Positions 1 through 52,475 of a stretch of 52,475 nucleotides of DNA are shown here, piece by piece; position 1 is the stretch's first letter; every line of letters starts with the position of its first letter. The position numbers and the translations under genes were made by a program. The notes under the pieces are model-generated. The model saw nothing but the letters and a program-made list of their open reading frames with translations. It searched no databases and had not been told where the DNA came from. The DNA lies in NCBI GenBank assembly GCA_902565595.1, contig CACFFD010000007.1:1-52475 (forward strand), given 5' to 3'. The stretch is from Actinomycetota bacterium (GTDB taxonomy: Bacteria > Actinomycetota > Acidimicrobiia > Acidimicrobiales > UBA8592).

Positions 1-1
1 T

Positions 2-787
2 GGAGCTGTTATTGATGAAGTAGAAGAACCTGATTTCACTACTGACGAAGGGGAAGAAAACGAAGAAAACATCGAGTCCCCAACTCCAACCCCTGAAAAG
101 GAAACTACGACCGGTAGCCCTGAAGGTGATACTTCAACAAACGTTTGGATACCTATCGCAGCTGCTGCTGGGGCGTTACTATTCTTAGCTTTCTCTCGCA
201 TCCTGCTACTTGCCTATTTACGTAATCGGGACCCGATCCTGTCACACATCGCGATCTCAGAATTCGCTGAAACAATAAGTGACCCATCTGAGCTATTTGA
301 GAATTCATCCATTATGGAATCACAAGAATTTGAAGTTCCGTCTAATGCAGAAATAGATTTCCTTTCAGATGACCCTGGAATCACAGACATCAAATTCACC
401 TTACGGACAGACTCTGGAGATTCACAGCTAGGAAGCTTGAAAGCCTCATACCTTAATACGCAAAATATTCCTGCCCATAATCTCGAACTTGATGCCTTAC
501 CAGATGTGATCAATATTTCTGGACTTGTATCTGAGATTATCTGGACGGTAACTGCTAGAAAACTTCTTGGAACTAAATTCTCACTTGAACTTCTAGTAGG
601 AACAGAATGGGTGGCTATCGAAGAAGTCGGAAAAGAAACTCTACAGATCGAACCATCTGTTGAGATGAACCTCCAAGCACGTCTCGTTGCAATCTCACCT
701 TTCAGAACCCGAAGAACTTCGATTAATGCGCCCGTCGGAATAATCGACTTGGAAGGCAAAGGGCAGAGCGAACCATCACCAGAATAA
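2..787 (+). CDS. C-terminal part of a single-pass membrane protein (5' end outside window)
   Basis: The frame is open from the first bases, so the start lies upstream of the window. The visible 261 residues begin with an acidic, Thr/Pro-rich stretch that reads like an extracellular stalk. One TM helix follows at about residues 49-72 of the visible part (IPIAAAAGALLFLAF core), then an arginine and a C-terminal domain of about 190 residues, probably cytoplasmic. I do not recognise that domain. The arrangement (extracellular part, one TM, beta-rich-looking cytoplasmic tail) resembles the VWA surface protein at 38141-41224, and short stretches such as LGSL and WTVTA have loose counterparts there (LGTL, WIFTA). 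That is too weak to claim homology. The gene converges on a minus-strand membrane protein 33 bp away. Confidence 0.7.
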   Translation, partial: GAVIDEVEEPDFTTDEGEENEENIESPTPTPEKETTTGSPEGDTSTNVWIPIAAAAGALLFLAFSRILLLAYLRNRDPILSHIAISEFAETISDPSELFENSSIMESQEFEVPSNAEIDFLSDDPGITDIKFTLRTDSGDSQLGSLKASYLNTQNIPAHNLELDALPDVINISGLVSEIIWTVTARKLLGTKFSLELLVGTEWVAIEEVGKETLQIEPSVEMNLQARLVAISPFRTRRTSINAPVGIIDLEGKGQSEPSPE

Positions 788-820
788 ATAAGAAACCCAA
801 CTCCTTATTCCCAAATTTCC

Positions 821-1402
821 TTAATCGGAATTACAATTCTCATTACTTTGCGGAAGTATAAGTGCCGCTTCTGATTGCGCACCTGAACTATCAGTTGCAT
901 GTGCAACAAGGTGAACATAATTTTTTACACCTTCAGGAAGAAGAAATGTTGCTTGAACTTTGCCAGAACTCACTATTTCAGTCGATGGCGATATTGAATC
1001 ACTTACGTCCACGACTCTCTCATCGATTATCACCCCGAGATCAAGACTGACCGTATGATCATCAGGGTCCTCTACAACTAATTGAACCGTTACTAAATCA
1101 GAGAATTCCGGCATTACACTCCAACAATCAAGGTCCTCTAGGTATAACTTTGGAGCTCGATTCTGAACTTCAGTAATCTCAAAAGGTAAAGTCGGCATAG
1201 GCTGAGCTTCACCGCTATCAAGCTGAGGAGTGGAAGATTCTGGCTCATCTGATGACAAACCTTCCTCTAATTGCTCCAAGGGAGTTTCTAAACGGCTGTT
1301 TTCGCCAAGAACAACAAAGGCAAACCCTACAGCAACACAAAAAACAAGTCCTATCGCTGTGAACCGTGCGATATTTCTCCTATGGAATGGTTTTTTAGGC
1401 AT
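821..1402 (-). CDS. Membrane-anchored protein of unknown function
   Basis: A 193-residue protein. I start it at MPKKPFHRRN rather than at the longer frame, because that places a basic N-terminus directly before one hydrophobic segment (about residues 15-35), giving an N-in signal anchor. It also leaves a 56-bp gap to the divergent galactokinase. After the anchor comes an acidic Glu/Ser/Pro-rich linker, then a domain of about 110 residues with alternating hydrophobic strands (VTVQLVVEDPDDHTVSLDLG) that looks like an Ig-like or Big-type beta sandwich. Two cysteines (in LDCWS and near the end in NENCNSD) could form a disulfide. No catalytic motif is visible and function is unknown. No clear Shine-Dalgarno precedes the chosen start. 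Confidence 0.6.
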   Translation of the reverse strand: MPKKPFHRRNIARFTAIGLVFCVAVGFAFVVLGENSRLETPLEQLEEGLSSDEPESSTPQLDSGEAQPMPTLPFEITEVQNRAPKLYLEDLDCWSVMPEFSDLVTVQLVVEDPDDHTVSLDLGVIIDERVVDVSDSISPSTEIVSSGKVQATFLLPEGVKNYVHLVAHATDSSGAQSEAALILPQSNENCNSD

Positions 1403-1458
1403 AATGCCATATAGTACTGCATGATTTTTATGGAACGTTCCTACGGAAAACAAAGATA

Positions 1459-2619
1459 ATGAAAGATAGCCCGCATCTAGCGAAAGACAGAGTCCGAGAA
1501 TTGTTTTTTGAGGAATACGGACACATGCCATCTGTAATTGCAAGATCCCCAGGAAGAGTAAACCTGATCGGCGAGCACACCGACTACAACGAAGGATTCG
1601 TTTTACCTATTGCACTCCCTTTTGATACTGCTATAGCCGCAAGCCCCGAAAATAGCTCCACAATAAGAGTTCTATCTGAAGGCTTTGGTGAAGCAATTTT
1701 TGACCTTAACAAGGATCCGTCTCTGTTACCACTGTGGGCGCGCTACTTACATGGAATGGGAACTTACCTCAAACAAACAAGAGGACAAATAACCGGCTGG
1801 TCGGGATACATTTCTTCAGATATACCAATCGGCGCAAACCTCTCCTCATCTGCAGCACTCGAGATCGCAGCAGGGTTAATATTCTGCGCCGTTAACAATA
1901 TTGAAGCCGATATGCAAGAACTGGCTTACGCCGGCCAATTCGTAGAAAACACTATATTAGGTCTACCCAGCGGGATTATGGACCAGATGACCTGTGCTTT
2001 CGCCAAACACGACAACGCCTTACTCATAGATTGCAAAGACCTCACCATGAGCCAAATAAAGCTTCCTGAAGGTGCTGCCATAGTCGTGATGGACACAGGT
2101 ACGAGAAGGGAACTTGTAGGTTCAGAGTTCGCCAACCGACGCCAAACATGTGAAACAATCGCCAGAGCACTAGGAGTTCCCTCTCTACGATATGCGACAC
2201 ATTCAGGACTTACCCAACTTGACTCAAGTCATGCAGCACAATCAAAACGTGCACGACATGTGATAAACGAAAACATACGAACTAGAAAAGCTGTCGAAGC
2301 TATCAAGGCCCAAAACATTAATGAACTAGGGCAATTAATGACTGAAAGCCACCAAAGTCTCCGGTACGACTACGAAGTTTCAAGTCCTGCCCTAGACGAG
2401 ATAGTAGATACTGCCCTGAAATCCCAGCACTGTTTAGGTGCCAGAATGACTGGTGGAGGTTTCGCCGGATGTGCAATTGCCTTAGTTAAGGATGACAAGG
2501 TAGACCAATTCAGCACCGAAATACATGAGAACTACCAATCATCCGCTCTCCAACCGGCAGAAAATCCAACAAAGGTATTCTCTGTTAGAGCTTCTGCCGG
2601 CGCTTCACTGCTTCATTGA
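1459..2619 (+). CDS. galK: Galactokinase
   Basis: Phosphorylates alpha-D-galactose with ATP to galactose-1-phosphate, the entry step of the Leloir pathway, in the cytosol. The 386-residue length fits the family. The galactokinase signature GRVNLIGEHTDY is at residues 32-43, the GHMP-kinase glycine/serine ATP loop (PIGANLSSSAALE) at 123-135, the catalytic-base region GIMDQ at 172-176 (Asp175), and the third GHMP motif GARMTGGGFAGC at 327-338. The start lies 12 residues before the first recognisable helix, as usual. No galT or galE homolog is in the window, so the rest of the pathway must be elsewhere. The gene ends 6 bp before a convergent ABC-transporter lipoprotein gene. Confidence 0.95.
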   Translation: MKDSPHLAKDRVRELFFEEYGHMPSVIARSPGRVNLIGEHTDYNEGFVLPIALPFDTAIAASPENSSTIRVLSEGFGEAIFDLNKDPSLLPLWARYLHGMGTYLKQTRGQITGWSGYISSDIPIGANLSSSAALEIAAGLIFCAVNNIEADMQELAYAGQFVENTILGLPSGIMDQMTCAFAKHDNALLIDCKDLTMSQIKLPEGAAIVVMDTGTRRELVGSEFANRRQTCETIARALGVPSLRYATHSGLTQLDSSHAAQSKRARHVINENIRTRKAVEAIKAQNINELGQLMTESHQSLRYDYEVSSPALDEIVDTALKSQHCLGARMTGGGFAGCAIALVKDDKVDQFSTEIHENYQSSALQPAENPTKVFSVRASAGASLLH

Positions 2620-2625
2620 TGCCTC

Positions 2626-4053
2626 TTACTTCAATAGGTCTAGTCCGTTGACGAACCCTTCCGGTCCAATAACAGCAGGAGCAAGAGATGTGCCTGAACT
2701 GTCTCCAATTTCAAGGAACAATGCTGAGCCTTGACATAGTGATTGAAGTCCAATGTCTGCATAGACACATGCCCAACCGAAAGATCCGACTCTTCCTCGA
2801 GTCTGACCGTCATCCATAGTAGCGATAATGGTACCAGCAGAAAGATTCTCGTATCCTATCTCAGAGTAAAGGTCATAAATATCTAGCATCGTTGCCCAAC
2901 CAAGGCCCGTGAAAGAGGCATCTGGGGCTTCGGGAGAGTACTTCTCTAGCAACCCATCCGTTCGATCGAATTCATCCCAGACTTCTTGGGGAGCCCACAC
3001 TTCTCGTTCTGTGTAGCCTCCTTTGTGAATATAACTTCCGACCATCAATTCACCTACTTCCGCGTAGATATCTTCTGTATCGCATGTTGCGCTATAGAAC
3101 ATTTTTTCAGCGGGAATTCCAAGTTGATTAGCTGCTCTAATAACAGGCACACATTCATTTCCTGCAGCTAGAAGCATCACCAGATCAGCGTCTGATGCTT
3201 CCGCTTGGCTTACTGGGGGGATAGCGTCGGTTAGTGGAATCGGGACATCAATGGATTCATATTCAATTCCGTACTGGTCGAAAATAGGCGCTAATCCTGA
3301 ATCGAGTGCTGCAGTAGCGGCAGGATTCTGGTTTACGAGGACTGCAACTTTCTTCGCTCCTAGGTCTTCGGCGACAAAGCGTGCCGCAGCGGAATACACT
3401 TGCACGCTACCACCGTTGAAGTATCGAGCGTTTGGCTGATTGTAATCAGAAGCAAATAGCGGTAAGCCACCGATGACAGGGGTTTCTCCCATGGTTCCGT
3501 AGAAGTCAAATGCGAATGTCCATATGTTGACCCCGTTTATAACTGAAACGAGGTCACTTGTTGCGAGATCCTGGGCGCATTCTTGAGCTTTGGGAATGCT
3601 GTTCTGCAAGCAGGTGACGAGTTCAATTGGGTGGCCGTCTATCCCACCGAGCTCTGCATTGATATAACCGACGGCCCCTTCTAAGCCTAATCTAATTTCT
3701 GGGAACGAACCTACTGGGTCATTTTCTTGGTTCAGTAGACCTATCCGGACTGGGGGAAGTGATTCATCAGCCGCGACTGGCTCAGCAACTTCCTCTTCAA
3801 CAGCGGTTTCTTCCGGCTCCTCCTCATCAGCAGCGGTTTCTTCCGGCTCCTCCTCATCAACAGTCGTTTCTTCCGGCTCTTCCTCATCAACAGTCGTTTC
3901 TTCCGATTCACTCGAAGAGTTATCCGAAGTGCTCTGTTGTTCTGACGCTGATGTTGATGTTGATGTTTGAGATCCATCCTCACTGTCACTATCACCACAT
4001 GCACTGAGAAGCAGCGCGAGTAAAGTGAAGATTCCTATAAGAATTTTTTTCAT
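2626..4053 (-). CDS. Branched-chain amino-acid-type ABC transporter substrate-binding lipoprotein
   Basis: Extracytoplasmic ligand-binding lipoprotein of the LivJ/periplasmic-binding class I fold. I start it at MKKILIGIF because a purine-rich AGGGGGGGAA sits just upstream and this start places a lipobox (LSAC, Cys19) at the end of a clean signal peptide. Longer forms would bury the signal. After the lipid-anchored cysteine comes a very acidic linker with about four EEPEETxVDE decapeptides, then the binding domain from PVRIGLLNQENDPVG to the end, with typical elements such as IELVTCLQNS and an internal KVAVLVNQNP strand. It lies 25 bp downstream of the fused permease, so the two form an operon. 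The ligand cannot be told from sequence; this family also binds amides, short peptides and aromatics. Confidence 0.9.
   Translation of the reverse strand: MKKILIGIFTLLALLLSACGDSDSEDGSQTSTSTSASEQQSTSDNSSSESEETTVDEEEPEETTVDEEEPEETAADEEEPEETAVEEEVAEPVAADESLPPVRIGLLNQENDPVGSFPEIRLGLEGAVGYINAELGGIDGHPIELVTCLQNSIPKAQECAQDLATSDLVSVINGVNIWTFAFDFYGTMGETPVIGGLPLFASDYNQPNARYFNGGSVQVYSAAARFVAEDLGAKKVAVLVNQNPAATAALDSGLAPIFDQYGIEYESIDVPIPLTDAIPPVSQAEASDADLVMLLAAGNECVPVIRAANQLGIPAEKMFYSATCDTEDIYAEVGELMVGSYIHKGGYTEREVWAPQEVWDEFDRTDGLLEKYSPEAPDASFTGLGWATMLDIYDLYSEIGYENLSAGTIIATMDDGQTRGRVGSFGWACVYADIGLQSLCQGSALFLEIGDSSGTSLAPAVIGPEGFVNGLDLLK
3801..3910 (-). repeat. 30-bp tandem repeat encoding an acidic linker
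   Basis: About 3.7 copies of a 30-bp unit (3801-3830, 3831-3860, 3861-3890 and a partial copy to 3910) lie in frame in the lipoprotein gene. They encode EEPEETxVDE decapeptides between the lipid-anchored cysteine and the binding domain. Copies differ at a few positions (cagcgg versus cagtcg). The repeat probably acts only as a flexible spacer, and its copy number may vary between strains. Confidence 0.85.
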
Positions 4054-4078
4054 TTCCCCCCCTAAGGTTTCTTGAAGC

Positions 4079-6076
4079 TTACTTCGTGTTTCTTTCCAAT
4101 GTCTTAAAATTCGCTTTTCTATGTCGGTCTCGGGCAATTTTCCCGGCTATTCCATCTGTATTTAGAATTGCTGTAAGTATTAATCCTACGCCACCTACTA
4201 AGTTGGCATACGTTGAAAGACTATCTCCTGAAAATGATTTAGCTATTAGACCTATCATCAGGCCCCCGGGTGCTAGAACGCCGGCTACAAGTGCCCCACT
4301 GACCGAACCGATACCCCCAAGGTAGGCAAACGCAAGAAGAGCTAAACTTTCAAAAACGCTAAAGGAGGTTCCACTAATTTGTCCTCTGAGGTATGCAAGC
4401 ATGGCACCCCCGAGGCCTGCCAAGAAGGAGGAGAATGCGAAGGCTTGAAGTTTCGTAAGTGCCCCATTTACTCCGCATGCTGCAGCTGCTCGCTCGTTTG
4501 CTCGAACGGAGAGAAATTGGCGTCCTGTTGTTGTTCTTCGAATATTCACTACAAGGAGACAGCAAAGTAGGGTGACAAAAAGAAGCATCAGTCCGTACTC
4601 CCACCTATTGAAGTCGGATCCAATGTTTGCTGCCAGATTTATTCCGAAGATGTCTGGAGGTTCGATAGGGAGAGCCCCAGTTTGGCCGACGAACCACCGG
4701 TTGTTAAACAAGAGGGTCCCAATTGCAACTCCTAAGGCCATTGTCACCGCTGCTAGTTGAAGCCCACGTATGCGGAGCGCAGGTATGCCAACCAGCAATC
4801 CTAGTAGTACTGCTCCGAGGGCCCCAAGAATAACTGGTATCGGGAATGGGATACCGGTCTCTAGTCCTACTTTCCCTAAGATAAATCCGGATACTCCTGC
4901 AAATACTGCTTGCGCTAGAGAAACTTGGCCTACGTATCCGGTTAAGACGACGATTGATAGAACGATGATAACTGAAGTCATTGATAGGTAGAGACTTAGA
5001 CGCAGGGCTCTTCCAAAGAAAAGGACGCCTAGGACAGTGGCAGTTGTGAGGATTATGGAACCTGGCAGAATATTTCTGGGGGCGGGAGCGAAAGCTAGGC
5101 GTGATGTCATGTGACTAGCTCGACTGGGCAACCGGTCACCTCGGAAAAATAGTATTACGATGATGAGAAAGAAAGGTAGAACATCTCGCATTCCGTTCCC
5201 GGCGAAATCTGGCCACCATGATTTCATTTGGAGGAGTGAGAGTTCAGATCGGAACATTCCTAGTGCCAGACAAGTTGCTGCTGTGACACCGAAGGAGCGT
5301 AATGATCCGACAAGGGCTCCAGCGAGTGCAGGTACAACCAGCAAAGTGTAATTTACGGTGTTTACGCCATTTGATAAGGAAGCTGCCAGAATTCCAAAGA
5401 CTGCTGCGACCATAGAAGCTAGCATCCAGTTTCCGGCTGCAAGCATGTCGGGAGAAAATCCGATGAGAGTGGCCCCCTTCTCCTCTTCAGAGGCTGCTCG
5501 TGTTGCAATGCCAAAGAGTGTAAAGCGGTAGATAGCAGCAAGAAAGAGCGCAGAGATGACCACTATGGCAGCGAGCCATAAGCGATCTTCGGGAATCCGA
5601 GTTCCGAAAATATTTACCATATCAGTCGGGAGGATGGCACGAACTGTTTCATTTTGGGTACCGAATCGAAGAAGAACCACCGATTGGAGTACAATAAAAA
5701 CACCTACCGTTGCGACGATTTTTGCAAGAAGTGGAGCTCCTCGTAAAGGTCGAAAAACTAGTAGGTGGACGAGAAGCCCTACTATCGCTGCAACGCCAAG
5801 GGCAATAAGAAATGCTGGCCAGAATGCTGTCAAGTCGCCACTAGCCGGTGTTCCAAGCAGATTAACTCGGTCCGTGCCAGAGATTGAGATCGGGAAAACA
5901 AGGTCCCCAGTGTCTCGAAGCTCGTCATAAATATAAGTTGAGTACATCATCATGGCACCATGAGCAAAGTTCACCACTCCAGATCCTTGGTATGCCAAAA
6001 CTAGGCCTAAAGCTACACCTGCTATTACGGCCCCATCGCCTAAGCCTGTAAGTAAAGTCTGGATGTAAATATCCAT
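4079..6076 (-). CDS. Fused LivH-LivM-type ABC transporter permease
   Basis: One 665-residue polypeptide holding both membrane subunits of a branched-chain-amino-acid-type importer. Residues about 1-310 match LivH (GSGVVNFAHGAMMM near the N-terminus; the cytoplasmic loop RAASEEEKGATLIG). Residues about 340-650 match LivM (GYVGQVSLAQAVFAGVSGF; EAA-type loop NERAAAACGVNGALTKLQAF; SGALVAG). Some 17-18 hydrophobic segments are visible. Fused permeases of this kind occur in actinobacteria. The binding lipoprotein follows 25 bp downstream. The partner ATPases (LivG/LivF type) are absent on both sides: upstream is a divergent carotenoid oxygenase. They must be encoded elsewhere or shared with another transporter. 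Confidence 0.93.
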   Translation of the reverse strand: MDIYIQTLLTGLGDGAVIAGVALGLVLAYQGSGVVNFAHGAMMMYSTYIYDELRDTGDLVFPISISGTDRVNLLGTPASGDLTAFWPAFLIALGVAAIVGLLVHLLVFRPLRGAPLLAKIVATVGVFIVLQSVVLLRFGTQNETVRAILPTDMVNIFGTRIPEDRLWLAAIVVISALFLAAIYRFTLFGIATRAASEEEKGATLIGFSPDMLAAGNWMLASMVAAVFGILAASLSNGVNTVNYTLLVVPALAGALVGSLRSFGVTAATCLALGMFRSELSLLQMKSWWPDFAGNGMRDVLPFFLIIVILFFRGDRLPSRASHMTSRLAFAPAPRNILPGSIILTTATVLGVLFFGRALRLSLYLSMTSVIIVLSIVVLTGYVGQVSLAQAVFAGVSGFILGKVGLETGIPFPIPVILGALGAVLLGLLVGIPALRIRGLQLAAVTMALGVAIGTLLFNNRWFVGQTGALPIEPPDIFGINLAANIGSDFNRWEYGLMLLFVTLLCCLLVVNIRRTTTGRQFLSVRANERAAAACGVNGALTKLQAFAFSSFLAGLGGAMLAYLRGQISGTSFSVFESLALLAFAYLGGIGSVSGALVAGVLAPGGLMIGLIAKSFSGDSLSTYANLVGGVGLILTAILNTDGIAGKIARDRHRKANFKTLERNTK

Positions 6077-6093
6077 GCTAGGATTCCCCCATG

Positions 6094-6114
6094 ATCAGAC
6101 TTTATTCGTCTGAT
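6094..6114. promoter_or_regulatory. Perfect 7-bp dyad upstream of the transporter operon
   Basis: ATCAGAC, a 7-base spacer, then GTCTGAT: perfect inverted arms, 21 bp overall, 18 bp upstream of the permease start and within the 133-bp divergent gap shared with the carotenoid oxygenase. The size and symmetry fit a dimeric repressor operator (GntR or TetR size class). As RNA it could also be a small hairpin. No regulator gene lies next to it, and I found no convincing -35/-10 pair around it. Confidence 0.35.
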
Positions 6115-6209
6115 TGTTTTAAATCACAACGTGCGTAGTTTTAGGATTTGTGACACAGTATCAGGTAATAGAGTTTCAAACATAAAAACTTAACGACTCG
6201 GGGGGAAGA

Positions 6210-7592
6210 ATGACCGCAGTAGAAGAAGAAACGAGCGAAGAGACACCATGGCACCTGTCTGGAAATAATGCTCCGGTATTTGATGAAGTTACAGTTACAG
6301 AGCTTGACGTAAACGGTTCAATACCTTCTGAGCTAAAGGGTCGGTACTTCCGTAATGGTGCAAACCCACAGACAGGTACGTCACCACATTGGTTTGTGGG
6401 TGATGGCATGATTCATGGCATTGAAATCAGCGAAGGGAAGGCTAACTGGTATCGAAACCGTTATGTTCGTACCCCGATGTATGCAAACCCTGATACGGAC
6501 AGGATGGAACTCTACCTTGATATGGAAAAGGGTGGGTTCGACTACAACGTTTCCGTTGCTAATACGTCCGTTATCGGGCATGGCGGGAAAATACTTGCAC
6601 TGGAGGAAGGCTCTTTCCCATATGAACTCTCGTCACAAGTTGAAACCATCGGACCCCATGACTTTGATGGGAAGTTAATGACTGCTATGACAGCGCATCC
6701 GAAGATTTGTGGTGAAACTGGTGAGCTTTTGATGTTCGGATACAGTTCTCTGCCCCCCTATCTTGTGTACCACCGTGTGAATGCCGAAGGGGAACTTGTT
6801 CAAAGTGAAGAGATCACAGTTAAGGGACCGACAATGATGCATGACTTTACAGTTACAAGAAACCATTCAATCTTTATGGATCTCCCTGCGATTTTCGATA
6901 TGGAAGTAGCTATGCAGGGGGGAATGCCAATTCGTTGGAGTGACGACTACCCCTCTCGCTTTGGAATTATGCCAAGAGAAGGTTCTGACAGCGATGTGAA
7001 ATGGTTCGATGTCGACCCATGTTATGTCTTCCATACCCTTAATTCTTATGAGGATGGTGATGAAGTCGTAGTTAATGGTTGCCGCCTAAGAGAAATCTGG
7101 CGGGAGAATTCAGACATTGGTGTTACAGATGACCCTGATCCAGCTGACGCTCCCATGATGTGGGAATGGCGCTTTAATTTAGCTACTGGAGTGGTATCTG
7201 AGAAGCAAATCGATGATCGGGGTAGCGAATTTCCTAAGGTCCCTGATCACCTTGTCGGGCTTACGAATAGATACGGCTATACCGTCACAATGGGTCCTGT
7301 GTCTGATGGAGCTGGCGGATCAATCTTTAAGTATGACCTTGTCGATGGAGGAGCCCGAACAGAGCACATTTTTCCTGCCGGGCACTTTCCCGGTGAACCG
7401 TCATTTGTTCCTGCAGAAGGCGCCAGTAACGAAGACGATGGCTACTTAATGACTTATGTATATGCTGGTGATACAAATACGTCGTATCTGGTTCTTCTCG
7501 ATGCCAGCAATGTTGCAGCAGACCCTGTCGCTGAGATCCATCTTCCTCGTCGCGTTCCAACAGGTTTTCACGGTAGTTGGATCGCAGATTGA
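6210..7592 (+). CDS. Carotenoid oxygenase family protein (RPE65/CCD/lignostilbene dioxygenase type)
   Basis: Non-heme Fe(II) enzyme that oxidatively cleaves a C=C bond in carotenoids, apocarotenoids or stilbene-like lignin compounds. The 460-residue length is normal. The four iron-binding histidines of the seven-bladed propeller are all present: His163 (TAHPK), His211 (MMHDF), His275 (VFHTL) and His454 (FHGSW). The family N-terminal motif FRNGANPQ is at about 47-54. A strong GGGGGGAAG Shine-Dalgarno lies 2-3 bases before the ATG. There is no signal peptide, so it is cytosolic. It is divergent from the transporter operon and convergent with the Rieske gene, with no carotenoid biosynthesis genes nearby. 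The catabolic surroundings favour breakdown of an aromatic or apocarotenoid substrate, but the substrate is not predictable. Confidence 0.93.
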   Translation: MTAVEEETSEETPWHLSGNNAPVFDEVTVTELDVNGSIPSELKGRYFRNGANPQTGTSPHWFVGDGMIHGIEISEGKANWYRNRYVRTPMYANPDTDRMELYLDMEKGGFDYNVSVANTSVIGHGGKILALEEGSFPYELSSQVETIGPHDFDGKLMTAMTAHPKICGETGELLMFGYSSLPPYLVYHRVNAEGELVQSEEITVKGPTMMHDFTVTRNHSIFMDLPAIFDMEVAMQGGMPIRWSDDYPSRFGIMPREGSDSDVKWFDVDPCYVFHTLNSYEDGDEVVVNGCRLREIWRENSDIGVTDDPDPADAPMMWEWRFNLATGVVSEKQIDDRGSEFPKVPDHLVGLTNRYGYTVTMGPVSDGAGGSIFKYDLVDGGARTEHIFPAGHFPGEPSFVPAEGASNEDDGYLMTYVYAGDTNTSYLVLLDASNVAADPVAEIHLPRRVPTGFHGSWIAD

Positions 7593-7613
7593 CCACTGAC
7601 CCAAATCAGGTTG

Positions 7614-8960
7614 TTAATTCGCAATAAATCTCTCTGCCATCGAATGCCAGTGCCGGATTTTTAGTTCCTGATATTTCGTTAAAGTCAGGCCATCAGCTTT
7701 AAATGTCTCAAGTCCCTTTTGAACTTTAGGAAGGTTAAAGCTGTCCTGTTGGAAAACTCTGGCAAGGTTACCGATAACTGGAATTAACTCTGTCCATTCT
7801 TGATCTATCCCAAGTTCGATATAGTCGGCCGGAGGTGGACGATCATCCCCCTCGAAGTCTTCGGTATAGATACATTCCATCAGACACTCATCGACTTTCG
7901 TTCCAACAGGTCTGAATCTGTAGTTGATTCGGTTAAATGCACCCCATGGGTGAAAGTTCGGGAAGAGTGTGAAGTACATGCTGTCATTTACCTCAGCATC
8001 ACAATATTCATCGACATCAGGGACAGCTGGCCGGAGTCGATCTCTTGCTACTTTGGCTGCAAACGCTCGAGCTGTCATTCCATCTGGAACATTTGCCATC
8101 GCGTCTTCGTCCAGGCGCTTATCAGTGATTGCATCGAAGATTTCTTGCTCTGAAGGGCTCCACTGTAGATGAGGGCTTGGAGTGGCGTTTGGGGTGATGG
8201 CCCTTGAGAAATTCCCGAATACGTCATATTGGCTATTGCAGTCACCTGTACCGGTGAGTATCTGAGGGTGAGTAGCGATGACATGGAATGCTTCCATAAA
8301 GGCTTCTTGGGCTACTTTCCAGTTGACGGGGTAACGTTTTGCAACGTGCGCTGATACGAATTTTTTGTGTGGGGCCCACTTTTCAAAGTGCTTGGGGAGG
8401 TCGCCGATATATTCGTAGAAATCTTCGCAATGCGGGTCCATGTTTATGAAGACCCAGCCTTCCCATGACGCTACTTTAACTTCAGGTAGTGAAAAGTTCT
8501 CCGGTTCGACCTGCGGGAAGTCCCAAGCTGTAGTCAGATTTTCTAGTGTTCCATCAAGATGCCAAGCAAGGGCATGGAATGGGCAACGGATTACATCTCC
8601 AGCGTGGCCGCTGCATTCGCGTAGTTGCCGCCCCCTATGGAGACATGCATTGTAGAACGCCTTTATTTCATTGGGGGCCGAGCGTACAACAAGAATGGAA
8701 GTACCGACAATGTCGTACACGTAGGTGTCTCCGACATTGGGAATATGTTCTTCTCTACAGACCATCTGCCACGCTTTTTTCCAGATCTTTTCGACTTCGA
8801 GGTCGAAAAATTCCTGTGACGTGTATCGGTCGGTAGGGATATTGATTGTTCCAAAGTCTTCATCGCTTGTTAATCTCAAGGTCGGATTTACCTCATGCGT
8901 ATCGAGATCAAGAAGTTCCTGATATGAGAGATCTTGAGATTTTGATTCAGCGATAGTCAT
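7614..8960 (-). CDS. Rieske non-heme iron oxygenase, alpha (catalytic) subunit type
   Basis: Ring-hydroxylating or demethylating oxygenase that takes electrons through a Rieske [2Fe-2S] cluster to a mononuclear iron. The cluster ligands are Cys106-x-His108 (NACLHRGR) and Cys126-x2-His129 (RCPFHALAWHLDG). Two of the mononuclear iron ligands are His226 and His231 in EAFHVIATHP. The third, a carboxylate, should lie in the C-terminal half. The 448-residue length fits alpha subunits. A strong GAGGAGG Shine-Dalgarno lies inside the end of the preceding 75-residue gene, which overlaps it by 4 bp (ATGA). An SDR gene lies upstream in the same direction. No beta subunit, reductase or ferredoxin is nearby. 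It probably acts in aromatic, terpenoid or steroid breakdown; substrate unknown. Confidence 0.92.
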   Translation of the reverse strand: MTIAESKSQDLSYQELLDLDTHEVNPTLRLTSDEDFGTINIPTDRYTSQEFFDLEVEKIWKKAWQMVCREEHIPNVGDTYVYDIVGTSILVVRSAPNEIKAFYNACLHRGRQLRECSGHAGDVIRCPFHALAWHLDGTLENLTTAWDFPQVEPENFSLPEVKVASWEGWVFINMDPHCEDFYEYIGDLPKHFEKWAPHKKFVSAHVAKRYPVNWKVAQEAFMEAFHVIATHPQILTGTGDCNSQYDVFGNFSRAITPNATPSPHLQWSPSEQEIFDAITDKRLDEDAMANVPDGMTARAFAAKVARDRLRPAVPDVDEYCDAEVNDSMYFTLFPNFHPWGAFNRINYRFRPVGTKVDECLMECIYTEDFEGDDRPPPADYIELGIDQEWTELIPVIGNLARVFQQDSFNLPKVQKGLETFKADGLTLTKYQELKIRHWHSMAERFIAN

Positions 8961-9184
8961 GACATCCTCCTCGTTCTATTGTCAGTATCTCGAAAGCGAT
9001 TCTCCCCGCGTTCACTCCCTAGCCACCCGCAGAGATGTTCATCGGCTACTTTTAAATCTCCTGAAATCCATTCCCCACTGAAGGTAAACACTCCAGATCC
9101 TGATTTTCCATCCACAATGACGGTTCTTCCGTCATCGCTGACTTCATAAATTTCGTTTGTTAGTGGATGTTTAATTCCCCGCAT
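8957..9184 (-). CDS. Small protein translationally coupled to the Rieske oxygenase
   Basis: A 75-residue protein whose stop overlaps the Rieske start by ATGA, and whose last codons carry that gene's Shine-Dalgarno, so the two are made together. Its own start has a good GGGGAG 5 bases upstream. The sequence reads as a short all-beta domain (ITNEIYEV-like strand, DDGRTVIVDGKSG, GVFTFSGEW) ending in a polar Arg-rich tail. It has a single cysteine (HLCGW), so it is not a ferredoxin and does not resemble a Rieske beta subunit. Role unknown; an accessory, substrate-handling or stability factor for the oxygenase is a guess from coupling alone. Confidence 0.75.
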   Translation of the reverse strand: MRGIKHPLTNEIYEVSDDGRTVIVDGKSGSGVFTFSGEWISGDLKVADEHLCGWLGSERGENRFRDTDNRTRRMS

Positions 9185-9240
9185 GTTTCTCCCCGTTAGG
9201 TGTGATCATAGTCTTTTTGTCGCATCTTGCGCATTTTTTG

Positions 9241-9984
9241 CTACGCCGCTGTAAGCCCACCGTCTACTGAAAGGATAGACCCAGTGCATCGAGCGGCTTC
9301 GTCAGAAGCCATCCAGCAAATAGCGTTGGCTGCTGACTCTGGTTCTGCCATCCCTCGGAATCCGGTGTATGTCTTCATGAGTTCAAAATCGATATCGTCT
9401 GGGGCTGACCAGTTTTCGGTCATTGCGGTTTTCATACCGCCAGGAGCGATGGCGTTAATTCGAATGTCGGACTTTATGTACTCCATGGCGAGTGCCCGGG
9501 TCATGTTGATGACCGCGCCTTTTGCCGCACAGTACGGGACGGTGTACGCCTGCCCCATGAAACCGGCGTTTGATGCTACGTTCACGATGTTACCTGCGGT
9601 TTTTTCTAGATGGGGTATCGCTGCTTGAGTGATCCAAAACATGCCATCTAGGTTGACGCCCATAATTAATCGCCATGTTTCTTCATCAACATCTGTTACA
9701 TGGTGTGATCGGACAACTCCTGCGACGTTCGCGACAACGTCGAGTTTTCCGAAGTGTTCAACACAACCGTTAACCGCTTCGTGGCAAACCTCTCTATTTC
9801 GGATATCGACAGTCTTTGGGGAAAACCGTTCCCCTAGTTCGTCAGAAACAGATTGGAGGCCCTCTTGATCTATATCCACTCCATAGACAGACGCCCCTTC
9901 ACTGACCATCTGTCTTGCTGTCGCTCGGCCCACTCCCGATGCGGCTCCAGTTATCAGCGCGACCCTGTCTGTAAAGCGGTTCAT
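9241..9984 (-). CDS. Short-chain dehydrogenase/reductase (SDR)
   Basis: Classical SDR of 247 residues, an NAD(P)-dependent alcohol/ketone oxidoreductase. The Rossmann glycine motif TGAASGVG is near residue 13, with Asp near 37 (VYGVDID) favouring NAD(H). NVAG is the structural motif, and the catalytic Ser and YCAAK (Tyr-x3-Lys) are present. The C-terminus ends in the family signature (GSILSVDGGLTAA). A good AAAGGA Shine-Dalgarno precedes the ATG. It is the first gene of a minus-strand unit, 56 bp ahead of the 75-residue gene and the Rieske oxygenase. It may therefore oxidise the dihydrodiol or alcohol made by the oxygenase, though that link is inference. Confidence 0.92.
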   Translation of the reverse strand: MNRFTDRVALITGAASGVGRATARQMVSEGASVYGVDIDQEGLQSVSDELGERFSPKTVDIRNREVCHEAVNGCVEHFGKLDVVANVAGVVRSHHVTDVDEETWRLIMGVNLDGMFWITQAAIPHLEKTAGNIVNVASNAGFMGQAYTVPYCAAKGAVINMTRALAMEYIKSDIRINAIAPGGMKTAMTENWSAPDDIDFELMKTYTGFRGMAEPESAANAICWMASDEAARCTGSILSVDGGLTAA

Positions 9985-10125
9985 GTTGTCCTTTCTTTCC
10001 TATATCTAATGTATTAGCTCGGTGAGAGATAGCAACGCAGACTATGGGGTTTGCATCCGTGTGCGCCATGAGAGAAGCTATATGGACGATACTTGAACTG
10101 AAAACGATTTCTTTGGAGTGAATGA

Positions 10126-11679
10126 ATGACCATTATCCATAAAAGCCCATACGAAGATGTAGAAATTCTCAATGTCCCCATCACCGAATTTGTGCTACGT
10201 CACGCCGATGATCTTTCAGAAAAACCAGCATTCATTGAAGGTGCTTCTGGAAGAGTCGTAACTTTCGGGGAGCTGAAGACCCTGATCCACAGGTTTGCAG
10301 GTGGCTTGGCGTCGCGTGGGTTCGGGCCCGGTGACACGCTGGCCCTCGTCTCGCCTAACCTTCCAGAATATGCTGTTGCTTTCCATGGAGCGGCTGTTGC
10401 AGGTGGAACGGTCACGACAGTCAACCCGACGTATGGAGCCGAAGAAATCAGGTTCCAATTAAACGATGCTGCAGCTTCTATTCTTGTCACCATCGAGGCA
10501 GCAGTTCCTGTGGCACTCGAGGCTATAGAGGGTACAGAAGTATCAGAGATTATCGTAATTGGCGACCACGAGGAAGCCACTTCTATGAGCGAAGTGATTT
10601 CATCTGAGCCCATAGATCAGGTTCCCGTTGATTTATCCTCTCAAGCTATGGTCCTCCCCTACTCGTCCGGAACAACCGGATTGCCGAAAGGGGTGGTTTT
10701 AACGCATAGAAATCTAGTTGCGAATCTCTGCCAATGTGATGGCGTGATCGAGTATGACCAGGATGCTTCGGGACTCGCCGTGCTCCCATTCTTCCATATC
10801 TATGGGATGCAAGTTTTGATGAATGGGCTGCTTGCGAATGGGTGTACGGTTATCTCGATGCCTCGCTTTGATCTTGTCGAAGCGCTGACGTTGATCCAAA
10901 CGCACCGGATAACCCACTTCTTCGCTGTCCCTCCGATGATTTTGGCTTTAGCCAAACACCCCGTCATTGATAACTTTGATCTTTCTTCCTTGGAAATGGT
11001 GTTATCTGGTGCAGCACCCTTAGGATCTGAACTCGCCGAAGAAGCGGCAGCGAGGATCGGCTGTGAAGTCATCCAAGCATACGGGATGACCGAGCTGAGT
11101 CCTGCTACTCACATCACCCCTAGTGGGCAATACCGGCCCGGTTCTGTTGGTCTTACAGTTCCAAATGCTGAATGTAGGATCGTTGACCCAGAAACTGGAG
11201 AGGATCAAGATATTGGTGGTGAAGGTGAACTTTGGATTCGTGGCCCTATGGTCATGGCTGGTTATTTGAATAACCCTGAAGCGACGGCTCTTACCATTGA
11301 TGATGATGGCTGGCTTCACACAGGTGACGTTGCCACAGTCGATGAGCATCAGCATTTCTATATTGTTGACAGAGTCAAGGAGCTTATTAAATTCAAAGGC
11401 TTCCAGGTTCCCCCTGCCGAACTTGAAGCTATTATCATTACCCACCCTGCTGTCGCTGATGTCGCAGTCATCGGTATTGCAGATGATGAGGCTGGTGAGC
11501 TACCTAAAGCGTTCGTTACGCTTAAGCCCGAAATGGAAGCGACAGAAACAGATATCAAAGACTATGTTGCTGAGAAAGTTGCAACGTATAAGCAGATTCA
11601 GATGGTTGAATTCATCGATGAAATACCCAAGTCAGCTAGTGGGAAAATTCTGCGAAGGTTCTTGCGAGATCGGTCGTGA
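10126..11679 (+). CDS. AMP-forming acyl/aryl-CoA ligase (4-coumarate-CoA ligase-like)
   Basis: Activates a carboxylic acid with ATP to the acyl-adenylate and then the CoA thioester. The 517-residue ANL-superfamily protein has the P-loop YSSGTTGLPKGV at 179-190, YGMTELSP near 320, the hinge-region GWLHTGDVA near 390, and the C-terminal catalytic lysine Lys507 in KSASGKILRR. The overall pattern is closer to plant-type 4CL and bacterial aryl/fatty-acid ligases than to acetyl-CoA synthetase. The start has a GGAG 7 bases upstream. Its stop overlaps a following SDR (GTGA), so the two are co-translated. Substrate uncertain: phenylpropanoid or medium-chain acid. Confidence 0.92.
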   Translation: MTIIHKSPYEDVEILNVPITEFVLRHADDLSEKPAFIEGASGRVVTFGELKTLIHRFAGGLASRGFGPGDTLALVSPNLPEYAVAFHGAAVAGGTVTTVNPTYGAEEIRFQLNDAAASILVTIEAAVPVALEAIEGTEVSEIIVIGDHEEATSMSEVISSEPIDQVPVDLSSQAMVLPYSSGTTGLPKGVVLTHRNLVANLCQCDGVIEYDQDASGLAVLPFFHIYGMQVLMNGLLANGCTVISMPRFDLVEALTLIQTHRITHFFAVPPMILALAKHPVIDNFDLSSLEMVLSGAAPLGSELAEEAAARIGCEVIQAYGMTELSPATHITPSGQYRPGSVGLTVPNAECRIVDPETGEDQDIGGEGELWIRGPMVMAGYLNNPEATALTIDDDGWLHTGDVATVDEHQHFYIVDRVKELIKFKGFQVPPAELEAIIITHPAVADVAVIGIADDEAGELPKAFVTLKPEMEATETDIKDYVAEKVATYKQIQMVEFIDEIPKSASGKILRRFLRDRS

Positions 11680-12548
11680 ATGCACAGCAGAGCGTTGTTG
11701 TCACTGGCGCGAATTCGGGCATAGGACGTTCAACCGCTCTTCTCTTAGCATCGAATGGCTATAAGGTCTTCGCAACCATGCGGTCACTTTCGAGAGGTGA
11801 GAAACTTCGTTCCCTAGTAGCTGAACTTCAACTCGATATTACAGAAGTTGAACTAGACGTCGCCAACGATGATTCAGTGCGTGAAGGCTTTACCGAAATC
11901 CTTGGACAATGCGAACGAGTAGACATCCTTATCAATAATGCCGGGATAGGGTCAAATGCCGCAATTGAAGACATCAAGATTGATAGCGACCAAGAGGTTT
12001 TCGAGACAAACTTCTGGGGTGTAGTGAGATGCACACAAGCGGTTCTTCCCAGCATGAGGGAGAATCATTCTGGTCACATAGTTCAAATTTCTTCGATAGC
12101 TGGACGGGTTGGACTCCCTGGCCAGCCAATATACTCTGCTTCGAAATGGGCATTAGAGGGCTTAAGTGAGAATCTGGCCCATGACCTCTCTGCACATGGG
12201 ATACGAGTTTCTATTATTGAACCCGGAGTGACACGAACAGCTATCCTCGGTAAAAACAGTGACTTCCCCGATAACCCCGCATACAGAGATACCTATGAGC
12301 GAATGTTTGATATGTATGCTGCTGGCATTGCTGCAAATATTCGACCAGAGGCGGTCGCAGACACAGTGCTCGAATGCATTTCTGCCCCTACACATCAGTT
12401 GCGTTGGCCGGTAGCTTGGGGAGCAGACCAGATGACGAACGCTCGTTTTGATGGAACCGTCTCAGACGAGGAGTGGGTCTCGCTTGGCAAACTTGTTGAC
12501 GATTCGGATGCATGGGTAGAGGAATTTACTAGGATTTTTAATCTCTGA
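11676..12548 (+). CDS. Short-chain dehydrogenase/reductase coupled to the CoA ligase
   Basis: SDR of 290 residues starting at GTG, with a GTGA overlap on the ligase stop. The cofactor motif TGANSGIG is near residue 10. Arg near 32-36 (MRSLSR) points to NADP(H). NNAG, the catalytic Ser in QISSIAG and YSASK are all present. The longer C-terminus (about 290 against 250) and the pattern of the first 200 residues resemble the 17-beta-HSD-like/retinol-dehydrogenase-like classical SDRs. Coupling to the CoA ligase suggests action on the same substrate series. Confidence 0.9.
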   Translation: MNAQQSVVVTGANSGIGRSTALLLASNGYKVFATMRSLSRGEKLRSLVAELQLDITEVELDVANDDSVREGFTEILGQCERVDILINNAGIGSNAAIEDIKIDSDQEVFETNFWGVVRCTQAVLPSMRENHSGHIVQISSIAGRVGLPGQPIYSASKWALEGLSENLAHDLSAHGIRVSIIEPGVTRTAILGKNSDFPDNPAYRDTYERMFDMYAAGIAANIRPEAVADTVLECISAPTHQLRWPVAWGADQMTNARFDGTVSDEEWVSLGKLVDDSDAWVEEFTRIFNL

Positions 12549-12550
12549 TT

Positions 12551-12565
12551 AGCCTTACGAAGGCT
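12551..12565 (+). terminator. Small hairpin after the ligase-SDR pair
   Basis: AGCCTT, a 3-base loop, AAGGCT: a perfect 6-bp stem starting two bases after the SDR stop codon. It lacks a T-tract (cgcgcc follows), so it may only be a weak or Rho-assisted end, or a 3' stabilising hairpin. Confidence 0.25.
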
Positions 12566-12592
12566 CGCGCCTCACCAACGACTTGCTGTCGC

Positions 12593-12598
12593 TATAAT
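12593..12598 (+). promoter_or_regulatory. Candidate -10 box for the lipoprotein gene
   Basis: A perfect TATAAT lies 44 bases before the lipoprotein ATG, downstream of the ligase-SDR hairpin. That is a sensible position for a short 5' leader. No good -35 hexamer is seen at 16-18 bp spacing, so this rests on the -10 alone. Confidence 0.35.
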
Positions 12599-12642
12599 TT
12601 AGTAAGGAAATTTCCACTGACCAAGCGCGAGGAGATCTGATC

Positions 12643-13737
12643 ATGCATCGCCGACTAAACAAATTCCTAACCGCCATTATCATGATGGCCCTACTAGTTT
12701 CAGTGGCTGGCTGCGGCTCAGGTTCGAATTCAGATACAGAAGATGCATTACGCGCTGAATTAGCTGAGACGAAAGCGCAACTAGATCAAGCACAGCAAGT
12801 AATAGCTTCTCTGCAATCTGGGGACGATGCAGAAACTGTTCAAGAAGACACACAAAGTGAAGAAGGCGAAGATCAGGACACTGAAGAAGAAGATAATTCC
12901 GAAGATCAAAGCGAAGAAGAGTTTGAAACATTACTGGCCGGCACATACACCTGGCTCGAACAAAGTGACGCAGTGCAAGAACTACAGGAAGCTTTAGGGA
13001 TAGAAGCTGATGGCTGGTATGGCAACGACACCAGAACCGCCCATATCGCAGCGCTTGAAGAACGCGAGCTAGCCATTGACAACGTTCCGGAAAAACCCTG
13101 CCCCGCTCAAACGAGTTTGAATGAGGCGGTTGGGGCTGCAACATCCACGAGTGACCCAATATTGGTGGACGTTGATGGAGACGGAACGATGGACGAAGCA
13201 GCCATTGTGACGATAGATGAAAGCGTTTACGTAACAGTGGCAACGAGTTTCAATGGATCTACTGCTTGGATTGAAGCGACTGGGACACCAACGGCTTCAG
13301 AAGCAACATATGTACCTCAGTTTGGTACAGATATCAACGTAGATGGATTCCACGAGCTGTGGGTGAAAACTATTCCCGTCTCTGAGCCAACTGGGGACGC
13401 ACGCACTCACTATATGTATGTCTTTATCGATTGTGCTTTACAGGTAGTGACTAACAGCGGAGGTTCACCTTACCGCCTGCCCAGAGGAGAGCTGCTTGAT
13501 ACAGGAGGGCTTCTCTATATTGATTGCGTAACCCTAGAGGATGAACCGATCATGGTGTACCACGAAGACTACCCAATCGGTGAACCCGAAGATGGAGATT
13601 ACGTCTGGGCGTACGTCCCGACTCCGTTACGGCTCATAGGCGCGACCTTAGAAGTCATTACAACTAATGAGATCAAACGGGATATAGCTCCTGCACCGAA
13701 CCCTCTTCCATCAGATAGTTGTCAGAAATGGTCGTAG
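12643..13737 (+). CDS. Lipoprotein with acidic linker and peptidoglycan-binding-like motif
   Basis: A 364-residue secreted lipoprotein: basic N-terminus, hydrophobic h-region and lipobox VAGC (Cys24). A short coiled-coil stretch follows (LRAELAETKAQLDQAQQ), then a highly acidic Glu/Asp/Gln linker. Residues about 107-137 (AVQELQEALGIEADGWYG) read like one repeat of the PG_binding_1 fold, which binds cell-wall peptidoglycan. The C-terminal 220 residues hold a DVDGDGTMDEA segment of EF-hand/FG-GAP/dockerin type, suggesting Ca2+ binding, and several paired cysteines. AGGAG lies 8 bases before the ATG. It probably sits at the envelope tethered to lipid and wall. No enzyme motif is seen. Confidence 0.8.
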   Translation: MHRRLNKFLTAIIMMALLVSVAGCGSGSNSDTEDALRAELAETKAQLDQAQQVIASLQSGDDAETVQEDTQSEEGEDQDTEEEDNSEDQSEEEFETLLAGTYTWLEQSDAVQELQEALGIEADGWYGNDTRTAHIAALEERELAIDNVPEKPCPAQTSLNEAVGAATSTSDPILVDVDGDGTMDEAAIVTIDESVYVTVATSFNGSTAWIEATGTPTASEATYVPQFGTDINVDGFHELWVKTIPVSEPTGDARTHYMYVFIDCALQVVTNSGGSPYRLPRGELLDTGGLLYIDCVTLEDEPIMVYHEDYPIGEPEDGDYVWAYVPTPLRLIGATLEVITTNEIKRDIAPAPNPLPSDSCQKWS

Positions 13738-13755
13738 CCACATTGGGGAACAAAT

Positions 13756-14679
13756 ATGACTGCACCCATTGAAGGGTTGGTTAGTTCTGCACAGAACGCC
13801 TCATTTCATCGGGATGGAGCTGTGCACCTCAAAGGAGTTCTAGACAATGAATGGGTTGAGCTTCTAGCTAAGGGGCTTGATGAGTGCTATGAGAAACCAG
13901 ATGGCATGTCAAGCGCCCTTGTATCCTCGGAGAGTGAATTGCGGATTGACCAGTTTCCTGCGGCGAGATCAGAAAAGCTGAAGAAATTTATCTGCGATTC
14001 TCCCCTGCCAGCACTCGTAGGGATGATACTTGGTGGCCCAATCCGTTTTTATATGGATCAAATGTTTTATAAACCAGCCGGCCGCTTGATGCCGACACCA
14101 TGGCATCAAGACACCAGTTATTACAATGTGGAGGGCCACGATCTCGTTCGTGCCTGGATTTCACCGGATATTGTTCCCCGTGAAGCGAGTCTTGAGATCG
14201 TTAAAGGTTCGCATCTTTGGAATATCACCTATCGTCCACTTGCTGGGCGAGACCCTGACCTTAGTGAGGAAGAGCATGAAGCGAGGCTGTCAATGGCAAA
14301 AGATTTCGGCGTTTACGAACGGCCCGGTGAGGACTTCTCCTACAACAGTGCAATTATGGATAAGTCTCTACCTGAGACTCCGAATATCGAGGCATCACGA
14401 GATTCCTTCAATATTCTCGGGTGGCACTTTGAACCAGGTGATGTGATCCTGTTTCATGGCAACGTTTTGCATGCTGCTCAAGGGGATATTGATCTTCCCT
14501 ATCCCCGGAGGAGTCATGCCATCATGTACGCGGGGCCAAATATCCGGTACGTAAAGCGACCGGGTCAAATCATTCCTGATCCTGTCGCCCTCTCTGAAAG
14601 GAACCCGCAAACAGGTCAGCCACTCTCTGAGTTTGATGATATTTTCCCGCTTCTTTGGGATCAAGCTTCAGTTGAGTAG
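13756..14679 (+). CDS. Phytanoyl-CoA dioxygenase (PhyH) family protein
   Basis: Fe(II)/2-oxoglutarate-dependent oxygenase of 307 residues with a double-stranded beta-helix fold. The facial triad is His117-x-Asp119 (TPWHQDTSYY) and distal His239 (GNVLHAA). Arg251 or Arg252 (PYPRRSHA) is placed to bind 2-oxoglutarate. It has no signal peptide. Family members hydroxylate phytanoyl-CoA, fatty acids, ectoine or other small molecules, and the sequence does not settle which. It lies 18 bp after the lipoprotein gene but shares no obvious function with it. Confidence 0.88.
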   Translation: MTAPIEGLVSSAQNASFHRDGAVHLKGVLDNEWVELLAKGLDECYEKPDGMSSALVSSESELRIDQFPAARSEKLKKFICDSPLPALVGMILGGPIRFYMDQMFYKPAGRLMPTPWHQDTSYYNVEGHDLVRAWISPDIVPREASLEIVKGSHLWNITYRPLAGRDPDLSEEEHEARLSMAKDFGVYERPGEDFSYNSAIMDKSLPETPNIEASRDSFNILGWHFEPGDVILFHGNVLHAAQGDIDLPYPRRSHAIMYAGPNIRYVKRPGQIIPDPVALSERNPQTGQPLSEFDDIFPLLWDQASVE

Positions 14680-14798
14680 CAGCTCAAACTATTACGCCTC
14701 ATTCGATTTTTCTCCGGTGCAACTTCCTTTTTCTCTAGGAAGATCCTGATTTTTCTTAGAGTTTCCATTTTGTCGTACCTGAGTGCAAGAATAGAGTC

Positions 14799-16001
14799 AT
14801 GATAATATTTTTGGCTGTTGTCGTGGGGATTCTTGCAGCGTTTATCGTATTTATGATGATGACACAAATGCAGAAAGACAAGTCAACAGATGGGGATCTT
14901 CATTCAATAAGTGGCCTTGACCCTTCAGTACTAGAACTGATAAAGAATGTCATCAATGCGGAAGTGACGACCGCAGCTCAATCAGCGATGCAGCAGACCA
15001 ACGAGGGAACTCAACAATTCTTTAAAGCCAACACTGAGACCCTAACCGAGCAAACAAAAAACCTTCTCAATCCGATGGAAACAGAGCTCGCCAGCCTAAA
15101 GGAAGTCATCACCAACCTTCAGACAGCACATACCAGCACCTCTGGCCAAGTCAATAACCTTAATCAGCAGTTGACTGATTTGAACAGTTCGACAAATCGG
15201 ATGGTCGGGGCGTTACAGTCACCTGTCTCTCGAGGTAAGTGGGGTGAAAATTCTCTCCGGAACATTATCGAACTTGCTGGAATGTCTCCCTACGCTGACT
15301 TCACGACGCAAACATCCGGACAAGTAGATGGCAAAGTTGGTATTCCAGATGTCGTGATTCGCCTTCCTAATGACTCATCTCTCGCTATTGACGCGAAAGC
15401 TCCTGGATCTGCCTACGAGCAGATGGTCGGGTCGGAAAGCCCTGATGAGCAAAATAGGCTGCTGGAGGCCCACATAGCCGCAATGAAACAACACATCAAA
15501 ACTTTGGCTGGGAGAGCTTACTGGAATCAATTTGAGAACTCTCCAGAGTTCGTTGTCATGTTCGTCCCGTTGGAGAGCATGCTTTCAGATGCCTTACGAG
15601 CTGCTCCAACACTTCTTGAGGAAGCAATGAAAGACAAGGTAATTCTAGCCTCGCCGATGAATCTGCTCGCAGTGCTTAAGGCTACGTTTCATGGGTGGCA
15701 GGTATTCCATATCCAAAAAGAAGCCAAGACCGTTGGTGATTTGGCGCAAACTCTTTACCGTCGTATCGACACTATGCTTGGCCATGTAGCAAAAGCCGGT
15801 AGGGGTCTTGAAAGCGCGAATAAGGCACATAACGAGATGATTGGGTCGCTTGAGAAAATGGTGCTACCAACCATGCGGGAATTGAATGAGTTGAACATTG
15901 TTAGTGAACCGCCAAAGGAACTTGAGATCACTCAGACACCGATCCGCCCTTTGAATGTTCCAGAACTTAATGAGCTCCAAGAGGACGACAGCAAGGATTG
16001 A
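14799..16001 (+). CDS. rmuC: RmuC-family DNA recombination protein
   Basis: A 400-residue RmuC homolog. It starts with a TM helix (about residues 2-20), then a long coiled-coil region (about 50-140, Gln/Asn/Leu-rich). The RmuC domain follows with its hallmarks SRGKWGENSLRNIIELAGM near 147-165 and the nuclease-like PDVVIRLPN...LAIDAKAP near 185-205, where the Asp and the Asp-x-Lys fit a PD-(D/E)XK core. In E. coli RmuC limits inversions at short inverted repeats. The gene converges on the molybdopterin oxidoreductase gene, 12 bp apart. Confidence 0.92.
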   Translation: MIIFLAVVVGILAAFIVFMMMTQMQKDKSTDGDLHSISGLDPSVLELIKNVINAEVTTAAQSAMQQTNEGTQQFFKANTETLTEQTKNLLNPMETELASLKEVITNLQTAHTSTSGQVNNLNQQLTDLNSSTNRMVGALQSPVSRGKWGENSLRNIIELAGMSPYADFTTQTSGQVDGKVGIPDVVIRLPNDSSLAIDAKAPGSAYEQMVGSESPDEQNRLLEAHIAAMKQHIKTLAGRAYWNQFENSPEFVVMFVPLESMLSDALRAAPTLLEEAMKDKVILASPMNLLAVLKATFHGWQVFHIQKEAKTVGDLAQTLYRRIDTMLGHVAKAGRGLESANKAHNEMIGSLEKMVLPTMRELNELNIVSEPPKELEITQTPIRPLNVPELNELQEDDSKD

Positions 16002-16013
16002 ACTAACGCACGC

Positions 16014-18314
16014 TTATTTGGATACTGCTTCAAGGCGTGCTGGAACGTGTTTGTGCCAAGGTGTTCCTGCAATAGGGTCACGCCATTCTGTGCTTGTTAG
16101 TTCATTCGGTGCGACTCCGACAATTTCTGGGTTACCGCCGGCTGGAGAGTAGGAAAGCCCATATCCGTTCGGAAGAGAAACATATCCAGGTAAAACGGTT
16201 TCGTTGATTTCAACGACTGCCACTGCTTGTCCTCCTGGAGTGGTGATACGGACGCGCTCTCCGTTATCTACACATAATTCTTCCGCGTCTTTGGGGTGCA
16301 TACGCAGGGCACCTTCCTGATCTTTCTTTCGCCAATCCGGATCGCGGATGATCGTGTTAGCTGAAAACCCTCTTCGTTCGCCTGCGGCAAGGATGTAGGG
16401 GAATTCTTCGCTGGTGTACTTCACTGGAGCTGTGACAAGGCCCTCTAGAGCTGTGTGCATTTCTTTGATATCCAAGTTGATTCGCTGATCTGGTGTCGTG
16501 AGGAAATCAAAAGCCTGCTCATGGGTATGTCGGGTAAAGATCACGCCATCTTCTCCGTCAAGGACCGCTTGGAAAAGAGCGTTTCCTAACTCTGCGCCTT
16601 CTCCAGCGTGGCCAGCTGATCGGACCTGTTCAGGGTATTTTTGGGCGACCATTTGACAGCTAAACCATAACACTGCCCCGCCTTGTTTTTCCCATGGGAG
16701 GGTTTTGCCCAGTGTTTCGTAGAGGACAACTGCACCATATTCAGTGATGGCTTTGTTTTCCATGGCTGCGTTCATGAATGCTTCAGAAAAGCTTTGTAAT
16801 CCTTGGTCAGCTGCTGTTCGTAAGGCTTCGAAATCGACATCGTCGAGTACTCCGGTTGCTTGGACAAGTCGACTATGGATCTCTGGTTCGGAGAGGGTTC
16901 CTTCCAGTGGTTCGAGGATCGCTGGACGTAGGTGAAACATGTTGTCTGGGAATGCTGCTGAGAAGAAGGTCGCTTCGGCCTTTTCATACTGGGATGAAGC
17001 GGGCAGCACCCAATCTGCTTGTTCTGCTGTTTCTGTCATAGCAACGTCGATAACGACGGTGCATTCTGCGGCGCGCATCGCTTGACGAAACTTTTCAGAA
17101 CCGGCAAGTGAATGGACAGGGTTTCCGCTTTCAATAAGCATTGCCCTGCTTCGTTCGGGGTGGTCAGATAGGAAACCGTCTGCGATTTCATTGCATGGTA
17201 TGAGGCCGGAGATAATTTTCCCTCCGGTAACTGGATCGAGTGGTTCTTTGCCTGCGGCACTGTAGTTGAACAGTGGGGCGACGGAGGTGTGCGGCCCTAG
17301 CGCTCCGGGTTTCCCAAAGTTTCCTGTAAGTATGGATATAGCTCGGTGCAAGTAGGAGATGAGCGTCGAGTTTGGGCCCATTTCTATCCCGAGGTCTTCA
17401 TATGTTGAAACACTTTCTGCTGTAGCGATACGTATGGCGACGTCCCTGATTTGGTCTTCGGAGATTCCACAACGATCTGCGTAGTCCGTAATTGGTACGT
17501 TCTTAAAAACGGATTTTGTAGGTTCAGCTCCGACAGCGTTCTCGGACAGCCATCGGTCGTCAGTGAGGCCTTCGTTGACGATCACTGCTCCGATAGCAGC
17601 GAGGAGGAATGCGTCCGTACCGGGGCGTACCTGGAGCCAGTAGTCGGCCAAGTCCGCTGTTTCGGTTCGTCGAGGGTCTATGACGATCAGGGAACGTGTT
17701 TCATCGTTAGAGATTTCCTTCAGTACCCTGCGGGCTTCATCGAATCCATGTGAGTGCCACGGATTTTTCCCTAGGAATATTGCTACCTCGGCATCATGGA
17801 ACCCTCCGTGCGTGTGGGTCCCGAACATTAGTCCTTCGACCCATGCTTCTCCGGTTTTTTCTTGGGCGAGCGCGTTGGATTTGCGAACGATACCGTATGC
17901 TCGTCTCGTGGCGGTTGAGTGGGCGCCGCCGATGTGGTTGCCTTGGCCTCCGCCGCCGTAGTAGAGAATTTTGTCAGCACCATATTTCTCCGCAACCGAT
18001 TTGAAGCCTTGGGCTACTCCTTCGATAGCTGTATCCCAATCGACTTCAATATACGTTCCGTCTTCTAGTCGTTTCAGTGGTGTGGTAATTCTCCCAGTGT
18101 TGTTTTGGTAATAGTTGATGCGAAGCCCTTTTTCGCACGTGTATCCCTTGCTAGCTACGTGGGCTTTGTTCCCTCGGACTCTTGTGATGTCTCGGTTATC
18201 GAGCCGTACTTCGAGTCCGCAATTCGCGCTGCATAGTACGCAAGCGGTTTTATGCCACGTTTTTGTCGGGTCCGTGATTGCCTCAGTATCGTCTAGCACT
18301 CTGTTACCTTCCAT
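16014..18314 (-). CDS. Molybdopterin-dependent oxidoreductase (DMSO reductase superfamily)
   Basis: A 766-residue Mo/W-bisPGD enzyme. The N-terminal [4Fe-4S] ligands are Cys25, Cys28, Cys32 (CVLCSANCGLEV) and Cys60 (GYTCEKG). The remainder shows the molybdopterin domain (LIVIDPRRTETADLADYWLQVRPGTDA; ALGPHTSV region) and the C-terminal dinucleotide-binding domain (RMHPKDAEELCVDNGERVRITTPGG). There is no Tat or Sec signal, so it is cytosolic. No small FeS, membrane or flavin partner is nearby, so it resembles the stand-alone formate-dehydrogenase/nitrate-reductase-like group. It starts 22 bp after the AddA-like stop and may share that transcript. No strong Shine-Dalgarno was seen. Substrate unknown. 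Confidence 0.9.
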   Translation of the reverse strand: MEGNRVLDDTEAITDPTKTWHKTACVLCSANCGLEVRLDNRDITRVRGNKAHVASKGYTCEKGLRINYYQNNTGRITTPLKRLEDGTYIEVDWDTAIEGVAQGFKSVAEKYGADKILYYGGGGQGNHIGGAHSTATRRAYGIVRKSNALAQEKTGEAWVEGLMFGTHTHGGFHDAEVAIFLGKNPWHSHGFDEARRVLKEISNDETRSLIVIDPRRTETADLADYWLQVRPGTDAFLLAAIGAVIVNEGLTDDRWLSENAVGAEPTKSVFKNVPITDYADRCGISEDQIRDVAIRIATAESVSTYEDLGIEMGPNSTLISYLHRAISILTGNFGKPGALGPHTSVAPLFNYSAAGKEPLDPVTGGKIISGLIPCNEIADGFLSDHPERSRAMLIESGNPVHSLAGSEKFRQAMRAAECTVVIDVAMTETAEQADWVLPASSQYEKAEATFFSAAFPDNMFHLRPAILEPLEGTLSEPEIHSRLVQATGVLDDVDFEALRTAADQGLQSFSEAFMNAAMENKAITEYGAVVLYETLGKTLPWEKQGGAVLWFSCQMVAQKYPEQVRSAGHAGEGAELGNALFQAVLDGEDGVIFTRHTHEQAFDFLTTPDQRINLDIKEMHTALEGLVTAPVKYTSEEFPYILAAGERRGFSANTIIRDPDWRKKDQEGALRMHPKDAEELCVDNGERVRITTPGGQAVAVVEINETVLPGYVSLPNGYGLSYSPAGGNPEIVGVAPNELTSTEWRDPIAGTPWHKHVPARLEAVSK

Positions 18315-18336
18315 CGGTTTTGGTTTACCTAGGGCC

Positions 18337-21300
18337 CTAAATAGAATCTACAGGAATATACATGTCTGAACCAAGAAACAAGAGTCCTGTTTCTATTTCT
18401 CTTTCGTCAATGCCGGTGATTGCATTGAGAACCTTTCGATAGGTAAGCAGCTGTGGTTGATATGTTTTAGCTTTACCAGCGATGGTTTCCTCAGAAACAG
18501 CGTCTGTCTTGTAGTCAAGGAGTATCGCTCCAACATATTTTCCAGAGCTTCCTGTTGCGACATTAACCCGGTCGATTATGCCGTTCCAAAGGGTTTCTGT
18601 CCCATCATCATTTTCGAGGCTGATACAGAAACGTCGCTCTCTCCATGCCTCCCACCGAACTGGGGTTCCATGGATTGTGTCGGGCTGATTTGCTCTGGTG
18701 AGATATTTCACGACGTTGCCTTCTCGAAGTGATAGTCGAAATTCTTTTAAATATTGTCTGAGGGTTTCTTCAGGTACGTCAAACTTTTCAAGAGTGTGGA
18801 GCAGGTCATCATCTCCTAAGTCAAATTCTTCTAACCAGTTGACTTCTTCGAGGAGGCGGTGGAATATTTCTCCTCGTAGCGCACCACCGGTCGAGACACT
18901 GAACATTTCATCTATACGAATCCCACGCGCTCCAAAGTGGTCGCTCGGGGACCGGCGAGGTAGGTGGCGGTAATCAGATGTTATAGGGAGTAGTGGGACT
19001 GAACGGTCGTGAATAAGAGTGTCTGTCTCTTTATCAGTGGGGCGTGCGAGGACGCTTGCCCATTCCGGATCGTTATCAGGGTGTTCCCAGATAATTCCAT
19101 TATCATTTGGTGGAGTTAATACGAAGGATTTTCGAAGGAGCTGTTGGTAATTCTTTGATCTTGATTCTGTCTTGGGTGGTGCCTCAACAATCATTTCTAG
19201 GTGATGTCGGGCGCGTGTCATTGCGACGTAGAGAACGCAGAACGCATCTTGCAACTGGTGGACTAAATGATCTTGATGGAGTGCTTCGAGCGCTCCCCCA
19301 ATTAAGGCCCGATGCTCTTTTTTAGGGGGGGTACTTACTCGCTGATAGAAATTTTCGGGATTCGGCCGTTCGGCGTATATTTGTGGCGTCTTACCTTGTA
19401 AGGCTTCGGTAAGTTCAGGAACGAAAACCGCATCAAATTCCAAACCTTTGGCAGCGTGCACGGTCATGACGCGTATTCCTGCGGTATCGGGATTCTCGAC
19501 CTTTGTATTTTGGATATAGGATACAAAGTCAGAAATTCGGCTGCTGGTGTTTTCAATGTCGTAGCTAAATGCGAGATCAATGAGCTGGTTAAAACGACGG
19601 AGGTCCCAATCTCCATAGGCCTCATGGTCCTGTATCTTCGGAAGTAACGCAGCTATAAATTTCCCATATCCTTCTTCTAAGATTCGTTCTCGTAGAACTG
19701 AGGCTAATGATTCTTTTCCGCCGTTAATATTTTCGAATAGGTGTGTTGGCCACAATGGAGAGGTATTCGCAGCATGCAGTGCTGCTGAGTCGCCGGGATG
19801 GTCAGCGAAATGGAGGATTGCGAGTAGTTGAAGAATGGCTAGTGAATCCGTAATGGTATTTCCGCCTTCTCCACTTGCTTTGAGGCCTGATGCCTGCAGC
19901 TGGTCAATAATGCTAGAAATTGGTTTGTTAGTTCGTGTAAGGACCCCTATCGAGATACTGGAAGATTTTTCAGTTAGGGCAAGGAGACGTTCAACCAATT
20001 TTTCTAGAACGGGGTCGGATTCACCCCCGTTTTCTTCTTTCCGTTTCGCTTCGACCAGATACGTTGCGCCCGGAGAGTCTCGAAGGTAATCGGCGCTTTC
20101 ATGTTCCGGGTAGTTCATCATCCATAGCCGAGCTCCTTCCACCCAATTCGGGTCGCTATTTGAGAGTTCATTTATTGTGTCTATGAGATTTCCAAATACT
20201 GTGTTCGCCGTTTCAAGTACTACTGGTGATGATCGGTAACTGACGGAGAGGGTTTCGCTGTCCAGTTGTGGATAGAGTTCCTTCATCGATTCGAGAAGGC
20301 GGGGCTCTCCTTGACGCCAAGTGTAGATCGACTGTTTAACATCGCCGACACAGTAGAAGGAGCCCCTTTCAGAAGTTGCGAGTATTTTTTGAGCGAAGGG
20401 CTGAAGCACTCTCCACTGTATGGGATTCGTATCTTGAAATTCATCCAGTAACAGGTGCTCAATTCCTGTTCCAAGCCGATAGGAAAAATCTAACTGTGCT
20501 TTATTGCTTTCTTCATTTGGGAATAAGTTTCGTGCCAAGAGGAGCGGTAGATCGCTGAACGTGTAGCTACTGTTTCGCCGTTTGAGTTCCCCGAGTTCTG
20601 TTTCGAGTTTTTCAAGAAGTTGTCGGATTGCGAGATTTCTTTTCTGAATTTTCAAAGCGGCGGTGTGGGCTGCGGCAGATCCAAGAACCTTTACTGCGAG
20701 GGCAAAATCCTCAGGGATTTCCTTACGGTCATACTTTTCTTCGCCTTGGATAGCTTTTTCTGCAGGTCCTATTGTAATGATTGTTTCCCAGTCTCCTGTT
20801 CGTCTAGCTTCTGGGAGAAGCTCTTGCATTTCGTCGATCTTGGTTTGCCAGCGTTTATGTGGTGAGCCATCTTGGGTCACTGGGATTTCGTTAAATTCTT
20901 CCAATGTTTTTATCGCTTCTGCCAAAATCTCAGAAGATGGAGGGCGAGGAGGGGTGATACAATCCCATGCTTCAGGGCTACTTTCGACAAAAACTGGGCG
21001 CATTGTTTTGACCACCCGAAGGAACTGTTGATACACACCTTTGTCGCCAAGCCGGTTTAACCCCTCGATCATTTCTGTAACCCGTTTAAGTCCTTCTGCC
21101 TGCATCATCGAAGTGAGGGCTTCGATAGTTTGTTCATCCTCTCTGGCTTCTTGGATAATCCCCCACTGGGTGGGGAGTCCGAGGTCATGAGAGTAGAGAT
21201 TTATAAGCCGGTTGAAGAAAGCATCGATTGTACTAATTTGTATCTGATCAAGCCGTTGGACGAACTCTGCGAGCTTTCCTCTGCATTGTTGTTCGGTTAA

Positions 21301-21537
21301 AGGTATCTCTATCTCTACTGATAGTTCTGCTCTTTTGTCAGAGTCCGTAATCGATTCTACGAGTCGTTCAAAAACACGGTCACGTATTTCCCCTGCAGCT
21401 TTTCTTGTAAATGTTGTTGCAAGAATTTTTCCTGGATCCTCATTCAGAAATAGGAGTCGTAGGTATTGGCTGGTTAGTGAATAGGTCTTACCTGTACCAG
21501 CCGAAGCGAGAACAACTTTGTTTGAATACTCACTCAT
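18337..21537 (-). CDS. addA: UvrD-like helicase-nuclease, AddA/RecB type
   Basis: ATP-dependent helicase fused to a RecB-family nuclease; with the next gene it processes double-strand breaks for recombination. SF1 motifs appear in order over 1066 residues: Walker A ASAGTGKT (11-18), motif II DEFQDTNP (mid-300s), motif III GDVKQSIYTWRQGE, motif V VMTVHAAKGLEFDAVFVPE, motif VI YVAMTRARHH. The C-terminal PD-(D/E)XK nuclease carries LLDYKTDAV. It overlaps the 3' end of the AddB-like gene by 8 bp, indicating translational coupling. It is smaller than Firmicute AddA. The symbol is by architecture; AdnAB-type naming is possible for actinobacteria. Confidence 0.9.
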   Translation of the reverse strand: MSEYSNKVVLASAGTGKTYSLTSQYLRLLFLNEDPGKILATTFTRKAAGEIRDRVFERLVESITDSDKRAELSVEIEIPLTEQQCRGKLAEFVQRLDQIQISTIDAFFNRLINLYSHDLGLPTQWGIIQEAREDEQTIEALTSMMQAEGLKRVTEMIEGLNRLGDKGVYQQFLRVVKTMRPVFVESSPEAWDCITPPRPPSSEILAEAIKTLEEFNEIPVTQDGSPHKRWQTKIDEMQELLPEARRTGDWETIITIGPAEKAIQGEEKYDRKEIPEDFALAVKVLGSAAAHTAALKIQKRNLAIRQLLEKLETELGELKRRNSSYTFSDLPLLLARNLFPNEESNKAQLDFSYRLGTGIEHLLLDEFQDTNPIQWRVLQPFAQKILATSERGSFYCVGDVKQSIYTWRQGEPRLLESMKELYPQLDSETLSVSYRSSPVVLETANTVFGNLIDTINELSNSDPNWVEGARLWMMNYPEHESADYLRDSPGATYLVEAKRKEENGGESDPVLEKLVERLLALTEKSSSISIGVLTRTNKPISSIIDQLQASGLKASGEGGNTITDSLAILQLLAILHFADHPGDSAALHAANTSPLWPTHLFENINGGKESLASVLRERILEEGYGKFIAALLPKIQDHEAYGDWDLRRFNQLIDLAFSYDIENTSSRISDFVSYIQNTKVENPDTAGIRVMTVHAAKGLEFDAVFVPELTEALQGKTPQIYAERPNPENFYQRVSTPPKKEHRALIGGALEALHQDHLVHQLQDAFCVLYVAMTRARHHLEMIVEAPPKTESRSKNYQQLLRKSFVLTPPNDNGIIWEHPDNDPEWASVLARPTDKETDTLIHDRSVPLLPITSDYRHLPRRSPSDHFGARGIRIDEMFSVSTGGALRGEIFHRLLEEVNWLEEFDLGDDDLLHTLEKFDVPEETLRQYLKEFRLSLREGNVVKYLTRANQPDTIHGTPVRWEAWRERRFCISLENDDGTETLWNGIIDRVNVATGSSGKYVGAILLDYKTDAVSEETIAGKAKTYQPQLLTYRKVLNAITGIDEREIETGLLFLGSDMYIPVDSI

Positions 21538-24277
21538 GGTTTGTCTCTATCATTTCTCCGCCAAGAAGACCCTCGCCACATAGTGCGCGGAATGCGAACT
21601 CACCGTAGAGCTTGGGGTTTCCCATATCTACCCAGTTACGGTTTCGGATATCTTGAATAATCTGTTTAGCACGTTCTATCCCTTCCTCAGCTTCAAGTTC
21701 TTCGGCTGGGTAGTAGTCAAAGACGGCTTTATCCGCTGCAATATTGATATACCCCAGGCGACACGGACCTGACCTCATATCCTCTTCACGTAGATACCAA
21801 TACAAGGGAAGCTGAAGGTCCTTCCATCCACCTTTACTTCCGACGCCGTGCGCTTTTTTAGGGTCGATATTATTTGTTTTGTAGTCGAGAATTGCCCACT
21901 CACCGGTTGATTCATTCCGGTCAATACGGTCAATTCTTCCGGTGATCGTGATCGAAGTCCCATCAACAAAAAGTTCTTCTGCGAAATCAGACTCTGTTTT
22001 ATGAATGGTCCACCCTTTACTTCTATGGAGTACTTGCTGTTCAGCGAACTTATACAAACGATGACGGAGCTGCTCCATTTGGATAGTGACGGCGGGTTTG
22101 GCATTAATCCCAAACCGTCGTTTTGCCAATCGTTCCAACCCGTCATCAAGAGCTGCACAAATTTCCTTCAAACTCGAACTATCTCTGGCTTCGGAACGTC
22201 CAAAATCTTCGAGGACGTCGTGGGCGACGTTCCCAAATGAAGCTGCGTCGAGTTCTTCACCTATGTCATCTGTGGTTCTAAGTTTGAGAATATGTTTAAG
22301 GTAAAACATGTATGGGGATTCGAGATACGTTCTAAACGCGGTGGCACTCAACTTCTCTGGGACTGATCGCCCTAAATCGATTGAGGGTTGAAACCCGTCA
22401 GAGCCTGATGGTCCGTGTTCGCTCTTATACCCCACCCGCTTGGCTGGTTTGAGCGCATGCAACGCACGCTCTGCGATCTGCTGGTCGTCAACATTCAAGA
22501 GTGTTCGAGATGGGAGCAGTGGGTCCCCACCGACTCCGCGACGGCCAGAAATAACTCGGAGTTGGTCTTTACTATGTACAAGGAATTCAAAAATGTACGC
22601 GTCTCGAGCGAAACGTTGATCTCTTCGATCTAGTCCCAAGTCAAGTCGTACTGTTTCTGGCAGCCATCCAGGATAGTTGAGTTTTGACGGGACGATTTCG
22701 TTATTCATTCCGGTAACGATCAGCACCGGTGCTTCATCGAGGGCGAGTTCTAGCCAGCCAAGTAACTCAATGGAAGGCACTGACTCTTCAGGTGTATCAG
22801 GTGGAATGTTTACCGATGAAAGCTCTTGCAGTATGAAACTGATGGCTTCCACGGCGCTCATCCGCGGGAGTGCTTCATTGGGCAGGCGCGAACATTTCTC
22901 GAAGACAACTTTGAATTGTTCGAATGTTTCGACGAGGACTCTTTCAGTTTCGTGAATATGCGGCAGGAACGTGGACTCTCCGTAAACGTTGGAAAGGAAA
23001 GTCTTTAATTCAGCTATCCGATCGGTTACGGATTTCTTCTGAACTGTAGTTAATTCCCCAAGTAACTCTTCAATTCTTTCATAGTTGGCTATCAGACGCT
23101 CGCCGCGGTCTTTCGGATGATTCTGCAGCTTTCCAGTAAACCTAACTGGGAAATGGCGGTTAAAGTATTCGTCTAAATCATCAATTGCGGAATCTCTTCT
23201 GGGTAAAAGTCGTTGAACATCGGGGTGGCGGAGTAGCCAAACATAAGAAGAGAAACTTCTCGATGATAAATACGAAGCAACAGCATCCAACAATAATGTC
23301 GGTTTTGTCTTGCTGATTGGGGTCCCCGCGGCGTCACGTCCCGTAATCCCATACTGTTCTAGCTTTCGTTGGATGTATGGGGTTACCGAATGATCGGGAA
23401 CACCGATACTGATTTTTTCTGCGGGGTATTTTCTATCTAGTTCCGCAATCGTTTGGATTGCTAGTTCAGCCTGATGTGTTGGGTCCTCAGCTATCCACCA
23501 GTCATCTATGGAAAGCTCTGACTTGCGTTGAACCCAATGGTCTACGTTTGGTCTTCCATATCGGTCGAATGTATCACTAAGCGTTTCTGGAGCACCGATA
23601 AGTATGGTCACCTTATGCGGGATCTTATCGATGAGGGTTCTCAATACATCGTTGGCATCGGGAACTCCGATAAGAACGATGTCCAGATCAGTATTTATAG
23701 CATCGCTCTCTATAAGGTGTTGTCTTGTATTTTGGGGGTCACAAAAGCCCATTTGTGTGAGAAAGTGATCTTTTTTCTGTTCAGCTTCAGCTAATGCTTG
23801 CCAGCGAAACCTCTCTTTAGGAGGTATTTCTTGTGGAAGGTGTTCTCCGAGTGAGCTGAACCAGTAGCCTTCACCAGCTAGTTCTCTATATAGGCCGAAG
23901 ATCTCATTCACGAATGCGATTCCGACCCCATCAACTGGGTTCTCAAATAGGGTTAAGGATCTTAAAGTTTCTGGGCTGATTTCTTCAAGTGCTCTCTTCC
24001 AGGCTATGGACTGAAGAAACGGTGAAGCAGGAGGTACGTCAAAATTGATAAGTTCCTCGGGGATTCGCCCTGCTGTTACTACTTTTGGGGGTATAAGCGT
24101 CTTCGCTTCACTAGTTGCGAATAATTCTCGAACATGCCATGCGGATCTACCTCCAGGAACTCCAATAATCAAATTTTCGAGGTCGCTCGGATATTCCTGA
24201 AGTAACCAATTGACAGATTCTGTCAATAAAGGTTTATCCCATCCAAGAAATACGCGTTCTGGGCCTAATCTATTCAT
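21530..24277 (-). CDS. addB: PD-(D/E)XK nuclease family protein, AddB-like
   Basis: A 915-residue partner of the helicase gene, with which it overlaps by 8 bp. The N-terminus has a degenerate P-loop (GVPGGRSAWHV in place of GxxGxGKT), so ATP hydrolysis is doubtful. The middle is helicase-like (DEAPVLIVTGMNNEIVPS). The C-terminus is a RecB-family nuclease: SATAFRTYLESPYMFYLKHIL, ASFGNVAHDVLEDF, ILDYKTNNI. Canonical AddB holds a [4Fe-4S] cluster with one cysteine in the CPY-type motif and three at the end. Here the first is Ser (ESPY) and only one cysteine (ALCGEG) remains, so the cluster seems lost. Confidence 0.83.
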   Translation of the reverse strand: MNRLGPERVFLGWDKPLLTESVNWLLQEYPSDLENLIIGVPGGRSAWHVRELFATSEAKTLIPPKVVTAGRIPEELINFDVPPASPFLQSIAWKRALEEISPETLRSLTLFENPVDGVGIAFVNEIFGLYRELAGEGYWFSSLGEHLPQEIPPKERFRWQALAEAEQKKDHFLTQMGFCDPQNTRQHLIESDAINTDLDIVLIGVPDANDVLRTLIDKIPHKVTILIGAPETLSDTFDRYGRPNVDHWVQRKSELSIDDWWIAEDPTHQAELAIQTIAELDRKYPAEKISIGVPDHSVTPYIQRKLEQYGITGRDAAGTPISKTKPTLLLDAVASYLSSRSFSSYVWLLRHPDVQRLLPRRDSAIDDLDEYFNRHFPVRFTGKLQNHPKDRGERLIANYERIEELLGELTTVQKKSVTDRIAELKTFLSNVYGESTFLPHIHETERVLVETFEQFKVVFEKCSRLPNEALPRMSAVEAISFILQELSSVNIPPDTPEESVPSIELLGWLELALDEAPVLIVTGMNNEIVPSKLNYPGWLPETVRLDLGLDRRDQRFARDAYIFEFLVHSKDQLRVISGRRGVGGDPLLPSRTLLNVDDQQIAERALHALKPAKRVGYKSEHGPSGSDGFQPSIDLGRSVPEKLSATAFRTYLESPYMFYLKHILKLRTTDDIGEELDAASFGNVAHDVLEDFGRSEARDSSSLKEICAALDDGLERLAKRRFGINAKPAVTIQMEQLRHRLYKFAEQQVLHRSKGWTIHKTESDFAEELFVDGTSITITGRIDRIDRNESTGEWAILDYKTNNIDPKKAHGVGSKGGWKDLQLPLYWYLREEDMRSGPCRLGYINIAADKAVFDYYPAEELEAEEGIERAKQIIQDIRNRNWVDMGNPKLYGEFAFRALCGEGLLGGEMIETNHE

Positions 24278-24358
24278 GGTCTAATGGAGTCTACGCCTTC
24301 TCTAGATGATGTACAGATATAACGCGAGTAGTAATTCTTCGAGATTTGATAACGGTTT

Positions 24359-24410
24359 TGTGCCCCGATGGAAACGTGATGCGGGGACGTGCATTCTCCA
24401 TCGGGGCACA
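24359..24410. repeat. 14-bp perfect inverted repeat between the VWA and AddB-like genes
   Basis: TGTGCCCCGATGGA at 24359-24372 and its exact reverse complement at 24397-24410, with a 24-base spacer that itself contains GCGGGGACG, able to compete for the CCCCG arm. It lies after the VWA stop (24430) and 82 bp upstream of the AddB-like start, in the direction of transcription. No T-run follows on either strand, so it is not a canonical intrinsic terminator. It could be an mRNA processing or stability hairpin, an attenuator-like switch or a protein-binding site. Confidence 0.7.
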
Positions 24411-24429
24411 GTGCTCTAGTAGTTTGGGC

Positions 24430-25251
24430 TTAACTACGCTCTAGTAAGTCTCTTTCAGCATTTTTTTCACCTTCCCAGAAGTCATCTGACATTGCGTTCC
24501 GGTCGTAGCTGTTTTTCTGACGATAGGACGAAAACCCTCGGTCTATTTCGTGCCAGGCCATGTCAAAACCTTCTTGGTCCTTTTTGAAGTTACTGGTGTT
24601 CGCTGTGCTGAATCCTAATTCGGCGCTTGCCCCATAGGAGTCAATGTCACAACCCATGAAGGTGAAGACCCATCCCTCTTGTTTCTTCTGTTGGACAAGT
24701 TCTTTAACCTTTGCCGCACTGTATTCGGTACTGGCATTTTCAAGACCGTCAGTGAATATCCATACGACATTATCTGCGGGGGTCTGGTTTTGTAACTGTT
24801 CTCCTTTTGTGATGAGTGATCCTAGCGCATCGTATAGTGGCGTAGCAGCTCGGGGGTAGTACATCTCTGATGTGAGTGTCTGCACTTGGTCAAGTGCGAC
24901 ATTGTGATAAATGATCTGGAAAGGGTCCTCACTGTCGAATTGCACCAGGTTGAGGTAACACTCTCCTTCTAGGCCGCGTTGTTTGTCTACGAAGGAGTTG
25001 AAGCCTCCGATAACGTCTCCGGCTAAGCCTGACATAGATCCTGACCGGTCAAGTAGCATGTGCAGCCTGACTGGCCGGATTGTTTCGGGCTCTGGGTTCG
25101 TTGATGGCGTTAAAGCAGCCATTTGTTCTTTTAATTTATGCACTGCTTCTAATAGCTCCTTGTTTTTTCGCATATTTCTCCTGTTACGGGAATTGTTTTT
25201 CTTTATTTGGGCTTCTAGTTCTCTGATTGTGTTTTTGTGTGCATTACTCAT
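24430..25251 (-). CDS. Cytoplasmic von Willebrand factor A (VWA) domain protein
   Basis: A 273-residue protein with no signal peptide or TM helix. Residues about 5-45 are a Lys/Arg/Glu-rich coiled coil. The VWA domain follows with a complete metal-ion-dependent adhesion site: DRSGS (Asp68, Ser70, Ser72), Thr137 (RAATPLYDA) and Asp168 (IFTDGLENAS). It therefore should bind Mg2+/Mn2+ and a partner acidic residue. The layout resembles stand-alone TerY/YfbK-like VWA proteins that work in intracellular complexes, but no Ter, MoxR or kinase gene is adjacent. An AAAGGAA precedes the ATG. Role unknown. Confidence 0.85.
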   Translation of the reverse strand: MSNAHKNTIRELEAQIKKNNSRNRRNMRKNKELLEAVHKLKEQMAALTPSTNPEPETIRPVRLHMLLDRSGSMSGLAGDVIGGFNSFVDKQRGLEGECYLNLVQFDSEDPFQIIYHNVALDQVQTLTSEMYYPRAATPLYDALGSLITKGEQLQNQTPADNVVWIFTDGLENASTEYSAAKVKELVQQKKQEGWVFTFMGCDIDSYGASAELGFSTANTSNFKKDQEGFDMAWHEIDRGFSSYRQKNSYDRNAMSDDFWEGEKNAERDLLERS

Positions 25252-25486
25252 GATTTGACTATTCCTTTCGTCAATGTTTGTGGTTTATAACTCATAGTAA
25301 TTAAGGGGTGTGACATATTTAAAAGTATGCAATTACTGTAAATCACCCAATAATCTACTGTTATTTGTTATTGTAATAATTACTATATCATAAGGTTCTT
25401 GTATTTCCAACATTTACTGCTACACTAGCCAAGTGGGAATCGACCAAAATACCCCTGCTGCCCTGCCAAATAAGGGAGAAACGGGC
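25252..25486. other. AT-rich divergent intergenic region
   Basis: This 235-bp gap separates the divergent VWA and NUDIX-regulator genes and is the most AT-rich stretch in the window by eye. It holds a short palindrome GTAATAATTAC at 25373-25383 and several TATAAT-like hexamers, none in a convincing -35/-10 arrangement. Both genes must have promoters here. The palindrome is a candidate operator for the NUDIX-type regulator, at low confidence. Confidence 0.4.
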
Positions 25487-26197
25487 ATGGAACAGCATAA
25501 AGTCTTCGTTGCTGTTGATATAGCCCTCTTTACTATTCGAGAAGGCACATTCCAGGTTCTTATGATTAAACGAGGGATTCCTCCTTTCTTGGATTTTTGG
25601 GCGCTTCCAGGTGGGCTTATTCGAATGGATATTGGCCCTCGTGGAGAGACACCGGAGGAAGCGGCACTGCGAGAGCTCAAGGAGGAGACAGGTTTAACAG
25701 CAGGTTTTGGTCATCTCGAGCAGTTGGGCACCTACGGAGACCCCCATCGTGACCCTAGGGAAGAACGGGCGATCTCTATCGCATACGTGGGGATTGGGCC
25801 AGAACTTTCTGACCCTTCAGGAGGAAGTGATGCATCTCTCGCCTCTTTTTTGCCTGTAGTCGAAGTGGAGGAAGAATCAATTGGGCAGCTAGCTTTTGAC
25901 CATTATCTGATTGTTAAAGATGCCATTGCTCGGGCTAGAGCAAAGCTGGAATATACAACGCTTGCGACAAAGTTCTGTTCACCGGCTTTCACCATTTCGG
26001 AGCTTCGTGCCGTATATGAAACAATTTGGGGCACGAGTTTGGACCCGGGTAATTTTCAGAAAAAGGTTTTAGCTGCAGACGGGTTTCTCGAAGATACCGG
26101 AGAGAAAGCAGAATCATCTGCTACTGGTGGCCGTCCAGCAAAACTTTACCGAGCCGGTGCTGCATCTTCGATTAGTCCACCGATACGCCGCAACTAA
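25487..26197 (+). CDS. NUDIX domain protein with C-terminal winged helix (NrtR-like)
   Basis: A 236-residue protein. The N-terminal NUDIX domain (about 1-135) has the box end ETPEEAALRELKEETGL, preceded by GGLIR and an insertion of about five residues relative to G-x5-E. The C-terminal 90 residues (KFCSPAFTISELRAVYETIWG...NFQKKVL) match the winged helix of NrtR-type ADP-ribose-sensing repressors. I chose the ATG at 25487, after AAGGGAG, over a GTG at 25433. Family members regulate NAD, sugar or pentose genes, but none of those is adjacent. It may also be a hydrolase, since the acidic NUDIX residues are intact. The downstream MFS gene is a possible target. Confidence 0.82.
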   Translation: MEQHKVFVAVDIALFTIREGTFQVLMIKRGIPPFLDFWALPGGLIRMDIGPRGETPEEAALRELKEETGLTAGFGHLEQLGTYGDPHRDPREERAISIAYVGIGPELSDPSGGSDASLASFLPVVEVEEESIGQLAFDHYLIVKDAIARARAKLEYTTLATKFCSPAFTISELRAVYETIWGTSLDPGNFQKKVLAADGFLEDTGEKAESSATGGRPAKLYRAGAASSISPPIRRN

Positions 26198-26260
26198 GGT
26201 ATTTCGAGATAATCCTGAAACATCAGTAGTGTTTTAGTCAAGAATGGGCACACTAGGTGA

Positions 26261-27421
26261 ATGCGTGTTCCTAGAAGTCTGTATTTTGCGATGTTTAGCT
26301 TTACCGCTTCTATCGGTGTCATATTTGGCCTTATCGCTTCTCTACAAGACGACTTGGGTTTCGCCAACAGTGCGTTGGGCTTGATTGCCGGAGCTTCTTT
26401 CTTCGCATCATTTCTCGGCCAGCTCTTTTTAGCTCCACTCGCTGATCGAGGAAGGACAAAGCCACTCCTGCTCTTTTCAATAATCCTTGCAGCTCTTGGT
26501 ACTCTTTGGTTCGCTCTGGCCTCATCGGTTTGGGAGTTAACGACGGCTCGGGCGTTAACAGGGCTGGGCTTCGGGGCTTTTGCGCCGGCAGCGCGAGCTA
26601 TTGTGTCGAACATCGACTCTTCTCGCGCTGGTGAGCGTTTGGGAAGGTTGGCGGCTATAGAAACTTCTGGCTTTGTGACAGGGCCCGTTATCGGCGCAGC
26701 ATTAAACGAGATTTGGGGTCTCGATGCACCCTTCATTTTCTTATCTGTTTTTCTCATCTGCATGTTGCCAGGACTGATAAAGATCAATATTTCTATCGAA
26801 AGAGAGATCCCTCAAGAATCTCGACGGTCTGCTGCAAAGTTGATAGTGAAGCGAAAGGAGGCGGCGGGAGCGATATTGCTTGGTGCCGCAATGTTTTTCC
26901 CGGCGGGCATGTATGAAGCTATTTGGGCACGATTTATGGAGGATTTAGGTGCTAGCACCCTTTTTGTGGGTATCAGCCTGACAATGTATGGAATTCCGTT
27001 TGCCTTCACGGCCAGTACAGCTGGTAAATTTATCGACCGTATAGGGCCTTGGCGGGCCGCTATTTTCGGAATCTCTGTCATTATCCCGATGACTTTTATT
27101 TACGGCTTTCTGACTTCACCTTGGCTGCTGATGGGACTGGCGATGGTTGAAGCGATAGGGCAGGGAGTCGGCGCTCCTGCATGTCAAGCAGCGATGGTTA
27201 AAGCAACTCGAGAGCATGAGCGTGCTACGGGGCAAGGCATGGTTGGAGCTGCTAGTACCTTAGGGGGTGGGATCGCAGCGCTTATTGCCGCCCCTCTCTA
27301 TGCGGGGCCAGGCCCTGAAGAAACGTTTATGATTGTTGCTTGTGTCGTTGCGGTACTAGGTGCCGCAGCGATCCTCCTAGGAAAAGATCAGGCCCCGATT
27401 GTAAAAGTTGCCCAGTCATGA
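26261..27421 (+). CDS. MFS transporter
   Basis: Major facilitator superfamily protein of 386 residues with 11-12 hydrophobic segments. The first runs YFAMFSFTASIGVIFGLI, and the loop 2-3 motif appears as PLADRGRTKPLL (the G-x3-D-R-x-G-R-R/K family motif A). The second half repeats the pattern at GKFIDRIGPWRAAIF. It looks like a drug or small-molecule exporter of the DHA1 type, in the cytoplasmic membrane. AGGTGA directly abuts the ATG, an unusually short spacing. Its stop overlaps the next gene by ATGA, so a small CxxC protein is made with it. Confidence 0.88.
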   Translation: MRVPRSLYFAMFSFTASIGVIFGLIASLQDDLGFANSALGLIAGASFFASFLGQLFLAPLADRGRTKPLLLFSIILAALGTLWFALASSVWELTTARALTGLGFGAFAPAARAIVSNIDSSRAGERLGRLAAIETSGFVTGPVIGAALNEIWGLDAPFIFLSVFLICMLPGLIKINISIEREIPQESRRSAAKLIVKRKEAAGAILLGAAMFFPAGMYEAIWARFMEDLGASTLFVGISLTMYGIPFAFTASTAGKFIDRIGPWRAAIFGISVIIPMTFIYGFLTSPWLLMGLAMVEAIGQGVGAPACQAAMVKATREHERATGQGMVGAASTLGGGIAALIAAPLYAGPGPEETFMIVACVVAVLGAAAILLGKDQAPIVKVAQS

Positions 27422-27777
27422 CTCGTATTGTCGGGGTATACAACGCAGATGGTTCCATGCTCGGCGAATTGAAATTCACAATGGGGAAAATAACTGGCAA
27501 GAGTGACTGTGGACTATGTGATTTAACGCACGGTTGGAATCCATTCGGAAAGCCATCATGGAGGAATGCTTGTTCCGCAAGCAGTGTTGAACTTGAACTC
27601 ATTCACCGTGACGAAATTACAAGCGGCCAGAATGAGGTTGCAGGTGATTTACCAGCCGTAATCATTCAACTCGGCGAGACATGGAGGAAACTTATGTCGG
27701 CGGAAGATATCTCTTCCTTCAAAGGCGATAGTTCTGGGTTTCTAGCTGAGATCAACCGCCTAGTTAGCGAGTTATAA
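27418..27777 (+). CDS. Small CxxC-x3-H protein coupled to the MFS gene
   Basis: A 119-residue cytosolic protein. The start at MTRIVGVYNADG is set by the ATGA overlap with the MFS stop; longer frames would run into the MFS gene. It opens with two beta-like stretches (IVGVYNADGSMLGELKF), then Cys31-x2-Cys34-x3-His38 (DCGLCDLTH) with another cysteine at about 52, a possible metal or thiol site. I have a memory of similar short uncharacterised bacterial proteins with this CxLCDxTH pattern, but no function. Coupling suggests that it assists or regulates the transporter. Confidence 0.75.
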   Translation: MTRIVGVYNADGSMLGELKFTMGKITGKSDCGLCDLTHGWNPFGKPSWRNACSASSVELELIHRDEITSGQNEVAGDLPAVIIQLGETWRKLMSAEDISSFKGDSSGFLAEINRLVSEL

Positions 27778-27864
27778 AGCTTCTCCCTACTTCCACTATG
27801 ACAAATCTTTAAATGGCGTTTCTGATGCTATTGGGCCACAATTGGTTGTGTAAAGGAGATTTGG

Positions 27865-29034
27865 GTGTTTATTGATTTCACTGATGAACAAAAGGCGCTC
27901 CGTGAGGAATTGCGCAAATATTATGCAAATCTCATCACCCCAGAGATCCACGAATTACAGAAACAAGAAGAGGGTACTGGGCCTGTCCGAAGGAAACTCG
28001 TAGAGCAGCTAGGGGAAGATGGCTGGATTGCTATGGGATGGCCTGAGGAGTACGGCGGGCAAGGGAAAAGCGCTATCGAACAATTCATTTTTTACGATGA
28101 GACAATGCGCGTCGGTTCACCAGCTCCGATGCTCACAATTAATACCGTTGGCCCTACGATTATGGAGTACGGAACCGACGAGCAAAAAGATTTCTTCCTC
28201 CCGCAGATTGCAGCAGGGAAATTACATTTCTGCATTGGCTACAGTGAGCCTGACGCTGGAACAGATCTAGCGTCCTTGACCACACGAGCAGTACGCGACG
28301 GTGATGAGTACATCATTAATGGGCAGAAAACTTGGACGAGTCTTGCTTTAGGCTGCGACTACATTTGGCTAGCAGCACGTACTGACCCTGATGTGCCCAA
28401 ACATAAGGGAATCTCATTGTTTGCTATTCCTATCGACACACCTGGCATTACGATCGAACCTCTATCTCTGCTTTCAACGCATAACATCAATCACACATTC
28501 TTTGACGATGTCCGTGTCCCAGCGTCAAGCATTATTGGTGAGGAGAATCAGGGCTGGCGTCTTATCACCAGCCAGCTAAACAGGGAGCGCGTCACACTAT
28601 GTTCCTCAGCGATGATTGAACGATGCATAGAAGAAGCACTCGATTGGGCTAAGAGCAATTATCGTCCAGATGGGACGAAGGTGATTGATATTCCCTGGGT
28701 TCGTCGAAACCTTGCCAAAGTAACCGCCGAACTTGAGTTCCTGCGATTATTGAACTGGAAAGTTGCATGGAGCGTCGCCACAAAGCATCTCGATGTTGCT
28801 GACTCCTCCTCAGTGAAAGTTTACGGGACCGAGTTTTACACTCGGGCGTTTCGGGAGTTGATGCAAATCTACAACGAAGTGGCCTATCTTGTCTCCGAAA
28901 ATCCTGAAGAGGACGGCCGACTAGAGTCTCTCTACCGGTCGCTGGTGATCCTCACGTTCGGGGGCGGAACAAATGAGATGCAAAGAGATTTAATAACGAT
29001 GTTTGGCATGGGCTTTCCCCGTGCAGATCGGTAA
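27865..29034 (+). CDS. Acyl-CoA dehydrogenase, larger subunit of a probable heteromeric pair
   Basis: FAD-dependent acyl-CoA dehydrogenase of 389 residues (FadE type). It introduces a trans-2 double bond in an acyl-CoA. Visible are the mid-domain FAD/substrate motif CIGYSEPDAGTDLASL, INGQKTWTSLA, and the C-terminal GGGTNEMQRDLI. At the position of the MCAD catalytic Glu (YEGT) there is Gly (FGGGT), so the base must come from another helix, as in other FadE subgroups, or from the partner. GTG start with AAAGGAG 6 bases upstream. The second ACAD starts 9 bp later. In actinobacteria such pairs (ChsE4-ChsE5 type) form alpha2beta2 enzymes for steroid side chains or similar bulky acyl-CoAs. Confidence 0.92.
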   Translation: MFIDFTDEQKALREELRKYYANLITPEIHELQKQEEGTGPVRRKLVEQLGEDGWIAMGWPEEYGGQGKSAIEQFIFYDETMRVGSPAPMLTINTVGPTIMEYGTDEQKDFFLPQIAAGKLHFCIGYSEPDAGTDLASLTTRAVRDGDEYIINGQKTWTSLALGCDYIWLAARTDPDVPKHKGISLFAIPIDTPGITIEPLSLLSTHNINHTFFDDVRVPASSIIGEENQGWRLITSQLNRERVTLCSSAMIERCIEEALDWAKSNYRPDGTKVIDIPWVRRNLAKVTAELEFLRLLNWKVAWSVATKHLDVADSSSVKVYGTEFYTRAFRELMQIYNEVAYLVSENPEEDGRLESLYRSLVILTFGGGTNEMQRDLITMFGMGFPRADR

Positions 29035-29043
29035 GGCGGGCGT

Positions 29044-30105
29044 ATGGATTTTGATTTTTCAGAAGAACAGCAAGCTATCAGCGATCTCACTCGCCAGATC
29101 TTTGAAGATAAAGTAACCCATGAACGTCTTCGGGACATGGAGCAGAACAACCTATCGTTTGATAGCCCACTATGGGAAACGTTGGCCGAATCCGGAATTG
29201 TTGGAGCGGGAATTTCAGAGAATTTCGGTGGCGCAGGATTAAGCTTCTTAAGCATCACCGCTGCCCTTGAGTTAATTGGTGAATTCGCGGCACCTGTCCC
29301 TCTCCTTGAAACTATTGTGATGGGAGCTTTACCTATCCAAAAATTTGGAACAGATACTCAGCGGAGTGAGTTGCTTCCACGCGTATCATCTGGGGAGCTT
29401 GTACTAACAGCAGGACTTGTTTCAGGTGATTCGGTGACCGTTGACGAAGGGAAATTATCCGGCCGGATTGATTTCGTCCCGTATGGGTTAGAAGCGGAAA
29501 TTATCCTGATACCTACAGAGGGCGGGATGTACCTTGTAAACACTTCTTCAGCTGGTGTTGAACGTACTCTTCGGGAAACAACAACGGGACAGTCGCAAGC
29601 AATAATCACCCTTGATCAGGCTGTAGGTGACCGTTTAGGTTCAGCTTCGACAACCGAGATACTCACTTGGACTCGGCTACGTGTTGACTCGGGAATCTGT
29701 TCGATACTTTCAGGCGCTTGCAAAGCTTCGTTGGACCTAGCAGCTGAATACACAAAAATTCGCCACCAGTTCGATAGGCCCATTGCTACTTTTCAGGCCG
29801 TCAGCCAAAGAGCTGGAGATGCTTATATCGATACAGAAGCCGTTCGTCTGACATCGAGACAAGCTGCTTGGCGGATCGATGCTGGAGAGCCAGCCGAAGA
29901 GAAAGTCGCGATCGCTCGGTGGTGGGCCGCTGAAGCAGGATTTCGTGTTGTGCACGCATCAACCCATCTTCATGGCGGGGTCGGAGTTGACAGAGATTAT
30001 CCACTACACCGATTCTTTCTGATGGCTCGGCAATTAGAACTTACGCTGGGAAACAGCGAAGAACAGCTCTTTATTTTAGGGGAACTGATAGTTGAAAAGC
30101 AGTGA
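29044..30105 (+). CDS. Acyl-CoA dehydrogenase, smaller subunit of a probable heteromeric pair
   Basis: A 353-residue acyl-CoA dehydrogenase homolog 9 bp after the larger subunit. It shows the usual N-terminal helical domain (DFSEEQQAISDLTRQIF), a reduced middle beta domain, and the C-terminal helices with HLHGGVGVDRDYPLHRFF and GNSEEQLFILG. The shortened middle domain lacks the strong FAD-loop motif seen in the partner, a mark of the beta chain in heteromeric ACADs. It probably forms alpha2beta2 with the upstream product. The coding region ends 1 bp before the convergent protease gene stop. Confidence 0.9.
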   Translation: MDFDFSEEQQAISDLTRQIFEDKVTHERLRDMEQNNLSFDSPLWETLAESGIVGAGISENFGGAGLSFLSITAALELIGEFAAPVPLLETIVMGALPIQKFGTDTQRSELLPRVSSGELVLTAGLVSGDSVTVDEGKLSGRIDFVPYGLEAEIILIPTEGGMYLVNTSSAGVERTLRETTTGQSQAIITLDQAVGDRLGSASTTEILTWTRLRVDSGICSILSGACKASLDLAAEYTKIRHQFDRPIATFQAVSQRAGDAYIDTEAVRLTSRQAAWRIDAGEPAEEKVAIARWWAAEAGFRVVHASTHLHGGVGVDRDYPLHRFFLMARQLELTLGNSEEQLFILGELIVEKQ

Positions 30106-30106
30106 A

Positions 30107-31150
30107 CTAACGCAAACTCCACGGGTTAGTATTGCAATTCAACAAGCGACTACATAACTCTTCAATCCTGACAGTGGTGGAGATATTCTGCGATTCACTC
30201 CACACAGCGGTATTAACACCGATTACATTTCCATTAGAATTTAAGAGCGGACCTCCTGAGTTTCCTGGATTAATAGCTGCGTCGGTAATAATTGCGTCAA
30301 CATAACCTGCCCAAGGTAAAAAATCCTCTGTCAGGGTAGAGACTGTTCCAAGAGTCACAGAACGCAGAAGACCTTCGGGATTGCCGATTGCCATAACCCA
30401 GTGTCCAGTCTCAACATCACTCGATGGACTAAAAGGGTTCAATGAAAGAACGCTGCGGATAACAGCTAAATCTTTAGTTGAATCAAAAGCAATAACGGTC
30501 CCAGCATATACATCCCCTTTCTGCACTGCCTCCTCGATTGAATCTCCCACCAATAGACCAATGTCATCATTAGTCGGTAAATCACAGCCCTCTATCACAT
30601 GATGATTAGTTATGAAAAGTACTTCATTACTAACTTGAAGAGGCCACCCGGTTCCATACCCGATCTCTCCATTTGGCAATTCGCATGCAACCAGCACGAC
30701 GGATTCTTTAGAAGAGTCAATGAATTCCCCAAGGTTTAACGGAGGGGCATACAAATCCAAAGCGCCACTGCTTGACGATTCAGGTTTTGGTATAAATTGC
30801 TCAGATTCCGATTGTGGGGAGTTCTCCTGTTGAGTTTGCAAAGTTTGAACCCCGTTATCACCCTCAGCAGTCTTCGAATCATTCGAATCTCCCTTAGTTA
30901 AAGTGATGATCAGCACAAGAGAGAACGCAACCGCCATGACTGTTGCTGTTAGGATTTTCCCTGACTTTCCAAAAACTAGCTTTGGGACAACTGACCCTGA
31001 TCGACCTGGTCGACCTTGGGATTTGGATGAAGGTGGCCCAACTGGTGGGGAGGGCGGACCTGTTGGGGTCTGGAGTTTCTCCTCTTTACCGCTACTAGAT
31101 GGGGGTAATGACTGTCGGCGGAGGGGGCTGGGTTTATCTTCCCTTACCAT
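30107..31150 (-). CDS. Membrane-anchored trypsin-like serine protease (no PDZ domain)
   Basis: A 347-residue protease of the S1C/HtrA-like group. Residues 1-60 are a Pro/Ser/Lys-rich, probably cytoplasmic tail; one TM helix is at about 66-86, then an acidic/Gln-rich linker and the protease domain from about 138. The triad is complete: His184 (TNHHVIEG), Asp227 (STKDLAVI), Ser298 (NPGNSGGPL). The usual C-terminal PDZ domain is absent, as the chain ends about 50 residues after the serine. It is the last gene of the five-gene tubulin cassette, 2 bp after the 6-TM gene. It could cleave the VWA surface protein or another envelope target. Confidence 0.9.
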   Translation of the reverse strand: MVREDKPSPLRRQSLPPSSSGKEEKLQTPTGPPSPPVGPPSSKSQGRPGRSGSVVPKLVFGKSGKILTATVMAVAFSLVLIITLTKGDSNDSKTAEGDNGVQTLQTQQENSPQSESEQFIPKPESSSSGALDLYAPPLNLGEFIDSSKESVVLVACELPNGEIGYGTGWPLQVSNEVLFITNHHVIEGCDLPTNDDIGLLVGDSIEEAVQKGDVYAGTVIAFDSTKDLAVIRSVLSLNPFSPSSDVETGHWVMAIGNPEGLLRSVTLGTVSTLTEDFLPWAGYVDAIITDAAINPGNSGGPLLNSNGNVIGVNTAVWSESQNISTTVRIEELCSRLLNCNTNPWSLR

Positions 31151-31152
31151 AG

Positions 31153-34100
31153 TTACCCTATACCGGGCTTACCTTCGTTAGAGTCTGCATTCCAGCCATT
31201 TCCTTTCGGAGTGTTAGGTGAAGGTTGCTGTCTATCGACTGGGACTGCACCTGCTTTTTGGCCATCTAAGTCGCTTAACTTTATGACGTCAGAAATATCT
31301 ACGCGAATCACTTGGCTAAAAATAGATTCTTCGGTAGTAGATGTTGTTGCTATAGCAATATTCCGCCACGTCTCTTCTTGCTCAATTGACGCTTGGATCA
31401 TATCGCTCGGCCACCAGATATTGGAAGTCATATTCCGAGACTTTCCTTGAAAGTTTGCCGCTACTTCTGATCCAAAAATCGCTGGAGCCCATCTCTGCCC
31501 ATCTGATGGGATTAAATCTCCAAATAACTTTCCTAAGCTTCCTCCTGATGAACTTCCATCAGCTTCGTATGAGTTAGGATGCTCTAAATATGTTTCCAAA
31601 AGTGCTTCTGTTAGTTTCTCTGTGACTGCGAGGCGAAGATCATCGTCAAAAGTTCCTTCGTATACCTCGTAGCAGAACGGCCAACGGCGTCCGTTAGCTT
31701 CACCACCTAGAGCTTCGCTGAGGTTAACAGGATATGGGCAAACCTCTGGGAGAACAGTTGATGCTTGTACCTGATCGCCTGCAAATCCAGTTTCCTTCCT
31801 TAAAAACGCACTCGACATTTTATAGTACTGATTTGTTAGCCAGCCTGGCTCACTAATCTTGTCGGTTGCAGTTTCTCGAAAGATTTCAACCCCAGACGCC
31901 GTAGGGCGAAGAGAAATTGTGCGAAGTTTCTGAGTAGCTGGAATAGGCCGAGGATTAGAAGTGAGAGACCGATCTAAGGACGAAGATTTACCATGAGGGT
32001 AATGGACTAGCCTCGCCAAAACTAAGGCAGTTCCCAACCACTGGACCCGATAATTATCGCATAACCGGCGTTCTTTAGAGTGAACCTTAGCTTCCTGAAC
32101 CAACCAAATGAACCTCTTCCGCCAATCATCGAAGATATTTTCTTCTCTTTGCCGAGCGACAGAAAGAATAATACCGCTAGTCATAAAAAGAACAGCTAAC
32201 AAAGGTAGGGAAACCCATAGCCATGTTCTATTCTCGTCAAAATAATCTCCTTCGAGATCATCTTTAAGGTCTGTCCATCGGTCATGAGGGGTATCTTCGA
32301 TTCCAAAAGCTTCAAGACGCTCTGGTTTGGTGTTATTACCAAAAAGACGGCTACGTCCAGACTCGTCAATATGCTTATCCTTCTTCAAAAAATCGAAGGC
32401 AATTTTTTCATTCTCCGAGAGTGATAGCGGATCCTCACCATCATCATCAGTAGCAAGTCCATTCTGGTCTTTGATTAACTGACCGAGATCATCTATTTGG
32501 TCCTGCTCAAGTTCTTCGAAAGTAACATTGCTGATTGATCTCGCACTTGGTTCATATGATTTGGTGTTTAATGTAAAAACACTCGCTACAAGAACATAGA
32601 TTGGCAGCATGACGATGCATGCCTTTGATGCTAAACGGTGCCACTTGTCGTCTTCCTCTTCTTCGGTATGTATCACCCATATTCTTAAAACTGCGCTAAC
32701 AATGACAGCAGTTACAACGATCGGCATTACCACTTGTGAAAGAGATTGACTTAATTCAGTTGCAAACACGCTTCCTAGAATCACTAGCGCACAAATGAGG
32801 AGAGTCGAAAAAAGAACATAGTTCTGTCGCTGTTTCGAATCGATAGGAGAGAACAATAGTGCGATAGGGAACAATAAAAGTCCGGTAGGTATGAGAAGCG
32901 CAATCACTTTCTCTGTCATCCCCCAGTTCGTCTCGAAGATATTTTGGAGAGGCGAAAAAGCCGCTATCACAAAAAGAAATAGGAAAAAAGTAGAAATGAA
33001 CAGCAGTCGAACTGTTTTTGAAGCTATTTCATTGTCTTCCGACTCAGGTCTAGACAAGGCTCGAAGACTTTCCATAGTGGTTTGCAACCTTCGATTTGCT
33101 TCCTCTGCTTGATCCTGGAATTTCTTAGAGACAAGCGAAAGAAGATTTTCACTCTCCTTAGAAGCTGGCTTGATCCCCTGCGTCGAACTTCCTACATGGA
33201 TTCCCAGATTCTCCGCCATCACTGAAAGATCGTCAGAGAAATCAGGGGCGAGAGCCTCTACTTCCACTGTTACCCAACGGTCGTTCCCAGCTGACTGCCG
33301 TAGTTCAGCAACTTGCTCAGCGCCATCGACAATACCTAGCGAGTATTCAAGTGCCTGTTTCCATTCTGAACCATACATAGAGACATTGGTAAGTTTCTCA
33401 GATTGGCTTTCTAAAAGATCTATAGCTTCTTGGATCTTTTCATTTGATAAGTCTTCATTTGTTGCTTTACCATCCTCTAGCGCTACTTGGACCCAAGAGT
33501 CTTCACCGATAATTTGTTGCGCAGTTTCCGCTGTTGCTGAATCTAGTTGCGATTGAATGCCGTAGCGGATCGTGGAAGGCAGTGAAAGAAAATCTTTCCA
33601 GATTCGCTTTATGACTTGTTTTATAAGGTCAATTCCACCCACCGGTTTCCCAGTTTCCATTGATTCGGGGGGTTGGAGTCGAAAATTTTTGTGGTGGATA
33701 ATTTCAGCAGCATGCCGAGCAACATAAAAGGGATTAGGAGCTGGAATTTTTGAGGGCGGAACAGTTAAATTCTCACTGAAGAAAGAATCTTTATCTGACC
33801 CGATTTCTTCGAGCGACGTCTGCGCAGTGCGAGCGAATGATCTAACCAGTTGAAACGGTTGAGAGGAGGCACCTGTTGGAGGTTGTTGAATTTCTTCAAG
33901 GGCTGAACCAACTTGAGATTTCCATAGGCCACAGATCGAAAGGGTTTCAGTTGCTACATGCCAATGGTACTTTGTTTCATCGTTTGTCTTTGGGTCCTGA
34001 AAGTAAAGAGGCGCAGCAATTGCTAGGTCACTAGCTTTATCAGTAGGTAAAACTACCAATCTGGCACTTGCGTTTTCTGTAAGAAACTTTTCCGGGGTTC

Positions 34101-34509
34101 CAAGCTCTTGATATTGCGGGAAATAGATTCTAGTGTCCTTAATTTCTGCTTTGGTCCCAGCAGCAAGAACATCAAGTTCTAATTTGCTATCAGATACGGA
34201 ATTGATTACTTGAACTTGACTTTCATCAGAGAGACGTGATGAGCAAATTGCAACAAGGTCAAATCTAGAAAAATTCTCATAACGAGCTAGTTCATCGAAT
34301 AGTTGAACATTCCTTCTTTTGCCACTCTCGAGCATAGAAGTACTTGTGGTAGACGACCCAACGGTTTGAACTATAAAGTTTGCTACCTCACCGTGCTCCG
34401 AGAGTTCCTGAATAACTCCTAAGCCGTTTTCGATAACGGGATCATCTTCAGAAAAAAAGACGATCGTTATTCTAGGCAAACCTTCTTTTGTTACTTGATT
34501 ATTTTTCAT
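31153..34509 (-). CDS. Large six-TM protein of the tubulin-like cassette
   Basis: An 1118-residue protein that I cannot assign to a named family. The first about 490 residues are soluble and open with a Rossmann-like strand pattern (ITIVFFSEDDP...FDLVAICSSRL), followed by helical, coiled-coil-like sequence. Five TM helices cluster at about 500-520, 535-554, 565-583, 593-613 and 628-646. An outside acidic region of about 110 residues precedes a sixth helix at 762-785. The C-terminal about 330 residues are again cytosolic. The start overlaps the tubulin-like stop by ATGA. It is the likely membrane dock for the tubulin-like GTPase, an inference from coupling and topology. Confidence 0.85.
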   Translation of the reverse strand: MKNNQVTKEGLPRITIVFFSEDDPVIENGLGVIQELSEHGEVANFIVQTVGSSTTSTSMLESGKRRNVQLFDELARYENFSRFDLVAICSSRLSDESQVQVINSVSDSKLELDVLAAGTKAEIKDTRIYFPQYQELGTPEKFLTENASARLVVLPTDKASDLAIAAPLYFQDPKTNDETKYHWHVATETLSICGLWKSQVGSALEEIQQPPTGASSQPFQLVRSFARTAQTSLEEIGSDKDSFFSENLTVPPSKIPAPNPFYVARHAAEIIHHKNFRLQPPESMETGKPVGGIDLIKQVIKRIWKDFLSLPSTIRYGIQSQLDSATAETAQQIIGEDSWVQVALEDGKATNEDLSNEKIQEAIDLLESQSEKLTNVSMYGSEWKQALEYSLGIVDGAEQVAELRQSAGNDRWVTVEVEALAPDFSDDLSVMAENLGIHVGSSTQGIKPASKESENLLSLVSKKFQDQAEEANRRLQTTMESLRALSRPESEDNEIASKTVRLLFISTFFLFLFVIAAFSPLQNIFETNWGMTEKVIALLIPTGLLLFPIALLFSPIDSKQRQNYVLFSTLLICALVILGSVFATELSQSLSQVVMPIVVTAVIVSAVLRIWVIHTEEEEDDKWHRLASKACIVMLPIYVLVASVFTLNTKSYEPSARSISNVTFEELEQDQIDDLGQLIKDQNGLATDDDGEDPLSLSENEKIAFDFLKKDKHIDESGRSRLFGNNTKPERLEAFGIEDTPHDRWTDLKDDLEGDYFDENRTWLWVSLPLLAVLFMTSGIILSVARQREENIFDDWRKRFIWLVQEAKVHSKERRLCDNYRVQWLGTALVLARLVHYPHGKSSSLDRSLTSNPRPIPATQKLRTISLRPTASGVEIFRETATDKISEPGWLTNQYYKMSSAFLRKETGFAGDQVQASTVLPEVCPYPVNLSEALGGEANGRRWPFCYEVYEGTFDDDLRLAVTEKLTEALLETYLEHPNSYEADGSSSGGSLGKLFGDLIPSDGQRWAPAIFGSEVAANFQGKSRNMTSNIWWPSDMIQASIEQEETWRNIAIATTSTTEESIFSQVIRVDISDVIKLSDLDGQKAGAVPVDRQQPSPNTPKGNGWNADSNEGKPGIG

Positions 34510-37500
34510 CCAATTGAATCCCCAGCGGCCTTCCCATGAGCTTCAGCAGCTCCAATCATCTGCTCCAAAGCATAGATAATCGAACTTGCGAGCCCGGGCC
34601 ATATGGGGCTCGGGGTCAGTGCGGCAGGATTTCCAGACACTGAAGCATGGTACTGTTGATACCGACTGGTGTATGCGTCTTTCCATTGCGTCAAGGCTAG
34701 AATCAGGTCAACTTTTCGATCCTGCTCTCCACTCTCTTGTAACCAAGGTTCGGCAACTAACTTCTCAGCTGGCGGGTATGTGCCTTCATCAACCCACTGA
34801 GCGAGTAGAGGCGACAATTTATTGTAGCTATATAAATCAAGTTGGCCATATGCTGTTCCGAGGTCCCGCAGTCTTATATAGGCAGCAAGGTGATCTAAGT
34901 TTGTATCAGTATTTACTCTCATATACGCAAGACCTAAAGACTCAAGAACTGATGGAAGTTCGTCAAAAGCTTCATAAACATCGTAAAGAAGAGGGAAGGG
35001 GAAGCTAGCATTTAGAAGTTCGCCTTCTCGTGAAATACTCAATTGCCCTCTATCGGGCATAATCTTCGATCTGCTTACAAGCCCCAAATATCTGGCAGTA
35101 ATCCATCCACGTATCATCGCTTGGATTGTTGACTGAGGGGCAGGAACGAATCGTTGCATAGTTCTGCTTCGACGACGCTGCCAAAAATCTTGCAAGGATC
35201 CTGTTTGAACTTCTTCGGTATACCTATCGTCAATAGGCCCCCAAAGAGACGAGACGACGATAGGTGAAAGAGGGGCCGAAGTGAAGGTCGTAATGTCAAT
35301 ATGGTCGGCGTTAGCGTCCATGTTGAACATTTCCCCCAAATCAGCTGAGCCAATACCCAAAGCCGAGAGTTGACCCTTGACATCTTCTCCGACAGCATGT
35401 TGATCTAAAGGAATTTCACTGAAAACTCTGACCTGGAGATTTCCCGCGACCGAATCGGGGTGAACCATATTTAAAACTCCAGTGTCTACATTGATCAACG
35501 GTGCAGCTGAATCAACAGCAGCAGTGAATTTCGCTAAGAACCGGGCTTTTCGTTCTTCTTTTTCAACTGGGCTCATCTCATCATCATCATCGCCAAGATA
35601 TGACCGGATACTTGTATCCAACATGCTTCCCATAGGCGAACCAGGAGTATTCAGCCAGTGGTGAGCTCTACGTAGCAAGGAGTTCTTATCAGTTTGGATG
35701 TCAACCATAAGCTTTTTAGGGGGAGAGTCACCGCCTGAATTGCTTGGGTTCCAGCCACCGGTGGTTTTGATCACCAACAATTCTCGAGTTTCAGCAAGAG
35801 ATACATCTTCCTGATCACGAATGTATTTACCGGAAAGAATAGCGTTCTGGACGCCATCTTTGATTTCAGATTCCATAATCTTGTTGGTCTGTTCCCCAAT
35901 AAGCTCCATAAATAATCTCGGGTACTCTTGAGGATCGATCAAGGTAAATTCACCAGCTGGCGGGAGCACAGACTCTGGAGGAGCTTCATCATTCCAAACA
36001 ACGAAAGATGCAATTGGCGGTGCTGTGTCGCGCGAGCCACCTATTGAATCCGCCCAATCCAATTCAGCCTGCTTATGGGCCGCAGCTAGGGCATTGTGTA
36101 ACGGGAGAAAAACTTTCTCTGCGAGTTGTTCACAAAGCTCAATCGCCTTTTCAGCTCCAAAAGCAGAACCAACATACTTAACATTGTTACAACTATCGGT
36201 AACCGCACTATGAAGCTGCTCGTTATCATTGCTGATCTTCCCTGGAAGGTCGGCAAGGTTCCTCACCCCATAATTGGATGCATTGTTACCGTCTGGCCCT
36301 TCAGCCCAATCCCACCAACGTTCATAATCAGACGTAAGATCATCTTTGTAGGCTTGCTGAAGCTCATGAGCCAATAATGAACATATTTTTGCCGCTACAA
36401 GAAGACCATAGAGGGAAAGATATTTCTCTGCTGAAACAATGATTGAATTTTCAATATCTCTAACCCATTCAGCGGATTTCGCCGCTAGAGCCGTGCGATA
36501 GTTTTCTTTGTACTCCTTCTTTGCAATATCGATCGCTTGACGTATTTCGATAATCCATTCACCTGCCAACTGGGGATCTTTATTATCTAAATCCAGTAGC
36601 CTCCTTACGGTTGTATCAAGATCTTGATTAAGCTCTGTGACATTGCTTGGGATGAGAGCATCTTGAATGTCGTTGTCCTTCGGCCCCAACTCGGCGAGGT
36701 TTGCCGAAACGATGAAACTATTCAGGTGTTCTCGGGCTATCAATTCAGCTACTTCATAGGGGTCTGTTACTCCATAGGCGTCTTTTACAGCTTTAGCGTC
36801 AATCGACGTATCATGGTAGTCCTTAAGGATGGAATGAGCATCACGAACGACACGTTGTGTCGCATACTCTTCAAAGTACTCTGTTCCGACCGACAGCCTG
36901 CCAAATCCAAGCCCTGCTATCGCTGGAGTTCCCTTTTCATTATCGCCTCCACGGTTTACAAGAAGGTCAATTGCGCTACTCTTTCCTGTAGCAGCCATGT
37001 GCCAGTTCGTGATCGTATATGCAAGAAATTTGTCTTCAACTGTGGGGCTGGTAAGCCATGAAAGCATAGACCTTCCGATCATTTCGAATAGTTTCGTCGG
37101 GGTTTCATAATCGATGCCCCCCGCCCCTTTTCTCCCAACCAGAAAAGGATAATTAGGTCCACTTCTGGTGATTTTTGAAGAAAGTCCTGCATTCTTTAAA
37201 ACGGCGTCATCAATGGGAGGCACCACTACATTCGCATCGCTTGCCTTGGGGTCCCCGTTCCACCAATACCCATTTAGGATCTCAGATAGAGCTGCAAGAG
37301 TGTTGGGTTGGACGCCCTTTGTCCCTTCCCCTCCTAAGGAGTGGAAAACCTCTGGCGTGTATAGAACACCAAAGATTTGATTACTGACTTGATTGTCGAG
37401 GCCTCGAATAATGTCGCAAACATCTTGCAGTAACCCTGCGCCGGTTCCTCCAGCCAGAGACGATACGATAATCACGTGCGTTTTAGCTGATCCTTCTGCA

Positions 37501-37991
37501 ATTTCGCCAGTAACTTGCTGATAAATCTCTTTAAGCTCTGACTCTACATTGGCCATTTCAAGGCTATTAAAAGCATCCCTTAGCTGATTCTTGATAACCG
37601 ATGCAGACCACATAGCCACCGTCCGGCCAATAGCGCGAAACTGTCCCGCCCCCTCTGAAAGGGAAAGAGGCATAGCCGCTGGAGCTATCCTCCAGCCTTC
37701 AAGTTCCGGATGAAGAGTTGTATTGCCATCAAGGTTAGTTTGGACATCGTTGAGCGTCAGCCCATGATCAATGAGGCCGAGATACTCGTCTTTAGAGAGT
37801 TGCGGAACTAAATAGTTGAGTTCGTTGCCATCTGGATTGGTGGGAGTATCAATGTGAAGGAACTGCCATCCCTGAGGCACTTTCTCTCCTTGCCCATTCC
37901 GTTTCATCCAACGTTTGATATCCCGCTTAAGGAAACGAAGGGTTTTCCCACCTGACCCGCCAAGACCCACAAACAAATATTTGTGATACAT
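34506..37991 (-). CDS. Tubulin/FtsZ-like GTPase (Tubulin_2-type) with large C-terminal extension
   Basis: An 1161-residue cytosolic protein. It begins with a Rossmann nucleotide-binding strand and loop (FVGLGGSGGKT, residues 7-17) and carries the tubulin/FtsZ signature as SSLAGGTGAGLLQD (177-190; canonical GGGTGSG), in the right order and spacing for the GTPase domain. The N-terminal about 450 residues therefore fit the tubulin-like fold described for bacterial FtsZ-like families distinct from true FtsZ. The remaining about 700 residues are unassigned, mostly helical. Its start has AGAGG 5 bases upstream. It lies between the VWA surface-protein gene and the 6-TM gene (ATGA overlap). It probably binds GTP and may form filaments at the membrane. 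Confidence 0.87.
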   Translation of the reverse strand: MYHKYLFVGLGGSGGKTLRFLKRDIKRWMKRNGQGEKVPQGWQFLHIDTPTNPDGNELNYLVPQLSKDEYLGLIDHGLTLNDVQTNLDGNTTLHPELEGWRIAPAAMPLSLSEGAGQFRAIGRTVAMWSASVIKNQLRDAFNSLEMANVESELKEIYQQVTGEIAEGSAKTHVIIVSSLAGGTGAGLLQDVCDIIRGLDNQVSNQIFGVLYTPEVFHSLGGEGTKGVQPNTLAALSEILNGYWWNGDPKASDANVVVPPIDDAVLKNAGLSSKITRSGPNYPFLVGRKGAGGIDYETPTKLFEMIGRSMLSWLTSPTVEDKFLAYTITNWHMAATGKSSAIDLLVNRGGDNEKGTPAIAGLGFGRLSVGTEYFEEYATQRVVRDAHSILKDYHDTSIDAKAVKDAYGVTDPYEVAELIAREHLNSFIVSANLAELGPKDNDIQDALIPSNVTELNQDLDTTVRRLLDLDNKDPQLAGEWIIEIRQAIDIAKKEYKENYRTALAAKSAEWVRDIENSIIVSAEKYLSLYGLLVAAKICSLLAHELQQAYKDDLTSDYERWWDWAEGPDGNNASNYGVRNLADLPGKISNDNEQLHSAVTDSCNNVKYVGSAFGAEKAIELCEQLAEKVFLPLHNALAAAHKQAELDWADSIGGSRDTAPPIASFVVWNDEAPPESVLPPAGEFTLIDPQEYPRLFMELIGEQTNKIMESEIKDGVQNAILSGKYIRDQEDVSLAETRELLVIKTTGGWNPSNSGGDSPPKKLMVDIQTDKNSLLRRAHHWLNTPGSPMGSMLDTSIRSYLGDDDDEMSPVEKEERKARFLAKFTAAVDSAAPLINVDTGVLNMVHPDSVAGNLQVRVFSEIPLDQHAVGEDVKGQLSALGIGSADLGEMFNMDANADHIDITTFTSAPLSPIVVSSLWGPIDDRYTEEVQTGSLQDFWQRRRSRTMQRFVPAPQSTIQAMIRGWITARYLGLVSRSKIMPDRGQLSISREGELLNASFPFPLLYDVYEAFDELPSVLESLGLAYMRVNTDTNLDHLAAYIRLRDLGTAYGQLDLYSYNKLSPLLAQWVDEGTYPPAEKLVAEPWLQESGEQDRKVDLILALTQWKDAYTSRYQQYHASVSGNPAALTPSPIWPGLASSIIYALEQMIGAAEAHGKAAGDSIG

Positions 37992-38140
37992 ATCGACCTC
38001 TATCTCTCAAGTATTTTTAGATGATTTCCTTACCCTTACTGGGTTTTAGAGCCAAACTACGTCCTCAGCCCTAGAGCTAAAAATAAATTTTAGGCCTAAG
38101 GACAAAGTCTTTCAAATTCGTCTTCCGTCGATTTCTATCG

Positions 38141-41100
38141 TCACCTTGTGGATGGCGGACCTCCTGTCGATGGCGGACCTCCTGTCGATGGCGGACCCCC
38201 TGTCGATGGCGGACCCCCTGTGGACGGCGGACCCCCTGTGGACGGCGTACCCCCAGCAGACGGCGGACCCCCAGCAGACGGCGGACCCCCAGCAGACGGC
38301 GGACTCGTGTCAGGAGTTTGGTCTGGTGCCACAACAGTGGCGTCATACTTTTCAGTCAGCTTAGAGACTAGCGATTGTGCCTCATCAAACATAGACCTGA
38401 TCTGCTCAGCTTCCGTTTGAGTTCCTCCTCCGGGGAGCACAAAGGTTACGGTAACTGGGGCATTCTCCTGAACGGCCTGTAGACCAACGATGATCATCGT
38501 CTTAAATATGATATTTGCACTCCCTGGATGTTTGCCCGTGGGTGAGGCGGTGAAAATCCACCCATCTCGCACGATTTGGGCCCAACCTCCCGCAGCTAAT
38601 TTCCGCGGCTGCCACCAAGACGCTGTTGTGGCATTTAGTGAAAGGGTTCCAAGCTGTAGCGTCTTTCCATTATTTGTAAGCTGAGGCCTGTGTAGGTCAT
38701 CTTTCGCGCTCGGGTTCCACAGTTCCAGTGCTGGGGCTGAAAGGTTGCCTCGTAGATCACGATGGTCAAGACCCGTGGCGATAGAGAAACTATGTTCAGC
38801 GTAGAAGAGGTTTGAAGTTGACCCGAATCTCGAAGCCCTCTTGAGGGCATATACCCAGATGAGGTATGCGAGTAGCGCACTCAAGAGACAGACAATGGGG
38901 CCAAGAATCCAAGCAAGAAGCTTATTGCTTCTTCCCACGTAATCTAAGTTTAATATGACCGTTTCCTCAGCTGGTATATCCAAACCCTCGATACTGGCTT
39001 GAAGAACGAAACTGAAACTATCGTTTATTTTCGCATCCTTAAATGACGTACTTCTCTTAATAAAGATTGTTTTGGATGATGTTTGATCGCCTATAGCGTC
39101 TTCTAGGACACAATCTACATTGCCTTCTAGCGAACATTGAAAAGAAATGTCCTCTCCTGAAATATTCTGGACTTCGGGAGTAATTTCCAAGATGACCTTC
39201 GCTCCAGGGAAACCAGTTAAGGTACACGACGTTTCATATGTTTCGGTGTCGCCTTTTGGAACTTCTGTTTCATTCCCGCCCATATCAATATTAGTTCCGC
39301 TACATTCAATCAGTTCATTTAAAGTGGTTGTAGCCACCTGTTCAAAATCGACTGTGCCACAGTACGCACGTGCCTCGCGCCTCTCCAACTGATCTTCTCG
39401 TTTTTCAGATGGGATTACACACAATTCTCCATCGAGCTCGCTGTCATACGGAGCGACAATAAGAACATCCTTAGATGGGCCTTCATCCTTTCCAAGCTCA
39501 AGACGTGGCTCATTAGAATCTTCGAACGTCCATATCCCCGTCTCTTCGCCATTCCATTCCAATTCGAAAACAGTGGAGTCTGCCTCATCGGAAGGCCCTA
39601 ATTTGCAAGCAACTTCGATACGAAAACCATCATCGAATGGCTTTATTGGGGTTTCCTCTTCACAGTCGATATTTATTTCCCCTTCCTGAAAAAGGGAGGT
39701 CGTTATCTGCACCAATGCTTCGGGCGACCCTGTATTCGGATCACCAGATTCACACGCCCCAAAAATATTCTCCCCATGCTCTGGTTCGAAACAAACTTTC
39801 AATGGGCGAAACTGATCTCCTTCAACAAGGTCTTCGACATTAAGATCAGAAAACTCCCATCTGTCGACATTACAGCTCGCCCGCTCACCGGTATTGAGGA
39901 CCATAGAAGTTCCGGAACAATTAAAGTCACTTTGGACTTGGAGGTCTACCTTCTCCGGCTTGAAAGAGTCGCCTCCCCGGGAAACACTGATTAGCAAGTC
40001 TCCTTCACTATCAAGCAAGTCCCCGTCTAACTCACCGAAGTTAGTAGCCAAATGAAAGCAATCTACGCTCGGTTCATCCCCCGCAAGAACGCTCACATCC
40101 AGCTCTAGTTTCCATCCTGACTCTAAGTCTTTAAGTCGATTTTGGTCCAAAGTTACCGACCCTTGACCACCTTCTTCAACAGGTTCAGAAACACTGTCAA
40201 TAGTGAATCCTGTAATCGAGGCAGAACCTCCGACAAAGATACTTAAGGTCTCAATATAGCGACCTGCAGGAAGCTTTTCAGTCTTGTATCTGGTGCCATT
40301 TGGATTCGCGCAATCAGGCCATCGAACTTGCGTCAATTCAAAAACTGGAATTAGTAGGGCATTCACAACCCCAGAAACGTCTTCAACAACAACGATCTCA
40401 CCGTTGTAATCATCACTTGTGTCACAACTTGCGGTCTCTAAGACAAACGAATCATCACTAGGCAATAAATCTAGATCTGATTTTTCAGGGTTTTCACCGG
40501 TAATAGCAAGGAGCATCTCGATACTTGCCTGAAGTTTTTTTTGGGTAGCTTCATCGTCCCTACCCTCTGTTTTTAACATGACCGCGACAGTAGTTATGCT
40601 CTCATCAATATTTAAAGACCTAGCAAGCCCTTCTGTACACGCTTCATCTCGGCCAGCTATTGCAAGGTCAGAAGTGCTATCGCCGTAATTTTCAATTACT
40701 CCATCCGTAAAGAACAGAAGAACCCGGCAATGCTCCTTATCGGGATCATCAGTTTCCTCTTGAAAAATAGTCTTTGCCTTTTCAAAAGCAAGACGATAGT
40801 TCGTCCCGTACTTCAATTCAGAATCGAGGTTAGTGGCTTGCTCGAAATCATTATTGGAAAGACTTTCAGTGGAAAATCCGCGGATTAGTTCTCCCGCTAT
40901 TTCCCCGAAGGATGCCAATGCGACGCGAATAGTGGAGCCCTCCGGTACCTTTTCCAATTCAGAGCGAATCTTTGTGAGCGCTTCACGCACTTTGAATTGC
41001 TTGTCGTCATATTGCATTGAAAGTGATTCATCAACCATGATAAGCAGATCAATGTCCTGACCGACTTCGCATAGTAAGTCATCATTCGAATCGCTCTCTT

Positions 41101-41224
41101 GGAGGGCGCTTGCCTCAGAAACAGCAAAAGGAAGAAAGCCCAAGAGCAGAGAAAAGACTACCCCGATTAAAAAGAGTAACTGCCATTCGATAATTTTGGA
41201 GCTGGGTTTTGTAAATACCTTCAC
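38141..41224 (-). CDS. VWA-domain surface protein with one TM helix and PPSTGG cytoplasmic tail
   Basis: A 1027-residue type I membrane protein. I use the GTG at 41224: GGAG lies 7 bases upstream and it overlaps the previous stop as GTGA; an ATG 21 bases earlier has no ribosome site. A signal peptide spans about 13-40, ending SEASA. The VWA domain has a full adhesion site (DESLS 65-69, GTNYR near 140, FTDG near 173). Several beta-rich, cysteine-containing domains follow (about 18 Cys in the ectodomain), then one TM helix at about 769-794, a cytoplasmic domain of about 170 residues, and nine PPSTGG-type hexapeptides at the end. Probably an adhesin or sensor tied to the tubulin-like GTPase. Confidence 0.88.
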   Translation of the reverse strand: MKVFTKPSSKIIEWQLLFLIGVVFSLLLGFLPFAVSEASALQESDSNDDLLCEVGQDIDLLIMVDESLSMQYDDKQFKVREALTKIRSELEKVPEGSTIRVALASFGEIAGELIRGFSTESLSNNDFEQATNLDSELKYGTNYRLAFEKAKTIFQEETDDPDKEHCRVLLFFTDGVIENYGDSTSDLAIAGRDEACTEGLARSLNIDESITTVAVMLKTEGRDDEATQKKLQASIEMLLAITGENPEKSDLDLLPSDDSFVLETASCDTSDDYNGEIVVVEDVSGVVNALLIPVFELTQVRWPDCANPNGTRYKTEKLPAGRYIETLSIFVGGSASITGFTIDSVSEPVEEGGQGSVTLDQNRLKDLESGWKLELDVSVLAGDEPSVDCFHLATNFGELDGDLLDSEGDLLISVSRGGDSFKPEKVDLQVQSDFNCSGTSMVLNTGERASCNVDRWEFSDLNVEDLVEGDQFRPLKVCFEPEHGENIFGACESGDPNTGSPEALVQITTSLFQEGEINIDCEEETPIKPFDDGFRIEVACKLGPSDEADSTVFELEWNGEETGIWTFEDSNEPRLELGKDEGPSKDVLIVAPYDSELDGELCVIPSEKREDQLERREARAYCGTVDFEQVATTTLNELIECSGTNIDMGGNETEVPKGDTETYETSCTLTGFPGAKVILEITPEVQNISGEDISFQCSLEGNVDCVLEDAIGDQTSSKTIFIKRSTSFKDAKINDSFSFVLQASIEGLDIPAEETVILNLDYVGRSNKLLAWILGPIVCLLSALLAYLIWVYALKRASRFGSTSNLFYAEHSFSIATGLDHRDLRGNLSAPALELWNPSAKDDLHRPQLTNNGKTLQLGTLSLNATTASWWQPRKLAAGGWAQIVRDGWIFTASPTGKHPGSANIIFKTMIIVGLQAVQENAPVTVTFVLPGGGTQTEAEQIRSMFDEAQSLVSKLTEKYDATVVAPDQTPDTSPPSAGGPPSAGGPPSAGGTPSTGGPPSTGGPPSTGGPPSTGGPPSTGGPPSTR
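38147..38308 (-). repeat. Nine in-frame 18-bp tandem repeats (PPSTGG/PPSAGG)
   Basis: Nine consecutive 18-bp units with third-base and a few second-position differences. Three units nearest the domain read PPSAGG, the rest PPSTGG, with one TPSTGG. They form the extreme C-terminus of the VWA surface protein, on the side predicted to be cytoplasmic. Near identity of neighbouring copies suggests recent slippage expansion. There are no spacers, so it is not a CRISPR array. Confidence 0.93.
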
Positions 41225-41550
41225 CGCGTCAACTCCATCACCCATTTCACTGCATGCCAAACACCCATAAGCCAGCCCGCAATAGCTACCATCCGTGCCA
41301 AAACGCGACCTGAGATAAGAGACCACTCATACGATTGCCGACTTGCCCGCCGGCGAAAATCTACATACTCGTATCTTGCTAGAACTACGACCCCGAGAAA
41401 TCCTCCTGAAATGAACCCACAAAAGTTTTGATCAAATTTTATGGAACCAGATGGCCCAAAACTTACGAAAAGAAAAATACACGTTAGAAGAGAGAGCGAA
41501 AAGACGAGAAGCAGCCACGAAATAGGCGGCCCCTTCAATTTCGATGCCAT
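41221..41550 (-). CDS. Small three-TM membrane protein, first gene of the tubulin-like cassette
   Basis: A 109-residue protein. I start it at MASKLKGPP because GGGGG lies 6 bases upstream; an ATG 15 bases earlier has none. Hydrophobic segments lie at about 10-31, 43-63 and 84-104, the last amphipathic with Trp and Lys. A basic loop (YVDFRRRASRQSYEW) separates the second and third. Its stop overlaps the GTG start of the VWA surface protein, so the two are co-translated. No family recognised. Inferred role: membrane partner or assembly factor of the surface protein. Confidence 0.75.
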   Translation of the reverse strand: MASKLKGPPISWLLLVFSLSLLTCIFLFVSFGPSGSIKFDQNFCGFISGGFLGVVVLARYEYVDFRRRASRQSYEWSLISGRVLARMVAIAGWLMGVWHAVKWVMELTR

Positions 41551-41585
41551 GCTAACCCCCGTCATCTAATGCAGCAATACCAAGA

Positions 41586-41614
41586 ATAATACTTCGAAAG
41601 CGAAAACTTTCGAA
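41586..41614 (-). promoter_or_regulatory. Candidate promoter with overlapping 8-bp dyad in front of the cassette
   Basis: A perfect dyad TTCGAAAG-N6-CTTTCGAA spans 41593-41614. Reading the minus strand, its outer TTCGAA (a poor -35) is followed after 17 bases by TATTAT at 41586-41591, a good -10. That leaves a leader of about 30 bases before the first cassette start at 41550. The dyad covers the -35 and spacer, where a repressor would block. It differs in spacing from actinobacterial LexA boxes (CGAAC-N4-GTTCG). The same 163-bp gap drives the divergent metallothionein-like gene. Confidence 0.45.
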
Positions 41615-41713
41615 ATCCTCCCTCATGGGAAGTTAATAGAAGTCCTCCAACCGCCGTCAACTAAGACATCGAATTCATCTATTCAACCTTGCATTAGGTG
41701 GTATGCTCTATTT

Positions 41714-41800
41714 ATGGCAGAAACCGAATGCACTTGTGGGTCTTCATGCGACTGCACCGCTGAATCAAATTGCGGATGCAGGTGCTGGGCCAACGAATAG
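41714..41800 (+). CDS. Metallothionein-like cysteine-rich micro-protein
   Basis: A 28-residue open frame with seven cysteines in CxC groups: Cys6-x-Cys8, Cys12-x-Cys14 and Cys20-x-Cys22-x-Cys24, with no hydrophobic segment. The pattern ECTCGSSCDC is typical of short metallothioneins, which bind Cu(I), Zn(II) or Cd(II) through thiolate clusters in the cytosol. AGGTGG lies 12 bases before the ATG, slightly far; a TATGCT in between could be a -10 for a nearly leaderless message. It sits between the divergent cassette and the convergent thioredoxin gene. So high a cysteine density in a clean frame is unlikely by chance, but expression is unproven. Confidence 0.68.
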   Translation: MAETECTCGSSCDCTAESNCGCRCWANE

Positions 41801-41809
41801 ACAAAGAAT

Positions 41810-41823
41810 CTCTAGAACTAGAG
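41810..41823. terminator. Short palindrome between convergent genes
   Basis: CTCTA-GAAC-TAGAG: a 5-bp stem with a 4-base loop, between the stops of the metallothionein-like gene and the minus-strand thioredoxin gene. On the minus strand it is followed by TTCTTTG, a weak T-tract, so it could end the thioredoxin transcript. The stem is short and the call is weak. Confidence 0.25.
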
Positions 41824-41831
41824 TTGCGTTG

Positions 41832-42611
41832 TCACGCTAATTGGGGTGCGAGCGTTCCCGCCAAATACACGAGATATGCAAACTGCTCTTCTGTGAGTTC
41901 TCCGCTGCTTCTATGAACGACAGTCCCTTCGCCATCGACGAGAACCCAGAAAGGAAAGCCAGTCAAGCCATACGCTGCAGCTATCGCTTTATCGGAGCTG
42001 TCTACAAGTACTTGTGTTGGCCATTTTTCTGCTTCAAACCATTCAGATGGCGGGTAGTTCGGTGTTCCTTCACGAACTGAGGTTGAGATAGCTACTACCT
42101 CAACACCATTGGGAAGACTATTCTCATTCAGCCATTGGGCTACTCTCGGAACTTCGCGTTGGCAATGTGGACACCAGTGGGCAAAAAACCCGATAAGGCG
42201 TACCGTCCCATCGGCTGGCATGATTTCGATCATTTCCGAGCTGGTATTGGGTTGGGCTCTAAATCCTGGCGCTGCATGTCCGACACTCTCGTCAGGGGGG
42301 AGCGCTTCTCCAATAATTTCGACAGTTCCAGTTTCAAAACGCTCTTGAATCGTATTACTTGGCGTACTTATGGGTTCTTCCGTCTGGCTGTTATCTTCGC
42401 TTGGAATGGCTGTGGGTTCGGCTTCGGTCTCATTAGGTACGGAAGGAAAAGGAATAGCTGTATCGTTGCTACTATTCCCGCCGGCTAAAAGTATTCCTAG
42501 AAGGACAGCACCACCTATTAGAACGAAAAGGAAACCGTATAGTATCTTTTTCTGCTTCGCTGGCTCCTGTTGTTCCATGGGCTCAGGTATTGGAGGTCCT
42601 AGATCTACCAT
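41832..42611 (-). CDS. Membrane-anchored thioredoxin-fold protein (TlpA/DsbA-like, CPHC)
   Basis: A 259-residue protein: short Pro-rich cytosolic tail, one TM helix at about 23-43, a Pro/Glu/Thr-rich linker, then an extracytoplasmic thioredoxin domain of the TlpA/ResA type. The active site is WCPHC (Cys147, Cys150). CPHC is the DsbA dipeptide and favours oxidation, whereas TlpA-type reductants usually have CxPC variants. The cis-proline loop is GFPFWV. It lies 4 bp after the DsbB-like gene, so the two form an operon and probably an oxidative folding pair. Confidence 0.9.
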   Translation of the reverse strand: MVDLGPPIPEPMEQQEPAKQKKILYGFLFVLIGGAVLLGILLAGGNSSNDTAIPFPSVPNETEAEPTAIPSEDNSQTEEPISTPSNTIQERFETGTVEIIGEALPPDESVGHAAPGFRAQPNTSSEMIEIMPADGTVRLIGFFAHWCPHCQREVPRVAQWLNENSLPNGVEVVAISTSVREGTPNYPPSEWFEAEKWPTQVLVDSSDKAIAAAYGLTGFPFWVLVDGEGTVVHRSSGELTEEQFAYLVYLAGTLAPQLA

Positions 42612-42615
42612 ATTG

Positions 42616-43125
42616 CTACTCTTTCCATGGTCGTGGAGCTGCTAGCAATAGGATACCGATGAGTACGAAGCTTCCCAGCGCTAGCATCGGAATACTCGCA
42701 AAACCGAAAACCTCTATCCACCTGTAGGTACAAGAAGCATCAAGCGAGCATGAGGAACCTTGGCTAGGAAAGGCTTGAAGTTGATAATGATAAATCGATA
42801 TGCCAACTCCTACAGCCGACAACACTAGGCCATACGGAATGATTCTTCTATCCTGCCGGAATGTTGCCATCGGGAGGATAACTGCCAAGGGGTACATGGC
42901 AATGCGCTGATACCAGCACCAATCGCAAGGGAGGAAACCGCGCATTTCTGAGAAATAGAGGCTTCCTAGGGTTGCTCCGACAGCAACGATGGAAGCTAGA
43001 AACATGGTTATTTTTCTGAATTCTTGGCGGAATTGCGCTCCGGAGAACTTTAGGACACAAAGCGTTGAGATTAGGCCAGCCCCGATGAGAAGCGTGAAGA
43101 TTATTTCGGGTGCTTTCTGCTCCAT
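42616..43125 (-). CDS. DsbB/BdbC-family disulfide oxidoreductase
   Basis: A 169-residue membrane protein with four to five TM helices that passes electrons from a thiol oxidase to quinone. The first redox pair is Cys67-x2-Cys70 (PCDWCWYQR, the DsbB/BdbC hallmark, with the Arg that stabilises quinone). The second is Cys126 and Cys132 (SSCSLDASC) in an outside loop. The downstream thioredoxin-fold gene, 4 bp away, is the natural partner. Together they would introduce disulfides into exported proteins. Confidence 0.92.
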   Translation of the reverse strand: MEQKAPEIIFTLLIGAGLISTLCVLKFSGAQFRQEFRKITMFLASIVAVGATLGSLYFSEMRGFLPCDWCWYQRIAMYPLAVILPMATFRQDRRIIPYGLVLSAVGVGISIYHYQLQAFPSQGSSCSLDASCTYRWIEVFGFASIPMLALGSFVLIGILLLAAPRPWKE

Positions 43126-43184
43126 ACGTTCAGGGTAAATGACCGAAGGATAAATGAGACGTAGGTTACGAGGTTCTCTTGTAT

Positions 43185-44768
43185 TTATCCGACTGCTTCT
43201 ACGACCCGTTCCAACGTCCAGTCGGGGTATTCATCGATCGTTCTCGCAAGTCTTCCAGTTGAATCGAAGAGGGCAAATAGTGTTCCATCAAGCGATCCTA
43301 GGACTCGTGTACCTCGTAGATCACGTATTTTTTCTGCTGTGTCGGCATCTGTTTTTCTCGCGACGGCCCATGCTGTCGGTGTCATTTCCACAACTGCGCC
43401 GAATTCATGCTCAAGCCGGTGTGCGAACACTTCAAACTGCATTTGTCCAACAGCGCCAAGAACTGGAGTGGCGGTAGGGGCATCTAGGTCACGTAGAACT
43501 TGGACAACGCCCTCTTCGTCCAACTGGCTGAGGCCCTTGCGGAATTGTTTCGTTTTTGAGATATCGGCTGGGCGGGCGTTCCAGAAAAGTTCAGGTTCAA
43601 ATCTCGGGATAGGAGGAAACGCTACTTTTTCACCTACGTAGAGTGTGTCTCCGATACGTAGGTCGCTGGCATTTACAAGGCCGAGGACGTCACCGGGGTA
43701 TCCATCCTCGGCGGTTCCTCGGTCAGCTCCGAACATCGACGTGGCGAATTTTGTGCTGAACGTCTTGTTGAGGCGCTCGTGCGTGACTTGCATCCCTCGC
43801 TCAAAATACCCAGAATTGATCCGCATGAAGGCTACACGGTCGCGGTGAGATGGGTCCATGTTTGCTTGCACTTTGAAAATAAATGCAGAGAATGGTTCAT
43901 GGACGTCTCGGGTTCCCCCATCTTGGGTTTCACGGGGACCGGGGTTTGGGGCAAGATCTATTACCGCGTCAAGCAGGTGTCGCACGCCGAAGTTCGTTAA
44001 TGCCGAACCAACGAATAATGGGCTCGTCCGTCCTGAGAGAAAGCCTTCATCGGTGTGGGTTGCGTCAATCCCATCGAAGAGGGCTACTTCTTCTTGGGCC
44101 TGTGTCCACATTTCGCCTTCTTGAGCCTTTGCGTCTTCGGAGGAGACAATCTCCTCAGGTGCTATGGTCGCTCCGTGGCTTGTTCGGGAGAACCGGACAA
44201 ATTCATGTGTTCTTCGGTCGATAACGCCTCGAAAGTCTCCGCCGGGTCCAACTGGCCACGTGATGGGGGTAGTTTGCACCCCGATTGACTGTTCTATTTG
44301 GTCCATTAAGGCCAGAGGGTCAAGGCTTGGCCGGTCCCACTTGTTGATAAAGGTGAGAATAGGCATATTTCTTGCTTTACAGACTTCAAATAGCTTCAGC
44401 GTCTGCGCTTCGATACCTTTTGCAGCATCCAAAACCATAACGGCTGCATCGACTGCGGCGAGGACGCGATAAGTGTCTTCCGAGAAATCCCTGTGGCCGG
44501 GCGTATCGAGAAGATTGATGACATGGTCTCGATAGGAGAATTGCAGAACTGTAGAAGCTATGGAAATGCCCCTATCCTGTTCCATAGCCATCCAGTCGGA
44601 GCGGGCAGCACGTGTGCTTTTTCTTGATTTCACTGTTCCTGCTTCGGCTACTTGACCTGAGTACAAGAGGAACTTCTCGGTCAATGTTGTCTTCCCCGCA
44701 TCGGGGTGGCTGATGATCGCAAACGTGCGTCGTTTTTTCGTTTGTTCTTGAATGTGTTCTTCAGCCAT
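43185..44768 (-). CDS. prfC: Peptide chain release factor 3
   Basis: Translational GTPase that recycles RF1/RF2 from the ribosome. I start it at MAEEHIQEQTKKRRTF (527 residues, normal for RF3); the longer frame adds 20 unconserved residues. G1 HPDAGKTT is at 21-28, the switch-I region (DRGISIAST) follows, then G3 DTPGHRDFSEDTY and G4 NKWDRP, and the C-terminal RF3 domain (VLGAVGQMQFEVFAHRLEHEFGA). The Shine-Dalgarno is weak. It is divergent from an acyl-CoA dehydrogenase and 59 bp from dsbB, with no functional link to either. Confidence 0.96.
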   Translation of the reverse strand: MAEEHIQEQTKKRRTFAIISHPDAGKTTLTEKFLLYSGQVAEAGTVKSRKSTRAARSDWMAMEQDRGISIASTVLQFSYRDHVINLLDTPGHRDFSEDTYRVLAAVDAAVMVLDAAKGIEAQTLKLFEVCKARNMPILTFINKWDRPSLDPLALMDQIEQSIGVQTTPITWPVGPGGDFRGVIDRRTHEFVRFSRTSHGATIAPEEIVSSEDAKAQEGEMWTQAQEEVALFDGIDATHTDEGFLSGRTSPLFVGSALTNFGVRHLLDAVIDLAPNPGPRETQDGGTRDVHEPFSAFIFKVQANMDPSHRDRVAFMRINSGYFERGMQVTHERLNKTFSTKFATSMFGADRGTAEDGYPGDVLGLVNASDLRIGDTLYVGEKVAFPPIPRFEPELFWNARPADISKTKQFRKGLSQLDEEGVVQVLRDLDAPTATPVLGAVGQMQFEVFAHRLEHEFGAVVEMTPTAWAVARKTDADTAEKIRDLRGTRVLGSLDGTLFALFDSTGRLARTIDEYPDWTLERVVEAVG

Positions 44769-44925
44769 TGGTCTGCTTTCTAGGCGACTTTCAGCGTAGA
44801 CGGCTATCGTCGGGATCGGGCGGAACAAAGCTAATGGAGCCTATTATTTTGGATTACCGTTTCAACTGATTTGCGTGTTAGCGTCACCTATAGATTTGGC
44901 GGAACCTGGATAAAGAGGTATTTAA

Positions 44926-46155
44926 ATGAGCGAAGCACCACCCACAGATCAGGAGCTATCTGATTTTCGAGCAACCTGCCGAGCGTTTCTCGACGAGCAC
45001 GCAACAGGAATCAGTCTCTCCGAACCCGACCCTCGGGATCATGCAACAATCGCCCAAAATAAAGCGTTTCAAGGCCTGTTGGCTGATGCTGGTTTAGCTG
45101 GGCTGACCTACCCGAAAGAATACGGTGGGGCTGGCCTCACCAAAGCCCATGAGGCTATATGGCGCGAAGAATACAGCAAATACCCTGATATGACGACACA
45201 ACTTACGATCAGCCACGGAATGTGCCTTCCGATGCTCAGTGAATACGGAACGGAAGAGCAAAAAGAAACGTACGTTGCGGACAATATTGCTGCTCGAACC
45301 GTGTGGTGTCAGATGTTCTCTGAACCTGGTGCTGGATCTGACGTTGCAAGCCTACAGACACGCGCTGACCTAGACGGGGATGAATGGATCATCAACGGAC
45401 AAAAAGTATGGACGACACTCGCTCATGTTTGCGATTATGGGATTGTTATCGCCAGAACGGACCATGAAGTCCCTAAACACGCTGGTATCTCAATGTTTAT
45501 TGTTGATATGCACGATCCGGCGATCGAGATCCGTCCGATTCACCAGATCGACGGGGGTATGCATTTCAATGAAGTCTTTTTCACTGATCTGCGCATCCCA
45601 AAGGATAATCTGCTGGGTCCGCTTCATGAAGGGTGGAGACTAGCTACCGCGATGCTGATGTATGAACGTGTCGCTATCGGAACAGGATCTACGGGAGGAA
45701 TAAACACACCTCATTCTAAGAGACTGATAGAACACGCTCGTAAGAACGGAAGATTGGATGAGCCGGTTCTGCGTCAGAAACTGATGAAACTCCATTGTGA
45801 GGAAACTGCGAAAAGCCTTATTTCCATGCGGACGCGAGCTGAACTAAAAGCGGGGAAAACTCCCGGCCCTGGCGGGTCTTTAGGCAAACTTCATGGGTCC
45901 AAGATTCTTCGTGACGTTAGGTCCCTGGCAAATGAGCTGGTTGGAATGGAAACAGACGCGTGGATGGAAGGTGACCGTGGCCAATGGTGGGGGCGACTTA
46001 TCCTTGGAAGTTTTCAGGCAGGTATAGCAGGCGGGACTGATGAAATTCAGAAAAATATTATCGGAGACCGCGTTCTTGGCCTTCCCAGAGAACCAAGTGT
46101 TGACAAAGGGGTGCCGTTTAAGGAACTAAGGGTTGGCACTCAGAAGGAGATCTAG
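44926..46155 (+). CDS. Acyl-CoA dehydrogenase
   Basis: A 409-residue FadE-type flavoprotein. It shows QMFSEPGAGSDVASLQTRA, INGQKVWTTLAHVCDYGI and the C-terminal AGGTDEIQKNIIGDRVLGLPRE. It is complete in both FAD motifs, so probably a homomeric enzyme or an alpha-type chain without a local partner. AGAGG lies 8 bases before the ATG. An SDR starts 2 bp after its stop. The pair could carry out successive steps (dehydrogenation and 3-hydroxy oxidation) on one acyl-CoA, which is inference from order. Confidence 0.93.
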   Translation: MSEAPPTDQELSDFRATCRAFLDEHATGISLSEPDPRDHATIAQNKAFQGLLADAGLAGLTYPKEYGGAGLTKAHEAIWREEYSKYPDMTTQLTISHGMCLPMLSEYGTEEQKETYVADNIAARTVWCQMFSEPGAGSDVASLQTRADLDGDEWIINGQKVWTTLAHVCDYGIVIARTDHEVPKHAGISMFIVDMHDPAIEIRPIHQIDGGMHFNEVFFTDLRIPKDNLLGPLHEGWRLATAMLMYERVAIGTGSTGGINTPHSKRLIEHARKNGRLDEPVLRQKLMKLHCEETAKSLISMRTRAELKAGKTPGPGGSLGKLHGSKILRDVRSLANELVGMETDAWMEGDRGQWWGRLILGSFQAGIAGGTDEIQKNIIGDRVLGLPREPSVDKGVPFKELRVGTQKEI

Positions 46156-46157
46156 TG

Positions 46158-46964
46158 ATGGATTTTTCAAGTGGTAATGCTGTTATCACAGGTGGTGCAA
46201 GCGGCATAGGACTGAGCCTTGCCGACAGGCTCGGTGAAGAGGGTATGACTGTTGTCCTTGTTGACATAGAAGAAGGTGCTCTGCTGGCAGCCGTTGATGG
46301 GCTCGTCGCAAAAGGGTATTCGGCGTATGGCCGTATCTGCGATGTCTCAGATCGAAACCAGGTTGAGGAACTGGCTTCGGGAGTTTTTGATGAGTTTGGA
46401 GCTGTGCACTTTTTGGCTAACAATGCCGGCGTTGTGACCCGTCACAAATCATGGGAAAGTTTGGATGATTGGGACTGGGTTTTAGGAGTTGATCTGATGG
46501 GCGTAATCTATGGAGTGCATTCTTTTGTTCCACGTATGCTTGAAAGTGGTGAGATTGGACATGTAATGAATACTGCATCCACTGCCGGTCTGCTAGCTTT
46601 CCCTTCAATTGGCTCTTATAACGTCGCTAAACGCGGTGTAGTTGCTCTAACGGAAACATTGCATCATGAATTGAAGGGTACGCCAATAACTGCGTCTGTT
46701 TTGTGCCCTGGGATGGTTGACACGAATATCCATTGGTCTGAACGTAATAGACAAGGTGTTGCCTCGCCCTCAGAGATGGGGTCGGCTGGAGTGGGAAATA
46801 AAGAGGAGCTATCACCCAGTGAGGTTGCGAACGTTGTTGTCGAATCTATCCGGAACGGGATTTTTTGGATACTGCCCCATACCCACTATGGAGAGCAGGC
46901 ACTGGAGCAGGCGAAACGGCGTGTCGAAGGCGGACCTCCAGTGCTACCTTTCGTTGACCGCTAG
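46158..46964 (+). CDS. Short-chain dehydrogenase/reductase
   Basis: SDR of 268 residues. TGGASGIG lies near residue 10, Asp near 35 (VLVDIEE) favours NAD(H), and NNAG, the catalytic Ser (TASTAG) and YNVAK are all present. A strong AAGGAG at 46144-46149 serves this start: 8 bases to the ATG at 46158, or 5 to an in-frame GTG at 46155 that overlaps the previous stop. I prefer the ATG. The C-terminus (RRVEGGPPVLPFVD) matches the group of SDRs found beside acyl-CoA dehydrogenases. Confidence 0.9.
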   Translation: MDFSSGNAVITGGASGIGLSLADRLGEEGMTVVLVDIEEGALLAAVDGLVAKGYSAYGRICDVSDRNQVEELASGVFDEFGAVHFLANNAGVVTRHKSWESLDDWDWVLGVDLMGVIYGVHSFVPRMLESGEIGHVMNTASTAGLLAFPSIGSYNVAKRGVVALTETLHHELKGTPITASVLCPGMVDTNIHWSERNRQGVASPSEMGSAGVGNKEELSPSEVANVVVESIRNGIFWILPHTHYGEQALEQAKRRVEGGPPVLPFVDR

Positions 46965-47057
46965 TTAATTAGTGCTGCATCAGGAGAATGCTTTCTTTGA
47001 ATACCCATGGGTGAACCTTTCATGCCAGACTAGAAGTGAGACAGACATAGGAGGATC

Positions 47058-47591
47058 ATGACGATACAAGAAGCTGGTTGGTACTGGGCCGATGGCGACC
47101 CTGAAGGTACAAAGCGTTATTGGACTGGTGAAGCGTGGGCTCCTGGGATCGTAGGTCTAGAACCTTGGCAAAGAGTCGGAGCAAAGGTCATCGATTATGC
47201 CGTTCTGTATGCTTGTGGATCTTTGTTGGGATTAATTTTCCGTGGGGGTTTTGTAAACTTCTACCTTCAAATTCTTCTCATGCTTATCGTGGGTGTGTGC
47301 TACGAAGTTGGTTTCGTAACAACGAAAGGTGGGACACCAGGAAAACTTATCCTAGGACTCCGAATCGTCGAAGTGGAAAATGGGGTGACACCTCCGGACG
47401 GGTCAGTAGCCGCTCTACGTTGGTCCCCTGCCCTCATAGGGGTTATCCCATTTGCTGGACCTATAGCTTTGATCGGCATCTTTCTCATGTGTGCCTACTG
47501 GCTATTTAGCGACCCAAACCGGCAAACAGTCTACGACAGGATTGCAAAAACTTACGTAGTGAAGATTCCCAAAAGTCAAACCATCTTATAG
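47058..47591 (+). CDS. RDD-family membrane protein with N-terminal DUF2510-like motif
   Basis: A 177-residue protein. The first about 30 residues (AGWYWADGDPEG...YWTGEAW) match the DUF2510 pattern of a Trp-rich GWY...RYWDG-type turn common in actinobacterial membrane proteins. The RDD domain follows (RVGAKVIDYAVLY) with three TM helices and the loop GGTPGKLILGLRIVE, ending in the typical DPNRQTVYDRIAKTYVV. AGGAGG lies 3 bases before the ATG. Function unknown in general; some RDD proteins have ion-antiport activity. Confidence 0.88.
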   Translation: MTIQEAGWYWADGDPEGTKRYWTGEAWAPGIVGLEPWQRVGAKVIDYAVLYACGSLLGLIFRGGFVNFYLQILLMLIVGVCYEVGFVTTKGGTPGKLILGLRIVEVENGVTPPDGSVAALRWSPALIGVIPFAGPIALIGIFLMCAYWLFSDPNRQTVYDRIAKTYVVKIPKSQTIL

Positions 47592-47601
47592 AAAGAGCAC
47601 T

Positions 47602-48171
47602 ATGGGGAAAAAGGTTGATTATACGGACGTTAGCGATGTTTCAGTCAGCGATGAGAAACGCGAACGCCTATACACTGCTCAGACTGAGTGCTGCGTAAAC
47701 TGGACGAACCGCCATGGATGGCCTGTAGGAGTTCTGCACCGTTACGTCTGGCACCAAGAGAAGTTTTGGGTGACGTGCATGGGGCAGCGGAAACGTGTCC
47801 CTGCTCTCAAAGCTAGGCCAGAGAGTTCGATTGTGATTTCAAGTGAAGGAACGTGGCTTGGTGGTGATATAACAACAACTGCGAAGACGCTTGCTACGGT
47901 CCATGAAAACAACGCAGAAATTAAAGAGTGGTTCTACCCGATGCTTGCCGCTCGGCTTCGAGCTGGAGATGCTGCTGCTAATGCGGAATTTAGCCGACGA
48001 TTAGATACTGCGGGACGGGTCATCATCGAACTGGATCCGCAAGAGTGGATTACATATGATGGCACTCTACTGGAAGCGCAGCTGCGAGGGCGAGAACACC
48101 ACCCCCGCCTCGTGAAACCAACTCGTAACATTACCGAGCCACCGGAGGGTTGGGAAATGGAGACGCTCTAA
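47602..48171 (+). CDS. Pyridoxamine 5'-phosphate oxidase-like (FMN-binding split barrel) protein
   Basis: A 189-residue protein with the split-barrel pattern: WPVGVLHRYVWHQEKFWVTCMGQRKRVPALKA..SSIVISSEG over residues about 40-90, giving FMN- or F420-binding strands. The extended C-terminus is typical of F420-type PNPOx-like proteins from actinobacteria. It lies 10 bp after the RDD gene, and its stop overlaps the next start by one base (TAATG), so it is co-translated with the SnoaL-like protein. Likely a flavin-dependent reductase or oxidase of a small organic substrate; not true PdxH. Confidence 0.78.
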   Translation: MGKKVDYTDVSDVSVSDEKRERLYTAQTECCVNWTNRHGWPVGVLHRYVWHQEKFWVTCMGQRKRVPALKARPESSIVISSEGTWLGGDITTTAKTLATVHENNAEIKEWFYPMLAARLRAGDAAANAEFSRRLDTAGRVIIELDPQEWITYDGTLLEAQLRGREHHPRLVKPTRNITEPPEGWEMETL

Positions 48172-48710
48172 TGAGTGACGATTTAGAAAACCGGGTAGAG
48201 GCCTTAGAGGCAGAAGTGCGAAGTCTTCGTGCCCGTGAAGGCATTATCCACACTTTTAATCAGTACCTGTATGGGGCTGATACGGGATATGAAGAAGATA
48301 TTCTTGACACATTCGCAGAGGATGCGGTTCTTGATGTCCTGAATTTCCCACCTGATGGGAAGGACATGCATTTTGAAGGCCGTGAGGCTATCGCCCCACT
48401 GTATGAACGCTACCGATCTAAGCGCTCAATCATTGCCGGAGGTCATACGACGTCAAATATTTCAATCGTGGTTGATGAGACTGCGTCGACGGCTATGTTG
48501 AGTGCGTATTTTACTACCACTCGGCCGGTCGGAGTTCAAGGCGGGAGATATGAGGGACAGCTACAGCTCGAGGATGATGGGCGTTGGAGATTCAAGGAAC
48601 TTTCAATCATTAGTGCTTGGGGTTGGAAAGCTGAAGTGGAGAAGATCAGTGATCCGGTTAACGCTGATCGCTCACGATTTGGCGGTAGGCCAGCTGCCGG
48701 AGACCGTTAA
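48171..48710 (+). CDS. SnoaL-like (NTF2-fold) protein
   Basis: A 179-residue protein started at MSDDLENRVEALE, where TAATG overlaps the PNPOx-like stop and GGAG lies 8 bases upstream. A short N-terminal coiled coil (VEALEAEVRSLRAR) precedes an NTF2-like fold: INxFNQYLYGAD-type helix, EEDILDTFAEDAVLDV, FEGREAIAPLYERY, then beta strands. This is the pattern of SnoaL-like isomerases, dehydratases and dioxygenase beta chains. It probably handles a hydrophobic small molecule with the neighbouring flavin-binding protein; the reaction is unknown. Confidence 0.82.
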   Translation: MSDDLENRVEALEAEVRSLRAREGIIHTFNQYLYGADTGYEEDILDTFAEDAVLDVLNFPPDGKDMHFEGREAIAPLYERYRSKRSIIAGGHTTSNISIVVDETASTAMLSAYFTTTRPVGVQGGRYEGQLQLEDDGRWRFKELSIISAWGWKAEVEKISDPVNADRSRFGGRPAAGDR

Positions 48711-48711
48711 T

Positions 48712-49230
48712 TTATCTGAACCTGATGGGATCCGATCCGTCCCAGTCCATAGACGCATCTCGTACCTTTTGATAGAAGGATTGCAACGCTGAACTAGGTT
48801 CGTAAAGTTCGAGGAAATGGCCCATCTGTGAGACAGCGTCAATGAAATGGAAACGAGTTGTTCCTCGGGCTTCCGCCGACATAGCTAGCGGAAATCCACG
48901 TTCTGCTAATTCCGTAGTGGCCGTATCAAGGTCATCAACGAAATATGCAACATGGTGCAATCCTGTTTCTCCAGGAGCGTAAAGGTCGCGTATAGCGGAT
49001 GGGCCATCGCCATGGTCTTGAACGAGTTCTACCATTATGTTGCCCCACTGCCCGTAGGCTGACGTGTGGTCAAAGACTCCTGGGTTTCCTCGGTGGATAA
49101 CGTTTGTTACAGGGATGTGTTCAGCTATAAAAAATGGGCCAGCGCCGAAATTTTTTGCCCATTGGTTTGCCTCTTCTCGGGCGTCGTTGACAGCGTAAGC
49201 GATTTGTACTGGGGGGCCGAGTTTAAACAT
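48712..49230 (-). CDS. Glyoxalase/VOC-superfamily protein
   Basis: A 172-residue vicinal-oxygen-chelate protein with two beta-alpha-beta-beta-beta modules: QIAYAVNDAREEANQWAKN and ETGLHHVAYFVDDLDTATTEL. The metal-ligand positions are His in HHVAYF and Glu in FLELYEP; the first module has Gln in place of His (VQIAYAV). I start it at MFKLGPPVQ, which overlaps the upstream fragment by 8 bp; a longer start at 49293 has GGAG only 2 bases away and adds unrelated sequence. The gene converges on the SnoaL-like gene and ends a minus-strand series of SDR genes. Confidence 0.82.
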   Translation of the reverse strand: MFKLGPPVQIAYAVNDAREEANQWAKNFGAGPFFIAEHIPVTNVIHRGNPGVFDHTSAYGQWGNIMVELVQDHGDGPSAIRDLYAPGETGLHHVAYFVDDLDTATTELAERGFPLAMSAEARGTTRFHFIDAVSQMGHFLELYEPSSALQSFYQKVRDASMDWDGSDPIRFR

Positions 49231-49435
49231 TGTTGTCTTTGGGGTGGAGGATGAGATGTAACGATTCTGTGTCCTGTAGATCTCTGGATACATCGCTCCA
49301 TCGGCTGACTACCCACCCATCGATTAGGTCACTATAGAAAACTGGATTGTCGCGTATTTTTTTCAAGGTTGCGTATGGGTCGTCACTAGTTCCCGGTATC
49401 AGTGAGTGGAATTCATCGACTAGTTCGCTTGCCAT
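49223..49435 (-). pseudogene. N-terminal remnant of a cytochrome P450
   Basis: A 70-residue open frame whose first about 60 residues match the N-terminus of bacterial P450s: DDPYATLKKIRDNPVFYSD followed by GWVVSRWSDVSRDLQDTES, the beta-1 and helix-B region. The remaining about 340 residues of a P450, including the oxygen-binding I-helix, ExxR and heme-cysteine motifs, are missing. The last residues run straight into the VOC start with 8 bp of overlap. It lies 9 bp after an SDR stop without a Shine-Dalgarno. I read it as a deletion remnant; translation as a short peptide by reinitiation is possible. Confidence 0.55.
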
Positions 49436-49444
49436 TACAGCGAT

Positions 49445-50227
49445 CTAGTATGGCATAGTCCCGCCGTCGCATGGGAAGAGGCAAGCTGTGAAGTTTCTTG
49501 CTTCATCTCGCGCGAGCATAACGGCAACTGCGGCCACTTGTTCTACTGTATTGGGCTGCTTTATGGCAGATCCAGCGGCGTAATATTCGGCAAGCTCTTC
49601 AATGTCATTCATGCCCATGGCTTCTACCGTCTGCGGAGCGGATTCATAAAACAGGTCAGTGCGGACGAAACCCGGGAGTATGGCATTGACGGTAACTCCG
49701 GCAGCGCCGACCTCATGGGCGGCTGTCTTTACTAAGCCGTTGATGGCATGTTTTGTCGCCGTGTAATGACTACAGGTTTCAACTTTCATTTTCCCTTCCA
49801 CTGAGGAAATAGCAATAATCCTGCCATCTTCCTGTGGGATCATGTGTTGAAGTGCTTTTCTCATGCCCCAAAATGTGTGGTTCAGATTTAAGTTGAGGGT
49901 GTAGTTCCAACTCTCGTCTGTCATTTCCGCTACAGGAGCAGCATCGAGGATTCCTCCGGCATTTAGCACTGCGATGTCTATTTTTCCGAAATGGTCAACA
50001 GTTCCATCGATGAGCCCTTCAACGTCAGCTTGCTTTGTTGCGTCACAGGCAATGAATGTCGCGTTATCACCGGCGTTCATCTCTTCGAGTGCAGCGGCAC
50101 CTTTTTCCTCTGATCGTCCACTGACAACCACTTGGGCTCCTTCAGCTAAATATGCTTCCGCTATCGCCCGTCCGATGCTGCGTGTACTTGCCGTGATGGC
50201 TGCTACTTTTCCTTCAAGTTTTCCCAT
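49445..50227 (-). CDS. Short-chain dehydrogenase/reductase, second of a tandem pair
   Basis: SDR of 260 residues started at MGKLEGKVAA, with GAGGAG 6 bases upstream. The glycine motif is altered (ITASTRSIG in place of TGGTRGIG), as in some DHRS4-like SDRs, but NAG and the catalytic Ser and YTATK are present, so it may be active. It is clearly related to the SDR that precedes it by 14 bp (shared SAIK..NTVE.. near the C-terminus; similar lengths), so the pair arose by tandem duplication and then diverged. The C-terminus ACLFPCDGGTMPY keeps the family ending. Confidence 0.9.
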   Translation of the reverse strand: MGKLEGKVAAITASTRSIGRAIAEAYLAEGAQVVVSGRSEEKGAAALEEMNAGDNATFIACDATKQADVEGLIDGTVDHFGKIDIAVLNAGGILDAAPVAEMTDESWNYTLNLNLNHTFWGMRKALQHMIPQEDGRIIAISSVEGKMKVETCSHYTATKHAINGLVKTAAHEVGAAGVTVNAILPGFVRTDLFYESAPQTVEAMGMNDIEELAEYYAAGSAIKQPNTVEQVAAVAVMLARDEARNFTACLFPCDGGTMPY

Positions 50228-50241
50228 TTTAATCTCCTCGT

Positions 50242-51030
50242 CTAGTAAGGCGCTTGTCCGCCGTCGATACTGATCAGTGATCCTGTAATGCCGGCACCTG
50301 CCTCTGAAGCAAGAAGTACCGCTACCAATGCACAATCCTCAACGGTGTTCATTCGTTTAATTGCGGATGGTTGTTGCATCCATACTAGGAATTCTTCGAA
50401 TTCCATTCCGAGTTGTTCAGCCGCCATTGGCCCTGACTCTTTCATAACGTCGGTCAGAATACCACCTGGGCATAGCGCGTTTACAGTGATTCCAAGTGTC
50501 CCTACTTCCTGTGCCACTACTTTCGTTAGACCGTTGAGTGCATGTTTTGTCGTGCAATATGGTGCTTGGGCAGGAATGACAACTTTCCCATACATGGAGG
50601 AGACAGACATAATCCGTCCCGAACCCTGAGGAATCATGTACTTGAGTGCTCTACGCATTAACCACATGGGATGATTGAGGTTCCAATTTAGAACAAACTC
50701 CCAGTTGGCGTCTGTTAGATCTACGAGAGGTGAAGGCTCTTCACCTTCTGCCGTTCCGCCTCCAGCGTTTGGGACGACTATGTCGATCTTTCCGTAATGC
50801 TCAACCGTCTGATCAACTAGTCCTTCGCATGTTTCCCGGTCTGTTACATCCCCTGCAATAAAGTGGACCTGATCACCTGCGTCCATTTCTTCTATAGCTT
50901 GGGCTCCTTTGTCTGCGCTTCGTCCATTAATGACGACGTTTGCTCCTTCAGCAACAAAAGCTTCAGCTATACCTCGGCCGATCCCTCTGGTACCACCAGT
51001 TATCAGCGCAACCTGTCCTTCAAGTTCCAT
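50242..51030 (-). CDS. Short-chain dehydrogenase/reductase, first of a tandem pair
   Basis: SDR of 262 residues. Canonical glycine motif ITGGTRGIG near residue 10; Asn-Gly-Arg (VINGRS) after strand 2 favours NADP(H); PNAGGG; the catalytic Ser in SVSSMYG and YCTTK. The C-terminus is ITGSLISIDGGQAPY. GGGGG lies close before the ATG. It leads a minus-strand series (this SDR, its paralog, the P450 remnant, the VOC protein) and is divergent from the isomerase gene. Likely role: 3-oxoacyl or alcohol oxidoreduction in a catabolic route. Confidence 0.92.
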   Translation of the reverse strand: MELEGQVALITGGTRGIGRGIAEAFVAEGANVVINGRSADKGAQAIEEMDAGDQVHFIAGDVTDRETCEGLVDQTVEHYGKIDIVVPNAGGGTAEGEEPSPLVDLTDANWEFVLNWNLNHPMWLMRRALKYMIPQGSGRIMSVSSMYGKVVIPAQAPYCTTKHALNGLTKVVAQEVGTLGITVNALCPGGILTDVMKESGPMAAEQLGMEFEEFLVWMQQPSAIKRMNTVEDCALVAVLLASEAGAGITGSLISIDGGQAPY

Positions 51031-51139
51031 ATTTCCCCCTTCTCACTCTCTTTGAGAAATGTACTTCATTCTCCCCCAGATCCGGTGCAGAACGCAAAGT
51101 GCCAAACCAAATTATTTCTCTGAGCCGAAAGGTGCTTAA

Positions 51140-51946
51140 ATGAAACCCATGGGTAATCACCGTCTAATTTCGATAGCTGCTGGAGTTTCTCCGGAACTTG
51201 AAGACGACCCATCTACTTTTGTGGAAATTGCCGCCCAAGCAGGGTGGGAAGGAACCGGAGTCTGGTTTGACCCTTCGACATGGACAGACAAGACAACGAG
51301 TGAAGTCGGAAGGCGTATCGATGATAGTGGATTGACGGTGGTTGACATGGAAGTTATCAGGATGGGACCAAAAGGTGATTGTGGAGAGCGACTTATTGAA
51401 GCTGCTTCGGTAATAGGCGCACGGAATATACTAACTATCTCTAATTTCGATTCGATTGCAGCGACAGCTGAACGTCTTAGCGAACTCTGTATCCTGGCGC
51501 GTCCGTCGAATATTCGGGTATGTATCGAGTTTATGAGATTCACGTCAGTGCGATCACTGGTAGATGCTTTGAGGGTGATCGAACTTGTAGAGCAAGATAA
51601 TGCTGGAATTCTCGTCGACCTTATTCATGTTTTCAGATCCGGTACGACGTACGAACAGATTCGCGCCGTTGACCCGATTCTCCTTCCTTATGCTCAATGG
51701 TGTGATGCTCAAGCAGAGCCTGATGGCTGGTCAACGAAGGAACTGATACGCGACGCTGTTGACGGCCGTGAAATTCCCGGGGAAGGCCAGCTTCCGGTTA
51801 ATGGATTTGAAACGCTCTTCGATGCTTCAGTACCGTTCTCCGTTGAAGTACGATCGAAAAAACTGCGGGATGCTTTCCCAGATTTTACTGAGAGGGCAAT
51901 TCATCTTTTATCCGCAACAAAAGCTGCGGTTACTGTTACAGGATAG
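51140..51946 (+). CDS. Sugar phosphate isomerase/epimerase-like TIM-barrel protein
   Basis: A 268-residue protein of the AP endonuclease 2/xylose-isomerase-like barrel. Likely metal ligands are Glu in VCIEFMRF, Asp and His in VDLIHVFRS, and Glu near the end in FSVEVRS. The barrel strands (RLISIAAG, GWEGTGVW, ARNILTIS) are in the usual order. AAAGG lies 7 bases before the ATG. It is followed 10 bp later by another SDR, and such isomerase-SDR pairs usually act on inositol, sugar-acid or keto-sugar substrates. The precise substrate cannot be read from sequence. Confidence 0.87.
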   Translation: MKPMGNHRLISIAAGVSPELEDDPSTFVEIAAQAGWEGTGVWFDPSTWTDKTTSEVGRRIDDSGLTVVDMEVIRMGPKGDCGERLIEAASVIGARNILTISNFDSIAATAERLSELCILARPSNIRVCIEFMRFTSVRSLVDALRVIELVEQDNAGILVDLIHVFRSGTTYEQIRAVDPILLPYAQWCDAQAEPDGWSTKELIRDAVDGREIPGEGQLPVNGFETLFDASVPFSVEVRSKKLRDAFPDFTERAIHLLSATKAAVTVTG

Positions 51947-51956
51947 GTTTAGAATT

Positions 51957-52475
51957 ATGACTGATTTACATGAAGGGCGTGTTGTGTGGGTGACCGGTGC
52001 GGCATCCGGTATCGGAAGAGCAACGGTTGACGAGATCCTCGAGGAAGGTGGGTTCGCTGTTGGGTCGGATCTTCCAGGGTCCGACCTGAGCTGGGCGGAA
52101 GGAGATGAACGGATTGTGGCTGTTACAGGGGATGTAGCTGACCCTGACCATAACGACGCCGCGGTAAACACGGCCCTTGAGAGGTTTGGTCGTCTTGATG
52201 GCGCTGTCCTGAATGCTGGGATTGCAGGTCGAGATGATCTCTTCGGTGAATCGATGGAGCTTTTTGATCGCGTTCAGGAAGTCAATGTTCGTGCGGTTGT
52301 TCTAGGGATCCGGAGCGTCGCAAAGGTGATGCGGCCGGGTTCCGCTATTACTGTGACTGCATCTACTTCCGGTATGCGAGGAGACCCGGGAATGTGGGTT
52401 TATAACACTTCGAAAGCTGCGGTAATTAATCTTGTGAGGTCGGCTTCAATGGATCTCGCTAGTCGAGGGATTCGA
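51957..52475 (+). CDS. Short-chain dehydrogenase/reductase, 3' end outside window
   Basis: An SDR cut by the window end; 173 residues are visible. TGAASGIG is near residue 14, Asp near 38 (VGSDLPG) suggests NAD(H), and NAGIAG, the catalytic Ser (TASTSG) and YNTSK are visible. About 70 more residues are expected. It starts 10 bp after the isomerase stop and is probably co-transcribed with it. The spacing after strand 2 (SDLPGSDLSW) is shorter than in the other five SDRs of the window. Confidence 0.88.
   Translation, partial: MTDLHEGRVVWVTGAASGIGRATVDEILEEGGFAVGSDLPGSDLSWAEGDERIVAVTGDVADPDHNDAAVNTALERFGRLDGAVLNAGIAGRDDLFGESMELFDRVQEVNVRAVVLGIRSVAKVMRPGSAITVTASTSGMRGDPGMWVYNTSKAAVINLVRSASMDLASRGIR

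Follow-up and report, generated by a model that had tools for sequence, protein, structure and literature searches.

Metallothioneins are recognised, in broad terms, as short proteins that combine a high content of cysteine with CxC motifs and hold several soft metal ions in thiolate clusters; they are typically without aromatic residues, a tendency rather than a strict rule. The absence of aromatics has been used as a criterion for a fungal candidate metallothionein (PMC4755600), and the non-yeast copper metallothioneins of fungi contain seven cysteines in 26 residues, ordered as X2-[CXC]-X5-[CXC]-X3-[CXC]-X2-C-X3 (PMC4755600). Among bacteria, the SmtA/BmtA/PmtA type (Pfam family PF02069) combines a zinc-finger fold with histidine ligands (PMC10612145), and mycobacteria possess MymT, a Cu(I) metallothionein of 4.9 kDa (PMC7558416). 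We have compared these systems with a much smaller gene, located at 41714..41800 on the plus strand of a 52,475-nucleotide stretch of DNA (hereafter the window) that derives from an incomplete actinobacterial MAG (1.46 Mb, 63% complete).

The product of this gene has 28 residues, MAETECTCGSSCDCTAESNCGCRCWANE, seven of which are cysteines (25%), and ends at a TAG stop codon; its translation bears out the frame from ATG to TAG with CxC, CxC and CxCxC groups that an earlier note on this DNA had reported. The same note placed the ORF in an otherwise empty divergent gap, a description to be corrected as regards the word divergent, since both flanking genes lie on the minus strand: on the left a gene for a 114-aa membrane-type protein of unknown family (41221..41565), from which the ORF diverges, and on the right the gene for a TlpA/AhpC-TSA-like thioredoxin-fold protein (41832..42611), with which it converges at a distance of 31 nt. 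Among the window's ORFs of 20-45 aa it is the only one with six or more cysteines. Markov-1 simulated windows with the same dinucleotide make-up have a mean of 0.05 ORFs of 20-45 aa with at least seven cysteines, and the CxC..CxC..CxCxC spacing appeared in none of 200 such windows.

The fungal copper metallothioneins of Neurospora crassa and Agaricus bisporus (family 8 of Binz and Kagi) are closely comparable in size, number of cysteines and presence of CxC pairs. However, the order of the cysteines differs, being [CxC]-x3-[CxC]-x5-[CxC]-x-C here, there is no sequence match, and the present proteins, found in bacteria and phages rather than fungi, contain invariant Trp, Glu and Asn residues unlike those of family 8. 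SmtA-type proteins are likewise small, cysteine-rich and bacterial, with CxC motifs, but they are longer (51 positions in the Pfam model); MymT is also a small actinobacterial protein that was long overlooked as unannotated, yet it is larger by mass. Profile searches of Pfam, NCBIfam, PHROGs and PDB sequences returned no match to the 20-residue core CTCGSSCDCTAESNCGCRCW (41729..41788, plus strand); the small gene belongs to no metallothionein family catalogued in these libraries. In particular, the window peptide has no match to PF02069 at E values up to 10 and none in Pfam or NCBIfam, hence none to MymT via these family libraries. PF02069 does not exceed its cut-off in any of 248 genomes of the order, the genus genomes searched included, and the copper regulator family CsoR (PF02583) was not found in 18 genomes of the genus. 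Phage-encoded metallothioneins may already be on record; a literature search, conducted mostly outside subscription papers, found neither a phage metallothionein nor a bacterial one of 28 residues.

With the 28 residues as query, clear homologues were found in seven same-genus genomes among 99 related genomes (E 7e-10 to 3e-4); the values become 1e-12 to 4e-17 with a profile that includes the members from these seven genomes themselves. The resulting eight chromosomal proteins have 28-32 residues, with the core beginning 5-9 residues from the N-terminus and aligned without gaps, and all eight retain the seven cysteines together with T, A, E, N, G and W; three forms (G002, G006 and G007) have an additional cysteine. 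Nucleotide comparison of the 20-codon core gave pS 0.68, pN 0.069 and pN/pS 0.10 for the window's genome (G000) with G012, G015 and G005, and pS 0.85, pN 0.014 and pN/pS 0.016 for G002, G006 and G007, so high a pS (0.68-0.85) indicating that silent sites are near saturation. To judge from these substitutions, purifying selection is preserving the peptide sequence of the small gene rather than its DNA. The earlier note had proposed conservation of frame and cysteines in close relatives as the test of its reading, and the outcome is clear: all eight assembled loci are intact, with pN/pS not above 0.10 within subclades. We thus regard it as nearly certain that the ORF is a real gene. Beyond the genus, the window's own copy was the sole match at E <=0.001 both in 396 wider Actinomycetota genomes and in 395 genomes of the class, and no copy was found in genus genome G004. 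Matches of the 28-residue query in three further genus genomes (G001, G009 and G013) were rejected as reading frames outside the family, and weak order-wide matches (E 0.0009-0.05) were not accepted, the loci checked for the motif not having the cysteine spacing.

The metallothionein-like character claimed at first reading fits both the composition and the CxC/CxCxC arrangement, and a cysteine content of one quarter in a peptide with no evident signal sequence conforms to the anatomy of a metallothionein. On the whole we consider it probable that the small ORF functions as a gene whose product is a mini-metallothionein of the cytosol, which would buffer a soft metal. The peptide would fold only around metal, its seven cysteines enclosing a small thiolate cluster of Cu(I) or Zn(II) against which, at the C-terminal CxCxC, the invariant Trp might pack; by buffering or sequestering the metal, it could protect iron-sulfur and thiol proteins of the cytosol. 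The identity of the metal is a guess, with Cu(I) our first choice and Zn(II) the second. None of the genes immediately adjoining was recognised as encoding a metal transporter or regulator, which, together with the failure to find CsoR in the 18 genus genomes, renders the link to copper circumstantial. In favour of the mini-metallothionein reading we count the conservation in eight of eight chromosomes, the low pN/pS, the profile E values, the phage ORFs and the TANNNT hexamers described below, the lack of a PF02069 match above cut-off in 248 genomes of the order, the analogy in size and cysteine number with fungal copper thioneins, and the presence of genes for iron-sulfur proteins on some phage contigs (the ferredoxin beside the gene in contig L066, and WhiB). 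Against it we count the invariant Trp, an aromatic residue unusual for a metallothionein, and the lack of a recognisable -35 element or operator.

If metal is indeed bound, these peptides would rank with the shortest metallothioneins on record, would provide a metallothionein to a lineage in which no PF02069 member or CsoR was found, and would represent a case of metallothionein common to bacteria and phages. The conservation of the small gene, with its occurrence in viruses that probably infect such bacteria, suggests a family of miniature metal-binding proteins that has so far escaped recognition. A gene of 28 codons is easily missed by the usual gene callers and standard annotation; this, with its absence from all family libraries searched, implies that the way in which streamlined marine actinobacteria deal with metals, and an auxiliary function of phages, may have been overlooked. 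(The host is an uncultured member of Acidimicrobiia, whose marine origin we infer from the isolate names of its relatives.)

In the viral sequences of IMG/VR, twelve contigs encode either the core or a closely related sequence. A profile built exclusively with chromosomal members retrieved 11 different ORFs of viruses with E values between 4e-10 and 3e-5, the next match lying at 0.39, in a search set of 29,602 ORFs that contained many cysteine-rich chance frames as decoys. Chromosomes and viruses have in common the signature C-x-C-x3-C-x-C-[TI]-x-E-x-N-C-G-C-x-C-W, which is without gaps in most phage members too; its final Trp, fixed in all eight chromosomes, is nearly invariant in the phages. 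The short forms of the family span 23-32 residues, as exemplified by the viral sequences MSCECGCPPDCGCTKESNCGCNCWEKVNE (29 aa) and MSDCDCPCGPNCECTEEENCGCK (23 aa, without the CxCW end); some phage forms are longer, about 46-66 residues, with the core as their C-terminal part after an N-terminal extension, and one contig (3300031774_000064, or L066) has two different copies. A tblastn search of annotated phage and plasmid collections found no match. A generic pattern of cysteine spacing was also applied to IMG/VR, and among the matches listed most were repeat-derived translations and none had the full E/N/G signature, a result that sharpened the definition of the family. A longer outlier in contig L074 (IMGVR_UViG_3300037070_001164, 4900-5350) has an N-terminal hydrophobic stretch resembling a signal peptide, followed by CSCGKDCKCTAESNCGC without the CxCW end, and is possibly an exported relative.

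In several viral contigs the stop codon of the preceding gene overlaps the ATG (TGATG or TAATG), suggesting translational coupling to the upstream gene. WhiB genes, which are known from Actinobacteria and their phages (PMC8612146), are present in seven of the 11 viral contigs examined. In L066 (1421-1750; IMGVR_UViG_3300031774_000064) a ferredoxin gene (Fer4_15) directly precedes the mini-metallothionein ORF with a TGATG overlap, and a ferredoxin gene stands before the ORF in the same manner, overlap included, in L067, L078 and L089. Compared with 60 genomes, the L066 ferredoxin is closest to one encoded by the genome of the window itself (G000:C35; 68% identity, E 1.1e-36); the next best matches come from three further genomes in which the small gene is present. 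The frequency of WhiB and this ferredoxin affinity indicate that the phages probably infect Actinobacteria and possibly the genus of the window; the 20-residue core is too short for a tree. In L071 (4231-4932) and L079 (378-1037), the phage gene is directly preceded by transglycosylase-like genes that end in '...HWYPSR(S/R)CW..' and in which no Pfam family was recognised. The core found in actinophages would belong to an auxiliary gene whose translation is coupled to that of the genes before it. The broader proposal, namely an undescribed family of ultra-short metallothioneins common to marine Acidimicrobiia and actinophages, employed by the latter to control the metal or iron-sulfur status of the infected cell, is one we advance tentatively, as somewhat less than an even chance.

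The viral forms are also relevant to a different interpretation, in which the product would be a structural or adaptor microprotein: its cysteines would bind one or two zinc ions or an iron-sulfur cluster, the metal being structural, and its Trp would dock on a partner such as RNA polymerase or a WhiB-type protein. A defined fold or interface is suggested by the invariance of E, N, G and W besides the cysteines, and the placement of the core at the C-terminus of the longer phage peptides, as well as the WhiB and ferredoxin genes of the phages, would suit such a role. However, the sequences have no CxxC arrangement of the zinc-ribbon or knuckle kind, seven cysteines within 19 residues exceed the needs of one structural site, and no partner gene common to chromosomes and phages was present in the loci read. 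We therefore consider a structural role unlikely.

The expression signals of the chromosomal gene bring in a second alternative. Six nucleotides before the ATG lies TATGCT (41702..41707, plus strand), a -10-like TANNNT hexamer, and such a hexamer occurs 6-7 nt upstream of the ATG in all eight chromosomal copies, which are relatives and not independent samples, whereas some 1.5-3.5% of ATGs have one so placed when those of these loci and of the window are counted together. No obvious Shine-Dalgarno sequence precedes any of the eight start codons. The combination of these features leads us to predict that the gene is expressed from a leaderless mRNA starting at the ATG; the spacing of TANNNT is as expected for the leaderless transcripts of mycobacteria, in which the start codon coincides with the +1 of the mRNA (PMC4633059). 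The bacterial copy would have its own promoter. In the window no recognisable -35 element or operator was found and, on the strand of the gene, no sigma-70 -35/-10 pair; no terminator hairpin was found 3' of the gene on the plus strand, and an Rfam search of the window gave no match.

Cysteine-rich leaderless sORFs functioning as attenuators have been described in mycobacteria (PMC4633059; PMC9094748, citing Canestrari et al. 2020), and they resemble the present gene in being very short, actinobacterial and, by our prediction, leaderless. A cysteine-responsive regulatory sORF of this type would depend on the speed of the ribosome over the Cys codons and not on the peptide. The mycobacterial polycysteine sORFs, however, sit upstream of co-directional genes that they regulate, whereas the next gene here, TlpA, is convergent, on the opposite strand in all eight assembled loci with 22-39 nt between the two stop codons. 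The absence of a co-directional gene before TlpA, and the fact that the non-cysteine residues E, N, G and W are as firmly fixed as the cysteines, make attenuation very unlikely; moreover, the phage copies occur in quite different contexts.

Scarcely more can be said for a RiPP precursor, for instance one whose product is lanthipeptide-like or binds copper. The shortness of the peptide and its conserved core, C-terminal and rich in Cys, Thr and Ser, could recall such precursors, but the chromosomal forms have no leader peptide, the core starting so near the N-terminus, no modification or export enzyme was recognised beside the gene, and the MNIO/DUF692-type enzyme (PF05114) is found in none of the 18 genus genomes, several of which are incomplete, with control genomes positive. 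We judge this origin highly improbable.

Returning to the putative mini-metallothionein gene, its genomic surroundings are conserved on one side. Wherever the contig extends far enough, the TlpA-like gene is followed by dsbB (a DsbB-family protein, 42616..43125, minus strand in the window) and then by prfC, encoding peptide chain release factor 3 (43185..44828, minus strand). TlpA orthologues are present in nine of the 18 genus genomes, and the small gene accompanies them in every genome in which the site is readable; in the ninth, G014, the contig stops at the end of TlpA and the site of the small gene is not assembled. This strict synteny with TlpA, and with DsbB where visible, could be taken to mean that the adjacent pair has the peptide as a partner or substrate in thiol-redox reactions, but there is hardly any probability in this, the peptide having no evident signal sequence while TlpA and DsbB normally act outside the membrane, the convergent neighbours sharing no promoter, and neither TlpA nor DsbB having been seen beside it in those phage loci that were read.

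Close prfC orthologues are confined to the same nine genus genomes as TlpA, neither being detected in the other nine (several of the 18 are incomplete), and this co-occurrence suggests two clades within the genus. On the opposite flank, relatives carry acyl-CoA dehydrogenase genes pointing toward the small gene. Relatives sharing the TlpA side but differing upstream, the small gene travels with TlpA, DsbB and release factor 3 rather than with its upstream neighbour. In the window, the place of the acyl-CoA dehydrogenase genes is taken by minus-strand genes spanning 34506-41565, which encode a Tubulin_2 protein (PF13809), a VWA protein whose tail is a long repeat rich in Pro and Gly, and the 114-aa membrane-type protein mentioned above; this left flank is specific to the window's genome and looks like a genome-specific island.
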